Assembly: GCA_027490995.1 (NCBI GenBank)
Contig: JAIXWY010000013.1
Coordinates: forward strand, 124,001-188,000
Source: Opitutaceae bacterium
GTDB lineage: Bacteria > Verrucomicrobiota > Verrucomicrobiia > Opitutales > Opitutaceae
Length of the DNA: 64,000 nucleotides
Direction: 5' to 3'
Part shown: one piece after another, positions 1 to 64,000 of the stretch
Numbering within the stretch: the stretch's first letter is position 1
Layout: every line of letters begins with the position of its first letter
Made by a program: the position numbers and the translations under genes
Notes under the pieces: model-generated
Told to the model about the DNA's origin: nothing
Seen by the model: only the letters and a program-made list of their open reading frames with translations
The model's database searches: none

Positions 1-174
1 GGGCGCGCCGGGCGCGAGGTAGGCAATATCCCCTTGCGGCAGCCGTCGGGTCAGGCCCGCGATTGCCTCCGGGCTCGCTCCGCGTCCGTGCACCAGCACC
101 ACTGCCGCCCGGGCTTGCCGCGGGTCGGCACCGAGGGCGAGGAGCGCTGGGGTGTTGGAGTCGGACTGAGACAC
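1..174 (-). CDS. Alpha/beta hydrolase, MhqD/phospholipase-carboxylesterase type (C-terminus cut by window edge)
   Basis: Only the first 58 codons are present; the gene runs off the left edge. The frame reads AAVVLVHGRGASPEAI, the N-terminal beta strand and oxyanion-loop HGRG motif typical of the small phospholipase/carboxylesterase family that includes Bacillus MhqD. The catalytic Ser, Asp and His lie outside the window. The start is GTG at 172-174: the upstream dioxygenase ends with TAA at 187-189, which is in the same reading frame, so no earlier start is possible and only four codons separate that stop from the GTG. The family hydrolyses esters or thioesters. Pairing with an MhqO-like dioxygenase suggests a role with quinones or aromatics (inference). 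Confidence 0.75.
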   Translation of the reverse strand, partial: MSQSDSNTPALLALGADPRQARAAVVLVHGRGASPEAIAGLTRRLPQGDIAYLAPGAP

Positions 175-186
175 GCTGCGAGAGGT

Positions 187-1152
187 TTAGGGGTTCAAAA
201 TCAGCGGCGGCAGCGCGGCCATGATTCGATCGCGCTGCGTCTCAAACGGTGGAGGCAGGCGGAGGGTGGTCCCCAGCCGGGTGGGACATTCGTCGACCGC
301 GAAGCCAGGTCCGTCGGTCGCAATCTCCGCCAGTACTCCGCCGGGCTCGCGGAAGTAGATCGATCGGAAGTACTGGCGGTCCCGCAGCGGCGAGACGGCA
401 TGGCCGCACGACTGGAGTCGACCGCGGAGGCGCTCCTGGACGTCGCCGTCGGGAGCTCGCAGGGCGACGTGGTGCACGGTTCCAATGCCGACGGCGGCCG
501 CGGCGGTGTCTGCCCCGGCGACGACCACATCGACGAAGTTTCCGGGCCGGGCTGCGCCCGCGGCCCAGCGCGTTCGTCCCGGCTCCGCTGCAACGCGCGT
601 CATCCCCAACCCAGCTTTCAACATCACTTCCGTCGCCTCCGCCTTCCGAACGAGAAGTGGAGCGGTGTGCAGGCCGGTGATGGCTTGGCTCATCGGCACG
701 TCGGTCCCATTCCAGGGGCAGCGGTCATCGATGGATTCGGCGAGTTCGATCGGGATCCCATCTGGATCAGAAAAGCTCAGGAGCGGATCGCCCAGCCGCT
801 CTTCCCTCCGCGTGGCGACTCTGGCCGCCGCCAAACGGTCTTCCCAAAAGGTCCGCGCGCCGCGGGGAATGGAGAGCGTTAACGCCGCCGCGGCACCGGT
901 TCCAATGCGGCCTAGGGCGTCCGAATGGTGCTTGCCCCAGTAGAAAAAGGTCAGGAGCGTCCCGGGCGCGCCCGTCCCGTCACCGAAATACAGGTGGTAC
1001 GCGGTCGGGTCATCGAAGTTCACGGTTCGCTTCACGAGCCGGAGTCCCAGAAGGCCGGTGTAGAAGGCGACACTGCGGTCGGGGTCGCCCGCGATGGCCG
1101 TGACATGGTGGAGACCGGCCACGCACGGGAGGTCAGTGGAGGTCGAACTCAT
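187..1152 (-). CDS. Ring-cleaving dioxygenase-like VOC (glyoxalase-fold) protein, MhqO type
   Basis: A 321-residue protein with two VOC halves. The first begins GLHHVTAIAGDP near residue 13, the second contains TVHHVALR near 225 and a candidate metal-ligand Glu in LAEIATDG near 275. Length and layout match the MhqO/catechol-2,3-dioxygenase-like family implicated in Fe(II)-dependent cleavage of hydroquinones. The open frame extends upstream to 1329, but the conserved N-terminus starts at the ATG at 1152 (MSSTSTDLPC), and the extra residues overlap the next gene. The alpha/beta hydrolase follows after 12 bases, so the two form a likely operon. The substrate is not deducible. Confidence 0.85.
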   Translation of the reverse strand: MSSTSTDLPCVAGLHHVTAIAGDPDRSVAFYTGLLGLRLVKRTVNFDDPTAYHLYFGDGTGAPGTLLTFFYWGKHHSDALGRIGTGAAAALTLSIPRGARTFWEDRLAAARVATRREERLGDPLLSFSDPDGIPIELAESIDDRCPWNGTDVPMSQAITGLHTAPLLVRKAEATEVMLKAGLGMTRVAAEPGRTRWAAGAARPGNFVDVVVAGADTAAAAVGIGTVHHVALRAPDGDVQERLRGRLQSCGHAVSPLRDRQYFRSIYFREPGGVLAEIATDGPGFAVDECPTRLGTTLRLPPPFETQRDRIMAALPPLILNP

Positions 1153-1165
1153 GGTCGCTTGGTAT

Positions 1166-2740
1166 TCACTTTGTATCGTCGCGCAATTCTGATTTGAAGA
1201 CGCTGATCCGCTCAGCCAGCTGCGCATCATACAGCGAGCGGGGCTCGAGGCCGGAGCGGTTGGCTCCCTCGATAAAGCCGGGCGCGCCTGGATACGGGCC
1301 TTTGCCGAGAATCTGTCCGCGGCAGCCAATCGCGTAGTTCTGCGCGGTCGGCGGCGCTTGCACCACGAGCCGGCCTTGGGGAGTCACGTCGCACGCCCAG
1401 GCCACCGAATGCGCCGCTGCCCAGCCGTGGGAAGTTCCGTAGTCACCGCGATTATACAGGCGAAGCACATCTGGATCCTGCGGGCTCTCTGCCCGGACAT
1501 TGTCAAAGAGCAGCCCCATCGACCAGCGGCGGTGCCCTTCGGAGGAGGTGGTCGAGTGCGCCGTGACCGAGTCGACGACCACGATCCCTGAGTCGAGCGA
1601 TCCGCCGTTGCTGATAAAGGCATGCCGCCCGGCCGACGCGTAGCACTCGCGGAAGAGAATGAGCTGCGAGTGGTACGTGGCGAAGTGGTAGTGGTACCCG
1701 CCTGTGACTGGTCCGCGTGGATCGGTCGCCCGAGTACGCGCGACGGTGCACCGGGTTGATCCCTCGAGCTGGATTCCCGCGTGCCAGAATCCGCGGAGGG
1801 TGCAGTCCGTCATCCAGCCGTTTTCCACGCCGGCGAAGATGATCGCGTCTTTGAGGTGCTGCTCGGAGAAAGCGCCGGCAATCGCGGATTCGGCGCGGAG
1901 CGATTCGACGCCGACTTCGCGGACAAGGTGGCTGTCCTCGTAGGCATACACGGCCACCGGCGAGACGCTCCGGTCGAGGGTGTCGAACACCGGCGCGTCC
2001 AGCGTGAGGCGCGGGCCTTCGATCGCCGCGATGTAGCGATGGAAGCGGACGTCGACCTCGCCGGGCCGCCACGCCCGCTCCTTCACCATGCCACCGCCGC
2101 CGAGGCGTGCGATCCACGCCGCTGTCGAGGGGTGGTGTACGATCACGGCCTGCCCGACGTGGAAGCGCCCCGGCTCCGCCACGGCGAAGGAGCGCTCGCC
2201 GACGGCGACGCGTGGCGTGGCCACCGCCACGCGTGATTGAGGTCTTTCCGAGCGGAAGGAATCGTTGCGCCGACCCGCCTTCACCAGCGGTTCGGGCGTA
2301 CGGCGCTGCCTAACTAGGAGGGTGTCGCGCCGCGGATCCTCGCCGTCGCCGGAGCCGCGAAGGACCACGCCGGATGTGGTCAGGCGGATCGTGCCATCGA
2401 CCTGCCAGCGACCGGGCGAGAGGAGGAGCGCTCCACGATGCCCTGTCGGTGAGGAGGGGAGCGCAGCGAGGTCGTCCAACGCACGCTGGATGCGTGCCGT
2501 CTGATCTCCGTCGGCATGGGCCAGCGTCGCTTTCGTCGGTACGGTGGGTAGTGCGATCCCGCCGCCGCGATATCCGGCGTGGCTAAAGTCTGGAATGCGG
2601 TTTCCGGCCGCGTCTGCCGGGTACTGAAGGCGACCGTCGGACCCGCGCACAACGCGCGTACTCTGCCAAGCGTGCGCCGGAACCGTCGCTAGTGACAGCG
2701 CGGTGAAGATCGCGAAAAGAATGCGTGTGCGCGCTCGCAT
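1166..2740 (-). CDS. Secreted right-handed beta-helix protein (pectate-lyase-superfamily fold)
   Basis: This 524-residue protein has a clear signal peptide at the chosen ATG (MRARTRILFAIFTALSLATVPAHA); the frame is open further upstream but that part is not protein-like. After an N-terminal segment with PDFSHAGYRGGGIALP and a DGDQTARIQRALDDLA motif typical of Pectate_lyase_3-like N-termini, it shows repeated short strand-turn units with many Gly, Asn, Ser and Thr residues between about 200 and 460, as in parallel beta-helix carbohydrate-binding or lyase proteins. No catalytic triad of a known lyase could be pinned down. It is divergent from the alkaline phosphatase, with 94 bases between starts that must hold both promoters. 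Confidence 0.7.
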   Translation of the reverse strand: MRARTRILFAIFTALSLATVPAHAWQSTRVVRGSDGRLQYPADAAGNRIPDFSHAGYRGGGIALPTVPTKATLAHADGDQTARIQRALDDLAALPSSPTGHRGALLLSPGRWQVDGTIRLTTSGVVLRGSGDGEDPRRDTLLVRQRRTPEPLVKAGRRNDSFRSERPQSRVAVATPRVAVGERSFAVAEPGRFHVGQAVIVHHPSTAAWIARLGGGGMVKERAWRPGEVDVRFHRYIAAIEGPRLTLDAPVFDTLDRSVSPVAVYAYEDSHLVREVGVESLRAESAIAGAFSEQHLKDAIIFAGVENGWMTDCTLRGFWHAGIQLEGSTRCTVARTRATDPRGPVTGGYHYHFATYHSQLILFRECYASAGRHAFISNGGSLDSGIVVVDSVTAHSTTSSEGHRRWSMGLLFDNVRAESPQDPDVLRLYNRGDYGTSHGWAAAHSVAWACDVTPQGRLVVQAPPTAQNYAIGCRGQILGKGPYPGAPGFIEGANRSGLEPRSLYDAQLAERISVFKSELRDDTK

Positions 2741-2834
2741 GGGTCGGGGTCGTACGGGTGAAAACAGGTCGGATGAACGTCCGGGAGCGTGGATGAGGGT
2801 TGCCGAGGGGAGGGTGTGGTTTACTTTGGGACTC

Positions 2835-4277
2835 ATGTCGCCCACGTCGAGACGCGCGTTTCTGCGAAATGCTGTTTCTGGAGCTGCCCTCGCGGCTTTG
2901 CCTGCCTCCTTGCCGGCGGCGGGCGCTTCGTCCGCGGAGTCCTCCTCGCGAGCTTCGCGCGGCGGCGCGCGCAACCTCATCTTCCTCGTGAGCGATGGGA
3001 TGAGCCTCGGGACACTCTCTATGGCGCAGCAGTTTCGGCAGCGCCGCGAAGGCCGGGGTACCGAGTGGATCGGTCTTTATGGGCGCGAGGGCGTGCACCG
3101 TGCGCTCGTCGACACCGCCTCCGCATCGAGCATGGTCACCGACTCCGCTGCTGCGTCCTCCGCGTGGGGTGGTGGCCTGCGCGTAGCCAACGGTGCCATC
3201 AATGTCGGGCCGCGCGGGGAACAGCCGCAGCCTCTCCTTGATGCCGCGCGGGCATCCGGGCGCGCGACGGGATTGGTATCGACCGCGACGATCACGCACG
3301 CGACGCCCGCCGGCTTCGCCGTGAACGCAACGGGTCGCAACGAAGAGGAAGCGATCGCGGAGCTCTACCTTCGCTCCCAAGTCGACCTATTCCTCGGAGG
3401 TGGTGCTCGCTTCTTCGATCCGGCGCGCCGCGCCGATGGCCGGGACCTCTTTGCTGCGTTCGCTCTGGCTGGCTACGCCGTTGCGCGCGACCGCGCCGCG
3501 CTCACCCGTCTGCCGCAGAGCGGGCGGGTACTGGGGACCTTTGGTTCCGGACATCTACCGTTTTCACTCGACCGGGCAGCGTCACCAGAAATCGCCGCGC
3601 ACGTCCCCACGTTGGCGGAAATGACCGAGTTTGCTCTCGCTCGTCTAAACGCTGCCGGTGGCGATCGCGGCTTCGTGCTCCAAGTCGAGGGGGCGCGCGT
3701 CGACCACGCGGCGCACGCAAATGATTTCGGCGGCTTGGTGCATGACCAACTGGCCTTCGATGATGCCTTGGCCGTCGCGCTGCGCTTCGCGTCGACTCGC
3801 GACGACACGCTCATCGTCGTCACCACCGATCATGGAAACTCCAATCCCGGTCTCAATGGCACGGGGGGCGGCTATCGCGACACGGATGCCGCGTTTGAAC
3901 GCTCGTTCACGCTGCGGCAGACCAATGACTGGATCATTGATGGACTCTCGGCGGAAAGCGATCCGACCGCGGTGCGTGATCGGATCGTTCTCGGTACGGG
4001 TCTGAATATCTCCAAGTCCGAGGCCGCTCTCGTGCACCGCGCGCTGCGCAAGGAGTACGTCGACGCCTACCGCGCTCGGTCGAGTGCCGTGGTGATCCTC
4101 GGTCAGGTTCTCGCCAATCATCTCGCAGTGGGGTGGACCGGGATCTCCCACACGTCTGACCTCGCCGAGTTGGTTGCCCTCGGTCCAGGTAGCGCGTCGT
4201 TCTCCGGCTTGTTATTGAACCTTCAGATTCATCCGTTGCTGCGACAGGCGCTGGGCTTGCCGCCGGCCCCGGTTTGA
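2835..4277 (+). CDS. Alkaline phosphatase (PhoA superfamily), Tat-type signal
   Basis: The protein is 480 residues. The N-terminus TSRRAFLRNAVSG looks like a twin-arginine (Tat) signal, so a folded metalloenzyme exported to the periplasm is likely. Active-site motifs of the family are present in order: FLVSDGMSLGT (metal Asp near 54), VTDSAAASSAWG (nucleophile Ser104), VEGARVDHAAHAND, VVTTDHGN and ISHTSD. It should release inorganic phosphate from phosphomonoesters. The start at 2835 was chosen because the Tat motif begins directly there; upstream residues in the open frame are low-complexity Arg-rich. A second, unrelated phosphatase of the PhoD type follows 22 bases downstream. Confidence 0.88.
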   Translation: MSPTSRRAFLRNAVSGAALAALPASLPAAGASSAESSSRASRGGARNLIFLVSDGMSLGTLSMAQQFRQRREGRGTEWIGLYGREGVHRALVDTASASSMVTDSAAASSAWGGGLRVANGAINVGPRGEQPQPLLDAARASGRATGLVSTATITHATPAGFAVNATGRNEEEAIAELYLRSQVDLFLGGGARFFDPARRADGRDLFAAFALAGYAVARDRAALTRLPQSGRVLGTFGSGHLPFSLDRAASPEIAAHVPTLAEMTEFALARLNAAGGDRGFVLQVEGARVDHAAHANDFGGLVHDQLAFDDALAVALRFASTRDDTLIVVTTDHGNSNPGLNGTGGGYRDTDAAFERSFTLRQTNDWIIDGLSAESDPTAVRDRIVLGTGLNISKSEAALVHRALRKEYVDAYRARSSAVVILGQVLANHLAVGWTGISHTSDLAELVALGPGSASFSGLLLNLQIHPLLRQALGLPPAPV

Positions 4278-4299
4278 GGGTCGGCATCTTCCGTGGTGA

Positions 4300-5595
4300 A
4301 TGGAAAACCGAGTTGCCCTCTGCCGCCGCCAGGTGTGTGGTGAGGAGATGATAGGCGTGTTCTTCTCGTTGCTAACCGGCACGTTGCGGCTGAGCGGTGC
4401 GATCATGGCGCTGTTGTTGATCACGACGGGCTCGACCCTGCGGGCTTTCGATCTGGCGGCTCAGCCGGACAAGGTCATCCAGCGCGTCGCCTTCGGATCG
4501 TGCAACAACTCAACCCAGCCCGCGCCCGTGTGGGACGCAGTTGCCAAGGTCGATCCGCAGGTGTGGCTGTGGTTGGGTGACACCGTGTACGCCGATGATC
4601 CTCGTCCGACGGGCGATACGCTCGCCGAGCGAACACGCGTCGTGCTCGACCGGCTCCCGGGGCTGTACGCACGCCAGCGCGCACTACCGGCCTACCAGAG
4701 CCTGATGAACCGCGCTCTCATCATGGGTACGTGGGACGACCATGATTACGGCCTGAATGACATGGGGGCCGATTTTCCGGGTCGCGTCGAGGCTCAGCAG
4801 CACTTCTTCGATTTTTACGGTGAGCCGAAGGAGAGTCCACGCCGCACGCGCCCCGGAGTCTACAGCTCGATCGTCCTGGGCCCTCCCGGTAAGCGACTTC
4901 AAGTCGTGATCCTCGACACGCGGTCATTTCGCTCGCCGCTTGAGAATGGAAATTTCCCGCGGGAGCAGCGGGTGGAGGGACGCCCTGGTCCGTATCGACC
5001 GAGTAGCGATGAAACCACCACGTTGCTTGGACCCGATCAGTGGGCGTGGCTTGAGCGTACGCTGCAGCAGCCTGCCGAGGTGCGGATTATTGCGTCTTCA
5101 ATCCAAGTCATTGCTGATGATCATCGCTTTGAGAAGTGGGGCAATTTTCCCCACGAGCGGCGTCGGTTGCTGCGCTTGATCCACGATCAACGCATTGGCG
5201 GCGTCATTCTGGTCTCCGGTGATCGTCACACTGGCGAATTGAGCTGCCTCGATCCGCTGCGCGAGCCGGAGGGTGATGCCATTGATCCAGGTTACCCGCT
5301 ATTTGATCTCACGTCCTCGGCTTTGAATCGCTCTGCGCCGATCGTCGCAAACCCGCCGGCGGCAAATGCTGGGCGTCGTCCGGTGGTCTTCAGCCACGAG
5401 ATCAATCGCCATCGGATCGGCTCGCGATTCGGCTACAACCACTTCGGGCTAATCGAGATCGACTGGAGCGCCACCGGCGGGGGTGAGGTCACGCTTTCGC
5501 TGCGCGCCGAAACCGGGGACGAGGTGCTACGGCAGCGCGTGGCCGTCGCTGCTCTCCAGCCGGATTCTGGCGCGCGTCCCGGGGGCGGGAACTAA
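4300..5595 (+). CDS. PhoD-like alkaline phosphatase/phosphodiesterase
   Basis: Up to 431 residues. Family motifs are easy to see: RVAFGSCNNS, LGDTVYADD, TWDDHDYGLND and VSGDRHTGEL, which supply the metallophosphatase-fold ligands of PhoD-like enzymes. A hydrophobic export segment lies at about residues 17-50. The start is uncertain: ATG 4300, ATG 4348 and GTG 4357 are all possible, and the only good Shine-Dalgarno (GAGGAG at 4342-4347) fits GTG 4357 best by spacing. It lies 22 bases after the other phosphatase and converges on the epimerase gene, so the two phosphatases are likely one phosphate-scavenging unit (inference). Confidence 0.85.
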   Translation: MENRVALCRRQVCGEEMIGVFFSLLTGTLRLSGAIMALLLITTGSTLRAFDLAAQPDKVIQRVAFGSCNNSTQPAPVWDAVAKVDPQVWLWLGDTVYADDPRPTGDTLAERTRVVLDRLPGLYARQRALPAYQSLMNRALIMGTWDDHDYGLNDMGADFPGRVEAQQHFFDFYGEPKESPRRTRPGVYSSIVLGPPGKRLQVVILDTRSFRSPLENGNFPREQRVEGRPGPYRPSSDETTTLLGPDQWAWLERTLQQPAEVRIIASSIQVIADDHRFEKWGNFPHERRRLLRLIHDQRIGGVILVSGDRHTGELSCLDPLREPEGDAIDPGYPLFDLTSSALNRSAPIVANPPAANAGRRPVVFSHEINRHRIGSRFGYNHFGLIEIDWSATGGGEVTLSLRAETGDEVLRQRVAVAALQPDSGARPGGGN

Positions 5596-5627
5596 GACGC
5601 CCATCCGATCAGGCGCCTCGGGGAGGG

Positions 5628-6569
5628 CTACCGAGGTGTCGTTGGAGCGCTGCGGTCGCTCGCGCGTGCCGCCGCCACCAACTCTGAGAGCGCCGCGTCC
5701 AGTGAGGTGGTGGGACGAAATCCGGCCGCCAGCAGCCGTGTGACATCGGCCCGCGAGTGGCGTACGTCGCCGGCGCGCGTGGGTGCATGCTGGATCGTTG
5801 AGCGCGAGCCGGTCGCACGGATGATGCGCCGCGCGAGTTCAAGGATCGTGATCTCTTCGCCGTAACCGACGTTGTACACGCCGGCCACGCTGGGCGTTGT
5901 CGCCGCGAAGAGATTCGCGGCCACCACGTCGTGCACGGAGACAAAGTCACGGGTCTGGCCGCCGTCGCCAAAGATCGTGATCGGCTCGTTCGCTAGCGCC
6001 TGCCGCAGGAAGATCGGTACAGCCGCTGCGTACGCGCTATTCGGGTCCTGACGCGGTCCGAAGACGTTGAAATAGCGCAGGCTCACGGTCTCCAGCCCCG
6101 TCGTCTCCGTCCAGAGTCGGCAGTAGTACTCGCCGTCCAGCTTTGTGATCGCATACGGGCTGCGCGGATCCGGGGTGAGGTCCTCGCGTTTCGGCGACTC
6201 GAGGCGCGCGCCGTAGACCGCGGCCGAACTACTGAAGCATACGCGCCGCACCTTTGCCTCCGCGGCAGCGGCCAGGAGATTGAGGAGGCCGGTCACGTTG
6301 CATTCGACGCATGCCTGCGGTCGTTGCATCGATTCGGGCACGCTCACCATTGCGGCGAGGTGGAAAACGACCTCCACGTTACGCACCGCGCGCGCGACGA
6401 CGGCGCGATCCGTGATCGAACCTTCGATCAGTTCGACGCTTAGTCCGGCGAGGTTTTCTCGGCGTCCGGTGCTGAGATCATCGAGGACGCGGACTGCGTG
6501 CTCGCCCTGCAGGCGGGCGGCGAGGTGACTGCCGATGAAACCGGCGCCTCCGGTGATGAGAACGTTCAT
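5628..6569 (-). CDS. NAD-dependent epimerase/dehydratase, UDP-hexose 4-epimerase type (extended SDR)
   Basis: A 313-residue extended short-chain dehydrogenase. GGAGFIGSH at residues 7-15 binds NAD, SSSAAVYG supplies the catalytic Ser region, and YAITK the Tyr-Lys pair. RYFNVFGPRQDP and the late GDGGQTRDFVSVHDV are typical of UDP-glucose or UDP-GlcNAc 4-epimerases such as GalE/WbpP-like enzymes. Its ATG overlaps the TGA of the upstream kinase gene (ATGA), so the two are translationally coupled. With a sugar 1-kinase beside it, the pair would phosphorylate a hexosamine or hexose and interconvert the nucleotide sugar. Exact substrate is not set by the sequence. Confidence 0.88.
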   Translation of the reverse strand: MNVLITGGAGFIGSHLAARLQGEHAVRVLDDLSTGRRENLAGLSVELIEGSITDRAVVARAVRNVEVVFHLAAMVSVPESMQRPQACVECNVTGLLNLLAAAAEAKVRRVCFSSSAAVYGARLESPKREDLTPDPRSPYAITKLDGEYYCRLWTETTGLETVSLRYFNVFGPRQDPNSAYAAAVPIFLRQALANEPITIFGDGGQTRDFVSVHDVVAANLFAATTPSVAGVYNVGYGEEITILELARRIIRATGSRSTIQHAPTRAGDVRHSRADVTRLLAAGFRPTTSLDAALSELVAAARASDRSAPTTPR

Positions 6570-7708
6570 GGTTGGGCGGCAAGGCGGTCGACCGTGCGCT
6601 GAAACGAATCCTGCTGGAGCTCAAGGCTGCGCACGAGCGCGAATTGGTTCCGCGCACGGTCGAGATTGTGCCCAGGGCGCTTAGTCTTGAAGTACACGTC
6701 GCCCTCAATGAAGTCCGTTAGGAAGCGTAGACCGATTTCGAAGGTGATGAGGCGGCCAGCAAAGGCGAGCTCCGCGATCTCGGCGCGGCGCAGGAAGGAG
6801 CGTGCGGTCGCAAGGTAGCCTTCGGTGAGTGCCGTGAAGATCTCTGGGCGAGCGACGACCTGCGCGAGGTTCGTCGCGTCCTCTGCCGCCGCGTTGGTGG
6901 CCGAGCGCACCAGGTCACCGAAGTCGTACAGCGCGAGTCCGGGCATCACCGTGTCGAGATCGATCACGCAGACTGCGCGACCAGTCGCATCGTCGAGCAT
7001 CACGTTGTTGAGCTTGGTGTCATTGTGGGTGGTGCGTTCCGGGAGGTCGCCGCGGGCGTGTAAATCGAGCAGGCGGTCGACCATCGCTTCGCGTGCGTTC
7101 GCGAACGCGATCTCGTCCCGGACGAGGGCGACGCGTCCAGCGGGATCGCGGCGCACGAGTTCGAGAAAGGTCTCGAAGCGGCGGCGGGTGTGATGGAACG
7201 CGGGGATGGTCTCGTGGAGCCGGGGTGCGGGGAGGTCCGCAAGAAGGCCTTGAAAGCGGCCGAACGCGGCCGCTGCCTCGCGAGCCTGCTCCGGGCGTTC
7301 GAGGAGGTCGTAGGAGCGCGCGCCCTCGATGAAGTCGTAGCAGCGCCAAGCTGCGCCGGTGTCGTCGTGCGTGAATGCGGCACCGTCCCGGTCGGGGATC
7401 AGGGTGAGCACGCGCTCGGTGGCCTGAGCCGAGAGGCGGGAGCGGGCATGCCGCGTGACGCGCGCAATGTTATCCATCAGCGCGGGAACATCTCGGAAGA
7501 TGCGACTATTGATCCGCTGCAGGAGGTAGCGCCTGGGGTTTCCTTGCGCGTTCCGGCAAGTGACGGCGAAGGTGTCATTGATGTGCCCCGATCCGTGGGG
7601 GACCGCGTGCATCGCCGGAGCGTCGCTTTCGAAGCGAGCAAAAACGCGGAGCGCCTGCGCTGCACGTTCGTCGGGCGCCTGGCCGGCCGGCGGGGAGAGA
7701 GACTGCAT
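6566..7708 (-). CDS. Sugar kinase of the aminoglycoside-phosphotransferase fold (N-acetylhexosamine 1-kinase-like)
   Basis: The protein is 380 residues. The catalytic loop THNDTKLNNVM (HxD-type with downstream Asn) and the metal-binding VIDLDTVMPGLALYDFGD motif mark an APH/choline-kinase fold enzyme. The N-terminal GSGHINDTF and LLQRIN segments match the nucleotide-binding region of NahK, the N-acetylhexosamine 1-kinase of the Bifidobacterium lacto-N-biose pathway. That kinase acts next to a UDP-hexose 4-epimerase, as found here directly downstream with an overlapping start. A GlcNAc/GalNAc 1-kinase role is therefore a reasonable inference; other sugars are possible. Confidence 0.8.
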   Translation of the reverse strand: MQSLSPPAGQAPDERAAQALRVFARFESDAPAMHAVPHGSGHINDTFAVTCRNAQGNPRRYLLQRINSRIFRDVPALMDNIARVTRHARSRLSAQATERVLTLIPDRDGAAFTHDDTGAAWRCYDFIEGARSYDLLERPEQAREAAAAFGRFQGLLADLPAPRLHETIPAFHHTRRRFETFLELVRRDPAGRVALVRDEIAFANAREAMVDRLLDLHARGDLPERTTHNDTKLNNVMLDDATGRAVCVIDLDTVMPGLALYDFGDLVRSATNAAAEDATNLAQVVARPEIFTALTEGYLATARSFLRRAEIAELAFAGRLITFEIGLRFLTDFIEGDVYFKTKRPGHNLDRARNQFALVRSLELQQDSFQRTVDRLAAQP

Positions 7709-8253
7709 GGGGAAGTAGTGAGCAAATCAGGGTGCCGAGGTGGAGCAATCCCGGAGACAGGCGAGCGGGGCGGCGTCCGCTCTACCGCGGCTGCGGCTGC
7801 GAGAATTCGTCGGTTGGGGTGCGGCTGATCGATGGCGAGGCCTGAGTCAAGGGGCGCGGGACGAGCTGGTCTTCGCGCAAATGCACCGGAGCAAGAGAGT
7901 CAGAGCGCAAGAGCTTTGGGCTCTCCGTGAACCGAGGCTGAAGCGAACCGGGGGGAGTCAGGTGGCTCGCCGAGACCTGATTTTCCGACGAGACTCCAGA
8001 GTGCGTTGCGCCGATCGACGTTGATGACGTGTCTTCGGCGCGCACCGGCCGCTGCAATGCCGGGAATTGAACGTCGCCCTCGTTGCCGGGTTTTTCACCG
8101 GAGGGGACTAGAGGTTTGACGGTCGTCGGGCGCCCGGGGATTCTACTGGTCGGCGAGGGCGGCCGGTGTTCCTCGCATGAGATTGCGCCTCGCTTGGATT
8201 TGTTTCGTCGTTCGCTTTCGTCCGGTTCGTTTCACCCCTCACGCTTACCCCGC
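7709..8253. other. Intergenic region without a recognisable gene
   Basis: These 545 bases separate the divergent kinase and peptidase genes and must hold both promoters. Two short open frames (plus strand 7740-8024, minus strand 7782-8057) have Arg- or Ser/Pro-rich translations with no recognisable motif. I see no tRNA, hairpin with T-run or repeat. Confidence 0.5.
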
Positions 8254-9612
8254 ATGTCTCGTCCGCGTTCTACGTCGTCATCTTCATCCGTTGACCGCCG
8301 CCGTCTTTGGCGCGACTGGGAGGTGCTGTGTGGCGACATCGGCGAGCGGCGTGCCGGTACGCCCGAGGAGCATCGCGCGGCGCGGTTCATCGCCCGTCGG
8401 CTCGCGGCCTCGGGGCTGGATTCAGTGGAGATACTGGAATATCCATGTCAGAGTCATCGCTCTTCGCGGGTCGATCTCGCGGCGCGCGAGGGCGGGCGAT
8501 GGCGTCCGGTTGAGGCGCGCATCCTCGCGGGCGCTCCGGGCTGCGCGCCTGGGGAGAGAGAACTGGTTTGGCTGGAGATGCCCGAGGAGTCGCCGCAGCT
8601 TTCGCCGGGGTCCCTGCGGGGCCGGGTGGTCGTGGTGTTTGGGCCCCTGCCGACGAGTGCGCGCGATCACCGAAGGCTCGTCGCCGCAGCTCCCGATGCG
8701 GTGATTCACGTCGACGAGCGGCTGCCCTTTTCGTGGACGAAAAGCGACGGGGTCTATCCCGAATGGGTCCGTCGCTATGGCATGCCCACGACCGTGGCGA
8801 TGGCCTACCTCGATGCGTGGCGCTGGCGGATGGCCGGAGTTGACCGCGTGCGGCTTTCGGCATCCGTGCGGCTTGAGGCGGCGCGGTCGCCGACGGTGAG
8901 TGCGGTCTTGCCGGGCCGCGATCCCGCGCTGCCGGAGATTCTTGTGCTCGCGCACCACGACACGCAGGCGGGTAATGTCGGTGCCGACGACAACGCCTCC
9001 GGTGTCGTCGCGCTGCTCGAGATTGCCCGGCAGTTGGCGCAGCGCCGACAACGGCCGCGGCGCGGAGTCCGCTTTCTGTCGTTCGGTGCAGAGGAGCAGC
9101 TCTCGGTGGGTGCGGCCGCGTATGTGCGGGCCCATCTTGCGGATCGCGCGAGGTGGGGACTCGTGGTTAATCTCGATAGCGTCTCTTCACCGCTTGGGCA
9201 TTGGGCAATGTACTGTGTCGGTGACCGCGCGCTCGCCCGACATGCGCAGGTGACGCTGGCTGGGCATGGCCTGTCGGTGGCGCCCAAGCCGGAGGTTACA
9301 CCGTTCGGCGATATCTTTCCGTTTAATTGGGCTGAGGTGCCTTCTCTGTGGTTCTTTCGCACGAACACCCCCGGTGCCCGGTGGCAGCATCACAGCCCGT
9401 CCGACTCGCTGGAGAATGTTTCGGTTGAAGCCGTCGCGAGACTTGTCGGGGCATTGGTTCCGATGGTCGCCGGCCTCGCGGATGCGGCCCGTTGGTCGTT
9501 TGGTGCCCGTCTGCCGCTCACACAGCGTCGGATCATTGCGCGGCTGGGACAGGAGCTCTTCGGCTTGCCGCGACGGGGTCCGCGCGCGCGGGTGGAGAGG
9601 CGGTTGTCATGA
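8254..9612 (+). CDS. M28-family zinc aminopeptidase-like protein
   Basis: This 452-residue protein has the M28 metal-binding motifs: LAHHDTQAG near residue 233, GADDNASGV near 243 (bridging Asp) and FGAEEQ near 278 (catalytic Glu followed by ligand Glu), then a late HHSPSDSLENV His ligand. No signal peptide is visible from the chosen ATG; the open frame reaches back to 8083 but those residues are not conserved-looking. A protease-associated-like segment precedes the catalytic part. The stop codon overlaps the start of the FAD oxidoreductase (ATGATG at 9609), so the two are co-translated. The natural substrate is unknown. Confidence 0.8.
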   Translation: MSRPRSTSSSSSVDRRRLWRDWEVLCGDIGERRAGTPEEHRAARFIARRLAASGLDSVEILEYPCQSHRSSRVDLAAREGGRWRPVEARILAGAPGCAPGERELVWLEMPEESPQLSPGSLRGRVVVVFGPLPTSARDHRRLVAAAPDAVIHVDERLPFSWTKSDGVYPEWVRRYGMPTTVAMAYLDAWRWRMAGVDRVRLSASVRLEAARSPTVSAVLPGRDPALPEILVLAHHDTQAGNVGADDNASGVVALLEIARQLAQRRQRPRRGVRFLSFGAEEQLSVGAAAYVRAHLADRARWGLVVNLDSVSSPLGHWAMYCVGDRALARHAQVTLAGHGLSVAPKPEVTPFGDIFPFNWAEVPSLWFFRTNTPGARWQHHSPSDSLENVSVEAVARLVGALVPMVAGLADAARWSFGARLPLTQRRIIARLGQELFGLPRRGPRARVERRLS

Positions 9613-11729
9613 TGCAGCACGAACTGGCCTGCGATCTCCTCGTTGCGGGTGGGGGGCCTGCGGGCGTGAGCTGTGCGCTGGCGGCGGCCCGATTGGGAGC
9701 GCGGGTGATCCTCTGCCAGGACCGCCCCGTGCTCGGTGGAAACGCTTCGAGCGAGGTTCGCATGCACATCGTCGGCGCCACCGGGCTCGACGCGGGGGTG
9801 GCGTTGGAGACCGAACTGCGCGAGGGAGGAATCGTTGAGGAACTGCGGCTGGATCTCGCGGTGCACAACGCGCAGCGTTCGCCGTCGATGTTCGATCTTC
9901 TGCTCTACGACAAGTGTCGTCGGGAGCCCAACCTTACACTGCTGCTCAATACCACGGTCGACGGCGCTGAGGTTGCCGGAGGCTCGATTCAGTTCGTGAT
10001 GGCGACGCGGGCCTCGACCGAGGATCGCTTCCGCATTCGGGCGGCGTTGTTCGCGGATTGCACGGGCGACGGGAGGCTGGGTGTGGAGGCGGGTGCTCCT
10101 TTCCGGCATGGACGCGAGGGGCGGGAAGAGTACGGAGAAACGCTGGCGCCGCTGGTGGCGGATCATCGTACGCTAGGATCAACGATTCTGTTTCAGGCGC
10201 GGCGCCACGCGCAACCGATGCCATTTGTCGCTCCACCGTGGATACGAAAATTCAAGGATGAAGATTTCCGGTTGAGGCCCTTTGGCCGCGCGGGCTCGGA
10301 TCTCGGACTCGAGTACGGTTATTGGTGGGCCGAGTGGGGCGGCTGTCTTGATACAATCAAGGACAACGAGCGCATTCGCGACGAACTACTCGCGATTGTC
10401 CTCGGGATCTGGGATCACGTGAAAAACCGCTCGAAGGTTGACGCGAGTCATTGGGCGCTCGAGTGGTTCGGATTCCTGCCGGGCAAGCGTGAGAGTCGGC
10501 GGTTCGTTGGGCTTCACGTGCTGACCGAGGAGGATCTTTTCTCGTCGAGAGTGTTTCCTGATGCGATCGCCTTTGGCGGCTGGCCGATCGATACCCATCC
10601 GCCGGAAGGTGTCGATGCACCAGACCTGGCGCCGTGCGAACAGCATCATCTTCCTTTCCTCTACGATATCCCGCTGCGGTCCTGCTTGTCCGCCGGCGTG
10701 CGTAACCTTGTTTTTGCCGGCCGAAACTTGTCTGCGACGCACATCGCTTTTGCGTCCACCCGCGTGATGGCGACGTGCTCCGCGGTGGGGCAGGGACTGG
10801 GCACCGCCGCGGCGCTGGCGCTGCGCGATCGGCGGACGCTTGCGGAGGCTGCGGAGGATGCGGCGTTCCTGCACCGGGTGCAGCAACGCCTGTTACGCGA
10901 CGATTGTTACCTGATCGGCGTGGCCAATGAGGATCGGGATGATCTTGTGCGCGCTGCGTCGGCGGTCACGGCGTCGAGTCATCAACCGGGCGGCGAGCCC
11001 GAACTGATTCGGAGTGGCCAGACCCGCGCTATCCACGGTCGGCCCAGCGCACGAGTGATGCATAATCTCTGGGACGACGTGCTGCGTGATGCCGCTCCAT
11101 CTTCGTTCCCTGCAACACCGGATGGCGGGAGCGGAATCGCCGAGGGCGATGCCGCCAAATCGGACTCCGGCACCGCGAGTGCAGAGGGGGTTGCCGCGTT
11201 GCGGCGTGTTAGCGATCCGCGACAGGTAGCACCGGGCTCGGCGCGCCACGCGCATGATTCGGGTGCCCTCCCTGTTTCCTCTGACATTCCAGCCCCCTCT
11301 GCCACGACGATCGCGGCAACGTGTGCACCGCCGGATCGGGCGCGGCCTGGGCTACATCGCTGGATGAGCGACCCGGCGGCCGGATTGCCGGCGTGGATCG
11401 AAGTCCGTTGGGCTTCTGTGGTCGTGATCGGGGAGATTCAGCTCATCTTCGACACAGGGCTACACCGCCACCTCACGCTCTCGCAGGCCGACGGTTATAC
11501 GAAGAAGATGCAGTGGGGCCGCCCCCAGTTCGAGACCGTGAGCGATTACGTCATCGAAGTGCAGACCGACGGTGCGTGGACGGAAGTCGCGCGTGAGCGC
11601 GGAAACTACCAGCGTCGCCGCGTGCACACCCTCCCGGCTACGCGGGCTGTTACTGCGCTTCGCGTGCGCGTGGACGCCACGCACGGCCTCGACCACGCCC
11701 GAATTCTCGAACTCCGCGCCTACCGTTGA
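9609..11729 (+). CDS. FAD-dependent oxidoreductase (FAD_oxidored family) with C-terminal discoidin-like domain
   Basis: A 706-residue protein. The N-terminal VAGGGPAGVSCALAAARLG is a Rossmann FAD-binding motif, followed by GGNASSEVRMHI, a signature of the large FAD_oxidored family abundant in Verrucomicrobia and Planctomycetes. The catalytic region runs to about residue 490. A Ser/Ala/Pro-rich linker follows (about 490-575), then a roughly 125-residue beta-rich segment (WIEVRWASVVVIGEIQLIF to ARILELRAYR) that resembles galactose-binding/F5-8-type domains. No export signal is visible. ATG occurs twice in tandem at 9609 and 9612; either may be used. The reaction is unknown; roles in carbohydrate oxidation have been proposed for such families. 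Confidence 0.82.
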   Translation: MMQHELACDLLVAGGGPAGVSCALAAARLGARVILCQDRPVLGGNASSEVRMHIVGATGLDAGVALETELREGGIVEELRLDLAVHNAQRSPSMFDLLLYDKCRREPNLTLLLNTTVDGAEVAGGSIQFVMATRASTEDRFRIRAALFADCTGDGRLGVEAGAPFRHGREGREEYGETLAPLVADHRTLGSTILFQARRHAQPMPFVAPPWIRKFKDEDFRLRPFGRAGSDLGLEYGYWWAEWGGCLDTIKDNERIRDELLAIVLGIWDHVKNRSKVDASHWALEWFGFLPGKRESRRFVGLHVLTEEDLFSSRVFPDAIAFGGWPIDTHPPEGVDAPDLAPCEQHHLPFLYDIPLRSCLSAGVRNLVFAGRNLSATHIAFASTRVMATCSAVGQGLGTAAALALRDRRTLAEAAEDAAFLHRVQQRLLRDDCYLIGVANEDRDDLVRAASAVTASSHQPGGEPELIRSGQTRAIHGRPSARVMHNLWDDVLRDAAPSSFPATPDGGSGIAEGDAAKSDSGTASAEGVAALRRVSDPRQVAPGSARHAHDSGALPVSSDIPAPSATTIAATCAPPDRARPGLHRWMSDPAAGLPAWIEVRWASVVVIGEIQLIFDTGLHRHLTLSQADGYTKKMQWGRPQFETVSDYVIEVQTDGAWTEVARERGNYQRRRVHTLPATRAVTALRVRVDATHGLDHARILELRAYR

Positions 11730-11779
11730 GCGCAGCCGGGTGGGAGCGTTCGATGCGCCGCGCGCGGAAAGCCTAGCGA

Positions 11780-11915
11780 AAAAGGGGTCAGGCTTTGTAG
11801 TTTGCCGTTGTGGAGTCGACTAAGCGGCTGCGAAGCCTTGCCGGGGTGGTAGCTGCCTGCGATCTGGACTGCCGATCGTGTTCGAAAAAGCAAAGAGCAA
11901 AGCCTGACCCCTTTT
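11780..11915. repeat. Small inverted-repeat element (REP/MITE-like)
   Basis: The ends are an 18-bp perfect inverted repeat: AAAAGGGGTCAGGCTTTG at 11780-11797 and its reverse complement at 11898-11915, enclosing 100 bp with no open frame. It sits in the 194-bp gap between two convergent genes. The end sequence resembles GGGGTCAGGCTTTG-type palindromes that I associate with RAYT (IS200-like Y1) transposases, but no transposase is in the window. It may also act as a bidirectional terminator hairpin. Confidence 0.75.
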
Positions 11916-11923
11916 CCCGGTTT

Positions 11924-14014
11924 TCAGTTGCGCTCAATCGGTTCGGGCTGGGCGGGGGTGCCGGTGATGGAGGAGAGGAGTCGGGCGGGGTAGCTCTGGT
12001 ACCGAGGGTGAGGCGCGGTGGCTTTCCACGAGCGTGCCTGAAGGATGGGGTGAAGTGGTTTGGAGCGGTCGCCAAGCGAGTCGATCGCCTCAAGGGCGGC
12101 GAGGCTGATGAAGTAGCCTGACTCTTTGGGGTCGGCGCAGCGCGACAGGGTTGCGAGCGCAGCGGTGTAATCGTCGACTACAGTGGCATTGCCCTCGGTA
12201 GCATCGACTGGAGCAGGCTTGGTTGCCGGGGAGCGATCGATCAGATTGGAGTCGGCTAGCGCGCGTGCGGCTGCGATGCGGACGGACGGCGATTCATCGG
12301 CGAGGAGTGCTCGCAGGCGTGGAACGCTGCCAGCAAGGACCGCGGCGCCTCGTACCCTCACCGCCTGCACGCCCCAAAAGCGTACCGCGGAATCGGAATC
12401 GGTGAGCAGGGCATCGAGGGTTTCCGCCGTCTCTGGCTCCGTGTCGGAGGCTGGAGCATCTGTGACTGACCGATGACTTGCTAGAGTTTCGAGGGTGGGT
12501 GCCGCGGCGTCGGGTGCAGTGGCCGCCCGGGTCGCTGCCCCAAGTTCGGTGAATGGGGATGCGTGGGCTCGAGGCGCAGCGCGGTGGGCGGCGGCGAGGA
12601 CGCGGTCGAAAGGGTAGCGCGTGTTGTCGCGGGCCAGCGTGTGCGGTGCGATGCCTTCGGCACGGGCATGCTGTTCCGCCTCCGGTAGAAAAGAGATATC
12701 GCGCGTGGCGCGGAGGTGTGCGTCGAGGGCGGCACGGAAAGTCGCGAGGCGATCGCGATGCGCCGGATCTTGAGCGAGGTTGCGGACTTCGTCGGGGTCA
12801 GTCGCGAGGTCGAAGAGTTCCTCGGTGGGCTTCGGGGTACGCCAGAAGAGCGACTGGGCCTCGTTCAGCTCGCCGCGATCGAAACGCTCGCGCCAGAGAC
12901 GCGTGGTGGGAGTCTCGAACTGATAGGAAAGATGCTGGCCCTGGGAGACAAGCGGCAGAAAGTTACGCACGTAGACGAAGCGACCGTTGGTGACGCTACG
13001 GACGAGATCCGTGCGTTCATCCATGCGTCCGCGGGCCCCGAAGAGGAAGTCTGGGGCTGGCTGGGGGCGCGTGCCGGCGAACGCTCGGCCTTCCATCCAT
13101 TCTGGGGCGGGCAGGTCCGCGAGACTGAGGACCGTGGGGGCGAAATCGACGAAGCTGACGAGGCGGTTCGATTCACCGCCTGCCGTGTAGCCGTCCGGAG
13201 CGAGGTGGAGCCACTTCGGCGGGAAGTAGACGACAAGCGGCACGCGTAGGCCGGAGTCGGACGGCCAGCGCTTGCTGCGGGGCATGCCGCTGCCGTGGTC
13301 GCTGAAGTAGAACACGATGGTGTCGTCGGTCAGTCCATCGTCGGCCAATTCCTTGAGCCGTTCGCCTGCCTCGCGATCGGCCTCGCTGACCATGTCGTAG
13401 TAGCGGGCCCAGTCCTGACGTACCTCAGGAGTGTCCGGGTGATAGGCGGGGATGCGGACGCGGGCCGGATCGGTCACGCGTTCTGGGTTGCGGGTGCGCA
13501 GCTGGCCCTCGTGGGAGCGGTTGGAGTTGAAGACGGCGAAGAACGGTTGCCCGGCGCGTCGCTGGCGCCAGTGCCCGCGCGCCGACGACTCGTCCCACGT
13601 GTCTGCGGGCGTGGGCACGTTGTAGTCCTCCTTGCTGCGATTGCTGCAGTAGTAGCCCGCGTCGCGCAGCAGGGCGGGAAAGAGGCGCATCCCCACGGGT
13701 GCTGCCACCATTGAGCGCATGTGAATGGCGCCGAGGCTGGTGGCATGAAGCCCGGTGATGAGGGTGGTGCGGGCGGGGGCACAGACCGGGTGGTTTGACC
13801 AGACGTGGTTGAATCGGATTCCCTCGCGGGCGAGTCGGTCGACGTGGGGCGTGCGGGCTAGCGTGTCGCCGTAGCAGCCCATCTGTGGCCCGTGGTCCTC
13901 GCTGGTGAGCCACAGGATGTTCGGCCGTCCCGCTGCGCCGGCGTTCCCGGTCGGGCTGGTGGCCACCGCCTCCGAAATCGTCGAGAGCAGTCCGGTGACG
14001 AGCAACAGGCGCAT
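11924..14014 (-). CDS. Secreted sulfatase (S1 family) with C-terminal HEAT-like repeats
   Basis: The protein is 696 residues from the ATG at 14014, which starts a plausible signal peptide (MRLLLVTGLLSTISEAVA). PNILWLTSEDHGPQMGCYGD is the N-terminal metal site and CAPARTT near residue 79 is the C-x-P-x-R motif whose Cys is converted to formylglycine by a maturase. FYFSDHGSGMPRSK gives the later metal ligands. The region after about residue 560 contains alpha-helical VRFWGVQAVR and PSVRIAAARALADS units like HEAT repeats, seen in some planctomycete/verrucomicrobial sulfatases. Longer starts exist at 14131 and 14173. The target sulfated glycan cannot be told from sequence. Confidence 0.87.
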   Translation of the reverse strand: MRLLLVTGLLSTISEAVATSPTGNAGAAGRPNILWLTSEDHGPQMGCYGDTLARTPHVDRLAREGIRFNHVWSNHPVCAPARTTLITGLHATSLGAIHMRSMVAAPVGMRLFPALLRDAGYYCSNRSKEDYNVPTPADTWDESSARGHWRQRRAGQPFFAVFNSNRSHEGQLRTRNPERVTDPARVRIPAYHPDTPEVRQDWARYYDMVSEADREAGERLKELADDGLTDDTIVFYFSDHGSGMPRSKRWPSDSGLRVPLVVYFPPKWLHLAPDGYTAGGESNRLVSFVDFAPTVLSLADLPAPEWMEGRAFAGTRPQPAPDFLFGARGRMDERTDLVRSVTNGRFVYVRNFLPLVSQGQHLSYQFETPTTRLWRERFDRGELNEAQSLFWRTPKPTEELFDLATDPDEVRNLAQDPAHRDRLATFRAALDAHLRATRDISFLPEAEQHARAEGIAPHTLARDNTRYPFDRVLAAAHRAAPRAHASPFTELGAATRAATAPDAAAPTLETLASHRSVTDAPASDTEPETAETLDALLTDSDSAVRFWGVQAVRVRGAAVLAGSVPRLRALLADESPSVRIAAARALADSNLIDRSPATKPAPVDATEGNATVVDDYTAALATLSRCADPKESGYFISLAALEAIDSLGDRSKPLHPILQARSWKATAPHPRYQSYPARLLSSITGTPAQPEPIERN

Positions 14015-14491
14015 TCCGACGCAGCGAAGCAGGGTGACGAGCGAGGGCCGCCGCGGCTCCTGGCTCAAGCCGTGTGCGGAGGGAACGGGGCGGCGAAAGA
14101 ACGGAGACCACGGGGCGGCGAGTAGGTCCATAGGGGTGGGAGGACCGTATCGGGCTGATTCCCCGACGCACAAGCTCAGGGAATCGGTCCGTCCCGGTGC
14201 GGTGAGGATGGCGTGACAACAGATGCGTCGAGGTCAGCCCGTGGGCGCCGCGAACGGCCCCGAAGCGATCCAAGCGCACCACGCTCCGGCGGAGCGGCTC
14301 GCTTGCTCGCGCTTACGGACCCGACCCTGCAAGCGGCGGCCGGCGACGATCGAGGCGGTGGCGTCTCACGCTTCGCTGGTCCCTGAAGTTGACTCGCCCC
14401 TTTTTTTGTTAGCCAGCGATGAGGGCGACGGTACAGTGCCCCGACGGTCGTGCACCGGGTTTCCTGCCGGTGCCGGCCATTCCCCATCCCC
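14015..14491. other. Divergent intergenic region
   Basis: These 477 bases lie between the sulfatase and cstA starts. Part (to 14173) may instead belong to a longer sulfatase N-terminus. A run of seven T at 14401-14407 precedes cstA, and TTGACT at 14389 could be a -35 box, but no matching -10 is evident. Confidence 0.4.
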
Positions 14492-16234
14492 ATGTCGCTC
14501 ATCGCCTTCCTCGCCGTTTCCGGGATCATCCTGGCGTGCGCCTACCGCTGGTACGGCCGTATTCTTTCTCGTTACCTTCAGCTGGATCCGATGGCGAAGA
14601 CGCCCGCGCATGAGAAGCGCGACGGCATCGACTATGAGCCGGCGAGTCGGAACTGGCTCCTCCCGCAGCACTTTTCCGCCATTGCCGCTGCAGGGCCGGT
14701 GGTCGGTCCGATCCTCGCGGCAACCTACTTCGGCTGGATGCCCGCCTGGCTGTGGATCATCTTTGGCGCGATTTTCATCGGCGGCGTGCATGACCTGATG
14801 ACGCTCGTCGCGTCAGTGCGCCACGGCGCAAAATCCATCGCCGAGGTCGTGCGCCGGTACATGAACCGCAGGTCATATCTGCTGTTCCTCGCCTTCATCT
14901 GGATCTCGCTCGTGTACGTCATCATCGCGTTTGCCGATGTCACGGCGGGAACCTTTGTGCAGAAAGCCTCGTCGGCGGGCGGCGATGCCCCCGGACCTGC
15001 CGTTGCCACGTCTTCGATCATCTACCTAGGCCTAGCGATCGCGATGGGCCTGTGCATGCGGAAGTTCAAGCTCGGTGAGGGTAAGGCGCAGTTGATCTTC
15101 CTGCCGTTGGTGGTGGGTGCAATTGCCCTCGGACCCTTCCTACCCTTTGACCTCGGCGCGCTCACTGGCAGCGCCCGGCCGCAGGTCCTGTGGGATCACG
15201 TCCTTTTGGCGTACTGTTTCTTTGCGGCACTGTCTCCGGTGTGGCTGCTCATGCAACCACGCGGTGCGCTGGGTGGCTATTTCCTTTATGTCATCGTGGT
15301 CGTGGGGGTCGTCGGTGTGATCGTCGGTGGCTTGCGAGGTGACCTCACGATCGCGGCGCCGGCCTTTTCGGACGCGAAGCTTTTCGACTTCAACGGAGCG
15401 ACCCCGCCCTTACTCCCCGTGTTGTTTATCACGATCGCGTGCGGCGCGTGCTCTGGTTTTCATTCGATCGTGGCCAGCGGCACGACGTCGAAGCAGCTCG
15501 ACCGGGAAACTGACGCCAAGCCCGTCGCTTACGGCGGCATGTTGCTGGAGTCGTTCCTCGCCTGCCTGAGCCTCGCGACGGTGATGATCCTCGCTAAGCC
15601 GACCGGCCGTCCTGACCTGACCTACGCCGATGGCGTAGCGGTGTTCATGAATCAGGCGACCTTCGGCTTCGTTTCTGTCGACATCGCGCGACAGTTCGGC
15701 CTCCTGTGCTTCGCGACCTTCGTCTTCGACACCCTTGACGCCTGCACGCGTCTCGCGCGTTACGTGTTCATGGAGTTGACGGGCTGGCAGGGCCGTGCCG
15801 GCCGGGTGGGAGCGACGGCCCTGACGCTCGCGCTGCCGGCGGTGGTGGTGACGTTGCCGCCAGCGGTCGTGAACGGTCAGCAGATTCCCCTGTGGCGCGC
15901 GTTCTGGAACCTTTTCGGCACGTCGAATCAGCTGCTCGCTGCGCTCGCGCTACTCGGAGTGACGGTCTGGCTGCTCCAGCGTGGTCGCTCGGTGTGGATC
16001 ACGCTCGGGCCGACCCTGTTCATGCTCTTCATGACGATGTGGAGTCTCTGGCTCGCGGTGCAGGTGCACCTCAGCCGACTGCGTACCAACACGGCGGCGG
16101 CCGTGCACCACGTGGAGTTCGTCGTCGTACTCGTGCTTTTCGCGATGGCGGTCTGGCTGGTGGTGGAGGCGATCCTGCTGGCGCGCAATCGCACGCCCCC
16201 GGGTCCTCTGGTGCCTCAGCCGAGCACGGCGTGA
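14492..16234 (+). CDS. cstA: Carbon starvation protein CstA-like membrane transporter
   Basis: A 580-residue polytopic membrane protein. The N-terminus MSLIAFLAVSGIILACAYRWYG, then DGIDYEPASRNWLLPQHFSAIAAAGPVVGPILAA and HDLMTLVASVRHG, match the CstA/YjiY family closely; GFHSIVASGTTSKQL is another conserved stretch. Family members import peptides or pyruvate on carbon limitation. The start at 14492 is the conserved family N-terminus; the frame is open back to 14450. No YbdD-like partner gene follows, so it appears to be monocistronic here. Confidence 0.92.
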   Translation: MSLIAFLAVSGIILACAYRWYGRILSRYLQLDPMAKTPAHEKRDGIDYEPASRNWLLPQHFSAIAAAGPVVGPILAATYFGWMPAWLWIIFGAIFIGGVHDLMTLVASVRHGAKSIAEVVRRYMNRRSYLLFLAFIWISLVYVIIAFADVTAGTFVQKASSAGGDAPGPAVATSSIIYLGLAIAMGLCMRKFKLGEGKAQLIFLPLVVGAIALGPFLPFDLGALTGSARPQVLWDHVLLAYCFFAALSPVWLLMQPRGALGGYFLYVIVVVGVVGVIVGGLRGDLTIAAPAFSDAKLFDFNGATPPLLPVLFITIACGACSGFHSIVASGTTSKQLDRETDAKPVAYGGMLLESFLACLSLATVMILAKPTGRPDLTYADGVAVFMNQATFGFVSVDIARQFGLLCFATFVFDTLDACTRLARYVFMELTGWQGRAGRVGATALTLALPAVVVTLPPAVVNGQQIPLWRAFWNLFGTSNQLLAALALLGVTVWLLQRGRSVWITLGPTLFMLFMTMWSLWLAVQVHLSRLRTNTAAAVHHVEFVVVLVLFAMAVWLVVEAILLARNRTPPGPLVPQPSTA

Positions 16235-16418
16235 AGCGGTCTCGGGGCAGAGTAGGCGGCGCGCGAGCCCTCTCGACGCCCTCACCCGACGAGCGCGAAA
16301 CGAGTCAGTCGAGGCGCGTCCACGCTCCGTTCGTGGCGGGCGCGATACCCGGGTGATCCTCTCCGTGCGGGGAGCCCGCGCGCCCGTGGTCAACCCCCGG
16401 CGCCGATCCGGTGCCGCG

Positions 16419-16844
16419 TCAGCGCTTCAGCCAGCCGTACACCGTGTCGCGGGCTTCGTTGCCCTCGGAGATCAGCTTACCCTCGCCATCGAAAATCTTA
16501 AAATGCGGGATCGAGCGTAGAGCGAACTGCTTCGCCACGGGCGACTGCCAGTCGATTTTGCGGACATCGGGCCGATTGATATCGACCTTCACCACGGCGA
16601 CGTCGTCCCGCCGCTGGTGGAGTTCGTCGAGCTTAGGCGAGACGGCGCGGCAGGGTGGGCAGTAGTCGCTGGTGAAGTCGACGATCGTGATCTTTCCCTT
16701 CACGAGGTGGTCGGACAGGTTGATCGTCTGACCCTGCGCGACTCGTGGCGGCAAGTCGGGTTTGGTGCTGGCTTCGGTGCGGGTAAGTGGAGCGATGAGG
16801 AAGGCAGCACTCAGCAGGATCAGGCGGAGGACGGTGAGTTTCAT
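16419..16844 (-). CDS. Secreted thioredoxin-family protein (CPPC)
   Basis: The protein is 141 residues, with an N-terminal signal peptide (MKLTVLRLILLSAAFLIAPL) and a thioredoxin fold: ITIVDFTSDYCPPCRAVSPKLDEL carries the redox pair Cys62 and Cys65, and RSIPHFKIFDGEGKL holds the cis-Pro. It is likely periplasmic. CPPC, rather than CGPC of thioredoxin, suggests an intermediate redox potential, so it could serve as reductant or in disulfide exchange. It ends 119 bases before the DUF1501 operon and has no obvious partner. Confidence 0.85.
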   Translation of the reverse strand: MKLTVLRLILLSAAFLIAPLTRTEASTKPDLPPRVAQGQTINLSDHLVKGKITIVDFTSDYCPPCRAVSPKLDELHQRRDDVAVVKVDINRPDVRKIDWQSPVAKQFALRSIPHFKIFDGEGKLISEGNEARDTVYGWLKR

Positions 16845-16963
16845 GAGGACGGAGAGTTGTCTCTAACGGATCGCGACGGAAGGGGTTGTCAATCCGGCGA
16901 GTGCGGCGGAAGGGGATAGGGATCGTGAGGGCGCGGATCGGGTCGATTCTTGCGCGGCGGACC

Positions 16964-18439
16964 TTACGTGAGAATTTCGCGGACTACGCGAGCGGGCTCG
17001 ACGCCGGTCAGGCGCTGGTCGAGGCCTTGGGCCTTGAACGAAAACTTGGCGTGGTCGATTCCCAGACAGTGGAGCAACGTGGCGTTGAGGTCGTAGAGGC
17101 TCACGGGGTCGCGCACGATGTTATAGGAAAAGTCGTCGGTCTCGCCGTGGACCACGCCGGGTTTCACGCCGCCGCCCGCCAGCCACACGCTGAAGCAACG
17201 CGGGTGATGGTCGCGGCCATAGTTGGTCCGAGTAAGGGTTCCTTGGGAGTACACCGTACGGCCAAACTCGCCGGCCCAAACCACCAGCGTGTCATCCAAG
17301 AGCCCGCGTTGCTTGAGGTCCGTGACCAGTGCGTAACAGGCCTGATCGGTGTCAAGGCACTGGAGGCGGTGATCCCCCGGCAGATTGCCGTGCTGGTCCC
17401 ATCCGCGATGCAGGATCTGCACGACCCGAACGTCCCGCTCGGCCATCCGACGGGCGAGCAGGCAGCTGGCGGCGAAAGAGCCCGGGGTCTTCACGTCGGG
17501 GCCGTAAAGATCCAGGGTGGCCGGAGTCTCATCGGCGAAGTTCGTGAGATCCGGCACGCTGGTCTGCATGCGAAACGCCATCTCGTATTGCGCGATGCGG
17601 TTGAGCGTCTCGGGATCTCCGTGGCGCGCCTGCGCATGGTGGTTGAATTTGGCCAGGCCATCGAGCATCGCGCGCCGGGTCACGGCATCGACGCCGTTGG
17701 GATTCTCCAGAAAGAGGACGGGGTCACCCTGCGCACGCAGGGCAACGCCGTTGTGCTGACCGGGGAGGAATCCGCTGCTCCACATGCGGGTAAACAGAGC
17801 CTGTGCGGAGACCTTCGACGAAAACTTCGGCGTCAGTACCACGAAGGCCGGGAGGTCGTTGTTCTCGCTGCCCAGGCCGTACGAAATCCATGAGCCGATA
17901 CTCGCCTTACCGGGGAGTTCGCTGCCGGTCATCAGGAACGTGCAGGCTGGGTCGTGATTGATCGCGTTGGTGTGCACCGAGCGCACAATGGCGATGTCGT
18001 CGACCAGCTTTGCCGTCCACGGAAGCAGGTCGCTCACCCACGCCCCGCTGCGGCCGTACTGGGCAAACTTGAAGCTCGAGGGTGCGACGGGAAACTTGGT
18101 CTGCCCGCTCGTCATCGTGGTGATGCGCTGACCGGCGCGAATGGAGTCAGGGAGCTCGACGTTGAACTGAGCTTGGAGCCCCGGTTTGTAGTCGAAGGTG
18201 TCGAGCTGCGACGGACCTCCGTTCATGTGGAGGTAAATGATCCGCTTGGCCTTGGGTGCGAAGTGCGGGAACCCCGGGAGCGCCGGGTGAATCCGTGCTC
18301 CCGCCGTTGCACTGGGGGATCCGGAGGCTCGCAGTGTGGGCGCGAGGAGATTCATCGCGACTCCGCCCATGGCGAGCCCGGCCCCCGCGAAGAATTGCCG
18401 GCGGGTGAGCTGATTCAGGTAATCGTGGCAGGGGTTCAT
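16964..18439 (-). CDS. DUF1501 secreted protein (Tat signal)
   Basis: This 491-residue protein begins [21 protein letters not shown], a twin-arginine export signal that fixes the start. The body contains [42 protein letters not shown] and [17 protein letters not shown], all conserved in the DUF1501 family, whose fold is related to alkaline phosphatase/sulfatase enzymes. It lies 7 bases downstream of the PSCyt/DUF1553 gene in the same direction, the usual pairing in Planctomycetes and Verrucomicrobia. The pair is thought to act outside the cytoplasm, but the biochemical role of DUF1501 is not established. Confidence 0.9.
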
Positions 18440-18446
18440 GGTGAGC

Positions 18447-21400
18447 TCAGTTACGGGTAATCGTCTCGTCGAGGTTGAGCAGCACGTTAGCGACCATCGT
18501 CCATGCCGCGACTTCGGGCGCGGGCTCGCTGGCTCGGGGACGAGAAGCGCCGTTGGTGATGACCTTCTCGGCGTCCGCCTGCGCCACGGCAAAGTGCGCC
18601 CGATGAGTGGCGAGTCCCTCCGCCAGCAACGCGCGCTCTGTCGCGTCCGGCTCGCGCGCGGTCACCGTACGGAAGCCGAGCGCGAGCCGTTGGTCGTCGT
18701 CACCTTTTTCCGCAAGCAAGCGCTCGGCCAACGAACGGGCGGCTTCAAATTGCTGGACGTCGTTCATCAGGGCCAGCGCCTGCAGAGGTGTGTTCGAACG
18801 GCCACGGCCGACGCAGACATTCTCGCGGGAAGGAGCGTCGAAGGTAGACACGGCCGGTGCGGGCGCCGTGCGTTTCCAGAAGGTGTAAAGGCTGCGGCGA
18901 TAGAGCGCCGCACCGTGGTCTTGGACGTAAGTCTTGGTGTTGCTGCCGCCGAAGGCCACGGCTTCCCAGATGTTGATGGGTTGGTAGGGACGCACGGGCG
19001 CGCCTCCGATCGTGGGGACGAGGAGTCCGCCGACGGCGAGCGCTTGATCTCGCAGGACCTCGCCGTCGAGGCGAAGACGGGAGCTGCGCGCGAGCAATTT
19101 GTTCGCTGGGTCTCGCTCGAGTAACTGGGGGTCGATGCGCGAGTCCTGTCGGTAAGTCCGTGAGGTCACAATCAGGCGAACCAGGTGCTTTACGTCCCAA
19201 CCGCTCGCTACGAATTCGCTCGCGAGCCAGTCGAGCAATTCCGGATGGGTCGGCGGCTCGCCTTGCGCTCCGAAATCACCGGGCGTGCGCACGAGTCCGT
19301 CGCCCAGGAGCTGTTGCCAGAACCGGTTCACGGTCACCCGCGCGGTCAAGGGGTTCTGGGGCTCAACCAACCACCGCGCGAGATCCAGCCTTGTAGGGCG
19401 ATGACTGGATACGGTCATTGGAGGGAGAAACGCCGGTGTCGCGGGCGTCACACGTTCGCCCGGTTTGTCGTATTGGCCGCGGAGGAGCACATGTGCCGGC
19501 AGGGGCTCTGGTAGTTCGCGGGCGATCAACGAGGCATCGAGGGTGAGTTCGTAGTGGACCTGCTCGGCGAGGAGACGGCGGGCCGCGTGCGCCTCGGGCT
19601 CGAGCGCGGCGCGATTCGGGCCATAGATGAAGTCCCGGTGAAAGTCCTCGAGACGCTGTTTTTCGGCGTCGTTCTGCTGCGTGCCCGACAGGCCAAGGAG
19701 GTAAATGATATCGTTGGGCAAGGGCACATTCGTCCGATCGCGTGCCTCCTGGCCCATGGTCCGGACCCAAGCACTCCGCGTGAGCAGCGGATCGTCGGTG
19801 GCTTTCGGCACCGTTGCCACGACTCCGATGCGATCCCACCACGCGGCTCCGTCGCTCTGAGCGAGGCGCAGTCCAGCGTAGGCCTGCTTCGTGGCGAGCC
19901 CGGCGGCCGTTGCCGGAATCTCCAGCCGCGCGTAAGTTCCGGCGTTCGGCAGCGGGCCGACGACCACGTCGCCGGCGGCGGGGGGCGCGCCGAGTGCGGT
20001 GGGGTCACCCCACACGTAGCGCTTGGTCTTTGTGTCGCTGACGAATTCGACGCTGACGGCGCGCGGCGCGTTCGCCGGGTCTGCCTGAAAGTGCACAAAC
20101 GCCACTGCCTCCGTCGCCACCTGCAGCGGCGTTTCTCCCACCGCAAAGGACACCACGCGGTTCGTCACCGGGCCGACCAATCGCAGTGCGCGCACCCCTC
20201 CGACCACGGGTACGTCGGGACCCACGCGCCATTCGCCCGCCGGGGGCGGCGCTCCAAAGTTGCCGGGAAGGGGCAGGTCCCCGTCTTCGGCCCACACCAC
20301 TTCATAGACGACCGGTGGAGGCTCGGTCTTCTTTTCGGGCTGATGGGCGAGTGCGTCGGCGCTGGCGGCGGGTTTTGCGGGCTCCGGAGGTGGAATTGCC
20401 GCGGTCCGAGGCAGCTGGCTCGCCTTTGCCGAAAGCGCCGCCCGCAGCGGGGGCAGCTCGCGTGCGATCGCGTCGATCCGCTCTTGCTGCGCGGCATTTG
20501 CGAGCAACACGATCGGTCCCGGCTTGGGAACATTTCCGTCCCACACGCGGTCGGCGAGGCCCTTGAAAAACGCGCCAAGCGCGTAGTATTCCCGCTGGGT
20601 GATGGGGTCAAACTTGTGATCGTGGCACGCGGCACAGTTGGCCGTGAGTCCGAGCCACACCGTCGCGGTGGTATCGATGCGATCGGCGGTGCTGCGTGCT
20701 TCCATTTCGGCTTCGATCGCGCCGGACTCGGCGGTCGTGAGGTGCGAACGATTGTAGCCCGTGGCGATGAGTTGATCGAGGGTCGGCGAAGGCAGCTGAT
20801 CACCGGCGAGTTGCTCGATGGTGAATTGGTCGAACGGCAGATTCGCATTGAACGCGCGCACGACCCAGTCGCGGTAGGGCCAAAGATTCCGAATGTTGTC
20901 GAGGTGCAGCCCGTGGGTGTCGGCATAGCGCACCGCGTCGAGCCAGTAGCGGGCGAAGTGTTCGCCGTAGCGTGGCGAACTGAGCAGCCTCGTGACCGCG
21001 CGTTCGTAGGCCTCGGGCGCGCGGTCGGCGAGAAAGGCATCCAGCTCCGCGGTCGTCGGCGGAAGCCCGGTGAGATCTAGTGTGACCCGACGGAGCAGTG
21101 CCTCGCGCGAGGCTTCGGGTGCGAGCGCGAGTCCCTTGCTCGCAAGCTTCGCGCCGATGAAGCGGTCGATCGGGCTGTCCTCCGCCGTGACGCCTCCCTT
21201 GGCCGCGGGCAACGGCGGACGAGCGACGGGTTCGTAGGCCCAGTGGTTTTGGTAGACGGCGCCTTGCTCGATCCAGCGCTGGAGGAGCACGCGTTGTTCC
21301 GGCTTGAGGGGCGATTTATGAGACTCCGGCGGCGGCATGACCTCGTCGGGGTCGGTGCTGAGAATGCGTTGCCAGGCTTCGGAGTCAGCGAGATCGCCGG

Positions 21401-21614
21401 GCGCGAAAGCGCGGATACCGTCGCGGAGGGCGGTGGCGTCGACTCCTTGGTCGAGCCGGAGATTGCCCTTGCGGTGTGCGGCGTCGGAGCCGTGGCAAGC
21501 GAAGCAGTTCTCCGCCAAGATCGGGCGGACATGTTCGTTGAACGTGATCGCCTCTTCCGCTGACGCCGCGGTGGCCAACGAGACGAGAAAGAGAAGGCGG
21601 GGCAAGGGGCTCAC
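18447..21614 (-). CDS. PSCyt1-DUF1549-DUF1553 cytochrome-type protein
   Basis: A 1055-residue protein. From a GTG at 21614 it has a signal peptide ([18 protein letters not shown]) and then [17 protein letters not shown], the planctomycete cytochrome C (PSCyt1) domain with a CxxCH haem site at residues 37-41. DUF1549 begins near 146 and includes a second CxxCH in [11 protein letters not shown] near 325. DUF1553 covers about 730-1000 ([22 protein letters not shown]). The frame stays open to 22064, but those 150 residues look non-coding and the signal peptide decides for the GTG. It forms an operon with the DUF1501 gene. Members are linked to polysaccharide-degradation clusters; the reaction is unknown. 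Confidence 0.9.
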
Positions 21615-22101
21615 GGGGGCAGAGGGGGTTCGAGGCAGCGGACGGACGCTCAGAGATTGGGCCGGGAGGGGTGTCGGCAGTTTCGAGGGTGGGGCGGATC
21701 TCGGCGTATTCGATCGCGAAACCCTCAGGACGCTTACGGTCAGAAGGAGTGTGAGGAAAGTCCGTAGTTGCGCCGCCTGCGGTGGGTCAGGGCTTTCGTC
21801 GCAGCAGGCCGGTCCACAGTCTTGGGCGACCACCCTGATCGCCCGAGCTAGATCGGGGAGAGTGTGGGAAGGCGGCTTCCCAGATTCCCGAGGACGGGTG
21901 ACACCGCGCACCCCGATGCGCGTTTCCGGCGGCTCAGTCGGTTCTTCCGCTGACTTGACCCCTTTAGGATTCGATTTGCAATTGCTTCTTTGCTGCAATA
22001 ACCGGCTCCACCCTTCTGGGGGCGCCGGCCTACGCTGCCGACCTAAATAGGGTGCCTGAGCCACTGCAGGCCGCCCTTTGATTGTGGGTACCGCATCTCG
22101 C
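21615..22101. other. Intergenic region upstream of the DUF1553 gene, with a possible decayed REP end
   Basis: These 487 bases separate the DUF1553 gene from the left end of the integrated element. GACTTGACCCCTTTA at 21952-21966 resembles one end of the repeat at 11780-11915 but has no matching partner. The promoter of the leftward operon should lie here; none could be assigned. Confidence 0.4.
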
Positions 22102-22147
22102 TGGCTGCCCGGGTAGGGATCGAACCTACGACCAAGTGATTAACAGT
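22102..22147. repeat. attL: 46-bp duplicate of the tRNA-Asn 3' half
   Basis: The 46 bases are identical to 30199-30244, the anticodon-loop-to-CCA part of the tRNA-Asn gene. Only the 3' half is present and no tRNA 5' half adjoins it, so this is the displaced end of the target gene and marks the left boundary of the integrated element. The integrase gene starts 82 bases inward. Confidence 0.93.
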
Positions 22148-22229
22148 TTCTCTGTTGCCATTTCGCATGATTTCTCAATTATTCCGTAACGAGCGATAAA
22201 AACGACTGGTTACGATAGAAATACGAGAG

Positions 22230-23588
22230 ATGATCACGAAGACAAGCGAAGCGGAAAACGGCATTGAGAATCGGAAAAACCGGACAAAAACCGGACAAAA
22301 CAGTCCGAAGACCTCGGCGGACTTCTGGAAAAAGAAGGTCAAGGCCCGCCCCGGTCTGCGCAATGGGCTGCTGTATGTCCGCCTCTTTGAAGGGGGGAGG
22401 GAGGCCTGGGTGTGCTGCGACTCTTCAAACCGAGCGCAGGCCGCTGTCACCGCCCGCGACCGTTGGCTGCGAATGAAGGCGATTGGATTGCCCGCCTTAC
22501 TAGCCGAGCTTTCACCCGATCCTTTGCCGGAACGGTGTGGCACGGTAGGCGAGTTGATCGAGGCCGCCAGCAAGGTCGCCCAGGTCCGCCCGGCAACGCT
22601 GCTGGATTATGGCAAGCGCCTGCGTCAGGTCGCCGCAGATGTCGGCGAGATCCGCCGCCCCGAGAAGATCACTTCGCGCACCGATCCCGCGACGATGGAG
22701 TGGAGGAGGAGGGTTGATGCGCTCCCGCTGGACATACTCACCGCCAGCGCCGTCGCAGAGTGGAGGGCTAAACGCATTGCGGCCGCCGGTGCTGATCCCA
22801 TCGCCCGCAAGTCCGCCGAGGTGTCCGCCGACAGCGCCATCCGCATGGCGCGCTCCCTGTTCTCGCCTGACTTGCTCACCTTGGGACTGGCGAAAGCCGT
22901 TCGCCTGCCCGACCCGCTGCCTTTCGCGGGGCTCAGGTGGGGCGAGACGACCAAACGTTTTGAATGTCGGGTGAATCCCGCGCTTCTGTTCGTGAACGCC
23001 CGCCGCGATCTTGAGAGCGAACATCCGCAATCCTTCCGGGCTCTTGCCCTTTGCCTCTTGGCTGGTCTGCGTCGCGTGGAGGCGGACCTCCTAACGTGGG
23101 ATCAGGTTGATCTTGCCGCTGGCACAATCACAGTCCGCCGCACGCCGTACATGGAGCCGAAGAGCAGGGAGGCTTGCCGTGTCATTAATCTGGATACAAC
23201 TGCCGTCGCAATTCTGCGCGAGGCAAAGTCGGACGCCCCCGATCCGGTCTTCGTGCTCAAGGGGGCTCCCTTCAAACCTCGGACCTCCGCCACACCAGTT
23301 TATCGTGCTGACGCTGCGCCGTTCCGCACTTGGGAGCGACTGATCGCGTGGCTGGCGACCAAGGGAATTGATGGACCGAAGCCGATTCACGACCTGCGCA
23401 AGCTGGCGGGGTCGATGGTTCACCTCGCATACGGTATCGAGCAGGCCCGGGATTTCCTTGGGCACCAGAGCGTGCTCACAACGAGCGCCAGCTACCTTTC
23501 CCAAACGCCGAAGGTGATGGTTTCGATTCCGCTGCTCGCCGATGAAGTCTCCAAAGCTCAGGCGGATCGGATGGAGGCTTCCCGATGA
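22230..23588 (+). CDS. int: Tyrosine recombinase (integrase) of the tRNA-Asn element
   Basis: The protein is 452 residues. The C-terminal catalytic domain contains the expected residues: Arg281 in LAGLRRVEADLLTW, a candidate beta-hairpin Lys312, His387 and Arg390 in IHDLRKL, His412 in LGHQS and the nucleophile Tyr422 in SASYLSQTP. The N-terminal arm-binding and core-binding regions are less conserved. It lies just inside attL, reading into the element, as in most tRNA-targeting islands. The first 30 residues are rich in Asn, Lys and Thr because that DNA carries two ACCGGACAA repeats that may be Int or Xis binding sites; a later start is therefore possible. Confidence 0.93.
   Translation: MITKTSEAENGIENRKNRTKTGQNSPKTSADFWKKKVKARPGLRNGLLYVRLFEGGREAWVCCDSSNRAQAAVTARDRWLRMKAIGLPALLAELSPDPLPERCGTVGELIEAASKVAQVRPATLLDYGKRLRQVAADVGEIRRPEKITSRTDPATMEWRRRVDALPLDILTASAVAEWRAKRIAAAGADPIARKSAEVSADSAIRMARSLFSPDLLTLGLAKAVRLPDPLPFAGLRWGETTKRFECRVNPALLFVNARRDLESEHPQSFRALALCLLAGLRRVEADLLTWDQVDLAAGTITVRRTPYMEPKSREACRVINLDTTAVAILREAKSDAPDPVFVLKGAPFKPRTSATPVYRADAAPFRTWERLIAWLATKGIDGPKPIHDLRKLAGSMVHLAYGIEQARDFLGHQSVLTTSASYLSQTPKVMVSIPLLADEVSKAQADRMEASR
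22279..22298. promoter_or_regulatory. Paired ACCGGACAA repeats, candidate recombinase arm sites (left)
   Basis: Copies lie at 22279-22287 and 22290-22298, within the first codons of int and about 130-150 bases inside attL. They match the right-end pair in sequence, spacing and orientation. Overlap with the int 5' end would also allow autoregulation. Confidence 0.45.
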
Positions 23589-23662
23589 GCGTCTTTACTA
23601 GCGTGGACTGCGCGGCGAATATGACCCGCCGCGCCGCAGGCAGGTAAGTAGCGTCAGGCTGG

Positions 23663-24178
23663 TCAGAAGCGCAGCCGCATGCGCTTCTTCAGCAACTCAA
23701 TGCCGCCGAGGCCAAACGCCTTTTGCCAGACTTGCGGACGCACCAGCGTGTACTTCTTCAGCAACTCAAGGTGACGGGTGCGCGAACACAGATTGCTGTA
23801 GAATACGCGGCGGGTGTAGGTCGTATCCAAGAAAAGCCTGTGTACCTTCCCGCTGCGATAGTGGCGTGGATTGGGCGGAACAAAAAGCAGGACGTCCGCA
23901 ATCTCGTGTAGACGTACCCGCCCCCGCCGGTCCTCCGAGATCAGGCGCGCCTGCGCGTAACGAATCACCGTCCGGCGGGAGATCTTCAGGAGCCGCGCCG
24001 CCTCTGATTTGGTTACCCGCGGAATCTTCTCAGGGTTTGGCCCGACCGGATCCCACTCCCACGAGACGGCAGTATCCAACCCCGCACGGCTCTTGGAGCC
24101 GATCACGAACGCCGGTCGTCTACCCCTCGGCAGGGGCAACCCATTAGACTCAGGTTTTTTCCTCTGCACCTGTGACAC
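23663..24178 (-). CDS. Helix-turn-helix DNA-binding protein of the element (leftward regulator candidate)
   Basis: A 171-residue protein with a MerR/excisionase-like HTH at about residues 54-97: VTKSEAARLLKISRRTVIRYAQARLI followed by the wing-like RVRLHEIADVLLF. The remainder is basic and not recognised. The start is a GTG at 24178, with no ATG nearby in frame. It is transcribed away from the rightward operon with only 24 bases between the two start codons, and converges on int. That position is where phage satellites keep a master regulator, so a repressor or switch role is a reasonable but unproven inference. Confidence 0.7.
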   Translation of the reverse strand: MSQVQRKKPESNGLPLPRGRRPAFVIGSKSRAGLDTAVSWEWDPVGPNPEKIPRVTKSEAARLLKISRRTVIRYAQARLISEDRRGRVRLHEIADVLLFVPPNPRHYRSGKVHRLFLDTTYTRRVFYSNLCSRTRHLELLKKYTLVRPQVWQKAFGLGGIELLKKRMRLRF

Positions 24179-24202
24179 CTATTTAACACTTCGACCCTAT
24201 AC

Positions 24203-24427
24203 GTGACCACTTCAAAACAAAATGAATCGAATACTTCCGGGGACTCCACGCTCTCACCGCGTGAAGTTGCCCGTTCGCTAGGGTACAGAAGCCGGGCGGC
24301 TTTCTGGAGTTTTGTCCACCGCGAGGCCGTGCCGTTTGTGCGCCTTTCGGCGCGCAAGATCAGGTTCCCAGTCGACGGGTTCCGGCGCTGGATCGCCAGT
24401 CGAACCACGAATCAGGGGGGCCGTTGA
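24203..24427 (+). CDS. AlpA/excisionase-like small HTH protein
   Basis: The protein is 74 residues, starting at GTG 24203. SPREVARSLGYRSRAAFWSFVHREAVPFVRLSARKIRFPVDGFRRWIASR reads as a winged HTH of the AlpA/MerR-like excisionase type: helix-turn-helix, then a strand pair with basic residues. It opens the rightward operon of the element; the next gene starts two bases after its stop. In islands of this kind AlpA-like proteins activate int or act in excision (family knowledge). No biochemical residue can confirm which. Confidence 0.7.
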   Translation: MTTSKQNESNTSGDSTLSPREVARSLGYRSRAAFWSFVHREAVPFVRLSARKIRFPVDGFRRWIASRTTNQGGR

Positions 24428-24428
24428 G

Positions 24429-24650
24429 ATGCGCCCGACTCCCCCTGCCGCCCACACCGCGTCCATCGAAGACCGGCTCCTTCACTTCCGGGACGTCAAT
24501 ACGCTCATCGGAAGCCGCTGCAAGACCAGTCACGCCGCCCGCAATCTTGCGCGCCGGGGGCAAATCGTCGCGGTGTACCTCAACCAGAGGGTCGTAAGGT
24601 ACACCCAGACCAGCGTGCTCAAGCTCGCCCGCGGAGAAACCACCCGATGA
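24429..24650 (+). CDS. Second small DNA-binding protein of the element operon
   Basis: A 73-residue protein from ATG 24429. LLHFRDVNTLIGSRCKTSHAARNLARRGQIVAVYLNQRVVRYTQTSVLKLARGE has the pattern of an excisionase/AlpA-type winged HTH, with a basic end. It starts two bases after the previous gene and its end overlaps the primase-like gene by four bases (ATGA), so the three are one transcript. Two consecutive excisionase-like proteins suggest that one is the excision factor and one a transcriptional regulator. Function is inferred from context only. Confidence 0.65.
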   Translation: MRPTPPAAHTASIEDRLLHFRDVNTLIGSRCKTSHAARNLARRGQIVAVYLNQRVVRYTQTSVLKLARGETTR

Positions 24651-25723
24651 CCTTCGTTCGCAAACGGGTTCGCTGGACCGCGCCGACTGCCGCCGAGGTT
24701 GCCGAACTGCTCCGCTGGATTCCACCCCGGCCTGCCTACGAAGAATGGGTCCGCATCATTGCCGCCGTTGGCAGTGTGCTAGACGAAACCGAGGCCGCTG
24801 TCGTCCTGGCCGCCTGGAGTCCCGAAGACCGTCCGGGAGAATACCGCGCCAAGCTCCGCGCCCGGCTGGCGAGCGTGAACTTCGGGACGCTGGTTCATCT
24901 GGCGAAAGCGAACGGCTATACACCTGCCTCCCGGCCCGCCCCGCGACCCATTGCGACGCCCTCGCCCCGGAGGCCTGCCGTCACCCTGCAATCCTGGCCC
25001 GAGGCCGTCTCCGAACGCTACCGGGAAGGACGCGACTACCTCATGGCCAGCCCTGCCACCCTCGAGAAGATCGACGCTTGGCGAGGCTGGCCGGCGGGCA
25101 CCGCTGCAACGTTGGCGGAGGACTCGATCCTTTCCTCCCCGATCACGAACGGCAGCACCGCCCGCGGACTCGCCTTCGCTGTCCACGCCCCGGTGGTCGA
25201 TGACCTCGGCTTCCCGGGAGTCCGGGAGATCGGCTTCCACTGCCGACACCGCCCCGCGGCTGGAGAGCGTGCGCAGTGGACTTTCCACCCAAACGCCCGT
25301 GAGGACTGCACCGGAATCCCTGCGCTGCCATTCGTCATCGGTTGCAGCTTCGTTGCCTTCGCCCGGCACGTGATCGTTGCGGAGGGGCAGTGGGATGCCA
25401 TCACCCTAGCCGCGGCCGGCGGATGGCTGGCGAATGACGCCTCATGGCCGGATAACGTATCCCTCTTTGGACTACGTGGAGCCGGCAACTGGCGCCCACT
25501 GCTCGACCACTGGCACCCGCATTTCACCAAAGGTGCCATCGTCGTCTTGTTCCCACAGGCAGACGAGGCCGGACAGGCATGGACGAAGCCCAACGGCTTT
25601 GCCGACGCCCTCCGCGCCCTGCACCACCCGGTCAAGGTCGTGCGTCTGCCGTTCCCCGACCTCAACGACGCCCACCGCGCCCAACCCATCACCCCAGCCG
25701 ACCTCGCCGCCTGGCTCTCCTGA
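24647..25723 (+). CDS. Primase-like replication protein (PriCT-2 plus Toprim-like)
   Basis: This 358-residue protein starts with a PriCT-2-like helical region at about 12-75 (LLRWIPPRPAYEEWVRIIAAVGS, then AAWSPEDRPGEY). The second half is Toprim-like: HVIVAEGQWDAITLAAAGG with Glu246 and Asp250, then GAIVVLFPQADEAGQAW, where the usual DxD motif is reduced to Q-A-D (304-306). It overlaps the preceding small gene by four bases and the RecA-fold gene by three (TGATG). Such pairs of a primase part and a helicase part initiate replication of plasmids and phage satellites. The weak Toprim acidic motif makes primase activity uncertain. Confidence 0.75.
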   Translation: MTFVRKRVRWTAPTAAEVAELLRWIPPRPAYEEWVRIIAAVGSVLDETEAAVVLAAWSPEDRPGEYRAKLRARLASVNFGTLVHLAKANGYTPASRPAPRPIATPSPRRPAVTLQSWPEAVSERYREGRDYLMASPATLEKIDAWRGWPAGTAATLAEDSILSSPITNGSTARGLAFAVHAPVVDDLGFPGVREIGFHCRHRPAAGERAQWTFHPNAREDCTGIPALPFVIGCSFVAFARHVIVAEGQWDAITLAAAGGWLANDASWPDNVSLFGLRGAGNWRPLLDHWHPHFTKGAIVVLFPQADEAGQAWTKPNGFADALRALHHPVKVVRLPFPDLNDAHRAQPITPADLAAWLS

Positions 25724-26799
25724 TGACCCTTCCCGCGCACTACCTCAGCACCCCCGTTGAAACACTCGCCCCGGAGCCCGTCCCGGTCCCGCTCATTGAG
25801 CGTGTCCTCGCGAGGGAGATCGACCCGGCAAACCCGCCTGCCCCGTCCGAGCCCCGTTACTACGTCGCCGGACGCATCACCGGCACCGCTGGCAACCTCG
25901 GACAGATTTCCTCCAAGGCGAAGACCGGGAAAACCGCCGTCATCGGAGCCCACATCGCCGCCACCGTGAAGGCCGAGGGACTAGGCGACCAGGAGGCCGA
26001 CACCCTCGGCATAACCGCCGCACCGCCCAAAGGCCGCGCCGTCGTCGTCATCGACACCGAGCAGGCCCCGGAGGACGCCTGCGCCCTGATAACGCGATCC
26101 CTCCGCAGGCTTGGACTCGGACCCAAGGCCCGACCGCCTTGGCTCCGCGGATTCTCCCTCGCCGGCTTTGGAGCACGGGATCTGTCCCAAGCCCTGCCGC
26201 AGCTACTCGACCGACTTGCTGCCGAGCACAGCGGGATTCACTCGGTCCTTATCGACGGAGGCGCGGATTTCGCCGTCAACGTCAACGACCCGGAGGAGGC
26301 GGGCGCCCTCATCGCCGGATGGCACGCCCTGGCAATCAAGCACGCCTTCCACCTGCTCACCGTCATTCACTCCAACGAAGGCGCCGCCGATGACATCGCC
26401 CGCGGATGGCTTGGGAAGCAGTTGCGGCGGAAGGCGGAGAGCAACCTCCAACTCCGGAAGGACGGTGAGGTCATTACCCTTTTCTCCGACACCGGACAGC
26501 GCCGCGCCCCGATTCCGCAGGCGGAGGGACCGACGTTCACCTGGGATGTGGAGCGCGGGATGCACGTCTCGACCAAGCCGATCGGGAGCGCACGTCTTGA
26601 GGCCGAGGTTGCAGACTTGCGCGAACTCGCCGCCGAGGTCTTCGACCAAGGACAGGTAAAGGGGTGGACCGAGCTTCAGGAGGCCATCATGAAGGCCCGC
26701 GGCATATCGAAGAATACGGCCGACAAACGCATCAAGCGGATGAAGGTACTTGGGGTTATTCGTCATGCCGGAAGGGCGCAGTGGATGAATGCTTTATGA
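25723..26799 (+). CDS. RepA/AAA_25-like RecA-fold ATPase (helicase-like replication protein)
   Basis: The protein is 358 residues from the ATG at 25723, which overlaps the upstream stop. A P-loop is present as SKAKTGKT at 64-71; the first Gly of the Walker A consensus is Ser, a tolerated change in AAA_25/RepA-type proteins (compare KPKVGKS). VVVIDTEQ near 107-114 is the Walker B-like strand, and HSVLIDGGADF and LLTVIHSNEGA fit later RecA-fold motifs. Residues from about 300 form a C-terminal winged-helix-like segment (GISKNTADKRIKRMKVLGVI). It is probably the hexameric helicase or loader that acts with the primase-like protein at the adjacent repeat region. Confidence 0.82.
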   Translation: MTLPAHYLSTPVETLAPEPVPVPLIERVLAREIDPANPPAPSEPRYYVAGRITGTAGNLGQISSKAKTGKTAVIGAHIAATVKAEGLGDQEADTLGITAAPPKGRAVVVIDTEQAPEDACALITRSLRRLGLGPKARPPWLRGFSLAGFGARDLSQALPQLLDRLAAEHSGIHSVLIDGGADFAVNVNDPEEAGALIAGWHALAIKHAFHLLTVIHSNEGAADDIARGWLGKQLRRKAESNLQLRKDGEVITLFSDTGQRRAPIPQAEGPTFTWDVERGMHVSTKPIGSARLEAEVADLRELAAEVFDQGQVKGWTELQEAIMKARGISKNTADKRIKRMKVLGVIRHAGRAQWMNAL

Positions 26800-27058
26800 T
26801 ACGTTCACCCCATCACCCCAACCAACCCCAATTCGTACCCCACGTGGGGCATAGTTACCCCATCACCCCAACCCCCTATATATAGGGGTGGGGCATTGGG
26901 GTGAAGAACTGGGGCAATGCTGCCAACCACCGGAAGCCGTCCGGTAGGGGGGGCCAAGAAGACTCCTAGCAACTAGGAAGCCGTGGGTTAGAAGCACCTG
27001 CTAACCGTTCTCAGTTTGGGTTCAACTAACAAAAGGTCCGCATTTTCAACCAGCAACC
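26800..27058. repeat. Nested palindromes and direct repeats, candidate replication origin
   Basis: ACCCCATCACCCCAACC occurs twice in direct orientation, at 26807-26823 and 26857-26873. CCCCACGTGGGG (26838-26849) and CCCCTATATATAGGGG (26873-26888) are perfect palindromes. TCACCCCAA (26863-26871) and TTGGGGTGA (26896-26904) form an inverted pair around the TATATATA core. Two further short hairpins follow (TCCTAG/CTAGGA at 26964-26978, GGTTAG/CTAACC at 26986-27006). Lying just after the primase/helicase genes, this looks like iterons with an A/T-rich melting core; a transcription terminator or operator cluster is the alternative. Confidence 0.6.
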
Positions 27059-27571
27059 ATGACTAAACAAAACCAGCAGAAACACGTCGCCCTCGCCGCC
27101 CAACTCGACATCGACCCGCGCACCCTCCGCCGGTGGCGCCAGCGTGACGACTTTCCCCACGGCGCCGATGCCGGCACGGTCAAGGCATGGGCGGATAAGC
27201 ACGGGCTCCACCGCTCGTATACGAAGGGCGAAGGTGGCCGGCTAGCCGACCTCAAGGCCGAGCTTCTTCGGGAGCAGATCGCTTCTGCGCGGACGAAGAA
27301 CGCCCAATTGCGCCGACAATTCATCCACCGCAAGACCTTCGAGGACGGCATTGCGCTGATCGGTCAGAAGTGGGACTTGCTCTTGCGGCTCAAGTTGGAG
27401 GTGGAGCTAGGCCCGCGCGTGGCCGGGAAGAGCGCAGCCGAGGCTAACGTTGAAGGTAGCCGCATCCTCGACGAGATCCGCGAGGTGGTGAACGCTGGTT
27501 TGTCGAAGTTTGAAACGGACTTGCTGCAGCCTGACCCGCAGAACGGACCAGGCGCGCCAGACGCGACGTAG
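27059..27571 (+). CDS. Terminase small subunit-like (Nu1/TerS-type) HTH protein
   Basis: A 170-residue protein. The N-terminal winged HTH (VALAAQLDIDPRTLRRWRQRDDFP, then GTVKAWADKHGL) is followed by a long helix, ADLKAELLREQIASARTKNAQLRRQFI, and the segment LRLKLEVELGPRVAG. This HTH-plus-coiled-coil layout is that of Nu1-like phage terminase small subunits, which recognise packaging sites in DNA. No large terminase subunit or structural gene is nearby. A lone TerS in a small island is a hallmark of phage satellites that redirect a helper phage's packaging. It could alternatively be a generic DNA-binding regulator. Confidence 0.6.
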   Translation: MTKQNQQKHVALAAQLDIDPRTLRRWRQRDDFPHGADAGTVKAWADKHGLHRSYTKGEGGRLADLKAELLREQIASARTKNAQLRRQFIHRKTFEDGIALIGQKWDLLLRLKLEVELGPRVAGKSAAEANVEGSRILDEIREVVNAGLSKFETDLLQPDPQNGPGAPDAT

Positions 27572-27709
27572 GGCGCGACCCTAGCCCCGAAACAGCGGAC
27601 GCACTTGGATGTCGGTCTATGCTTGGTGGGCAACCAATACAGCGACTGGTCCTCCTGATCGTGACGCGCCTCCTCTGCGGTGGGCCGGCTGTAGGGCTCT
27701 GAGCGTGTC

Positions 27710-29617
27710 TTATTGGATCTCGTACAACTCGACGAGTCCGACTCCGGTTGAGTTGTTCACGCCGCTGACTTGAGCGGTATAAGATCCTGGCTGGAGTTGC
27801 AGCAGAAGAGCAGCGTCACGCGAGCCCACCGGGAATGAGAAAGCGCCCGCCTGTAGGAAGGCTGCGCTGAGGCCCGAGCCACCGCCCCAGTCGTCGTTCT
27901 CCGCCAGCACTGCGGAATCGCGAAAAACCTGCAGACGGGGGTTAGCGATTACGTTCCCAACACCGAACTGCGCCAAACTTGGGCCAGCCGCCCGGATCAG
28001 CACGGTCTTGGGAGAATTTCCCGAGATCACGAATCCGACGATGAGAATGTTGTCGCCAACACCAACAAAGTTGCGGGCGGACAAATTCAGGAAGCGAGTT
28101 CCTGCTCCGCCCAAGTCAGCGTCGTAAGCCTCCAAGAGAACGACGCCAGGGCTACCGTCAGATGCAATCTGCGCGGTGTAGGCTCCCGAAGCCAACTCAA
28201 CCAACAGCGCCGAGTCACGCGACGTCGCCGAGAGCGGAAAAGCTCCAACCCTAGAGAAAGCGGTGACCAGCCCACTGTCGCCGCCCCAGTCGTCGTTCTG
28301 AATGGTGAGGTTTCCTTCTCTGAAGAGCCTTAAATGTGGGTTCAGTAGTGCGCCGTTGACGCCAAACTGTCCTAAGCTGGGGCCAACTCCCCGGAGCAGC
28401 GTTTGTTTCGTTCCCTGGCCTGCTATGACCAATCCTACGATGAGCGTTCTGTCTCCATCACCGGCCGTACTTCTTACAGATAGGTTTGAAATTGAAGAGG
28501 GTCTCACTGTCAGCACAGCCGGGTTGCTGGAAACGGAGCCGAATCCATTTGATGCGACCAACGTGTAGCTGCCGGCATCGCTTTCCCGCACCCGAGGCAA
28601 CGAGAAACTCGAACCCGTCGCCCCCGCGATTGCGGCACCGTTCCGGAACCATTGGAGGGCGGTGGCCCTATCGACCGATGCCGTGAATGTCACTGCCTGT
28701 CCTGCGTTGACCGTCTGGCTGACGGGTTGAGAAAGGATACTCGGCGGAGTTGTCGGAACCAGTACGTTAAGCCGCGCATCGCTGCTTGTGACCGTTCCGG
28801 CACTGTTCCCAATGACGACGCTATATGCCCCAGCGCTAGCGGTCTGGACGCTGAGAATGGTCAGGGTTGAAGTGGTAGCGCCGCTGATTGGAACGCCGTC
28901 TCTTCGCCACTGATAGCTAAGGGGGCCTGGTCCATCTGCGGTTGCCGTAAAGGTAGCTGTGCCTCCTATATACACATCGGTCGCCAGCGGCTGAGTAATC
29001 ATCACAGGGAACTGAACGACGGCCACAGCATCCAAGAGTAGATCGACCGAGACCGTGGCGGAAGATGTGTCGGAAAACTGAATCGTGCTGACACTCGAAA
29101 CCGCTGTGAAGATGAACTCCTGGGAAACGCCGAAGCCGTTACTGGCGGGAATCGAAACGGATTGCTCCAAAGTTATGCCGCCTTGCGACTTTACCGAAGC
29201 CACAACGCTGACATTTCCGGAGCCCGTCCCGGGCCCGGCTTTACCAGCGGTAAAGCTGACTCTATAGCGCCGACCGACAATGGTGTCGAACGTTTGGGCA
29301 ATCCAGTTTCCCGGGAGTGAGTCGCCGGCGTTGAAGACCACGAACTGGCTACCTTCCTTCGGTGCGGCGGTATGCCCTCGGATTACGTTGATCCCGCGAC
29401 CGCTGCCTCCGACGACCCAACCCAGAAGCGCGTCGTTGCCCGGGCCTACTCCTATGTCCGAGCCGTTCGGAAGCACCGGACTCTCAAAACCTCCGTTTAT
29501 AAAAGGGGCCGCAGCTAAGTTTCCGGCTGCGACTAAGAGTGTGGCGGCGAAGACCGAGGATCTGAAGACCGCAAAAACCAAGCGCGGTCTGATTTGAAGC
29601 GGCACCGGAATTATCAT
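27710..29617 (-). CDS. Secreted multidomain protein: DUF642-like, two Ig-like and two Opitutaceae-type repeat domains (island cargo)
   Basis: The protein is 635 residues. An N-terminal signal (VFAATLLVAAGNLAAA) is followed by a jelly-roll DUF642/galactose-binding-like region (APFINGGFESP onward, to about 205), two Ig-like domains (about 208-290 and 292-372, with SYQWRRDG and ALQWFRNG cores) and two homologous domains of about 128 residues, each with LIVGxVIxG, LxRxxGPSLxQFGV, NPxLxxFR and NDDWGG. The last domain type is common in secreted Opitutus proteins. It is on the opposite strand to the replication operon and is the only obvious cargo. Roles in surface binding or adhesion are inferred; there is no catalytic motif. 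Confidence 0.75.
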   Translation of the reverse strand: MIIPVPLQIRPRLVFAVFRSSVFAATLLVAAGNLAAAPFINGGFESPVLPNGSDIGVGPGNDALLGWVVGGSGRGINVIRGHTAAPKEGSQFVVFNAGDSLPGNWIAQTFDTIVGRRYRVSFTAGKAGPGTGSGNVSVVASVKSQGGITLEQSVSIPASNGFGVSQEFIFTAVSSVSTIQFSDTSSATVSVDLLLDAVAVVQFPVMITQPLATDVYIGGTATFTATADGPGPLSYQWRRDGVPISGATTSTLTILSVQTASAGAYSVVIGNSAGTVTSSDARLNVLVPTTPPSILSQPVSQTVNAGQAVTFTASVDRATALQWFRNGAAIAGATGSSFSLPRVRESDAGSYTLVASNGFGSVSSNPAVLTVRPSSISNLSVRSTAGDGDRTLIVGLVIAGQGTKQTLLRGVGPSLGQFGVNGALLNPHLRLFREGNLTIQNDDWGGDSGLVTAFSRVGAFPLSATSRDSALLVELASGAYTAQIASDGSPGVVLLEAYDADLGGAGTRFLNLSARNFVGVGDNILIVGFVISGNSPKTVLIRAAGPSLAQFGVGNVIANPRLQVFRDSAVLAENDDWGGGSGLSAAFLQAGAFSFPVGSRDAALLLQLQPGSYTAQVSGVNNSTGVGLVELYEIQ

Positions 29618-30198
29618 TTTGAAGCGAGGGGGCGGCTAAACCCTTTTAGGCGCGAGATGAAGCGAAGGGGTTACCGGCGAAACTACAAGACAATGTATTC
29701 AAATCTCCAATCCACAAACCAAAGGTCCGAGTTCCGCTTCTCTGCCGAAATCAACTGGCCGTTAACACGAAACGCTCTTGTGTGAACGGTGCGGTGCATG
29801 GACCGCCTGGTCTCGACCCCGTGGCGTGCGCCACCATCTCACGAGGTGCCGTAGGTTTCTGCGGGACTGTGTAGGGCGGGTTTCTGAAAGACCCGGGATC
29901 GCTGATTCGTCTCGCTAAGGCGCGTCCTAGAGCGATCTTCGCAAGCGCGGACTCCCGTGGCCAGTCGGCGCCGAGAGACACGATGCAACCGCGGTTCTTG
30001 TGCTTTGCTAAGCGTCGATGGGCGAGGGGTAGACCGCTGGCGAGGAAGGCACCGTGCAATGAGAGCAGTCTCGTCGCGACCGGTGGATTGAGGATGGCGG
30101 GCAAAAGCCGAGCGGCAGCGGGGTGAAAATACCGGACAATTACCGGACAATCACTTTTCATTCCCACGCGCCTCGTTACGCAATCCATTCACTGTGAA
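29618..30198. other. Right end of the element, no convincing gene, with candidate arm-type sites
   Basis: A minus-strand open frame (29751-30188) has no recognisable motif. Two ACCGGACAA repeats at 30131-30139 and 30142-30150, 11 bases apart, mirror the pair at 22279-22298 near attL. CTCGTTACG at 30172-30180 is the reverse complement of CGTAACGAG at 22185-22193. CCATTCACTGTGAATGG at 30186-30202 is a near-palindrome abutting attR. Confidence 0.5.
30131..30150. promoter_or_regulatory. Paired ACCGGACAA repeats, candidate recombinase arm sites (right)
   Basis: Two copies of ACCGGACAA with an 11-base period lie about 50-70 bases inside attR. The same pair with the same period and orientation is found at 22279-22298 near attL. 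Matching repeats near both ends of an integrated element suggest binding sites for Int arm-binding domains or an excision factor. Confidence 0.45.
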
Positions 30199-30244
30199 TG
30201 GCTGCCCGGGTAGGGATCGAACCTACGACCAAGTGATTAACAGT
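30199..30244. repeat. attR: 46-bp direct repeat within tRNA-Asn
   Basis: Identical to 22102-22147. It covers the anticodon loop to CCA, the usual crossover segment for tyrosine integrases at tRNA genes. The distance between the two copies gives an element of 8,097 bp. Confidence 0.93.
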
Positions 30245-30273
30245 CACCTGCTCTGCCACTGAGCTACCGGGCA
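30199..30273 (-). tRNA. tRNA-Asn (GTT anticodon), integration target
   Basis: A 75-base cloverleaf including an encoded CCA: acceptor TGCCCGG/CCGGGCA, D stem GCTC/GAGC, anticodon stem GGTGA/TCACT around loop CTGTTAA (anticodon GTT), variable TGGTC, and T stem GTAGG/CCTAC around TTCGATC. The 3' 46 bases are repeated at 22102-22147, so the element restored the gene on insertion and the intact tRNA lies at its right end. Confidence 0.97.
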
Positions 30274-30450
30274 ACGAGTGCGGAAGAGTCGGGAAGACAG
30301 GCGGCGGGAAAGGCGGTGTCAACGCTCCATTTTAGGTTTCTTTGGGGCAGGTAAAGTTTTGGTTGATTTCCCCCCGTCCAACCGCTTGGTTTTCTCTCTT
30401 TTCCACTACGCCTGCCTCCGATTGTCGGGGTGACAGGGGGAACGAAAACC

Positions 30451-31224
30451 ATGAAACAAGCCCTCGTACTCAATGTTGCGCCGCGAGCCCAGACGGGCCG
30501 CAGCGCGTCCCGCCGCCTCCGTAAGGTCAATCGCATTCCGGCGATTCTCTATGGGAAGCACACCAGCCCTGAGAAGCTCGCCGTTGACGGTCCGGAGTTT
30601 ACCCGGTTGCTCAAGTCCGTCGCTGGCCGCGCCCTCATCATCGAGCTCGCGCGCTCCGACAAGGGCGAGAAGGCCCTTTCCTTCCTCCAGGAAGTCCAGC
30701 GCGACCCGATTACGGACAAGTATCTCCACGTCGACCTCCAGGAGGTGAAGGCGAACGAGACCTTTGAGATCCGCGTCGCGGTTCAGCCCCAAGGTGAAGC
30801 GTTTGGCGTCAAGAATCAGAGCGGCGTTCTTGAAGTTGTGACCCCGCAGGTGCGTATCCGCTGCCTGCCCAAGGATCTTCCGGAGGCCATCCTCGTCGAC
30901 GTCACCGAGCTCAAGGTCGGTGAGACCATCAAGGTCGGCGAGCTGAAGGCCGTTCCTGGCGTCGAGTTCCTCGATTCCAAGGGCCAGCCGATCGTCTCGT
31001 GCGTCGAGCCGGTGGCGGAAATCGCCGCTGCCGAAGTCGCCACTCCGGCGGCGGGTGCGGCTGCCGCCGCTCCTGCGGCTGGCGCTGCCGCTACGCCTGC
31101 TGCGGGCGCGGCTGCCACCCCGGCTGCCGGTGCCGCCGCTGGTGCCAAGGCTCCCGCCGCGGGTGCCGCCGGTGCCAAGGCTCCGGCTGCTGGCGCCAAG
31201 CCGGCCGCTCCGGCCAAGAAGTAA
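30451..31224 (+). CDS. rplY: 50S ribosomal protein L25/general stress protein Ctc
   Basis: A 257-residue long-form (TL5/Ctc) L25. The N-terminal 5S-rRNA-binding domain shows SRRLRKVNRIPAILYG and HVDLQEV, and the second domain ends near residue 190. The final 65 residues are almost only Ala, Gly, Pro, Thr and Lys, with repeated AAGAAATPAAG-like units (about 31036-31220), an unusual low-complexity tail ending in Lys-Lys. The ATG at 30451 with upstream CAGGGGGA was preferred over the in-frame ATG at 30430. A hairpin terminator follows at 31242, then pth. Confidence 0.93.
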   Translation: MKQALVLNVAPRAQTGRSASRRLRKVNRIPAILYGKHTSPEKLAVDGPEFTRLLKSVAGRALIIELARSDKGEKALSFLQEVQRDPITDKYLHVDLQEVKANETFEIRVAVQPQGEAFGVKNQSGVLEVVTPQVRIRCLPKDLPEAILVDVTELKVGETIKVGELKAVPGVEFLDSKGQPIVSCVEPVAEIAAAEVATPAAGAAAAAPAAGAAATPAAGAAATPAAGAAAGAKAPAAGAAGAKAPAAGAKPAAPAKK

Positions 31225-31241
31225 GCTATCGCCGAGCCAGA

Positions 31242-31259
31242 CACCCGCAGTGGCGGGTG
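31242..31259 (+). terminator. Hairpin terminator after rplY
   Basis: CACCCGC and GCGGGTG pair across a 4-base loop, followed by a moderately T-rich stretch (GTTTGTTCTTT) at 31269-31279. It lies between rplY and pth and may only partly stop transcription. Confidence 0.55.
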
Positions 31260-31284
31260 CCCGGACTCGTTTGTTCTTTGAGTC

Positions 31285-31908
31285 ATGTCCATTTCGCTGG
31301 TTGCCGGCCTCGGAAATCCGGGGCGGGACTACGAGCGCACCCGTCACAATCTCGGGTGGATCATCCTCGACGCGCTGGCCCGCCAACACGGGCTGGCGTG
31401 GAAGCGCGAAGCGCGCTTCGACGTTGAGCTGGCCCGCTGGGAGTTTGAGGGCCGGGTGGTCCTGCTGGTGAAGCCGCAAGGCTTCATGAACGACAGCGGG
31501 CGTCCGCTGCAGCACCTCGCTGGGTTCTTCAAGATCCCGGCGTCGGCCATCGCCGTCGTGTACGACGATCTGACGCTGCCGGTGGGGCGCTGCAAGGTGT
31601 CCGTCCGCGGCAGCGCCGGCGGCCACAATGGTGTCGCCAGCGTGCTGGCTCATCTTGACGATGCGTTCTCGCGCTACCGTCTCGGCATCGGGCCCAAGCA
31701 ACCTCCCGAAATGGATCTCAAGGACTACGTCCTCGGCCTTTTTACACCTGAACAAGTTTCCCTTCTCGAACATAACCTCGCCTCCCTCGTCGCCGGCCTG
31801 GCCCTCCTCATCCGTGAGGGCCCTGACCGTGCGATGAACCAACTCAATCGCAGAGCCCACCATGAACCCGACCAAACGCAGCTACCGCGCGACCTTCATC
31901 CTCGATAA
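31285..31908 (+). CDS. pth: Peptidyl-tRNA hydrolase
   Basis: A 207-residue protein with the family motifs VAGLGNPGRDYERTRHNLGW (Asn and catalytic His), KPQGFMNDSG, YDDLTLPVG (Asp) and GSAGGHNGVASV. It cleaves peptidyl-tRNA released from stalled ribosomes, in the cytoplasm. The end overlaps rpsF by 47 bases in another frame, so pth and rpsF are likely co-transcribed. The C-terminal ten residues (HEPDQTQLPR onward) lie within this overlap and are not conserved in the family. Confidence 0.95.
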   Translation: MSISLVAGLGNPGRDYERTRHNLGWIILDALARQHGLAWKREARFDVELARWEFEGRVVLLVKPQGFMNDSGRPLQHLAGFFKIPASAIAVVYDDLTLPVGRCKVSVRGSAGGHNGVASVLAHLDDAFSRYRLGIGPKQPPEMDLKDYVLGLFTPEQVSLLEHNLASLVAGLALLIREGPDRAMNQLNRRAHHEPDQTQLPRDLHPR

Positions 31909-32158
31909 CCGCGGCAAGGAAGACTCCATCGATCAGATCATCGATGGCGTGAAGCAGGAAATCACCGCCGTTCACGGCGAAGTCACCGGGGTCGAAAACC
32001 TCGGCCGTCGCGACTTCGTGCGCGTCACCGATCGCAAGCTCACCGCCGGCACGTTTGTGCAGGTGGCGTTCTCCGCTCCCGCCTCCGGCCCGTCCGCCCT
32101 GCGCGAGCGCCTCCGTCTTAACGGCAGCGTGTACCGCACCTTCGTGCAGTCGGCCTAA
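31862..32158 (+). CDS. rpsF: 30S ribosomal protein S6
   Basis: A 98-residue protein of the usual S6 length. RSYRATFILDNRG at the N-terminus and VTGVENLGRRDFVRV, then VQVAFSA, correspond to the beta strands of the S6 ferredoxin-like fold. The order rpsF-ssb-rplI is the classic bacterial cluster, although rpsR is missing between ssb and rplI. The start overlaps the 3' end of pth. Confidence 0.93.
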   Translation: MNPTKRSYRATFILDNRGKEDSIDQIIDGVKQEITAVHGEVTGVENLGRRDFVRVTDRKLTAGTFVQVAFSAPASGPSALRERLRLNGSVYRTFVQSA

Positions 32159-32188
32159 AGTCAGGTCGCCACCGTCCCCCTTCACACC

Positions 32189-32665
32189 ATGGCCTCGCTC
32201 AACAAGGTCTTCCTCATCGGGAACCTCACGCGCGATCCGGAACTCCGGGTCACGCCCAAAGGAACCTCGATCTGCCAGTTCGGCCTCGCGGTCAACCGCC
32301 AGTACAAGGACGACTCGGGCGCGACGCGCGATGAGACGACCTTCGTCGACATTGAGGCTTGGGGAAAGCAGGGCGAACTCGTTTCCAAGTACCTGGGCAA
32401 GGGTTCCCAGTGCATGGTCGAGGGTCGCCTCAAGCTTGACCAGTGGGAGGACAAGACGAGCGGCCAGAAGCGCAGCCGTCTGAAGGTGGTTCTCGACAAT
32501 GTCCAGTTCCTCGGCGCCCCCCGTGGCGCCGGTGGCGGAGGCGCCGCTCCCGGTGGCGGCGACGATGTCGACCAGACCGCGCCCTCCGAGCGTTCGGCAC
32601 CGCCGGCGCGCCGCCAAGCGGCTGCACCCGCGCCGGAAAGCCTCGACGAGGATGTTCCGTTCTAA
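32189..32665 (+). CDS. ssb: Single-stranded DNA-binding protein
   Basis: A 158-residue SSB. The OB fold (MASLNKVFLIGNLTRDPELRVTP to about residue 108) includes FVDIEAWGKQGELVSKYLGKGSQ, followed by a Gly/Ala/Pro-rich disordered tail and the acidic C-terminal tip DEDVPF, which docks partner proteins such as DNA polymerase accessory proteins and RecQ/PriA. It is in the rpsF-ssb-rplI-dnaB cluster, so replication and ribosomal genes are expressed together here. Confidence 0.96.
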   Translation: MASLNKVFLIGNLTRDPELRVTPKGTSICQFGLAVNRQYKDDSGATRDETTFVDIEAWGKQGELVSKYLGKGSQCMVEGRLKLDQWEDKTSGQKRSRLKVVLDNVQFLGAPRGAGGGGAAPGGGDDVDQTAPSERSAPPARRQAAAPAPESLDEDVPF

Positions 32666-32737
32666 CCCGCGCGGCGCCGCCCCACGGCAGTGCCGTTTCC
32701 CCACCCGAAACTTCAACTTTTCAACAACGCACCCATC

Positions 32738-33274
32738 ATGGCTCACAACGAAATTCTCCTCCTCAAGCCCGTCGAAGGTCTCGGCGGCGAGGGCGATCAG
32801 GTCCGCGTCCGCGCCGGCTTCGCCCGCAACTTCCTGCTCCCGCGCAAGATCGCGGTGCCGGTCACCCGCGCGAACAAGAAACACGTCGACGCGCTGAAGA
32901 AGCGCCGCGCCGAGCGCGAGCTCTCCGAGCTGTCCGCGGCCCAGGAGCTCGCCAAGAAGCTCGAGAAGACGTCGCTGGCGTTCGCCGTCAAGACGGGCGA
33001 GGGCGGCAAGCTCTTCGGCGCGATCACCTCCGCCGACATCCACGCCAAGCTGGTTGAGGCCGGCATCGAGCTCGATCGTAAGCGCATCCACCTGCACACG
33101 CCGGTGAAGACGCTCGGCAAGCACGATGTGAAGATCAAGCTGCACGCCGACGTCAGCGTCGATCTGTCCTTCGACGTCGTCTCCGAGAATCCGATCGAGC
33201 CGGTCGCCACCGAGGCGCCCGCGGCTGACAAGAAGGAGCCCCGCAAGGTCTCCCGCAAGGAAGCCAAGGAGTAA
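32738..33274 (+). CDS. rplI: 50S ribosomal protein L9
   Basis: The protein is 178 residues from ATG 32738 (MAHNEILLLKPVEGLGGEGDQVRVRAGFARNFLLPR), a clear L9 N-domain. A long central helix and the C-terminal 23S-binding domain follow (LFGAITSADI, VHLH-like). The last 25 residues (TEAPAADKKEPRKVSRKEAKE) form a charged extension beyond the usual length of about 150. The frame is open back to 32690 but the family N-terminus begins at 32738. It is followed by a hairpin and dnaB. Confidence 0.94.
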   Translation: MAHNEILLLKPVEGLGGEGDQVRVRAGFARNFLLPRKIAVPVTRANKKHVDALKKRRAERELSELSAAQELAKKLEKTSLAFAVKTGEGGKLFGAITSADIHAKLVEAGIELDRKRIHLHTPVKTLGKHDVKIKLHADVSVDLSFDVVSENPIEPVATEAPAADKKEPRKVSRKEAKE

Positions 33275-33308
33275 GCCGGAGGCGGCCACAACTCCCCGGT
33301 TGGAATGA

Positions 33309-33336
33309 GGAAGCCGCGACGCAGGTCGCGGCTTCC
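33309..33336 (+). terminator. Strong hairpin between rplI and dnaB
   Basis: GGAAGCCGCGAC and GTCGCGGCTTCC form a perfect 12-bp stem with a GCAG loop. There is no T-run directly after it, so it may be an attenuator, an RNA-stability element or a factor-assisted terminator. Confidence 0.6.
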
Positions 33337-33377
33337 CGTGTTCTCACCCCCGAAGTTTTTTTCGCTCCGTCCCGCCG

Positions 33378-34781
33378 ATGTCCGACGACTCGCTGGCACC
33401 CCGGCCGCCCCGACGGCCCCGAGCTGATGGCGCAGGAGCGCCTCCAGTCGGCCGGACGCTGCCTCACTCCGTTGAGGCCGAGGAGTACTTGCTGTCCTGC
33501 TGCTTCCTCGACGGGCTGGACGTGGTTTCGCGCTGTCTAGAGGCGCGCATTTCCGCGAATTCGTTCCACGTCCCGGCGCATCGGACCGTCTTCGAGAAGC
33601 TGGTCGACCTCTACAACCGGCAGACCCCGATCGATCTGGCGGTCATCGCCGAGGAGCTGAAGACCGCGCGGACGCTGGATGAGATCGGCGGCTACGCCTT
33701 CCTTACCCAGATCGCCAGTCGCATCCCGACGACGGCGCAGGCGAATTATTTCATCGGCAAGGTGCGGGAGCTCGCGCTGCTGCGAGAGCTCATCCGCACG
33801 GCCACTAGCACCGTGGAGCAGTGCTACGAGTTCACCGGTGGGATCGAGCAGTTTGTCGACACGCTTGAGCAGCAGATGTTCGCGGTGACGCAGAGTCGGG
33901 CGTCGGAGAGTGCGCGTCCGATGAAGGACCCGACCCGCGAGGCGATGAACGTCATCACAAAGATGATGATGAAGAAGGGGGAGCTCACGGGGGTCTCTTC
34001 TGGGTTCAAGGACCTCGACCAGTTTACGTTCGGCTTTCAGCGGCAGGAGATGGTCGTACTCGCGGCGCGCCCCTCCATGGGAAAGACCTCGCTGGCGCTG
34101 AACTTCGCCGAGTCCGCGGCCCTCCCGCGACGCGGGACTGGCGTGCCGGTGCTGGTGTTTTCCCTGGAAATGGGTGCGGCGCAGCTCGCGCTGCGTATGC
34201 TCTGCGCCCGCGCGCGGGTGAACATGAAGCTCCTGCGCGATGGCCTGCTGTCGAAGAATGGTGCGGAGCAGCAGAACCTCGTGCAGGCAGCCGACGAGTT
34301 TAGCAAGGCCCCCATCTTCATCGACGATTCTTCGCACCTCACGATCATGGAGCTCCGCGCCAAGGCGCGGCGTTTGTCGGCCCGCCATCCTCTCGGGATG
34401 ATTATTGTCGATTACCTGCAGCTGATTGCCCCGACCGACCCGCAGACCCCCCGCGAGCAGCAGGTGGCGGAGATTTCGCGTGGATTGAAGGGGCTGGCGA
34501 AGGAACTCGACGTCCCGGTGCTTGTCCTTTCTCAGCTCAACCGCTCTGCCGAAAAGGAGAACCGCACCCCGAAACTTTCCGACCTCCGCGAGTCTGGATC
34601 GATCGAGCAGGACGCCGACGTCGTGCTCATGCTCGCGCGACCCAAGGATGCCGACGAGAAGTTCCAGGTGGCGGCCGACTCGGCCGAGTTAATCGTTGCC
34701 AAGCAACGAAACGGACCAGTAGGAGAGTTGAAGCTTACGTTCCTGCGAGACATCACCCGCTTTGAAAACTACACACCGTAA
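33378..34781 (+). CDS. dnaB: Replicative DNA helicase DnaB
   Basis: A 467-residue protein. The N-terminal helical domain starts PHSVEAEEYLLSCCFLDG. The RecA-like C-terminal domain has Walker A AARPSMGKTSLALN, VLVFSLEMGAAQLALR, Walker B-like GMIIVDYLQLI and the LSQLNRSAEKENRTPKLSDLRESGSIEQDADVV stretch with the arginine finger region. It unwinds DNA at the fork as a hexamer. Its stop overlaps the TTG start of bamA by 20 bases, coupling DNA replication and outer-membrane assembly genes in one transcript. Confidence 0.96.
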   Translation: MSDDSLAPRPPRRPRADGAGAPPVGRTLPHSVEAEEYLLSCCFLDGLDVVSRCLEARISANSFHVPAHRTVFEKLVDLYNRQTPIDLAVIAEELKTARTLDEIGGYAFLTQIASRIPTTAQANYFIGKVRELALLRELIRTATSTVEQCYEFTGGIEQFVDTLEQQMFAVTQSRASESARPMKDPTREAMNVITKMMMKKGELTGVSSGFKDLDQFTFGFQRQEMVVLAARPSMGKTSLALNFAESAALPRRGTGVPVLVFSLEMGAAQLALRMLCARARVNMKLLRDGLLSKNGAEQQNLVQAADEFSKAPIFIDDSSHLTIMELRAKARRLSARHPLGMIIVDYLQLIAPTDPQTPREQQVAEISRGLKGLAKELDVPVLVLSQLNRSAEKENRTPKLSDLRESGSIEQDADVVLMLARPKDADEKFQVAADSAELIVAKQRNGPVGELKLTFLRDITRFENYTP

Positions 34782-37119
34782 TCCGCTCTTTCGGGTGGCT
34801 TGTTTCGCCGTCTTGGCCTGTTTCCTCGCCAGTCCTTCCCGGCTCGCGGCCCAAGCGGCCGCTCCCGGCGCGGCCGCGGCGGCGACCTATTCGGTTGGCT
34901 CGGTCACGGTGAAGTTCGTTGGTGCCGCCAACGTGAGCGAACAAGTGGTCCGGGCGAATATGCAGGCCCGCGAAGGCAGCCCGATCGACGACGCCATGAT
35001 CGATCAGGACATTCGTTCGCTTTACCGCACGGGCTTGTTCGAGTTCATCGAGGTCAAGCGCGACGCGCGGCCCGACCGCACCGTGAACCTCCTCATCGAG
35101 GTCACCCCCAAGTTTCGCGTCCTCGCGGTCCGCTTCGAGGGCAACAAAAGGGTCAAGAGCCGCCGCCTCGAGAAGGAGGTCAAGACCAAGGACAACTTGG
35201 CCCTCGACGAGCGCCAGGTGAAAGAGGACGGCGAGAAGCTCCGGGAGTACTACCAGAAAACCGGCTATAACCAGGCCTCGATCACCTACAGCATTGAGCG
35301 CGATCGCAGCACGGGCTTCGGCACCGTGACGTTCAAGATCAAGGAAGGTGAGAAGGTGCGGATCAGCGGGATCAACTTCGAGGGCAACAACAGCATCAAG
35401 GCCCGCCGCCTGCGCAAGGAGATGGAAACCAAGCGCTGGTGGATCTTCAGCTGGCTGACCGGATCGGGTCGCCTGAAGGACGACGAGTTCGAAGACGACC
35501 TTGAGAAGGTTCGCGATTACTACCGCGAGGAAGGTTTCCTCGACGTCGCGATCGATGCCGACAAAATCCGCTACGAGTATCCCACGCCGAATAAGCTGCA
35601 GATCGTCGTCGGCGTGGAAGAGGGCAAGCAGTACCGCGTCGGCGATATCACCTTCAAGGGCAACCAGCTTTATCCGTCCGCCATCCTTGGCTTCGTCGTC
35701 AAGCAGCGCGGTGGCACGATTTTCCAGCCGTCGAAGCTCGATAAGGATGTCGAGGGCCTGGAGGACTTCTATGGCCGCGACGGTTACCTTGACACGCGCG
35801 TGCGCCTCGTGCGCAAGCCGAACATCGCGACCGGCAACATCGACATCGAGTACGATATCCAGGAGAGCGAGAAATTCTTCGTCGAGTCGGTCAAAATCGA
35901 GGGTAACACGAAGACCAAGAGCATCGTGATCCTGCGCGAGCTCGCGCTCGGACCGGGAGAGGTCTTCGACATGGTGCGGATGAAGATCTCGAAGCTGCGC
36001 CTCGAGAATACGCGTTTCTTCGACGACGTGAACGTGACCCCCGAGACGTCGAACATCCCGTCGCGCCGCAACCTGAAGATCGCGGTTCGCGAGGGTCGTA
36101 CGGGTAACCTGACGTTCGGTGCCGGCTTCAGCTCGCTGGAGCGTGCGGTGGTGTTTGCCGAGCTCACGCAGTCCAACTTCGATCTCTTTAACCGTCGCAG
36201 CTTCTTCCAAGGCGATGGCCAGAAGTTCCGCCTGCGGCTGCAACTTGGTTCCCTCTCGAGCGAGGTGGTGCTCTCGTTTGAGGAGCCATGGCTCTTCCAG
36301 CGCGAATTGGCGCTCGGCTTCACGCTCTTCCGCACGAGCTCGGATTACGAGAGCGCGTACTACAAGGAAGTGCGCACGGGCGGTGAGGTGTACATGCGCA
36401 AACGCCTCTTCGAGCTGGTCGAAGGCAAGCTCGCCTACAGCGCGCAGCAGGTTGAGATCAGCGAGGTCGACGAGAACATTGCGTTCTTCTATCCTGCCGG
36501 AAAGAGCTTCCTCTCCACCGTGGGCCTGCAGTTGCTGCGCGATACGCGCGACAAGATCATCAACACGACTGCGGGTAATCGCGCGGAGTTGAACCTGGAC
36601 GTGTCGTCAGACGCGATCGGTTCGGACTTCAACTACTACAAGGCCGAGTTCCGCGGTTCGCAGTTCTTCCCAATCTTCGACGTGCAGGAGCAGGTCATTT
36701 CGGTGATCGGGCGCCTAGGCGTGCTCGATACCTTCGGCGACAATCTGAAGGGTGAGCCGCGGTTTGAGTACTTCACGCTGGGCGGTCCCTATACGCTGCG
36801 CGGTTTCGAGTACCGCGATGTGGGCCCGAAGAACTTCTCGGGTGAACCGATCGGCGGCCAAAGCTATGGATTTCTGTCGATCGAGTACTCGGCCGACATT
36901 GTGAGCCCGATCCGCTTCGCGCTCTTCTACGACGCCGGCTTCGTCAACCAGGATGCCTACGACTTCAATCCGGGCTCCTATAACGACAACTTTGGCGTCG
37001 GCCTGCGCCTGTTCGTTGCCGGAGCGCCGTTGAGCCTCGATTTTGGTATCCCGCTGACCAAGGACAAGTTCAACGACGAGGGTAATCAATTTAACTTTTC
37101 CTTCGGTACGCGTTTCTGA
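34762..37119 (+). CDS. bamA: Outer-membrane protein assembly factor BamA (Omp85)
   Basis: The protein is 785 residues. It begins at TTG 34762, inside the end of dnaB; a later GTG at 34795 is possible but would lose the basic n-region of the signal peptide (KTTHRNPLFRVACFAVLACFLASPSRLAAQA). Five POTRA-like repeats fill about 43-440 (ISGINFEGNNSIKARRLRKEM, GDITFKGNQLYP, VESVKIEGNTKTKS). The C-terminal barrel has GGPYTLRGFEYRDVGP (the L6 VRGF/Y-like element) and ends NFSFGTRF with terminal Phe. It inserts beta-barrel proteins into the outer membrane; OmpH/Skp and lpxD follow as in many Gram-negatives. Confidence 0.95.
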   Translation: MKTTHRNPLFRVACFAVLACFLASPSRLAAQAAAPGAAAAATYSVGSVTVKFVGAANVSEQVVRANMQAREGSPIDDAMIDQDIRSLYRTGLFEFIEVKRDARPDRTVNLLIEVTPKFRVLAVRFEGNKRVKSRRLEKEVKTKDNLALDERQVKEDGEKLREYYQKTGYNQASITYSIERDRSTGFGTVTFKIKEGEKVRISGINFEGNNSIKARRLRKEMETKRWWIFSWLTGSGRLKDDEFEDDLEKVRDYYREEGFLDVAIDADKIRYEYPTPNKLQIVVGVEEGKQYRVGDITFKGNQLYPSAILGFVVKQRGGTIFQPSKLDKDVEGLEDFYGRDGYLDTRVRLVRKPNIATGNIDIEYDIQESEKFFVESVKIEGNTKTKSIVILRELALGPGEVFDMVRMKISKLRLENTRFFDDVNVTPETSNIPSRRNLKIAVREGRTGNLTFGAGFSSLERAVVFAELTQSNFDLFNRRSFFQGDGQKFRLRLQLGSLSSEVVLSFEEPWLFQRELALGFTLFRTSSDYESAYYKEVRTGGEVYMRKRLFELVEGKLAYSAQQVEISEVDENIAFFYPAGKSFLSTVGLQLLRDTRDKIINTTAGNRAELNLDVSSDAIGSDFNYYKAEFRGSQFFPIFDVQEQVISVIGRLGVLDTFGDNLKGEPRFEYFTLGGPYTLRGFEYRDVGPKNFSGEPIGGQSYGFLSIEYSADIVSPIRFALFYDAGFVNQDAYDFNPGSYNDNFGVGLRLFVAGAPLSLDFGIPLTKDKFNDEGNQFNFSFGTRF

Positions 37120-37150
37120 TTGGATTTCTCTTTCGACCTGATCCCAAGCC

Positions 37151-37831
37151 ATGAACACACTCCTTCGCTCCCTCCTTGCGGTCGCTCTCCTGGGCGTCGC
37201 CTCTCTCTCGGTCCAGGCGCAGCCGGCCCCGAAGATCCTCGTCATCGACATGGCGAAGCTCTACGAGAATCATTTCAAGACCGAGGATCATATCACCAAG
37301 CTGCGCGCGGATGAGCAGAAGGCTCAGGTCGAGCTCGAGCGCCTGAACAAGGAAGGCAACGCCCTCGTCGAGCAGTACAAGGAGCTCGTCGAGAAGGCGA
37401 ACAACAACCCGCTGGCGTCCGCTGACGCGAAGGCCAAGGCCGAGCAGGATGCTCAGGCGAAGCTCGAGGAAATCGAGAAGAAGAAGCAGGAGATCCAAGT
37501 CTTCCGCGCCAATGTCGAGCGCCAGCTCCAGCAGCGTATGGGTGCATTCCGCGAGCAGATCCTCGATGAGATTTCCAAGACCGCCACGGAGATCGCCAAG
37601 CGCAAGGGCGCGACGATCCTCGTCGACAAGGCCGGTCCGACGGGCATCGGTATCTCGAGCTTCGTTTATCTGGATCCGTCGTATGACATCACCGACGAGG
37701 TGCTCGCTGAGGTGAACAAGGGTCGTCCGGCCGCCCCCGCGGCTTCGGCGGCTCCGGCTGCTCCTGCCCCCGCGGCGACGGCGAGCGAGCCGGCTCCGAC
37801 CGTCACGTTCCCGGGCGCCAAGAAGAACTGA
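37151..37831 (+). CDS. OmpH/Skp-family periplasmic chaperone
   Basis: This 226-residue protein has a signal peptide (LLAVALLGVASLSVQAQPA), then the Skp-type start KILVIDMAKLYENHFKTEDHITKL and a long charged coiled coil (residues about 35-140) that would form the tentacle helices. A short beta end (ILVDKAGPTGIGISSFVYLDPSYDITDEVL) closes the trimer body, and a Pro/Ala-rich tail follows. It lies 31 bases after bamA and probably holds unfolded outer-membrane proteins for BamA. A strong terminator follows. Confidence 0.9.
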   Translation: MNTLLRSLLAVALLGVASLSVQAQPAPKILVIDMAKLYENHFKTEDHITKLRADEQKAQVELERLNKEGNALVEQYKELVEKANNNPLASADAKAKAEQDAQAKLEEIEKKKQEIQVFRANVERQLQQRMGAFREQILDEISKTATEIAKRKGATILVDKAGPTGIGISSFVYLDPSYDITDEVLAEVNKGRPAAPAASAAPAAPAPAATASEPAPTVTFPGAKKN

Positions 37832-37857
37832 GCGCGCCTCAGTCAGCGTACTTTCAG

Positions 37858-37886
37858 CCCGCCCCTTCGCCGGGGCGGGTTTTTTG
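37858..37886 (+). terminator. Intrinsic terminator after the ompH-like gene
   Basis: CCCGCCCC pairs with GGGGCGGG across a TTCGCC loop, directly followed by six T. A textbook Rho-independent terminator that ends the dnaB-bamA-ompH transcript. Confidence 0.9.
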
Positions 37887-38028
37887 TTTCCATGAGTCGG
37901 CTGATCGGCAGCCGACCGACGCTCGCCCTAGGCACTGCCCGACGATGGCTGAAATTGAGAGGAAGACCACCCTTGCCGCCGCCTGGCTTCTTTGGTGCAG
38001 TCGGTGAACGTCTAACGCCCGCACCCGC

Positions 38029-39084
38029 ATGCGCGTCGCCTATTCCCTTTCTGACCTCCTCGCCATTGTCGGTCCCGCCGAGGTGCGCGGGACCACTGCT
38101 GCGACCGTGACCGGCCTTGCCTCCCTCGAGACTGCTCGCTCGGGAGATCTCTCGTTCCTCGGTAATCCGCGTTACAAGACCCAGGTTCCGGAGTCGCAGG
38201 CCTCCGTCATTCTATTGCCGACCGACTATGCCGGCGAGCCGCGGGAAGGGCAGGTCTTTGTCCTGCTGGCGAACCCCTCGGTTGCCCTAGCGAACGTCTG
38301 CGCGCGGATCGAGCAGCGGCTGTGGCCCCGGCCGGCTCCAGGCATCCACCCGTCGGCGGTTGTCGCGCCCGACGCGATCGTCGCCGCGTCGGCCACCATC
38401 GGGCCCCTGTGCGTGGTGGAGTCAGGTGCCCAGATTGGGGAGCGGGCGCACCTCCAGGCGCAGGTATTTGTGGGCCGTGGCGTGCAGATCGGTGACGAGT
38501 GCTGGCTCCAGCCGGGGGTGCACGTGAGCGCGGAGTGCACGCTCCAGGCGCGGGTGCGACTTCAGCCGGGCGTCGTGGTCGGCTCAGATGGGTTCGGCTA
38601 CGAATTCGTACGGGGGCGTCACGAAAAAGTTCCGCAGGTCGGAGGGGTGATCATCGAGTCCGATGTCGAGATTGGCGCCAACTCGACGATTGACCGGGCT
38701 CGGTTCAGTCAAACGGTGATCGGGCAGGGGACCAAGATCGACAACCTTGTGCAGGTGGCGCACAATGTGGTCATCGGGAAGCACTGCATCCTTTGCGCGC
38801 AGGTCGGGGTCGCGGGCAGCAGTACGCTCGGTGATTACGTGATTCTTGGCGGCCAGGCGGGCGTGAGCGGGCACGTGACGATCGGCCGTGGGGTGAAGGC
38901 GGGGGCACGCGCGGGACTCACCACTGACCTTGAGGCCGGTGGGTTCGTGAGCGGTATGCCGGCGCTCCCCCATATGCTTGAGCAGCGCCTCACGATCCTC
39001 CGCAAGCGGTTGCCGGAGCTCTTCCGTCGCTTCGATGCGCTGGAAGTCGCGGTGGCGGAGCTAAAAAAGTCTTCCTCGGCCTAG
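38029..39084 (+). CDS. lpxD: UDP-3-O-acylglucosamine N-acyltransferase
   Basis: A 351-residue protein. The N-terminal uridine-binding domain ([21 protein letters not shown]) is followed by a left-handed beta helix of hexapeptide repeats ([20 protein letters not shown] onward). [26 protein letters not shown] and [13 protein letters not shown] hold the catalytic His of LpxD. A coiled C-terminal helix ends the protein. It adds the N-linked acyl chain in lipid A synthesis. It has its own promoter region because a terminator precedes it. The lipid A pathway agrees with the BamA/Skp neighbours. Confidence 0.95.
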
Positions 39085-39113
39085 ACGCTTCGGTAAGGTC
39101 GGCGGGCCGCCAC

Positions 39114-40064
39114 ATGAACAGCAAACCCGCCCTGAAGGTTTTCGCCGGGAATTCGAATCGTCCTCTTGCCGAGGAAATCTGCCGCCACATTGGCATTCCC
39201 TTGGGCGAGGCCACGGTCACGAGCTTCCCGGATGGGGAGTCGTTCGTGAAGATCAACGAGAATATCCGTGGCCACGACGTATACCTCGTCCAGTCGACGT
39301 GTCCGCCGTCCAACCATCACCTGATGGAACTGCTGATCATGATCGACGCGTGCCGGCGCGCGTCGGCGAATCGGATCACGGCGGTGATGCCTTTTTATGG
39401 ATACGCACGGCAGGACCGCAAGGATCAGCCCCGCGTACCGATCACCGCAAAGCTCGTCGCAAACCTCCTGACCGCCGCCGGCGCGAACCGCGTGCTGACC
39501 ATGGACCTGCATTCGCAGCAGATTCAGGGCTTTTTCGACATCCCGGTCGACCACCTTTACGCTTCGCCCACGCTCTTCAAGTACCTCACGCAGATTCCCA
39601 CCAAGAACCTCGTGGTATGCTCGCCGGACGTCGGCGGCATGAAGATGGCGGCGGCTTACGCCGACGTCCTCGGCGCCGGGCTAGGCTTGGTGGCGAAGAA
39701 GCGCACCAGCGCGACCAACGTCGAGGCGATCAACGTCGTGGGTGACGTGGATGGCTGTGATGTTCTGCTGGTCGACGATATCACCGAGACAGCGGGTACG
39801 CTGACGGCGGCGGCGAAGATCTTGCGGCAACACGGCGCCCGCAGTGTGCGCGCGGCGGTGAGTCACTGCATCCTGTCCGACATGGCGCGGGAGCGTCTGA
39901 AGGGCGGACTGATCGACGAACTCATCATCACCAACTCGATCCCGAACGACCCCAAGGGTCTGCCGATCACCATCATCAACATCGCCGGACTGCTCGGAGA
40001 GGCGATTCTTCGGATCAACAACAACGAAAGCGTCACCGGCCTCTTCAAGGTCAAGGGATTCTAG
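39114..40064 (+). CDS. prs: Ribose-phosphate pyrophosphokinase
   Basis: A 316-residue PRPP synthetase. KVFAGNSNRPLAEEICRHIGIPLGEATVTSFPDGESFVKI, MPFYGYARQDRKDQPR (ATP-binding flexible loop), TMDLHSQQIQGFFDIPVDHLYA (Mg/ATP) and VLLVDDITETAGTL (PRPP-binding signature) are present. It makes PRPP from ribose 5-phosphate for purine, pyrimidine, His and Trp synthesis; pyrE, a PRPP consumer, lies nearby. The 29-base gap to lpxD suggests co-transcription. Confidence 0.95.
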   Translation: MNSKPALKVFAGNSNRPLAEEICRHIGIPLGEATVTSFPDGESFVKINENIRGHDVYLVQSTCPPSNHHLMELLIMIDACRRASANRITAVMPFYGYARQDRKDQPRVPITAKLVANLLTAAGANRVLTMDLHSQQIQGFFDIPVDHLYASPTLFKYLTQIPTKNLVVCSPDVGGMKMAAAYADVLGAGLGLVAKKRTSATNVEAINVVGDVDGCDVLLVDDITETAGTLTAAAKILRQHGARSVRAAVSHCILSDMARERLKGGLIDELIITNSIPNDPKGLPITIINIAGLLGEAILRINNNESVTGLFKVKGF

Positions 40065-40137
40065 TCCCGCAGGGCGGATCCTAGCGGGGCCGTGCTTCGA
40101 CCGATTGCGTTTTCCCGAATTGTCCGTGGATTTTCCT

Positions 40138-41577
40138 ATGACTTCTTCGCTTTTGCGTCTCGGTGCGTGTGCGGCCTTGCTGGCCGCCGGGGTGGTGGGA
40201 GCTGCGGAGCAACCGGAGAAGACGGCGCCGGCGAAGGCGCCAACCCTGAAAATTGATGCGTCTCCCGTGACTGCGGGAGCGTCGCGCGGTGCCCCGGTCT
40301 CGTACGCCGACGTGCTGGAGCCCGTGCAGCGGGCGGTGGTTTCGGTCTATTCGAGCAAGACGGTGACCTCGCGGCGGCAGATCAATCCGCTGTTCCGACA
40401 ATTCTTCGGCGACCAACTCCCGCCGCCGCGCGAGTCCCGTGAGCAGGGCCTGGGCTCGGGGGTGGTCATTTCGGCGGACGGCTACATCCTCACGAACAAC
40501 CACGTCGTCGAGGGAGCCGACGAGCTTAACGTCTCGCTCCCCGATGAGCGTGAGTTCAAGGCCAAGCTGATTGGTTCCGACCCCAGCACGGATGTGGCCG
40601 TGATCAAAATCGAGGCGGAGGGGCTGCCGGTCGTGACACTCGCGGACAGCGACAAGCTGCGCGTCGGAGACATCGTCTTCGCGGTCGGCAATCCGCTCGG
40701 CATTGGCCAGACGGTGACGATGGGGCTCGTCTCGGCGCTCGGTCGCAACAACCTCGGCCTGCTCGATCGCGAGAATCAGGCGGGCTACGAGAATTTCATT
40801 CAGACGGACGCGGCGATCAACATGGGCAACTCCGGTGGGGCGTTGGTCGATGCCCGCGGACGCCTGGTGGGGATCAACACCGCGATCGTATCGACGACGC
40901 GCGGCAATATCGGCATCGGCTTCGCGATCCCGGTGAACCTCGCGGCCAGCGTGATGAATAGCCTCGTTCAGACCGGTTCGGTGGCGCGTGGCTTCCTTGG
41001 CGTGGGTGTGGAGACCCTCAGTGCCGACCTTGCCGAAGCCCTCGGTCTCAAGAAGGACGCCCGCGGTGTCGTGATCAATACCGTCACTCCCGATAGCCCG
41101 GCGGACAAAGCCGGCCTGCGCCGCGGGGATGTGATTCTTTCGATCAACGATCGGACCATTTCGTCGCTGCAGGATCTGCGCCTCTTTGTTTCGCAGCTCG
41201 CCCCGGGCACGGAGGTGCAGGTCAAGTCGGTTCGCGACGGCAAGGAGCGCACCGTCAAGGTGAAGCTGGGCAGCCTCCCAGATTCGGGCCAAGGCAATGG
41301 CCTGTTTGAGGGCGTGACCCTAGAGCGCCTCGATGAAGAGTCCCGGGTCCGCTTGGATCTTGATGAGCGGGTCAGCGGACTCGTCGTCACCGAAGTCGAT
41401 CCCGACTCGCCCTATGCCGAGCGCCTGTTCCCGAACATGGTGATCATCGAGGTCAACCGTGTCCCGGCGGTGACGGTGAATGCGGCGCGGGCGGCGCTGG
41501 TGAAGGGACGGGCGAACCTGCTCCTGATCTATTTCCGTGGCGCCTACCGGTACATCCCGGTGACCGTCGCGCCCTGA
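40138..41577 (+). CDS. HtrA/Deg-family periplasmic serine protease
   Basis: The protein is 479 residues from ATG 40138, which starts a signal peptide. The trypsin-like domain has the triad His122 (LTNNHVVEGA), Asp152 (STDVAVIKI) and Ser232 (NMGNSGGALVD). A PDZ domain at about 270-365 (GFLGVGVETLSADLAEALGL, GLRRGDVILSIN) is followed by a second, divergent PDZ-like segment (about 380-479). It resembles DegQ/DegP-type quality-control proteases. A convergent hairpin separates it from pyrE. Confidence 0.93.
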   Translation: MTSSLLRLGACAALLAAGVVGAAEQPEKTAPAKAPTLKIDASPVTAGASRGAPVSYADVLEPVQRAVVSVYSSKTVTSRRQINPLFRQFFGDQLPPPRESREQGLGSGVVISADGYILTNNHVVEGADELNVSLPDEREFKAKLIGSDPSTDVAVIKIEAEGLPVVTLADSDKLRVGDIVFAVGNPLGIGQTVTMGLVSALGRNNLGLLDRENQAGYENFIQTDAAINMGNSGGALVDARGRLVGINTAIVSTTRGNIGIGFAIPVNLAASVMNSLVQTGSVARGFLGVGVETLSADLAEALGLKKDARGVVINTVTPDSPADKAGLRRGDVILSINDRTISSLQDLRLFVSQLAPGTEVQVKSVRDGKERTVKVKLGSLPDSGQGNGLFEGVTLERLDEESRVRLDLDERVSGLVVTEVDPDSPYAERLFPNMVIIEVNRVPAVTVNAARAALVKGRANLLLIYFRGAYRYIPVTVAP

Positions 41578-41606
41578 GGCTTTCCGTCCCGAGGGAAGAA
41601 AAGCAA

Positions 41607-41635
41607 CGCGCGGCGGTGCCAATGACCGTCGCGCG
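41607..41635. terminator. Bidirectional hairpin between htrA-like gene and pyrE
   Basis: CGCGCGGCGGT and ACCGTCGCGCG form an 11-bp stem with one G-U pair and a 7-base loop. It sits between two convergent genes, as expected for a shared terminator. Confidence 0.6.
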
Positions 41636-41682
41636 TCTTGGGGGTTTACCGGGGCCAAGTGCCGGTGGCTGGGCGGCTGGCG

Positions 41683-42261
41683 TTAGCTCCCCGGTTTCTC
41701 GACGGGCAGAGCGGCGAGCTCTGGAGGGAGAGCATCGGCGGCGTAGGTAGGGAACGACAATTCCAGCAGCGAGACGGCGGGGATGTCGAAACGGGAGGTG
41801 CCCGCGCTGCGATCGACGAGCATGGCGACGGCGACCGGGATGGCGCCGAGGCTGCGGATGATGTTGATGCATTCGACGACGCGCCCCCCTCGGGTGACCA
41901 CATCCTCGACGATCAAGACCCGCTCGCCCGGCGCGAAGCGGAAGCCGCGGCGCAGGACGAGGACGTTGTTTTCCTTTTCGGCGAAGAGGTAGCGGACCCC
42001 GGCCTGACGGGCGACCTCCTGACCGATGACCAATCCGCCCATGGCGGGCGCCAGCACGGTGGTGAAGCTAGTACCCGGTACGCCCTTGACCTTGGCGACG
42101 AGCAACTCGGCGAGGCGCGTCACGGCATCCATGTGCTGGCAGACCTGGGCGCACTGGAAGTAGTGCCCGCTGTGCAGGCCGGAGCGCAGGACGAAGTGGC
42201 CGCGGAGGAGGGCCTTCGTACGGGTGAAGATATCGAGGATTTCCTGCTGTTGGGCGTCCAT
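41683..42261 (-). CDS. pyrE: Orotate phosphoribosyltransferase
   Basis: A 192-residue protein from ATG 42261 (MDAQQQEILDIFTRTKALLRGHFVLRSGLHSGHYFQCAQV). The PRPP-binding signature VLIVEDVVTRGGRV and the AEKENNVLVLRRGF segment identify OPRTase; the longer open frame upstream is not conserved. It converts orotate and PRPP to OMP. The prs gene lies nearby and carA follows the next gene, so nucleotide-synthesis genes are loosely grouped here. Confidence 0.93.
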   Translation of the reverse strand: MDAQQQEILDIFTRTKALLRGHFVLRSGLHSGHYFQCAQVCQHMDAVTRLAELLVAKVKGVPGTSFTTVLAPAMGGLVIGQEVARQAGVRYLFAEKENNVLVLRRGFRFAPGERVLIVEDVVTRGGRVVECINIIRSLGAIPVAVAMLVDRSAGTSRFDIPAVSLLELSFPTYAADALPPELAALPVEKPGS

Positions 42262-42358
42262 GGGCGGAAGCGTGCGGATTTGGTGCGGCTGCCCAAGCCA
42301 AATTCTGCGGTGCCGGCTGGCTTGCGCCGGTTGGGGTGGCGGCGTAGCGTTTGCCCCT

Positions 42359-43222
42359 GTGGTCATTGAACGCACACCTCTGGAGGACGAGCTGGGTGAC
42401 GTCCTCGACAAGGCCATCCGCCATGCCGGCCTCTCGGAGGCGGTGGTGGCGGCGCGGGCGGGGGTTTCCGAGTCGCGGTTGCGCGATGCGATTGATTACC
42501 GCTCAGACCTAGCGGAAGGGGAGCTCGACCGCCTCGCGGCGGTGTTGGGTCTCGGCAAGGCGGGCCTCAGGATGCTTGCCTTGGGGCGTTATCCTCTCCC
42601 GGAGATCTTGGGATTGCCGTTCTGCCTGTTCCCGCTGCGCCTGCAGCATGGCATTGGGGTGGCGAACGCGTACCTCGTGGCGGATTGCTCGTCGGATCGC
42701 GGCCTGCTCTTCGACACCGGCCCCAGCGGGGTCGCGTTGCGGCGGGTGTGGCCCTCGCGCATCCGGCACGTTGAGGCGGTGTTCATCACTCACGCCGAGA
42801 CGGAGCACGTCGGTGGCTTGGAGGACGTGCGGTCGGCTCAGTCTCACCCCCCCGTTTTCGCCCCATCCGGCAGCGGCGTAGCGGGAGCGGCCCAGATGAG
42901 CGACGGGGCGAGGTTGGAGTTCGCCGGCTTCACGGTGACCGTACTCTCGACGCCCGGCCATGCGGAGGCGCATCACAGCTACCTCGTGCGCTCCACCCAT
43001 GCGCCCACGGGCACGGCGCTCCTCCTGTCGGGTGACCTCCTCTTTGCCGGCTCGATCGGCGGCGGCTTTTTTTGTCCGAACCGCCTCCGAGCCAGCCTCG
43101 ACCGACTCGTCGGTTCCCTGCCGCCGGAGACGGTTGTGGCGCCGGGGCATGGGCCCCTTACGACCCTCGGCAACGAGCGTGTGCACAACCCCTTCCTCGC
43201 CTTCGGGGCGGAGGGGAACTAG
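42359..43222 (+). CDS. HTH plus metallo-beta-lactamase-fold hydrolase
   Basis: The protein is 287 residues, taken from GTG 42359; it is divergent from pyrE with 97 bases between starts. Residues 10-75 look like a HTH or XRE-like helical domain (VVAARAGVSESRLRDAIDYRSDLAEGELDRLA). The rest is an MBL fold: LLFDTGPSG, THAETEHVGG (145-152), TPGHAEAHHSY (His201), LLSGDLLF (Asp226) and PGHGPLT (His264). The usual HxHxDH motif is HxExEH here, with His145, Glu147, Glu149 and His150, so the metal site is altered. Its stop codon shares CTAG with the convergent carA stop. Function is unknown. Confidence 0.75.
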   Translation: MVIERTPLEDELGDVLDKAIRHAGLSEAVVAARAGVSESRLRDAIDYRSDLAEGELDRLAAVLGLGKAGLRMLALGRYPLPEILGLPFCLFPLRLQHGIGVANAYLVADCSSDRGLLFDTGPSGVALRRVWPSRIRHVEAVFITHAETEHVGGLEDVRSAQSHPPVFAPSGSGVAGAAQMSDGARLEFAGFTVTVLSTPGHAEAHHSYLVRSTHAPTGTALLLSGDLLFAGSIGGGFFCPNRLRASLDRLVGSLPPETVVAPGHGPLTTLGNERVHNPFLAFGAEGN

Positions 43223-44391
43223 AGCTTTCCGTCCTTGCGCGCCGCCACCATGCGGTAGAAGTCGCTGAAGAGCGGATCGGCGTCGTTCGGTCCCGGGGCG
43301 GCCTCGGGATGGTACTGCACGGAGAAGACCGGCAGGCGGAGGTGGCGGAGCCCCTCGACGGTGCCGTCGTTAAGGTTGACCTCGGTGATTTTGGCGCCGC
43401 CGGCCTCGATGCTCTTGGGATCGGTGGCAAACCCGTGGTTTTGGGCGGTGATGGAAACGCGGCCCGTCTCGAGATTCTTCACCGGCTGGTTGCCTCCGCG
43501 GTGGCCGAACTTGAGCTTGAATGTCGTCCCCCCGAGCGCGTGGGTGATCATCTGATGTCCGAGGCAAATGCCGAACGTCGGGTAGTCGGGCAGCAATGCG
43601 GTGACCGTCTTATGGATGTACGGCAGGGCGGAAGGATCGCCGGGGCCGTTGGAAAGAAACAAGGCATCAGGCTGGTGCTCGCGGATCATGGCGGCGTCGG
43701 CGCCGGCCGGGAAGACCTGGACCTCGAAACCGTGGTTCACCAGCTTGCGGAAGATCGAAAACTTGGCCCCGTAGTCGAAGGCGGCGACGCGGAAGCGGCG
43801 CGTCGGGATCGGCGGAGCGTTGAACGTCGTGCCGACTGGCAGGTAAGGCGTGTTGTAGTTGCCCGACTCGTCGAGGCGCCAGACGTAGGGCTTGGGCGTC
43901 GTTACCTCGCGGACGTAGTCGGCGCCGGCCATGTCGCGCCACTCGCGGGCGCGCTTGACGGCCTCGGCGTCGGAAATCGGCAGAGTGCTCAGGCAGCACT
44001 TCATTGCCCCGTCGACGCGGAGCTTCTTGGTGAGTGCGCGCGTGTCGACTTCGCTGATGCCCGGGATCCCGTGCCGCGCTAGGTAGTCGCCGAGCGAAAT
44101 CTGGCTACGCCAGTTGGAAACAACGGGGGAGAGTTCGCGGACCACGAGACCGGAGGCGCGCGGAGCGCAGGCCTCGGAGTCGGCGGCCGCAATTCCGTAA
44201 TTGCCGATCTGTACGGCAGTCAGCGTGACGATCTGTCCGAAGTACGAAGGGTCGGTCAGGATCTCCTGATAGCCCGTCATGGACGTGTTAAAGACGCACT
44301 CACCGGCGACGGAGGCGTCGGCGCCGAAGGCGCGACCACGGAATACCGACCCGTCTTCCAGGGCGAGGACTGCAGGCTTGGGCGAGGACAT
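43219..44391 (-). CDS. carA: Carbamoyl-phosphate synthase small subunit
   Basis: A 390-residue protein. The N-terminal CPSase_sm_chain domain (ALEDGSVFRGRAFGADASVAGECVFNTSMTGYQEILTDPSY) is followed by a class-I glutamine amidotransferase domain with nucleophile Cys in TFGICLGHQM, GGNQPVKN and the His-Glu pair in SVQYHPEAAPGP. It supplies ammonia to CarB for arginine and pyrimidine synthesis; carB is not in the window. The stop overlaps the convergent MBL gene by four bases. Confidence 0.96.
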   Translation of the reverse strand: MSSPKPAVLALEDGSVFRGRAFGADASVAGECVFNTSMTGYQEILTDPSYFGQIVTLTAVQIGNYGIAAADSEACAPRASGLVVRELSPVVSNWRSQISLGDYLARHGIPGISEVDTRALTKKLRVDGAMKCCLSTLPISDAEAVKRAREWRDMAGADYVREVTTPKPYVWRLDESGNYNTPYLPVGTTFNAPPIPTRRFRVAAFDYGAKFSIFRKLVNHGFEVQVFPAGADAAMIREHQPDALFLSNGPGDPSALPYIHKTVTALLPDYPTFGICLGHQMITHALGGTTFKLKFGHRGGNQPVKNLETGRVSITAQNHGFATDPKSIEAGGAKITEVNLNDGTVEGLRHLRLPVFSVQYHPEAAPGPNDADPLFSDFYRMVAARKDGKL

Positions 44392-44505
44392 TAAAGCCGA
44401 ACGAAAGGCGGACCGGAGGCGGCTGCCAAGGAGTTAATTGCGGGGAATCAAGATCGCTCCCCTCGGGCGGCCGGATCCGGTCGGAAAGGAAGTCGGTGCC
44501 GCCGT

Positions 44506-44534
44506 TTGACACGGGTGGTTAGGTTCCTAACTGT
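44506..44534 (+). promoter_or_regulatory. Possible promoter with embedded palindrome upstream of kamA
   Basis: TTGACA at 44506-44511 is a perfect -35 hexamer. A weak -10 (TAACTG at 44528 or AACTGT at 44529) lies 16-17 bases on. The spacer contains GTTAGG-TT-CCTAAC (44518-44531), an inverted repeat that could be an operator. The site is 12-15 bases before the kamA ATG. Confidence 0.35.
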
Positions 44535-44545
44535 ACGTCTTACGC

Positions 44546-45763
44546 ATGGCGTACCAAGACGATCGCGGACGTTGGTTTGAAGGGCAGGGGCTGTGGCAGC
44601 ACGTCCCGGCCTCTGACTGGCAGGATTGGACCTGGCAGTTGAAGAATCGGATCACGACCCTCGACCAGCTGGAAAAGCTGATGGTCCTGACCCCGGAGGA
44701 GCGCCGGGGAGTGGCCTTTGCCGGGCAGAAGCTCGCGTTGGCGATCACCCCATACTTTTTCAATTTGATCGACCGCGCGGACCCTCAGTGTCCGATCCGC
44801 AAGCAGATGATCCCCCGGGAGGCCGAGATGATTGTTTCGGCGGAGGAGCGGTTGGATTCATTGGGTGAGGACGAGCACTCCCCGGTGCCGGGCTTGGTGC
44901 ATCGCTACCCGGACCGGGTCCTTTTCTTGGTGACGGACCGCTGTGCGGCGTATTGCCGGTACTGCACGCGGAGCCGTCTGGTCTCGAACGCGCAGGACTA
45001 CAACTTTCATCCGGAGTACGAGCAGGGCCTGCGCTATATTGAATCGCATCCCGAGGTGCGGGACGTGTTGCTCTCGGGTGGCGATCCCCTGCTGCTGTCG
45101 GACCGGAAGCTGGAGCACCTGCTGAGCCGCCTCCGGGCGATTCCGCACGTGGAATTCATCCGCATCGGGTCGCGCATTCCGGTCTTCTTGCCGCAGCGGA
45201 TCACTCCCGAACTGTGCGAGATTTTCCGGAAGTACGGACCGATCTGGATGAGCATCCACGTCAACCATCCCAAGGAGGCGACGGCCGAATTGCGCGATGC
45301 GTGCGAGCGTCTCTCCTTTGCCGGGGTGCCGCTGGGGAACCAGAGTGTCCTGCTGCAGGGGGTGAATGACGACCCCGAGATCATGAAGGCGCTGGTCCAC
45401 CGCCTGCTGCGCATGCGGGTTCGGCCCTATTACCTTTACCAGATGGATCTGATCACGGGTGGTTCGCACTTCAAAGTCGATGTGCGCAAGGGCCTCGAGA
45501 TCATCCGGGCCTTGCGTGGGCATACCACTGGCTACGCGGTGCCCCAGTACGTGATCGATGCGCCGGGTGGCGGTGGTAAGGTGCCGATGAACCCGGAGTA
45601 CGTGGAAACGATGGGGGAGGATGCGGTCGTGTTTCGAAACTACGAGGGGCGCCGCTTTGAGTACCCCTTGAAATCGACCCCGGTGGAGACCGCGACCGAG
45701 AACCTACCGGAGCACGCGGTGTCTGCAGTCCCGCGTGACACGCCCTCGGTACTGAAAGATTAA
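44546..45763 (+). CDS. kamA: Lysine 2,3-aminomutase-like radical SAM/PLP enzyme
   Basis: The protein is 405 residues. The radical-SAM cluster motif is CAAYCRYC (Cys133, 137 and 140). GGGGK near 341-345 supplies the PLP lysine. The two Asp residues that bind the substrate amino group in the Clostridium enzyme have counterparts here in YQMD (301) and YVID (338), so L-lysine is the probable substrate. Products are beta-lysine for osmolyte synthesis (with AblB) or EF-P modification. No ablB or epm gene is adjacent, so which applies is unknown. A promoter with TTGACA lies upstream. Confidence 0.92.
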   Translation: MAYQDDRGRWFEGQGLWQHVPASDWQDWTWQLKNRITTLDQLEKLMVLTPEERRGVAFAGQKLALAITPYFFNLIDRADPQCPIRKQMIPREAEMIVSAEERLDSLGEDEHSPVPGLVHRYPDRVLFLVTDRCAAYCRYCTRSRLVSNAQDYNFHPEYEQGLRYIESHPEVRDVLLSGGDPLLLSDRKLEHLLSRLRAIPHVEFIRIGSRIPVFLPQRITPELCEIFRKYGPIWMSIHVNHPKEATAELRDACERLSFAGVPLGNQSVLLQGVNDDPEIMKALVHRLLRMRVRPYYLYQMDLITGGSHFKVDVRKGLEIIRALRGHTTGYAVPQYVIDAPGGGGKVPMNPEYVETMGEDAVVFRNYEGRRFEYPLKSTPVETATENLPEHAVSAVPRDTPSVLKD

Positions 45764-45881
45764 ACTTTTTTCCGCGCTGATTGAATGTTTCCGCGCGGAG
45801 CGAGTCTATCTGGATAACGGCTTCGTTCGAGAGAGCGAGGTCGGTTTGTAGTCAAACGGTTTGCTTGGTGTTAGGTCACAA

Positions 45882-45914
45882 GGCCGCTTCCGAAAGGAAG
45901 CGGCCTTTGTGTTT
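45882..45914 (+). terminator. Intrinsic terminator after kamA
   Basis: GGCCGCTTCC pairs perfectly with GGAAGCGGCC across a GAAA tetraloop, followed by TTTGTGTTT. It insulates kamA from the riboswitch-controlled gene downstream. Confidence 0.85.
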
Positions 45915-45978
45915 CCTCCTTCCGACGCCGCAGGTTCTGCTTGCGGAAACGCGGAAGGTCGATTTCTCGGGAGGTGCT

Positions 45979-46071
45979 CGTAGGGGTGTCTTCCGCGGAA
46001 GGCTGAGATTGCGACACGTTCGGTCGCTGGACCCTTTGAACCTGAAACGGATCATACCGGCGAAGGAAACA
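45979..46071 (+). promoter_or_regulatory. TPP riboswitch (THI element)
   Basis: The hallmark conserved blocks of the thiamin pyrophosphate aptamer are all present in order: GGGGTG, CTGAGA at 46003-46008, ACCCTTTGAACCTGA at 46031-46045, GGATCATACCGGCG at 46049-46062 and AAGGAAAC. A GCACCC/GGGTGC hairpin at 46077-46095 follows before the receptor start at 46142 and may be part of the expression platform. Binding of TPP should repress the downstream receptor gene. Confidence 0.93.
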
Positions 46072-46141
46072 GCTCGGCACCCGCCTACGGGGTGCGATGT
46101 CTTTCGCAGGGAAGGTGCGTCTCGGGTCGGGCGCATCCTCC

Positions 46142-48484
46142 ATGACACCCTCCTCCCGCTACCGAGTCTCCTTCATTGTCGCGTTGCTGGCGCTACCCTT
46201 GTTCGCGCAGCCCGCTCAAGAGCAACCCGTTGCTCTCGAACGTTTTTTGGTCTCCGGTCTGCCGCCGGAAAAGTCGATTAATCCCCTCACTCGGGAAGTC
46301 GGGTCGGTGATGGGTGATGGCCGTTCTCTCCTCGAGACGCCGCGGAGTGTCAGCACAATCACGACCGCACTCTTCAACGAGCGCCAGATCCACGGGGTGC
46401 GAGAGATCCTGCTCCACGCCGCGGGCGCGTACGCCGGCGGCAGCTATGGCAAGGCTACGGTCCCGAACCTCCGCGGAGACACGGCCGAAACGTACCTCAA
46501 CGGTCAGCGCCTCAGCTACAACCTCTACGGCTACTTTCCGTCGTTCAACGGGGTGGAGGCGGTCGACCTCGTGCGGGGGCCGGGATCGGCGGTCTTTGGT
46601 GCGGGACACTTCCAAGGCGGCTATGTGAACTACGTGACCAAGCAGCCTCGCTTCTCGGGGCCGGAAACGACGATCACCACCCGCATCGGCACCTGGGCGC
46701 CGGGGGATCGCTCGTTCGCCAACGGGTCGCTGCAGATCGATACCACCGCTCCGGTGAACGCCCGCCTCGCGTGGCGGGCGAGCGTTGAGGTCAAGGGTGG
46801 GGACACCTACTTTCGGGAAAACGACGTGCGCGATGATCGACTGGATGTCTTTCTCGCGGCCTCGTGGCGTCCGAGCGGCGGCGGCACGGTCGACTGGCTC
46901 CTTCAGTACCTTTGGCAGGCCTCGCCGGAAATCCTCGGCGTGAATCGGCCGACGCAGGAGCTGATCGACCACGCGCGCTACTACACCGGGACCTCGGCGG
47001 ATACCGCGCCTTTTCCTGGTCCGATTCCGGCGACCGGCTCGGTCATCCTTCCGCGTACGGCGACGCTCTTCTCGCTGGGGGACTTCTCGAATGCGAACGT
47101 GCTGCGCTCGCAACTCCGTTATGCAAGGGAGCTCACGCCTCAGGTTTCGCTGCACTCGCTGGCGCTGGTGGAGCATGTGAACCGGCGCCGCTTTCATCAG
47201 TTCGAGTACGCGGAGTACGTCACGCAGGACACGGCGGAGTGGCGGAACGAGCTGCGGATCGACCTCCATGCGCTCGGGTTCGAACACCGCGTAATCGCCG
47301 GCCCGACCCTGCGATACGAAGGGCGGGAGAGCTTCACGAGCTACTTTAACGAGTACTTCTACAACTTCGATGTCACGGATCCTCGGCGCGTCTTCAACCA
47401 GCGCCTCCAGTTTCCCTCGTCTTACTTCCCTGGCTTCGTTGGTCCGGGCGGGCGGGAGTTCTTTCCGGGCAGCTACGACAGCCCGGAGACCGTGCGGAGT
47501 GAGACGTGGAATCCGGCGTTGTTCTGGCAGCAGGACGTCCAGCTCGCTCCGAACCTGTCGGCGACGGTGGGGCTGCGGCAGGACTGGTTCCGCGCGCGGG
47601 CGCGCGACCCGTTGGCCGATCAGGCTGGCATCCCGTTCCGGGATGCGGCGACCGTGGGAGCATTCTCGCAGGCGTACAGCCTCCTGTGGCGGGCTGCGCC
47701 GAACACCTCCCTCTACGCGACACACAATCGTATCCGCTCGATCCTCGGAAATGTGACCGGAGGTGGGGTCATCTTGAACGTGCCAGACGGACGAATCAAC
47801 CGGGAGGACTTCCGGAATCTTTCGGAGTTGTTCGAGGCGGGAGTAAAGCTCGCGGCATGGGAAAACCGGCTGTACGCGTCGGCGGCCCTCTTCCAACAGG
47901 ATCGATCCCGAGTCTCAATCAAGGGCCGCAAGAGTAACATCCGCGTTCAAGGCCTCGAACTGGAGACGGTCTACCAACCCTCCTCCCAGTTGAGCATCTC
48001 GGCCAACGCCACCTTTCAAGACGGGCACTACATGAACTCGGCACCGTTTCAGATGGGTGGTCGTTCTCTGTTTGCCGCGTACCCGCTCGGGCGTGGTCCT
48101 CGCGCAGCCGGCGTGGCCGTGGGTGGCTTCGACCCGTATGCGAACCAAGTGCCTCCGGGCAACTGGCCGCTCCTCGGGTTCTCCGACACAATTCTAAATG
48201 GGCAGATCCGCTATCGCTGGGAATCCGGCTTTGGCGGCACCGCGTCCGTGCAATGGCAGAGCGCGCAGCCCGGCAACCTCGACCGGGAGTGGCTGATCCG
48301 CGATCAGATCCTCGTCGATGCCGGCCTCTTCTACGAGGCCCGGCGTTGGTCGGCCCACCTTGATGTCCTGAATCTCACCGACGAGCGTAACTGGATCCAC
48401 AACGGCGACGCCTTCACCGCCAGCCAGTTGATTTTCGCCGAATTGCCGCTGCGCTTCGAGGGATATGTGAAGCTCAGTTGGTGA
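46142..48484 (+). CDS. TonB-dependent outer-membrane receptor under TPP riboswitch control
   Basis: A 780-residue protein with signal peptide (SFIVALLALPLFAQPA), a plug domain (LETPRSVSTITTALFNERQIHGVREILLHAAGAYAGGSYG, VDLVRGPGSAVFGAGHFQGGYVNYVTKQP) and a barrel ending with Trp (FEGYVKLSW). The plug resembles siderophore/FhuA-like receptors in sequence. The TPP riboswitch directly upstream points instead to thiamin, a thiamin phosphate or a pyrimidine/thiazole precursor as ligand (inference). No inner-membrane thiamin transporter is adjacent. ATG 46142 was chosen over 46097 because the export signal starts there. Confidence 0.9.
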   Translation: MTPSSRYRVSFIVALLALPLFAQPAQEQPVALERFLVSGLPPEKSINPLTREVGSVMGDGRSLLETPRSVSTITTALFNERQIHGVREILLHAAGAYAGGSYGKATVPNLRGDTAETYLNGQRLSYNLYGYFPSFNGVEAVDLVRGPGSAVFGAGHFQGGYVNYVTKQPRFSGPETTITTRIGTWAPGDRSFANGSLQIDTTAPVNARLAWRASVEVKGGDTYFRENDVRDDRLDVFLAASWRPSGGGTVDWLLQYLWQASPEILGVNRPTQELIDHARYYTGTSADTAPFPGPIPATGSVILPRTATLFSLGDFSNANVLRSQLRYARELTPQVSLHSLALVEHVNRRRFHQFEYAEYVTQDTAEWRNELRIDLHALGFEHRVIAGPTLRYEGRESFTSYFNEYFYNFDVTDPRRVFNQRLQFPSSYFPGFVGPGGREFFPGSYDSPETVRSETWNPALFWQQDVQLAPNLSATVGLRQDWFRARARDPLADQAGIPFRDAATVGAFSQAYSLLWRAAPNTSLYATHNRIRSILGNVTGGGVILNVPDGRINREDFRNLSELFEAGVKLAAWENRLYASAALFQQDRSRVSIKGRKSNIRVQGLELETVYQPSSQLSISANATFQDGHYMNSAPFQMGGRSLFAAYPLGRGPRAAGVAVGGFDPYANQVPPGNWPLLGFSDTILNGQIRYRWESGFGGTASVQWQSAQPGNLDREWLIRDQILVDAGLFYEARRWSAHLDVLNLTDERNWIHNGDAFTASQLIFAELPLRFEGYVKLSW

Positions 48485-48493
48485 GAGTCATGA

Positions 48494-49132
48494 GTGATAT
48501 TCATTGTCGGGCGCGGTGATCAGTTCCTAAATGGAGGCGTGATCGGAGTCTCCGAGGGTGCCCTTTCCTGCCGCCGGCGCGCCGCCGCGCGGGTCGTTTG
48601 CCTGACTGTGGAGTTGGTGGGCTGCCGCCCGCGCATCTGGCGGCGGTTGGTGGTCAAGGAGTCGATTGGATTACATCGGCTCCATGATTGCGTGCAGCAC
48701 CTGTTCGGCTGGACAGACTACCAGACCCACGCGTTCGCGGTTGGGGAGCGGCACTATGGCAATCCGGTGAGCCGGGGCGATCGCCTCGTCGCCGATGATC
48801 GCACGGTCACGCTTCGGGATCTCAATCTCTCGGTCGGTCGGCGACTGATCTATGGTTATCAGCTCGGGGAGGGCTGGCTCGCGACGATCCGGGTGGAGCG
48901 TTTCGGGCCGCCAGAGCGAGGCCAGCGGTACCCACGTTGCCTGGAAGGTGAACGTGCGGGACCACCGGAGACGTTCGGCAGCGTGGCGGCGTTCCATCGG
49001 TTCCTCCGGAGTCTACGGACGCCGGACTCGGAGGCATCGCGGACCTGGCGGACGATTCTGGGCTACGATTTCGATCCAGCGGCATTCTCCTGTGAGGGCA
49101 TGAACGCCGGATTGCGCCAACTGGGCAAATGA
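48494..49132 (+). CDS. Plasmid pRiA4b ORF-3-like protein
   Basis: The protein is up to 212 residues. The core VVCLTVELVGCRPRIWRRLVVKESIGLHRLHDCVQHLFGWTDYQTHAFAVG matches the pRiA4b ORF-3 family, found on many bacterial chromosomes and mobile elements; its biochemical role is unknown. The N-terminal 30 residues are doubtful and a GTG near 48539 is an alternative start. Its TGA overlaps the ATG of the nuclease gene (ATGA at 49129), so the two are translated together. It is probably not part of the TonB receptor unit just upstream. Confidence 0.8.
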   Translation: MIFIVGRGDQFLNGGVIGVSEGALSCRRRAAARVVCLTVELVGCRPRIWRRLVVKESIGLHRLHDCVQHLFGWTDYQTHAFAVGERHYGNPVSRGDRLVADDRTVTLRDLNLSVGRRLIYGYQLGEGWLATIRVERFGPPERGQRYPRCLEGERAGPPETFGSVAAFHRFLRSLRTPDSEASRTWRTILGYDFDPAAFSCEGMNAGLRQLGK

Positions 49133-50070
49133 GCCGCCGTCTGCTCGGTCGCGCAGGATGGGGCTGGCTCGTGGTCGCCGTCGTGGGGATGGCAATGGGA
49201 TGGTTTTTCGCGCAGTCGGACGAACGGCGTCGGGAAATTCGCCACCTCTCGACCTCGCTGGCGGAAAGGCGGGCAAAGGTGGAACTGACAGAGGTTTTGC
49301 GCGACCTCTGGACTCTGTACGTGGCGGCGGCGGACTACCCGGTGGCCCGCCGTGTGGTTCTGGGCTTGGAGCGCCTGTTGGTCGCCGGTGAACCGCGGCC
49401 GGACGGCTTTCCTTACGGGCCGGTTCAAGTCCTCCGGAATCCAGGCTATGTGGTCGGCTACAGCGACGCACTCCGTAGCCCCGTGTGGGCAGCGTATCGG
49501 GCTGGGGGCGCCGAGCCGCAGCGTCCCGGCCCGCGCCCGGAGCGTTTTTCCGTGGATCTGCGGACGACGGCCCGGGTCCAGCCGGCGGACTACTCGCGTA
49601 GCGGGTATGACCGCGGCCACCTCGCGCCCAATCTTGCGCTGGCCCTGTGGCACGGCGACGAGGCGCAGCGGCAGAGCTTTCTCATGTCCAATGTGGTGCC
49701 CCAGCGACCGACGCTCAACGCGGGTCTGTGGCGACGCATGGAGGAGCGGATGGCCCGAAATTATCCGGCTCGCTTTGAGGAGGTGTGGGTCATCTGTGGA
49801 CCGGTTTACACCGAGCCGCTGGCTCGCCTCGGATCGGGAGGGGTGGCGATTCCGGACTCTTTCTTTCTCATCGTGCTCGACGAGACCGACGACCGATGGC
49901 GGGCGCAGGCGTTCGTCGTGCCGCAGGACGCCGTTGGAACCGACGCGTGGGCGAGTTTTCGTACGAGCATTGATGCCATCGAACGCCGGGTGGGTTTAGA
50001 CTTCTTGTCCGCCCTTCCCGATAACGTGGAGGAACCGCTGGAGGCTGCGGTGGCCGCGCGACGGTGGTGA
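49129..50070 (+). CDS. Membrane-anchored DNA/RNA non-specific endonuclease (NucA/EndoG-like)
   Basis: A 313-residue protein. A single N-terminal hydrophobic segment (GWGWLVVAVVGMAMGWFFA) would anchor or export it. The beta-beta-alpha-metal nuclease signature DRGH is at 161-164 (SGYDRGHLAPN), with the Mg-binding Asn in LNAGLWRRME near 197. The helical stretch between residues 30 and 85 is not part of the known domain. Such nucleases degrade DNA and RNA outside the cytoplasm for nutrient recovery or defence. It overlaps the preceding pRiA4b ORF-3-like gene. Confidence 0.88.
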   Translation: MSRRLLGRAGWGWLVVAVVGMAMGWFFAQSDERRREIRHLSTSLAERRAKVELTEVLRDLWTLYVAAADYPVARRVVLGLERLLVAGEPRPDGFPYGPVQVLRNPGYVVGYSDALRSPVWAAYRAGGAEPQRPGPRPERFSVDLRTTARVQPADYSRSGYDRGHLAPNLALALWHGDEAQRQSFLMSNVVPQRPTLNAGLWRRMEERMARNYPARFEEVWVICGPVYTEPLARLGSGGVAIPDSFFLIVLDETDDRWRAQAFVVPQDAVGTDAWASFRTSIDAIERRVGLDFLSALPDNVEEPLEAAVAARRW

Positions 50071-50153
50071 GGTCAGTCGGCTGAAAATGTAACATTAGGC
50101 GACTTGTGTTGGGTGACAGAACGGTGACATCGTCACGGCATCGTAACAAAGCC

Positions 50154-50579
50154 ATGATTACCCCGATGCGCTCCGTTATCTTCTTTGCCGCCGTGTGTGG
50201 AGTCAGCGTGCTTCCCCTCGCTGGGGCGGAGGCCCCGGTCGTCAAGCCCGCAGAGCCGGCCTTGAAGGTGGCTTACGTGCCCGGCATGGAGGCTCCGCCG
50301 GCGGTAGTTCGGCGGGCGGCGCCTGTTTACCCGCAGGAACTGCGGGCGCAAGGCGTGCAGGGCACCGCCTTGGTAGACGCCAGAGTCGACTCCATGGGCC
50401 GCGTAGTGAGTGTCGAATTGGTCAAGGCGACTCGTCCGGAGTTTGGCGAGCGGGCGCTTGAGGCGGCGCGGGCGTGGACCTTTCAGCCCGCGATGGCGCA
50501 GGGCAGGCCGATCGGCTCGCGCGTGCGGCTTCCGTTTGATTTCGTGATGCCGGAAGTCGCGGCGATGGAGCGCCGCTGA
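50154..50579 (+). CDS. TonB C-terminal-domain protein
   Basis: This 141-residue protein has a signal peptide (VIFFAAVCGVSVLPLAGAEA) and then a TonB-C domain: RRAAPVYPQELRAQGVQGTALVDARVDSMGRVVSVELV, LEAARAWTFQPA. It lacks the usual transmembrane energy-coupling anchor and proline-rich linker, so it may be a small periplasmic TonB-like protein rather than a full TonB. Starts at 50154 (MITP) and 50166 (MRSV) are both possible. ExbB/ExbD genes are not nearby. Confidence 0.85.
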   Translation: MITPMRSVIFFAAVCGVSVLPLAGAEAPVVKPAEPALKVAYVPGMEAPPAVVRRAAPVYPQELRAQGVQGTALVDARVDSMGRVVSVELVKATRPEFGERALEAARAWTFQPAMAQGRPIGSRVRLPFDFVMPEVAAMERR

Positions 50580-50595
50580 ACGAGCCGGGGCCGGT

Positions 50596-52854
50596 TCAGG
50601 CTTGAGCGAGGGTGAGTTTCTGGCGCAGGTGCGTGATACGCGCCTTGGCCTCGCTGTTTCGTACGGCCATGGAATACGCCGCTGCTTCGCCAACGATGTA
50701 GACGCGTTTTCGTCCGCGAGTGATGCCGGTGTAGAGCAGGTTGCGCTGTAGCATCATGAAGTGGCCCTTGAGCAGTGGGATGATCACCACCGCGTATTCA
50801 CTGCCTTGGGATTTGTGGATACTGATGGCGTAGCCGAGTCCGAGATCGCCGAGGTCGGTTCGGGCGTAGTCGCGCACCTCGCCATCGAAATCGATGGCCA
50901 GTGAGCCTGCGGCGGCGTCGAGCGCGCGGACGATGCCGATGTCGCCGTTGAATACGCCTTTGTCGTAATTGTTGCGCAGCTGGATGACCTTATCGCCGAC
51001 GCGGTATTCCACGCCGCCCCAGCGCACGGCCTGCGACTGCGGATTAAGTGCTGCTTGGAGTTGCTGGTTGAGGCTGGCCACTCCAGCGACGCCCTTGTGC
51101 ATCGGAGCGAGCACCTGAATGTCGCTGATCGGCTTCAGCCAGTGAAACGTCTCGGGCAGGTAAGAGCGGCAGAGCGTGAGCACCTTGGCGACGGTGTCTT
51201 CCGGTGAATCGGCTGCGACGAACGTCAGGTCGCTCCACGGGGGGATGCTGCCCACCTCGCGGACCACGGGTGGTGGACTCGCGTCGCCCGAGTTGATCGC
51301 ATGGGCCGTGGACACGATGGTGCTTTGATTTTGCTGGCGGTAGATCACGTCGAGACGCGTGACGTGAGCGCGCTGGGAAGCGATGAGGTCCTTGAGCACA
51401 TTGCCTGCGCCAACGCTCGGCAGTTGGTCGGTATCGCCGACGAGGAGCAGGTGAGCGGAGGTCGGGACGGCTTGGAAGAGTGCCGACGCAAGACGGACAT
51501 CGAGCATGGAGGCCTCGTCGACGACCAGGAAATCGGTGGCGAGCGGATGATCGTCGTTGACGAGGAAGCTCCCGGAGGCGGGCTCGAACTTCAGCAGTCG
51601 GTGGATCGTTGAGGCAAAACCGCCGGTCGTCTCGGACAAGCGCTGGGCGGCGCGGCCGGTGGGAGCGGCGAGCGTCACCCGGGCTTTTTTGGCGCGGAGG
51701 ATGTCGACGAGTGTTCGAATGATCGTGGTCTTGCCGGTGCCGGGGCCGCCTGTGAGCACGGAGACCTTTTGCTGCAGCGCGCTGCGGACGGCGACAGCTT
51801 GCTGTTCGGCGAAGGCGAATCCAGCGCGACCCTGCGCCCACTCCAGCGCCGCGTCGACGCGGATGGCGGGCAGGCCCGACGGCGAGCGAGCGAGCCGATC
51901 GATCGCCGAAGCGATCCGCTGCTCGAAGCGGTGCGTCACCGGAAGTTGTAGGAGACCTGAACCGGGTAGCGGCGGGGCATCGCCGACGAGGGAGGGACGT
52001 TCGTGGCGCACCAAGTCTCGCGTTTTCACCAGGTGCTCGAGGCGAGCGCCGATCCGATCCGGGACCGTTTCCAGTAGCGCGGCGGCGTAGTCGCGCAGAT
52101 CGGTTTCGCCGTAGGCGGTGTGTCCCTCGGACTCGAGCGTCTCAAGGGCGAACATGATTCCGGCGTCGAGTCGCGGTGGCGCGTCGTTGGCGAAGCCCAA
52201 GTTGATCGCGATGCGGTCGGCCGTCTTGAAGCCGATGCCATCGATTTCGCGGGCGATGCGGTAGGGCTCGTTGGAAAGCACGGCCCGGGCGCTGTTTCCG
52301 AACGCCTTGATCACCTTGATGCACTGGCTGGGTGTGACCCCGTAGGTCTGGAGAAACACGTAGAGCTCGCGGAAGGTGCGCTGGCTGTCCCAAGCCTCCT
52401 TGATCGCGACGGCGCGCTTTGGACCGATGCCCGGGACGGAGCGGAGACGGGCGGATTCCTCGCTGAGCACCCGTAGGGTCTCGGTACCGAAGGCATCGAC
52501 GATCTTCTCCGCGTAGACCTTCCCGATTCCCGGCACGAGGCCACTGCCGAGAAATTTGCGGATCCCGTACACGCTCGCGGGCAACTCGGACCGGAACGAG
52601 GCAACGCGGAACTGGTCCCCGTGCTGGGCATGCCGGGTCCACTCGCCCGTGACGTGGAGGGTTTCGCCGCACTGTACCCCCGGCAGCGGACCCACGAGCG
52701 TGACGGCGCCGGGGCGCCCCGTCTCGTTGCCGCGGGCTTTCTCCGGCCGGAATTCGGCGATGGTGTAATGGTTTTCCTCGTTGAGAAAGAGGATGCGCTC
52801 GACCACGCCGGTCAGGCTCTCAGCGGAGGAGGGTACGGAGGGCGGGCGAGACAC
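50596..52854 (-). CDS. recD2: RecD2-type ATP-dependent DNA helicase
   Basis: The protein is 752 residues. It has the N-terminal OB-like and helix-hairpin-helix region of RecD2 (SLTGVVERILFLNEENHYTIAEF, LVPGIGKVYAEKIVDAFG, RSVPGIGPKRA), then SF1B helicase motifs: VLTGGPGTGKTTIIRTL (motif I, near 365-375), VVDEASMLDV, LLLVGDTDQLPSVGAGNVL, and GYAISIHKSQGSEYAVVIIPL near the C-terminus. RecD2 proteins act without RecBC in repair and fork maintenance. It is 74 bases downstream of the HAD phosphatase gene on the same strand. Confidence 0.95.
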   Translation of the reverse strand: MSRPPSVPSSAESLTGVVERILFLNEENHYTIAEFRPEKARGNETGRPGAVTLVGPLPGVQCGETLHVTGEWTRHAQHGDQFRVASFRSELPASVYGIRKFLGSGLVPGIGKVYAEKIVDAFGTETLRVLSEESARLRSVPGIGPKRAVAIKEAWDSQRTFRELYVFLQTYGVTPSQCIKVIKAFGNSARAVLSNEPYRIAREIDGIGFKTADRIAINLGFANDAPPRLDAGIMFALETLESEGHTAYGETDLRDYAAALLETVPDRIGARLEHLVKTRDLVRHERPSLVGDAPPLPGSGLLQLPVTHRFEQRIASAIDRLARSPSGLPAIRVDAALEWAQGRAGFAFAEQQAVAVRSALQQKVSVLTGGPGTGKTTIIRTLVDILRAKKARVTLAAPTGRAAQRLSETTGGFASTIHRLLKFEPASGSFLVNDDHPLATDFLVVDEASMLDVRLASALFQAVPTSAHLLLVGDTDQLPSVGAGNVLKDLIASQRAHVTRLDVIYRQQNQSTIVSTAHAINSGDASPPPVVREVGSIPPWSDLTFVAADSPEDTVAKVLTLCRSYLPETFHWLKPISDIQVLAPMHKGVAGVASLNQQLQAALNPQSQAVRWGGVEYRVGDKVIQLRNNYDKGVFNGDIGIVRALDAAAGSLAIDFDGEVRDYARTDLGDLGLGYAISIHKSQGSEYAVVIIPLLKGHFMMLQRNLLYTGITRGRKRVYIVGEAAAYSMAVRNSEAKARITHLRQKLTLAQA

Positions 52855-52928
52855 GGCGGAGGAAGCGTGGAGGGATCAAGGCACGGGAAGCGCGGTGGGG
52901 CGAGTCCCGAAGCCGCCGCGGGCGGGGC

Positions 52929-53585
52929 TTACCCGGACCGAAGCAGGTCAGCGCCGAGCGCATCCAACGAGGCGTACACGTGGTGCGCTCCGGCGGCGCG
53001 CAGCTCCGCAGCGTCGTGGGTGCCGGTCGTCACGACCCAGCAGGGGAAACCCCCGGTGCGCCCCGTCTCCACATCGAAGGGCGAGTCGCCCACCAACAAG
53101 GTCTCGGCGGGACTCGCCTGGAGTTCAGCCAGGGCGTGGGCGGCGAATCCGGGCTGCGGCTTGAGCCAAGGCGTGTCGCCCGCCCCGTAGACCCCGGAGA
53201 GGTAGGGCGTGAGTCCGAGATGCTGGCAGATCGCGCGCGAGGCAGAGCCCAGCTTGTTGGTGAGGACGGCGCTGCGGAGGCCGCGGGCGTGAAGGGCTTG
53301 GAGGAGGGGCAGGGCGCCGGGCAGGAGCTCGACGTCGTCGAGCAGCGTGGCGTTGAAGTAGGCGCGGTAGATGCCGACCGCCTCCTCAAGGCGGGAGGGA
53401 TCGACAAAGCGCAGCATGGCGCGCTCGAGTCCGCCGCCGACCGCCGCGCGCACGGCTTCGTAGGACGGAGCCTTCAGGCCCAGACGTGGCAGGGTGTGCA
53501 CGTAGCTGCGGTGGATCGCACGGAAGTGGTCGATCAGTGTGCCATCGAGGTCGAAGAGAATGAGACGAGGAACCATGAGCGGCAC
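52929..53585 (-). CDS. HAD hydrolase, phosphoglycolate-phosphatase-like
   Basis: The protein is 218 residues. The HAD motif I is LFDLDGTLID (nucleophile Asp near 12), motif II LTNK, and motif IV LLVGDSPFDVETG. The alpha-helical cap between motifs I and II is of the phosphoglycolate phosphatase/PGMB type. ATG at 53585 or 53576 may start it. Substrate is not definable; Gph-like activity on 2-phosphoglycolate is the usual prediction. It is divergent from the Mla operon with 78 bases between starts. Confidence 0.85.
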   Translation of the reverse strand: MPLMVPRLILFDLDGTLIDHFRAIHRSYVHTLPRLGLKAPSYEAVRAAVGGGLERAMLRFVDPSRLEEAVGIYRAYFNATLLDDVELLPGALPLLQALHARGLRSAVLTNKLGSASRAICQHLGLTPYLSGVYGAGDTPWLKPQPGFAAHALAELQASPAETLLVGDSPFDVETGRTGGFPCWVVTTGTHDAAELRAAGAHHVYASLDALGADLLRSG

Positions 53586-53663
53586 CAGCAGCGCCGGAAA
53601 GAGTGCCCCTGGGCAAGCACTTTGGCTTTGCCGCCTGCCGGTTACGGCCTGATTCTGGGCGCC

Positions 53664-54791
53664 ATGTCAGCACCGGCGCCCGACCTCCGGGATTTTGTGG
53701 GTTGCGAGACCGAGGGCGGCACGCTCCGGGTCGCGCTTCGGGGGCGCTGGCGTCTCTTGGAGGTGCGACCGGCCTTCGCTGACGTCCTTGCGGCGGGTGC
53801 GCCCCAGCGGCTCGTTTTCTCGGCCGAGGCGGTGGAGTCGTGGGATGCCTCGCTGCCGCTGTTTCTGGTGGAGGGACTGCGTTGGGCCCGGGACCGCGGG
53901 GTCGCCGTGGATCTCTCGGCGCTTCCGGCCGCGATGCGGGGCATGGCGGAGCAGGTGGTGGAAATCGGACTTCATCCGGTGCCGCCTCCGGAGCGTCCGG
54001 GACTCACCACCCGGGTTGGCGAGGCGACGTTGGATGCAATATCGAAGTCTTGGGACGTGGTGACCTTCATCGGCGACTGTGTGCTCGCGCTGGCCCGCGT
54101 GGCACGGCGGCCGCGGCAGTTTCGCTGGGCAGACTGTGCGGCGGAGATGCAGAACTGCGGCGCGATGGCGCTCCCGATCGTCTCGCTGATCAGCCTGCTG
54201 GTCGGCTTGATCATGGCTTACCAAGCTGCTGTGCAGCTGCGCCAGTTCGGGGCCGACATCTACGTCGCCGATCTGGTGGGGCTGGCGGTGGTCCGGGAGA
54301 TGGGACCCATGATGGCTGCAGTCATCATGGCTGGTCGCACCGGGGCTGCCTTTGCGGCGACCCTCGGAAACATGAAGGCCGGCGAGGAGATTGATGCTTT
54401 GGAAACGCTCGGCCTCAGACCGGTGGACTTCCTGGTTCTACCGCGGCTGCTCGCTCTCGGGATGATGATGCCGCTGCTTGCGCTGTACGCCAATCTTCTC
54501 GGCATCCTTGGCGGCATGGCGGTGGCGTGGCGCGTGTTGGAGATTCCGCCCGCCGCCTACTGGGTCGAGACCCAAAGCATCGTTGATCTCTCTGATGTCG
54601 CCTCCGGTCTGATCAAGTCCGTGGTCTTCGGCCTGCTGATCGGGTTGTCCGGGTGTCTCCGTGGACTGCAGGCGGACCGTAGTGCCGCCGGTGTCGGCAA
54701 GGCTGCCACCTCGGCGGTGGTCACGGCGATTCTCTTGATCATCGTGGCCGACGCGATCTTCGCGGTCGTCTTCAACCTCCTCGGAATCTGA
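53664..54791 (+). CDS. mlaE: MlaE-family ABC transporter permease with N-terminal STAS-like domain
   Basis: A 375-residue protein from ATG 53664. Residues 10-115 look like a STAS/MlaB-like domain (LRVALRGRWRLLEVRP, VDLSALPAAMRGMAEQVVEIG) fused ahead of the permease. The remainder is a MlaE/YrbE permease with GLIMAYQAAVQLRQFGADIYVADLVGLAVVREMGPMMAAVIMAGRTGAAFAATLGNMKAGEEIDALETLG, the family signature. With MlaF-, MlaD- and lipoprotein-type genes immediately downstream it forms a lipid-transport operon. The fusion replaces a separate MlaB. Confidence 0.93.
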   Translation: MSAPAPDLRDFVGCETEGGTLRVALRGRWRLLEVRPAFADVLAAGAPQRLVFSAEAVESWDASLPLFLVEGLRWARDRGVAVDLSALPAAMRGMAEQVVEIGLHPVPPPERPGLTTRVGEATLDAISKSWDVVTFIGDCVLALARVARRPRQFRWADCAAEMQNCGAMALPIVSLISLLVGLIMAYQAAVQLRQFGADIYVADLVGLAVVREMGPMMAAVIMAGRTGAAFAATLGNMKAGEEIDALETLGLRPVDFLVLPRLLALGMMMPLLALYANLLGILGGMAVAWRVLEIPPAAYWVETQSIVDLSDVASGLIKSVVFGLLIGLSGCLRGLQADRSAAGVGKAATSAVVTAILLIIVADAIFAVVFNLLGI

Positions 54792-54794
54792 GTC

Positions 54795-55598
54795 ATGGAT
54801 CCTGTTGTGCCGGCGATTTCTGTGGAGCACCTCGTCTGTGGTTACGACGAACGCATTATTCTGCGCGACGTCTCCTTCCACGTGCGGGCAGGGGAAATCT
54901 TCTTCGTGGTCGGCGGATCTGGCTGCGGAAAAAGCACGCTTCTGCGGCACCTCATCGGCCTGCATCGTCCGCTCTCCGGCAAGATTCGCTTCTTCGGGCA
55001 ACCCTTCACCGAGGCAGACCCCGAGGAGCGCCGCCGCATGCTGCGCTCGTTCGGCGTCTTGTATCAGAGCGCGGCCTTGTGGTCGTCGCTTACGGTCCGC
55101 GAGAATGTGGCGTTACCCCTGCAGGAGCATTCGGGGCTCGGACCGCGCGAGATCAATGACCTGGTGGCATTGAAGCTTGCGCAAGTCGGGTTGACTGGTT
55201 TTGCGGACTTTTACCCGGCTGAATTGTCCGGGGGGATGAAGAAGCGTGCCGGCATCGCGCGTGCCCTGGCGATGGACCCGTCGATCGTCTTCTTTGATGA
55301 GCCGGGGGCCGGACTGGATCCGGTCACCGCGCGGGAGATCGATGCGTTGATCTTGCAGATCCGGGAAGATTTCGGGACCACCTGCGTGGTGGTGTCGCAT
55401 GAGTTGGATAGCATCTTCCGTCTTGGGGATCGCCTGATCATGCTAGACCGCGCCGAGTCGGGGATCATCGCCGAGGGGACTCCGGAGCAACTCCGGGAAA
55501 CCAGCTCAGATCCCCGGGTCACGGCGTTCCTTCGGCGCGAGCCGCCGGCGCGACGAGAGCAGTCTTCAGCCTCGCTTCGGGGTGATGTGAGACGGTAA
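54795..55598 (+). CDS. mlaF: MlaF-type ABC transporter ATP-binding protein
   Basis: A 267-residue ATPase with Walker A GGSGCGKST, the Q-loop LYQSAALWSSLTVRENV, the ABC signature LSGGMKKRAGIARALAMDP, Walker B IVFFDEPGAGLDPV and the H-loop VVSHEL. It lies three bases after the permease gene. In Mla systems the ATPase powers movement of phospholipids between inner membrane and the MCE protein. The last residues after about 250 are a basic extension. Confidence 0.94.
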   Translation: MDPVVPAISVEHLVCGYDERIILRDVSFHVRAGEIFFVVGGSGCGKSTLLRHLIGLHRPLSGKIRFFGQPFTEADPEERRRMLRSFGVLYQSAALWSSLTVRENVALPLQEHSGLGPREINDLVALKLAQVGLTGFADFYPAELSGGMKKRAGIARALAMDPSIVFFDEPGAGLDPVTAREIDALILQIREDFGTTCVVVSHELDSIFRLGDRLIMLDRAESGIIAEGTPEQLRETSSDPRVTAFLRREPPARREQSSASLRGDVRR

Positions 55599-55612
55599 CC
55601 TTTCGCTGATCT

Positions 55613-56629
55613 GTGAAGACCAAGATTAGACCAGCGGTGATTGGCGCATTCGTGATCGGGGCGATGACGCTCGCGCTGGTGGCGTTGTTCTCGTTCGGGG
55701 GCATCAACATCTTCGACAAACCCGAGCGCTTCGTCGTTTATTTCAACGAGTCCGTGCACGGATTGGACCTTGGTTCGCCGGTCAAGCTGCGCGGTGTCCG
55801 AATTGGACGCGTCGTCGACCTCAGCATCCGTTACTCGGCAGAGCGCCGCGCGTCCGTGGTGGCGGTGGTATGCGAGCTTAGCCGCAACACCCTGACGGAT
55901 GACCAAGGCCGCATGATCGACGTCTCGGACCGCGCTGAGCTGCAGCGATTGGTGGATCGCGGCCTGCGCGCGCAGCTGGGACTCCTTGGCTTGGCGACCG
56001 GAATGCTGTACGTGGAACTCGACTTTGCGGATCCCGAGGACGTGCCGGCGCCGCTGCCGACCCCGGCTCCCCGTCCGCAGGACGCGCGTTACGCCGTGGT
56101 CCCTGCGGCACCTTCGGCGATTTCCGAGTTTCAGGCCAGCCTCTCCGATATCCTCAATAAAGTCCGTCAAATCGATTTTGCGGGCATCAGCCGTGAACTG
56201 CAGGGCCTCCTGACGGATACGCGACGACAGATCAACGGCTTTGATGGTGCGGCGCTGAGCCGTGAGTGGACCAAGACGGCGCGTTCAGTGGATGCACTCG
56301 CGACCTCACCGGCCATTCCGAAGGCGTTCGATGAACTCGCGTCCGCCGCGGCTGCGCTGAAGGCGATGTCGCAGCGACTTGATGGACAGGTGGAACCCAC
56401 CGCTGCGGAACTGGCGGCGACGCTGGCGCAGGCGAGGACCACGCTGGCCTCCTTCAACGAGGCGGCGGTCGCCGCCCGGCAGTTCGTGCAATCGCAGAGC
56501 GGCCTCGGAGAGGAGGCAGCGCGGGCGCTGACGCAGTTGGGTGAAGCGGCGGCCGCAGTTGAACGCCTTGCGGATTACTTAGAGCGTAATCCGAGCGCGG
56601 TCATATCTGGTCGGGCGCGAGCGCCCTGA
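55613..56629 (+). CDS. mlaD: MCE/MlaD-family substrate-binding protein
   Basis: The protein is 338 residues, starting at GTG 55613. An N-terminal transmembrane helix (VIGAFVIGAMTLALVALFSFGG) is followed by the MCE domain (RFVVYFNESVHGLDLGSPVKLRGVRIGRVVDL, RGLRAQLGLLGLATGMLYVELDF). A long coiled helical C-terminal region with a Pro-rich linker near 145-160 extends toward the outer membrane. Its TGA overlaps the ATG of the lipoprotein gene. Confidence 0.92.
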   Translation: MKTKIRPAVIGAFVIGAMTLALVALFSFGGINIFDKPERFVVYFNESVHGLDLGSPVKLRGVRIGRVVDLSIRYSAERRASVVAVVCELSRNTLTDDQGRMIDVSDRAELQRLVDRGLRAQLGLLGLATGMLYVELDFADPEDVPAPLPTPAPRPQDARYAVVPAAPSAISEFQASLSDILNKVRQIDFAGISRELQGLLTDTRRQINGFDGAALSREWTKTARSVDALATSPAIPKAFDELASAAAALKAMSQRLDGQVEPTAAELAATLAQARTTLASFNEAAVAARQFVQSQSGLGEEAARALTQLGEAAAAVERLADYLERNPSAVISGRARAP

Positions 56630-57306
56630 TGTTTCCTATGACACCGATCTTCTCCCTGCGTCCGAAGTTTCGGCTCTGCGTTGGCCTGCTGGCGTTGGGC
56701 GGCGCGGTGTTGTTGGGTGGGTGCTCGCTGATCCCGGCGCCAAAGCCGGATTCGACCCGTTATTTTGTCCTCTCCGGCCCCGACGCGCCCGCCGTGGCCG
56801 ACCGGGGTCCGGACGTGCCGGTGGTCGTAATGGTCGCGATCGATCTCCCGGGGTACCTCCGGACGACCCGTAACCTCGTGGTGCGTGCGGCAGGCAATGA
56901 AGTCACCTTCGTGGAAGGAGTCCGTTGGGGGGAGCCTCTGGAGGCCGGTCTGGTCCGCGTGTTGCGGGAGACGCTTGTGGGTGAGGGGCGGGTGGGGCGG
57001 ATCCTGCAGCCTCCGCTGGCTGCGGCCGTGGCCAGCGCCCGGCCGGTGGACGTGCGGATTCAGGTTCTCGCCTGTGAGGGCCGGGCTCGCTTGGAGGGGG
57101 GCTGGGTGGCCAGTTTTTCGGCGCGCTACGAAGTGGTGCATCCCGCGACCGCGGGCGGGCCTGGAGGCGCGGTGGTGACGGGAGTCTTTGTCGCCTCCGA
57201 GCGTCCGTGGAATGGACGTGACCATGGTGAATTGGCGCGCCTTTTGAGCGAGGCGGCAGCCGACTTCGGACGCGAATTGGGCGGACGATTGGCCGCGACG
57301 CCTTAG
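56629..57306 (+). CDS. ABC-type transport auxiliary lipoprotein (PqiC/YmbA-like)
   Basis: This 225-residue protein has a lipobox LLGGC (Cys near 32) after a hydrophobic signal, then a domain of the ABC_trans_aux family: STRYFVLSG, VVVMVAIDLPGYL, FVEGVRWGEPLEAGLVRVLRETL and VDVRIQVLACEGRARLEGGWVASFSARY. It starts inside the mlaD stop codon and completes the permease-ATPase-MCE-lipoprotein operon, likely as the outer-membrane anchor. ATG 56638 is an alternative start. Confidence 0.88.
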   Translation: MFPMTPIFSLRPKFRLCVGLLALGGAVLLGGCSLIPAPKPDSTRYFVLSGPDAPAVADRGPDVPVVVMVAIDLPGYLRTTRNLVVRAAGNEVTFVEGVRWGEPLEAGLVRVLRETLVGEGRVGRILQPPLAAAVASARPVDVRIQVLACEGRARLEGGWVASFSARYEVVHPATAGGPGGAVVTGVFVASERPWNGRDHGELARLLSEAAADFGRELGGRLAATP

Positions 57307-57389
57307 TGCTGACCGCGGATCTTCGCTGGGTGTTTGTACGGACTTTTTTCCCCTAGAAGCGTTCCGAAGTCGGACTATGGTCCCCGGCA

Positions 57390-57704
57390 GTGGACAATCA
57401 TTACCCGAAATTCACGTCCGGGACTTTCGCGGTGCTGCAGCTGTCGCTGGAAATGGACCAGGACGGGCAACCGGCGCAAAAGACAAAGCCGTGCGGGGTG
57501 TTCGCGACCGTCGAGGAGGCGTTTGTCTCGGCGCGGTTGTTTGCCGGCCGGGAGTGGGCCAGACTGCAACACGCGGCTCTTGAGAAACCGTCCAGTGCTC
57601 CGCTGGAGATCGTCGACACCGAGTGGGGCTACGATCTCCGCCAAGGGCACGCCATCCTCGCGCGAGTTTGGGTGCACGAGCGCCAGACGGTGGAATCCGC
57701 CTGA
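57390..57704 (+). CDS. Hypothetical small protein
   Basis: The protein is 104 residues, starting at GTG 57390. It reads as a compact soluble protein with a beta-alpha pattern (FAVLQLSLEMDQDG, VFATVEEAFVSARLFAGREWARL, LEIVDTEWGYDLRQGHAILARVWVHE) and balanced composition, unlike a random frame. I do not recognise the family. It lies between the Mla operon and the convergent dapL, 83 bases after the lipoprotein gene, so it could be co-transcribed with the Mla genes. Confidence 0.55.
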   Translation: MDNHYPKFTSGTFAVLQLSLEMDQDGQPAQKTKPCGVFATVEEAFVSARLFAGREWARLQHAALEKPSSAPLEIVDTEWGYDLRQGHAILARVWVHERQTVESA

Positions 57705-57731
57705 CGGCTCGCGCGGGCGAGGCCCGACCCC

Positions 57732-58958
57732 TTAGCGCAGCGCGGCCGCGATCCGCTCAAGCGCGTGCTCGACGTTCGCGCGGGAGTTGAAGGCACTGAT
57801 GCGCACGTGGCCCTCGCCGCACTTCCCGAATCCGGCGCCGGGGGTGCACACGACTTGGGCGTTGTTGAGCAGCAGGTCGAAGAACTCCCACGAGTCGCGT
57901 CCCGTGTTGATCCAGATGTACGGGGCATTGTCGCCGCCGACGCAGCTGAAGCCGAGCTTGGTCATCGCCGTGCGGATCAAGGCGGCGTTCGCGAGATAGA
58001 AGTCGGTCATCGCCTTGACCTGTTGCTGGCCGGCGGGCGTGAAGATGGCGGCAGCGGCCTTTTGGACGGGGTAGGACACGCCGTTGAACTTGGTGGTGTG
58101 GCGGCGGTTCCACAGTGCGTGGACCGAGTGCGCGGCGCCTTTGGAGTCGAAGGCCTGCAGGCTCTTCGGGACTACCGTGTAGGCGCAGCGGGTGCCGGTG
58201 AAGCCGGCGGTCTTGGAAAAGCTGCGGAACTCGATCGCGACCTCGCGCGCGCCGGGGATTTCGTAGATCGAGTGCGGGATCTCCGGGTTGCGGATGTAGG
58301 CCTCGTAAGCCGAATCGAAGAGAATGATGGCTTTGTTCTTCTGCGCGTACGCCACCCACGCTTCCAGCTGGGCGCGCGTGGCCACGGCGCCGGTCGGGTT
58401 GTTCGGGAAACACAGATAGATTAGGTCCGCGCCCACGGTTGGAACCGACGGCACATAACCGTTCGCGGGCGTGCTTTCGAGGTACGTGATACCTTCGTAG
58501 CGGCCGTTCACGTTGTTGCCCGTGCGGCCGGCCATGACGTTCGTGTCGACGTAGACCGGGTACACTGGATCGGGAATAGCGAGACGCAGACCCTCGGTCG
58601 CGAAGATCTCCTGGATGTTCCCGCAGTCGCACTTCGATCCGTCGGAGACAAAGATCTCATCCGCCTCGATGGCGCAGCCGCGCGCGGCGTAATCGTGCTG
58701 CGCGATCGCTTCGCGCAGGAACGCGTATCCCTGCTCCGGACCATAGCCTTTGAACGAGGAGCGCACGGCCATCTCGTCGGTGGCCTGGTGCAGGGCCTCG
58801 ACGCAGACCGCGGGCAGCGGTTCGGTGACGTCGCCGATGCCCAGCCGGATGACGGGCTTGCTCGGATTGGCCTGCGTGTAGGCAGTGACGCGTTTGGCGA
58901 TGTCGCTGAAGAGGTAGGAGGCCTTCAGCTTGGTGTAGTTCTCGTTGATGCGGATCAT
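57732..58958 (-). CDS. dapL: LL-diaminopimelate aminotransferase
   Basis: A 408-residue fold-type I PLP enzyme. [24 protein letters not shown] is the typical DapL N-terminus, [19 protein letters not shown] and [20 protein letters not shown] are family blocks, and the PLP Lys is in [12 protein letters not shown] (Lys249). It converts tetrahydrodipicolinate directly to LL-DAP, bypassing the acyl-intermediate route; DapL is known from plants, Chlamydiae and other PVC bacteria. A DapF homologue lies 1.0 kb away. Confidence 0.95.
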
Positions 58959-59096
58959 CGGAGTGGAAAAAGACGGTGGTGGGGCGAGGGAAACGAACGA
59001 CTTAGCCCGTCCTGGCAGGCGGGTTCAAGGCTTCGTTACCGCGCCTTTTGGCCGTTGGATCACGCCCGTCCAGCAAGGGAGGCTTTAGGGGAGCGG

Positions 59097-59189
59097 CTAC
59101 AGGGCCCATACGCCGAGGATCCCTAAGGCGATGAGAACGGCCAGCCAGCTGAGAATGCGGCGCTCTTGGCGGGTGAGCTTGAAGAGCAT
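59097..59189 (-). CDS. Possible 30-residue hydrophobic micropeptide
   Basis: An ATG-to-TAG frame of 30 codons upstream of dapL on the same strand, reading LFKLTRQERRILSWLA then VLIALGILGVWAL. It has a basic N-terminus and one transmembrane helix. LTRQERR followed by a single helix is familiar to me from N-termini of small verrucomicrobial membrane proteins such as ComEA-like ones. No Shine-Dalgarno is obvious. It could be a small membrane protein or a remnant of a longer one. Confidence 0.4.
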   Translation of the reverse strand: MLFKLTRQERRILSWLAVLIALGILGVWAL

Positions 59190-59357
59190 GGTGACGGAAG
59201 GGGGAGGTGGCAGACGTCAGCAGAGCGGCGGACGGCGAAGGGACGGTCAGTGGAAAAAGAGGCGTTTGGTCCACTAGCTGAATGGTTCGCAGTAAGTATT
59301 GTTTTGCCTTTGGCCCGCTCGTCGAGGCCGCCTCGTGCCCCTTTTCCCCATCCGCTC

Positions 59358-59960
59358 ATGAAAACGCTCCTTGGCCTCCTCCTCGCGGTCGGTCTCGCCG
59401 CCGCGGTCGGTTTCGCTGCTCCCCGTTCCGGCCAACCGGCTCCGGACTTCACCCTGGTCGATCTCGATGGCAAGTCGCACTCGCTCGCGGCGCTGCGCGG
59501 GAAGACCGTGGTCCTGGAGTGGGTGAACCCCGAGTGCCCATTCGTGGTGAAGCACTACGAAAAGAGCGGTAACATCCCCAAGCTCCAGCGGGAGGCCGCG
59601 GACGCGGGAGTCGTTTGGATTTCGATCAATTCCGGCCGCCCGGGTGCGCAGGGAGATTACGGCCCCGCCGAAGCGAAGGCGTGGATGGCCAAGACGAACG
59701 CGGCTCCGGCCGGCTACGCGCGCGATCAGGATGGCAAGGTCGGCAAGCTCTACGGCGCCCGCGCGACCCCGCACCTGTGCGTGATTGATGCGGCCGGGGT
59801 CATCGTTTACCAGGGGGCGATCGACAGCATTCGTTCCTCCCGCGCCGACGATATCGCGTCGGCCGAGAACTACGTCCGGAGCGCGCTGGTCGCGATTCGT
59901 GAAGGCCGGACTCCTGCCACCACGACGACCAACGCCTACGGCTGCGGGATCAAGTACTGA
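59358..59960 (+). CDS. Secreted thioredoxin-like redoxin (AhpC/TSA-type)
   Basis: The protein is 200 residues from ATG 59358 (MKTLLGLLLAVGLAAAVGFAA), a signal peptide. GQPAPDFTLVDLDGKSHSLAALRGKTVVLEWVNPECPFVVKHYEK is a redoxin start with one Cys in place of a CxxC pair. LYGARATPHLCVIDAAG holds the cis-Pro, and the protein ends in AYGCGIKY, giving a second conserved Cys seen in this subfamily. It is likely a periplasmic peroxiredoxin-like or thiol protein. It converges with the DapF homologue across a hairpin. Confidence 0.87.
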   Translation: MKTLLGLLLAVGLAAAVGFAAPRSGQPAPDFTLVDLDGKSHSLAALRGKTVVLEWVNPECPFVVKHYEKSGNIPKLQREAADAGVVWISINSGRPGAQGDYGPAEAKAWMAKTNAAPAGYARDQDGKVGKLYGARATPHLCVIDAAGVIVYQGAIDSIRSSRADDIASAENYVRSALVAIREGRTPATTTTNAYGCGIKY

Positions 59961-59973
59961 CGGAGACGCGTGA

Positions 59974-60004
59974 CACGGTCTGGCGCGTGGGCGCTCAGAC
60001 CGTG
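59974..60004. terminator. Hairpin between convergent redoxin and dapF-like genes
   Basis: CACGGTCTG and CAGACCGTG pair perfectly around a 13-base GC-rich loop and include the stop codon of the dapF-like gene. A shared terminator for two convergent genes is likely; no T-run follows. Confidence 0.5.
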
Positions 60005-60846
60005 ACCTCGAACAGCTCCGGATGGAGCACGCCCTCGGCGACCTTGTTGACCGTGCCGGTCATGCGAATCGCGTAGTCCGGGGCAATCAGGATACCGATC
60101 TGTCCGCCGGGCATGTGGACGGTGACATCGGCATCCACGAGGCCGAGGCGGTGGGCGACCGCGGCGGCGGCGCTGGAGCTGCTGCCCGAGGCCAGTGTGT
60201 AGCCGGCGCCGCGCTCCCAGATTTCGATTCGGATGTTCTTCCGGTCGATCACTTGGAGAAATTGCACGTTGGTCTTCCGGGGGAACTGTGGGTGGATCTC
60301 GATCTCTGGACCGTAGCGCCGCGCGAGGGCTTCGTTCACCTCGGGCAGCCGGATCACGCAATGCGGGTTACCGATCGTGGCCGCGCAGATGACGAACTCG
60401 CGGTCCTGAATGCGCAGCGGTTCGTTGAGCACCTCGCGCTCGGGGCCGGTCACCGGGATCTTGGAGCTGACAAAACTCACGCGTCCCATGTCGACGGTGA
60501 TGAGCTTGCCGCCCTGCTTGATCTCGGAGCGGACGGCGCCGCCTGGAGTCTCGACTGTGAACGTGTCGGCTGGAACCAGCTTCTGATCCCAGAGGTAGCG
60601 GGAGAAGATGCGCAGGCCATTGCCGGATTTTTCGGCCTCGGAGCCGTCTGGATTGAAGATGCGGAGGCCAACATCGCAGGACTTTGAGGGCAGGGGACCC
60701 CAGAGGATCCCGTCGGAGCCCGCGCCGAAATTGCGATGGCAGATCACGCGGATCTGGGCTTCTGACGGCGCGCCCCAGGTCGGGTAGTCCGCTGGATTGA
60801 GCACCAAGTAGTCGTTGCCGAGGGCGTGGTATTTCGCGAAACGCAT
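59995..60846 (-). CDS. dapF: DapF-family epimerase homologue lacking both catalytic cysteines
   Basis: A 283-residue protein with the DapF fold: AKYHALGNDYLVL at the N-terminus, FNPDGSEAEKSGNGLR, MGNPHCVI-like IGNPHCVIRL, and ERGAGYTLASGSSSSAAAAV. In E. coli DapF the two catalytic Cys lie just before GNG (Cys73) and in ACGSGACA (Cys217). Here both aligned positions are Ser (Ser74 and Ser220). Substrate-binding Asn, Glu and Arg residues are otherwise kept. With dapL nearby, meso-DAP formation would be expected, but a Ser/Ser enzyme may be weak, inactive or do another reaction. Annotate as DapF family, not proven epimerase. Confidence 0.8.
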   Translation of the reverse strand: MRFAKYHALGNDYLVLNPADYPTWGAPSEAQIRVICHRNFGAGSDGILWGPLPSKSCDVGLRIFNPDGSEAEKSGNGLRIFSRYLWDQKLVPADTFTVETPGGAVRSEIKQGGKLITVDMGRVSFVSSKIPVTGPEREVLNEPLRIQDREFVICAATIGNPHCVIRLPEVNEALARRYGPEIEIHPQFPRKTNVQFLQVIDRKNIRIEIWERGAGYTLASGSSSSAAAAVAHRLGLVDADVTVHMPGGQIGILIAPDYAIRMTGTVNKVAEGVLHPELFEVTV

Positions 60847-61072
60847 GGGCGGCGATTCAGCCCGTCGCCGGCGGCGGAATAAAGCGGAAAACCAACCGTC
60901 CCCGCGCCCGCTCTCGCGGCGAGGACGGCATGAACCCGGGCTTACTGTGTTGGTGTTACCCGATGGCGATAGTGGCCGCTCGCCGCAACTGCGCCGGCGT
61001 GGGTAGGGCTACGGAGGCTTACCGCTCTCGTTTCGTCTAGCTGAAACGGCGTGTCTGAATACAGTTCGCGCC

Positions 61073-62884
61073 ATGAAGTCATTCTTCGCGTCTCTTCTTG
61101 GTTCGTTGGTGGGTCTGTTTGTTTTCGGCTTTCTCGTGCTGCTGCTCGGTGTGGGGATCATCGGCGCGGTGGCGACGCTGGGCGATAAGCCCGTGGTGGT
61201 GCCGAAGGGCAGTTACCTGGTGTTCGATCTCACCGCGAACATTCACGATGGCGTCCGGACCCCGAATCCCTTCGAGGTCCTTGAGGCGATTGAAAATCCT
61301 GAGCATGCCAAGAATCTGCAGCTCCGCGCGGTGACGCGGGCTTTGGGGGCCGCCGCGAAGGATGATCGCATCAAGGGTCTGTTGATCACCGGAAACATCA
61401 GCGCGAGCGACTACGCTTCCAGCTTGGCCGCGCTCGCGGAGGTGCGTCGCGCGCTGGTTGAATTCAAAAAATCGGGCAAGCCGGTGATGGCCCACCTGTT
61501 TCGCGCCGACGCGAACGATCTCTATCTGGCCTCGACGGCAGAAGAGATCGTGCTCGACCCCTATGGCCAGGTGGATGTCGCCGGTCTCGCGTCGGAGGGT
61601 CTCTTCTTCGCCGGCGCCATGGAGAAGGTGGGCATCCAAGCTCAGGTCGTGCGCGTTGGAAAATACAAGTCAGCCATTGAGCCGTTCACCTCGCGCGAGA
61701 TGAGCCCGGCCAGTCGCGAACAGTTGCAGGTCCTGCTCGATTCCGCTTGGGTCACGCTGCGCGACGAGATCGCATCGGCGCGTGGACTTTCTCCCGACGC
61801 GCTTCAGGCGTTGGTGGACCGCGAGCGATTCTTTACCGGCGAGGCGGCGGTGAAGGCCGGCTTGGTGACCCGGATCGCGTATCAGGATGAGGTGATTGAT
61901 GAGTTGAAGCGGCGCACGGAGAGCAAGCCGGACGCCGAGACTTTCGCGCGGGTGTCGATGGCAGCCTATGCGAAGCGCGCCCATCCCACCGCGCCTAAGC
62001 CGGCCTCCGGAAAGGCGGCGGGCGTGGTTGCGGTGGTCTATGCGGAAGGTGTGATCGTGGATGGTGAAGGCGGCGAAGGGGAGATTGGTGGCAAGCGCTT
62101 CGCTCGCGAACTGCGACGACTGCGGCAGGACTCCAAGGTGTCCGCGATCGTCCTGCGGGTGAATAGTCCCGGCGGTTCCGCCTCGGCCTCGGAGCACATC
62201 CTGCGCGAAGTACGGTTGGCGCGTGAGACGAAGCCTGTCGTGGTTTCGATGGGTGGCTATGCCGCGTCGGGTGGTTACTGGATCTCCAGTTTCGGTGATC
62301 ACATCTTTGCTGAACCCACCACCATCACGGGTTCGATCGGGGTGTTCGGGCTGCTGTTTAACGCCGCCGAACTCACGGAAAAGCTCGGTGTCTCCTTCGA
62401 CGTCGTGAAGACGGGTCGCTATGCAGACACGCTTTCGATCTCCCGCCCGAAGACGGAGGCCGAGTTGGCGTTGATCCAGCGCGATGTCGATTGGATCTAC
62501 CGCGAGTTCCTCTCCCGCGTCGCCGAGGGCCGCAAACTCGATCCCGCGCTGGTCGCCGAACTGGCGCAGGGGCGGGTGTGGATCGGAGCGGATGCGCTCA
62601 CCCGCGGATTGGTCGATGAAATGGGAGGTCTGGAAGACGCGATCCAGTACGCGGCGAAGAAGGCTGGCGTGGACGAGAACTACAGCGTCCGCGAGCGGCC
62701 GGTGCACAAGCCCTTCGCCGAGTCGTTCGCCGAGGCCTTGCAGGGATTGGAGGCCCGGGTTTTTGGCCGTGGTCCGCTCGGACTCGTGGTGGCCCGAATG
62801 GAGTCCGAATTGGAGCAACTGAACACGTTCAACGACCCGCGGGGAATCTACGCTCGCCTCCCGTTGGAGTTCGTCCTTCGGTGA
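61073..62884 (+). CDS. sppA: Signal peptide peptidase SppA (67K type)
   Basis: A 603-residue protein. One N-terminal transmembrane helix (LGSLVGLFVFGFLVLLLGVGIIGAVA) precedes two tandem S49 domains. The catalytic Lys is in RVGKYKSAIEPF (Lys199) and the Ser in GGYAASGGYWIS (Ser399), matching the E. coli Lys209/Ser409 dyad split over the two repeats. It degrades cleaved signal peptides in the inner membrane. A CGTTTC/GAAACG inverted repeat near 61030 lies in the leader. Confidence 0.95.
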   Translation: MKSFFASLLGSLVGLFVFGFLVLLLGVGIIGAVATLGDKPVVVPKGSYLVFDLTANIHDGVRTPNPFEVLEAIENPEHAKNLQLRAVTRALGAAAKDDRIKGLLITGNISASDYASSLAALAEVRRALVEFKKSGKPVMAHLFRADANDLYLASTAEEIVLDPYGQVDVAGLASEGLFFAGAMEKVGIQAQVVRVGKYKSAIEPFTSREMSPASREQLQVLLDSAWVTLRDEIASARGLSPDALQALVDRERFFTGEAAVKAGLVTRIAYQDEVIDELKRRTESKPDAETFARVSMAAYAKRAHPTAPKPASGKAAGVVAVVYAEGVIVDGEGGEGEIGGKRFARELRRLRQDSKVSAIVLRVNSPGGSASASEHILREVRLARETKPVVVSMGGYAASGGYWISSFGDHIFAEPTTITGSIGVFGLLFNAAELTEKLGVSFDVVKTGRYADTLSISRPKTEAELALIQRDVDWIYREFLSRVAEGRKLDPALVAELAQGRVWIGADALTRGLVDEMGGLEDAIQYAAKKAGVDENYSVRERPVHKPFAESFAEALQGLEARVFGRGPLGLVVARMESELEQLNTFNDPRGIYARLPLEFVLR

Positions 62885-62893
62885 TTTGGCATC

Positions 62894-63448
62894 ATGTCTC
62901 AACACACCCTCTGCGCCGACATCTCGGCGACCCTCATTCCAGCCGGTAATGTAGTCACGCTGCCGGCGGGGACCTCCGTGTTCATCACCCAATCCTTGGG
63001 CGGCAATGTCACGGTGCGTACCGACCAAGGGCTTTTTCGCATCGCCGCAGAGGATGTCGGCGCCATCGCGGGCTACACGCCGGACGAGCGCGTGGCCCCG
63101 GGGGCGGAGGCGGCGCCTTTGGGCGATGCGGGGAGCTTCAGCGAAGAGAGGGTGTGGGAGGCGCTGCGGAGCTGCTTTGACCCCGAGATTCCGGTGAACA
63201 TCGTGGACTTGGGCTTGATCTACGACTTAGCGATCGAGCCGGGAGCCGCAGGCGGAAACCGTGTCGAGGTGAAGATGACCCTCACTGCCCAAGGCTGCGG
63301 CATGGGTCCGGTGATCGCCGAGGACGCCCGGAAGAAGATTGCCGCCCTCCCCGCCGTGGAGGAGGCCCGCGTGTTCATCGTTTGGGACCCGGTCTGGAGT
63401 CCGCGCATGATTTCGCCGGCCGGCCGCAAGGCCTTGGGCTTGGAGTGA
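62894..63448 (+). CDS. sufT: SufT/MIP18 (DUF59) iron-sulfur assembly protein
   Basis: The protein is 184 residues. The C-terminal MIP18/DUF59 domain has ERVWEALRSCFDPEIPVNIVDLGLIYDL and VKMTLTAQGCGMGPVIAEDARKKI, with the conserved Asp-Pro-Glu and Gly-Cys-Gly. The N-terminal 75 residues (VTLPAGTSVFITQSLGGNVTVRTDQG) are the extra domain that defines SufT among DUF59 proteins. It assists Fe-S cluster maturation. It lies ten bases after sppA, so the two are probably co-transcribed; other suf genes are not in the window. Confidence 0.92.
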   Translation: MSQHTLCADISATLIPAGNVVTLPAGTSVFITQSLGGNVTVRTDQGLFRIAAEDVGAIAGYTPDERVAPGAEAAPLGDAGSFSEERVWEALRSCFDPEIPVNIVDLGLIYDLAIEPGAAGGNRVEVKMTLTAQGCGMGPVIAEDARKKIAALPAVEEARVFIVWDPVWSPRMISPAGRKALGLE

Positions 63449-63509
63449 TCGCGCTTCGGCGCGAGGTTCGCGATGCCGAGGCGCACTCAGACCGCCTCTG
63501 GAGTCGCGC

Positions 63510-64000
63510 CTAGGCGGTTACCGTCTCCAGAGAACACCCATCGGCGCCGGCTTCGGGGGTCTCGCAGTTCGGTCGTGCGATCACGCCTGGATACGGTTCA
63601 TCGGCGAAGCTGACTTCCGCTCGGGCCAGCAGGTGGGTGTCGCAGACTGCGAATAGTTCCGCTTCGCCCTGGACCCGCCGCATCGCGTGCAGAAACGCAC
63701 CCTCGGGGTCCACTCCCTGACCCACGAAGTTCAGGTACTTCTTCATCTTGTTCACGTGCGCCCGTTCCGGGATGGCCGGATCCGAGGTCGCGCGGTAGAG
63801 ATGGTGGATGTAGGTGTGGACGTCTCCGAGGGTCACCCGAGTGACGGGTTGACCACCAAACGCCTCGCGGCACTGGCGGAAAATCCATGGGTTGCGGATG
63901 GCATGGCGTCCGATCATGACCCCTGCGGCGCCGGTCTCACGGACGATGCGGACGGCGGCCGACGCTGAGGTCACATTTCCATTTGCGAGGACCGGGCAGC
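63510..64000 (-). CDS. tRNA-dihydrouridine synthase, 5' end outside window
   Basis: The visible 163 codons are the C-terminal part of a Dus protein. From the edge the frame reads CPVLANGNVTSASAAVRIV, the FMN-phosphate-binding strand, then GAAGVMIGRHAIRNPWIFRQ, which is the signature GxMIGRxxxxNPWIF of Dus enzymes. The catalytic Cys lies upstream outside the window. It reduces uridines in tRNA D loops using FMN. A GTG at 63974 is inside the domain and is not the start. Which of the Dus subfamilies is not determinable from this part. Confidence 0.9.
   Translation of the reverse strand, partial: CPVLANGNVTSASAAVRIVRETGAAGVMIGRHAIRNPWIFRQCREAFGGQPVTRVTLGDVHTYIHHLYRATSDPAIPERAHVNKMKKYLNFVGQGVDPEGAFLHAMRRVQGEAELFAVCDTHLLARAEVSFADEPYPGVIARPNCETPEAGADGCSLETVTA

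Follow-up and report, generated by a model that had tools for sequence, protein, structure and literature searches.

A probable phage satellite with PICI-like gene order at a tRNA-Asn gene of an Opitutaceae bacterium

A 64-kb stretch of Opitutaceae DNA (the window) contains an 8.1-kb island at a tRNA-Asn gene that, as judged from its genes, is very probably a phage satellite with PICI-like logic, a member of an Opitutaceae lineage of such elements. This interpretation, first proposed in a sequence-only reading of the DNA, draws on a terminase small subunit (TerS) of phage type, on the occurrence of TerS as an orphan at tRNA ends, and on a gene order and an origin that match those of phage-inducible chromosomal islands (PICIs). 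Most of the phage satellites described so far belong to Proteobacteria and Firmicutes, with a few from Actinobacteria. The sequence-only reading had noted no described example in the phylum Verrucomicrobiota, and in a limited novelty check of the open-access literature we likewise found none. If the interpretation is correct, the satellite strategy, in which an element supplies its own integrase, origin and TerS and borrows the particle, reaches a deep-branching phylum. The use of this strategy with apparently different replication proteins would point to repeated evolution.

Table 1. Positions of the genes, end sites and candidate origin of the island within the 64-kb window
Feature	Position	Strand	Evidence or description
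attL core	22102..22147		46 bp, identical to the 3' part of tRNA-Asn
Tyrosine integrase, 452 aa	22230..23588	+	PF00589, 1.6e-7; PHROG integrase, 7e-20
Left arm-type sites	22278..22298	+	AACCGGACAA twice, 11 bp apart, within the 5' end of int
HTH regulator, 171 aa	23663..24178	-	HTH_17, 3.9e-5
AlpA/excisionase-like small HTH protein A (hthA)	24203..24427	+	HTH_17, 3e-4; PHROG 66, 8.5e-5
Small conserved protein B	24429..24650	+	40-64% identical copies near int in relatives
Primase-like protein	24647..25723	+	PriCT_2 N-terminus, 0.0047 (weak); TOPRIM-like C-terminus
AAA_25 RecA-fold replication protein	25723..26799	+	AAA_25, 2.8e-8; C-terminal winged helix
Candidate origin	26806..26916		CCCCA iterons, central palindrome, inverted TGGGG iterons
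Candidate origin palindrome	26873-26888		CCCCTATATATAGGGG
Terminase small subunit TerS, 170 aa	27059..27571	+	PHROG 57, 5.2e-5, residues 11-150
Cargo: exported Ig-domain protein, 635 aa	27710..29617	-	Ig_3, 3.5e-21; choice-of-anchor C, 7e-18
Right arm-type sites	30130..30150	+	TACCGGACAA twice, 11 bp apart
attR core	30199..30244		Within intact tRNA-Asn
tRNA-Asn(gtt)	30199-30273	minus	Intact

The island is bounded by perfect 46-bp direct repeats (Table 1). Repeats of this length had been placed earlier at the 3' half of tRNA-Asn, and the two copies were indeed identical, with an intact tRNA-Asn(gtt) gene present. The same core lies directly upstream of the integrase gene in the nearest integrase relatives. 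Each end of the island also carries a pair of short sites; the word ACCGGACA starts at 22279 and 22290 on the left and at 30131 and 30142 on the right, and these are four of its five copies in the 64-kb window. Four related islands (G015, G147, L129 and L034) bear other paired words at the equivalent positions of both ends, for example TGGCGGAG and AGGGGACA, and within each island the words are identical or nearly identical between the two ends. These paired words look like integrase arm sites. Because the sites match at both ends, the two ends belong to one element that includes the cargo gene, and their concentration there places the boundaries well beyond chance.

The host genome consists of 3.47 Mb in 15 contigs. 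The flank of the tRNA-Asn gene was present in each of the nine further genomes of the genus (in G002 the match covered only the part to the right of the core), tRNA-Asn exists as a single copy in these genomes, and no match to island DNA was found at the site in any of the nine. A second copy of the 46-bp core was observed only in G003, on a separate contig together with a related island. The search for an empty attB that the sequence-only reading had suggested was thus successful in part: island-free tRNA-Asn genes were found within the genus, but their left flank is different, so that the insertion point could not be recovered as a flush junction. The comparison supports a recent insertion of the island.

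Alignment of the integrase indicated that its catalytic residues are all retained (R281, H387-R390, H412 and Y422), which together with the Pfam match substantiates its earlier identification as a tyrosine integrase. The opposite-strand HTH regulator was also recovered as an HTH_17 protein, and its gene diverges from the replication operon across a 24-bp gap. Two AlpA/excisionase-like proteins had been proposed. One of them, hthA, matched both HTH_17 and PHROG 66, an excisionase/regulator family, whereas the second, protein B, matched no library family. No small protein is conserved more widely among the related islands than protein B, which has copies beside this integrase in L035, L036, L129, L190, L191 and L298-L303 and is probably an excisionase or activator. 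The cargo was correctly described as a single gene, which specifies a secreted Ig-domain protein with an N-terminus that resembles a signal peptide by eye. PHROG tail and Hoc matches of this protein stem from its Ig domains. Family searches with the island proteins identified no capsid, portal, tail, TerL, lysis, relaxase or conjugation gene, in agreement with the earlier statement that capsid, tail, TerL and lysis genes were missing.

The integrase family was present in 40 of 200 Opitutaceae genomes; islands at tRNA-Asn are frequent in these bacteria and differ in their cargo. Many islands moved by this integrase family lack terS, and among them are some with capsid and tail genes or with restriction genes. 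Such islands could therefore be mobile without the help of phages, and because the integrase serves such a mixed group of islands, the satellite interpretation rests on the replication module and TerS. One tRNA-Asn island of this integrase family (L295) contains a gene for the R subunit of a type I restriction enzyme (5021-8068), which is likely to be anti-phage cargo.

The primase-like and RecA-fold proteins of the sequence-only reading were found in the overlapping order described, the former with a weak PriCT_2 match and the latter as a member of AAA_25; the stop codon of the primase gene overlaps the AAA_25 start codon (ATGA). The aligned primase homologue of island L129 bears a CHC2 zinc finger (5.8e-7), and the one useful result of profile searches against PDB was a weak match between the primase set and a DnaG zinc finger. 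In a structural model of the AAA_25 protein the C-terminal winged helix was predicted with a pLDDT of about 80, the remainder of the model being poor. The AAA_25 protein was present in 18 of the 200 Opitutaceae genomes, and searches of IMG/VR with it and with the island primase yielded no relatives. In L190, L301 and L302, primase and AAA_25 are fused or replaced by one protein of 684-871 aa beside protein B.

A candidate origin follows the AAA_25 gene. The 64-kb window contains 27 ACCCCA/TGGGGT words, seven of which fall within 26807-26902; no other 130-bp stretch has more than two. This segment had been called palindrome-rich; it does have the layout of an origin, but it is better described by ordered iterons and an AT palindrome. 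In most related islands, too, the AAA_25 gene is followed by this layout; the repeat word changes from island to island (CCCCG, CCCGCA, CCCTCC, CCTAC, CTCCG, GTCCGC or CTGCCG), but the TATATA core is constant. The palindrome with this core had 14 matches in 635 kb of loci and none in shuffled sequence; each of the 14 lies downstream of an AAA_25 gene at a distance of at most 300 nt, and 14 of the 17 islands are represented. A constant palindrome together with a differing iteron word was observed in L043, L187, L190-L193, L195-L197, L199 and L201-L203. The island-specific words suggest that the initiator of each island is matched to its own origin, and the iterons may be read by the modelled winged helix of the AAA_25 protein. 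Differences of this kind could act as an incompatibility or specificity system under which several satellites can coexist.

The island protein described earlier as TerS/Nu1-like did not turn out to belong to an unrelated family. In addition to its PHROG 57 match it has 248 relatives in IMG/VR, from uncultivated phages and up to 74% identical. The neighborhood of TerS was examined in 80 fetched IMG/VR loci (L049-L128), and a GpA-like TerL gene was located downstream of TerS in all 80, usually with a portal gene next; the TerL of L050 matched PF05876 (3.4e-25). As TerL is found downstream in every fetched phage locus, we conclude that the family is a real small terminase subunit. An HNH-like motif occurs immediately upstream of TerS in 23 of the 37 phage loci with enough upstream DNA, and the HNH-like gene often overlaps terS in this phage group. 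No match to the TerS was found among the isolated phages of INPHARED, and a fold search with a TerS model (pLDDT 76) returned only a weak MerR-type HTH match.

In a tree of the family, the window TerS grouped with phages L049 and L050 inside the phage clade (88/99), and eight other host TerS proteins formed a separate supported clade (98/97), which implies at least two acquisitions. The dN/dS values of 0.18-0.20 against L049 and L050 indicate that TerS has been kept as a protein under purifying selection. The C-terminal part is almost invariant across the family, and the N-terminal HTH differs between groups. For the window TerS, this HTH, the DNA-binding half of the protein, is 76-77% identical to its counterparts in L049 and L050, suggesting that packaging-site recognition has been kept. 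The DNA encoding the C-terminal part is 75-87% identical to that of many phages. The search for a pac or cos site identified none: the synonymous sites of terS were without clear constraint, and no non-coding DNA was common to island and phages. A packaging site hidden within terS was also considered and rejected; its synonymous sites are only mildly conserved, and a mosaic origin together with protein constraint accounts for the identity with phages.

Members of the TerS family were identified in 19 of the 200 Opitutaceae genomes, and only one host locus, an ordinary prophage (L188), has a neighboring TerL gene. At 11 host loci the 3' end of the TerS gene lies 97-314 nt from a tRNA gene and points at it, the tRNAs being tRNA-Gly, -Val, -Met, -Asp, -Arg and -Asn; this is the position expected for the right end of such islands. 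A fragment from G030 encodes a TerS 70% identical to that of the window, 115 nt from tRNA-Asn and accompanied by matching arm sites. The sequence-only reading had called for a search for the same gene order at tRNA-Asn in other Opitutaceae. The block of int, small HTH gene, primase, AAA_25 and origin does recur in independent islands, and with TerS downstream it was found at tRNA-Cys (L043) and tRNA-Ala (L187). L043 is 10.3 kb long with 33-bp repeats and contains integrase, primase, AAA_25 and TerS genes and the origin, together with the gene found ahead of terS in phages; L187 contains AAA_25, the origin and a distant TerS. A 5-kb island at tRNA-Gly (L183) has an integrase and TerS. This gene, a small one that stands before terS in some phages, lies beside TerS both in L043 (8219-8668; 36%, E 1e-30) and in L185 (1828-2229; 33%), and its retention in both suggests that TerS may need, or travel with, a partner.

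C-terminal pieces of TerS were also observed, in L184 (9801-10034), L189 (8465-8674), L204 (4351-4626) and L205 (464-739), at distances of 97-183 nt from tRNA-Asp and tRNA-Arg genes. They represent either what is left of island right ends or short proteins that inhibit the packaging of phages. That such pieces beside tRNAs could be dominant inhibitors, that the C-terminal half of TerS is kept while the HTH half varies, and that many related islands have an integrase and an origin but no TerS would all be expected if the island of the window were a self-replicating integrative element that dispenses with phage particles and uses TerS as a DNA-binding regulator or, in defence, as a packaging inhibitor. 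We consider this explanation unlikely, because the window TerS is full length with a DNA-binding half close to that of L049 and L050, L043 has retained the neighboring phage gene as well, and the island has no relaxase or conjugation gene.

The candidate helpers of the satellite are probably non-integrating phages, not yet isolated, that resemble L049-L128. The host genome contains no GpA TerL, the L050-type TerL had only 23-26% matches in the 200 Opitutaceae genomes (in three of them), and no tyrosine integrase was found in 15 phage records of 18-38 kb, an absence that weighs little since the records may be fragments. These results argue for helpers that do not integrate. The link to the host comes from the distribution of the TerS family, which among named cellular genomes occurs only in Opitutales (10 loci), and L049-L128, a large uncultivated phage group, probably infect this order.

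The scarcity of such TerL genes also bears on the possibility that the island is a decayed prophage, i.e. the integrase-replication end and one packaging gene left over from a temperate tRNA-Asn phage. Two tRNA-Asn islands with the same integrase lend this some credit: the 15-kb island of G015 (L219 26-15147) carries genes for a capsid protein, a tape measure and a tail fibre, and the 16-kb island of G147 (L221/L222) carries genes for a head protease and a tape measure. However, neither of these islands has a recognised TerL or portal gene, and prophages of the 200 Opitutaceae genomes contain no such TerL beyond 26% identity. Moreover, all genes of the window island are open and overlapping, both att arms are intact, TerS is under purifying selection, and orphan TerS genes recur at many tRNAs of the family. 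We therefore regard decay from a prophage as improbable, marginally more so than the particle-free element. The G015-type capsid was not found in IMG/VR, and the G015 and G147 islands are possibly satellites with head and tail parts of their own, or trimmed prophages. A chance assembly of genes in an ordinary tRNA genomic island can be set aside as extremely improbable, for although varied-cargo tRNA-Asn islands and their integrase are common in the family, the order from int to origin recurs independently and is followed by TerS in L043 and L187.

Interpreted as a satellite, the island resembles the PICIs most closely. PICIs have the order int, regulator, alpA, pri, rep, ori, terS and accessory genes, and their origin, placed immediately 3' of the replication gene, has an AT-rich region flanked by two sets of iterons (PMC6092414). 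The gene order claimed in the sequence-only reading agrees with this published order, and the origin organisation agrees as well (PMC6092414). Like PICIs of the Gram-negative type and SaPIs, the island is about 8 kb in size, has its origin 3' of rep, carries its own TerS (optional in PICIs) and has no TerL or structural genes. It differs in its replication protein, which has a RecA fold of the AAA_25 family and a winged helix. PICI Pri-Rep is distantly related to P4 alpha; Pfam searches of the island proteins gave AAA_25 and a weak PriCT_2 match and no P4-alpha-type helicase family. The host phylum, the att site in tRNA-Asn and the seemingly non-integrating candidate helpers are further differences. 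PICI att sites are not used by temperate prophages of the species; tRNA-Asn in relatives of this host also receives elements with some capsid and tail genes and no recognised TerL or portal gene. The island would work like a PICI, but likeness in order is not membership, and we do not class it as a PICI because its replication protein is of a different family and its induction, packaging and interference with a helper are predictions from sequence. Capsid-forming PICIs find a parallel in G015 and G147, which bring their own virion genes to the same tRNA; in contrast, the window island has no virion genes, and G015 and G147 have tape-measure genes and no recognised terminase or portal. PICMIs of Vibrionaceae, which sit next to fis, are satellites of virulent phages (PMC10803314), the kind of helper also proposed for the window island. 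They share with it a small size, an integrase, an AlpA-like regulator, a primase and the lack of a recognised capsid-remodelling gene. The window island differs in its TerS and in having different replication genes; the text of the PICMI paper mentions no terminase (PMC10803314).

On balance, we lean towards a broader view in which the Opitutaceae satellites form a lineage of their own apart from PICIs. Its members would combine a tRNA integrase and an AAA_25 replicon, with a constant palindrome and island-specific iterons, with a TerS captured at least twice from the uncultivated, non-integrating phages that they parasitise, and some would have genes for a capsid, a tape measure and a tail fibre while lacking terminase and portal genes.

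In the mechanism that we propose for the window island, infection by a helper would lead the small HTH proteins to switch the island on, and the integrase and excisionase would then excise it. Replication from the iteron origin would produce concatemers, and the island TerS would join the large terminase of the helper and thereby direct island DNA into the particles of the helper. As the island is 8.1 kb long and has no recognised capsid-size gene, packaging would probably place multimers of it into heads of full size. The particles would deliver it to a new cell for re-integration at tRNA-Asn, where the Ig-domain cargo may serve as a host-benefit gene. The TerS family and the origin signature could be used as markers to find helpers in Verrucomicrobiota, from which very few phages have been isolated, and the mechanism, if true, provides a testable route of gene transfer in this phylum. 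Among contigs with transduction patterns, a transductomics study found a 3.5-fold over-representation of Verrucomicrobia contigs (PMC7667829).
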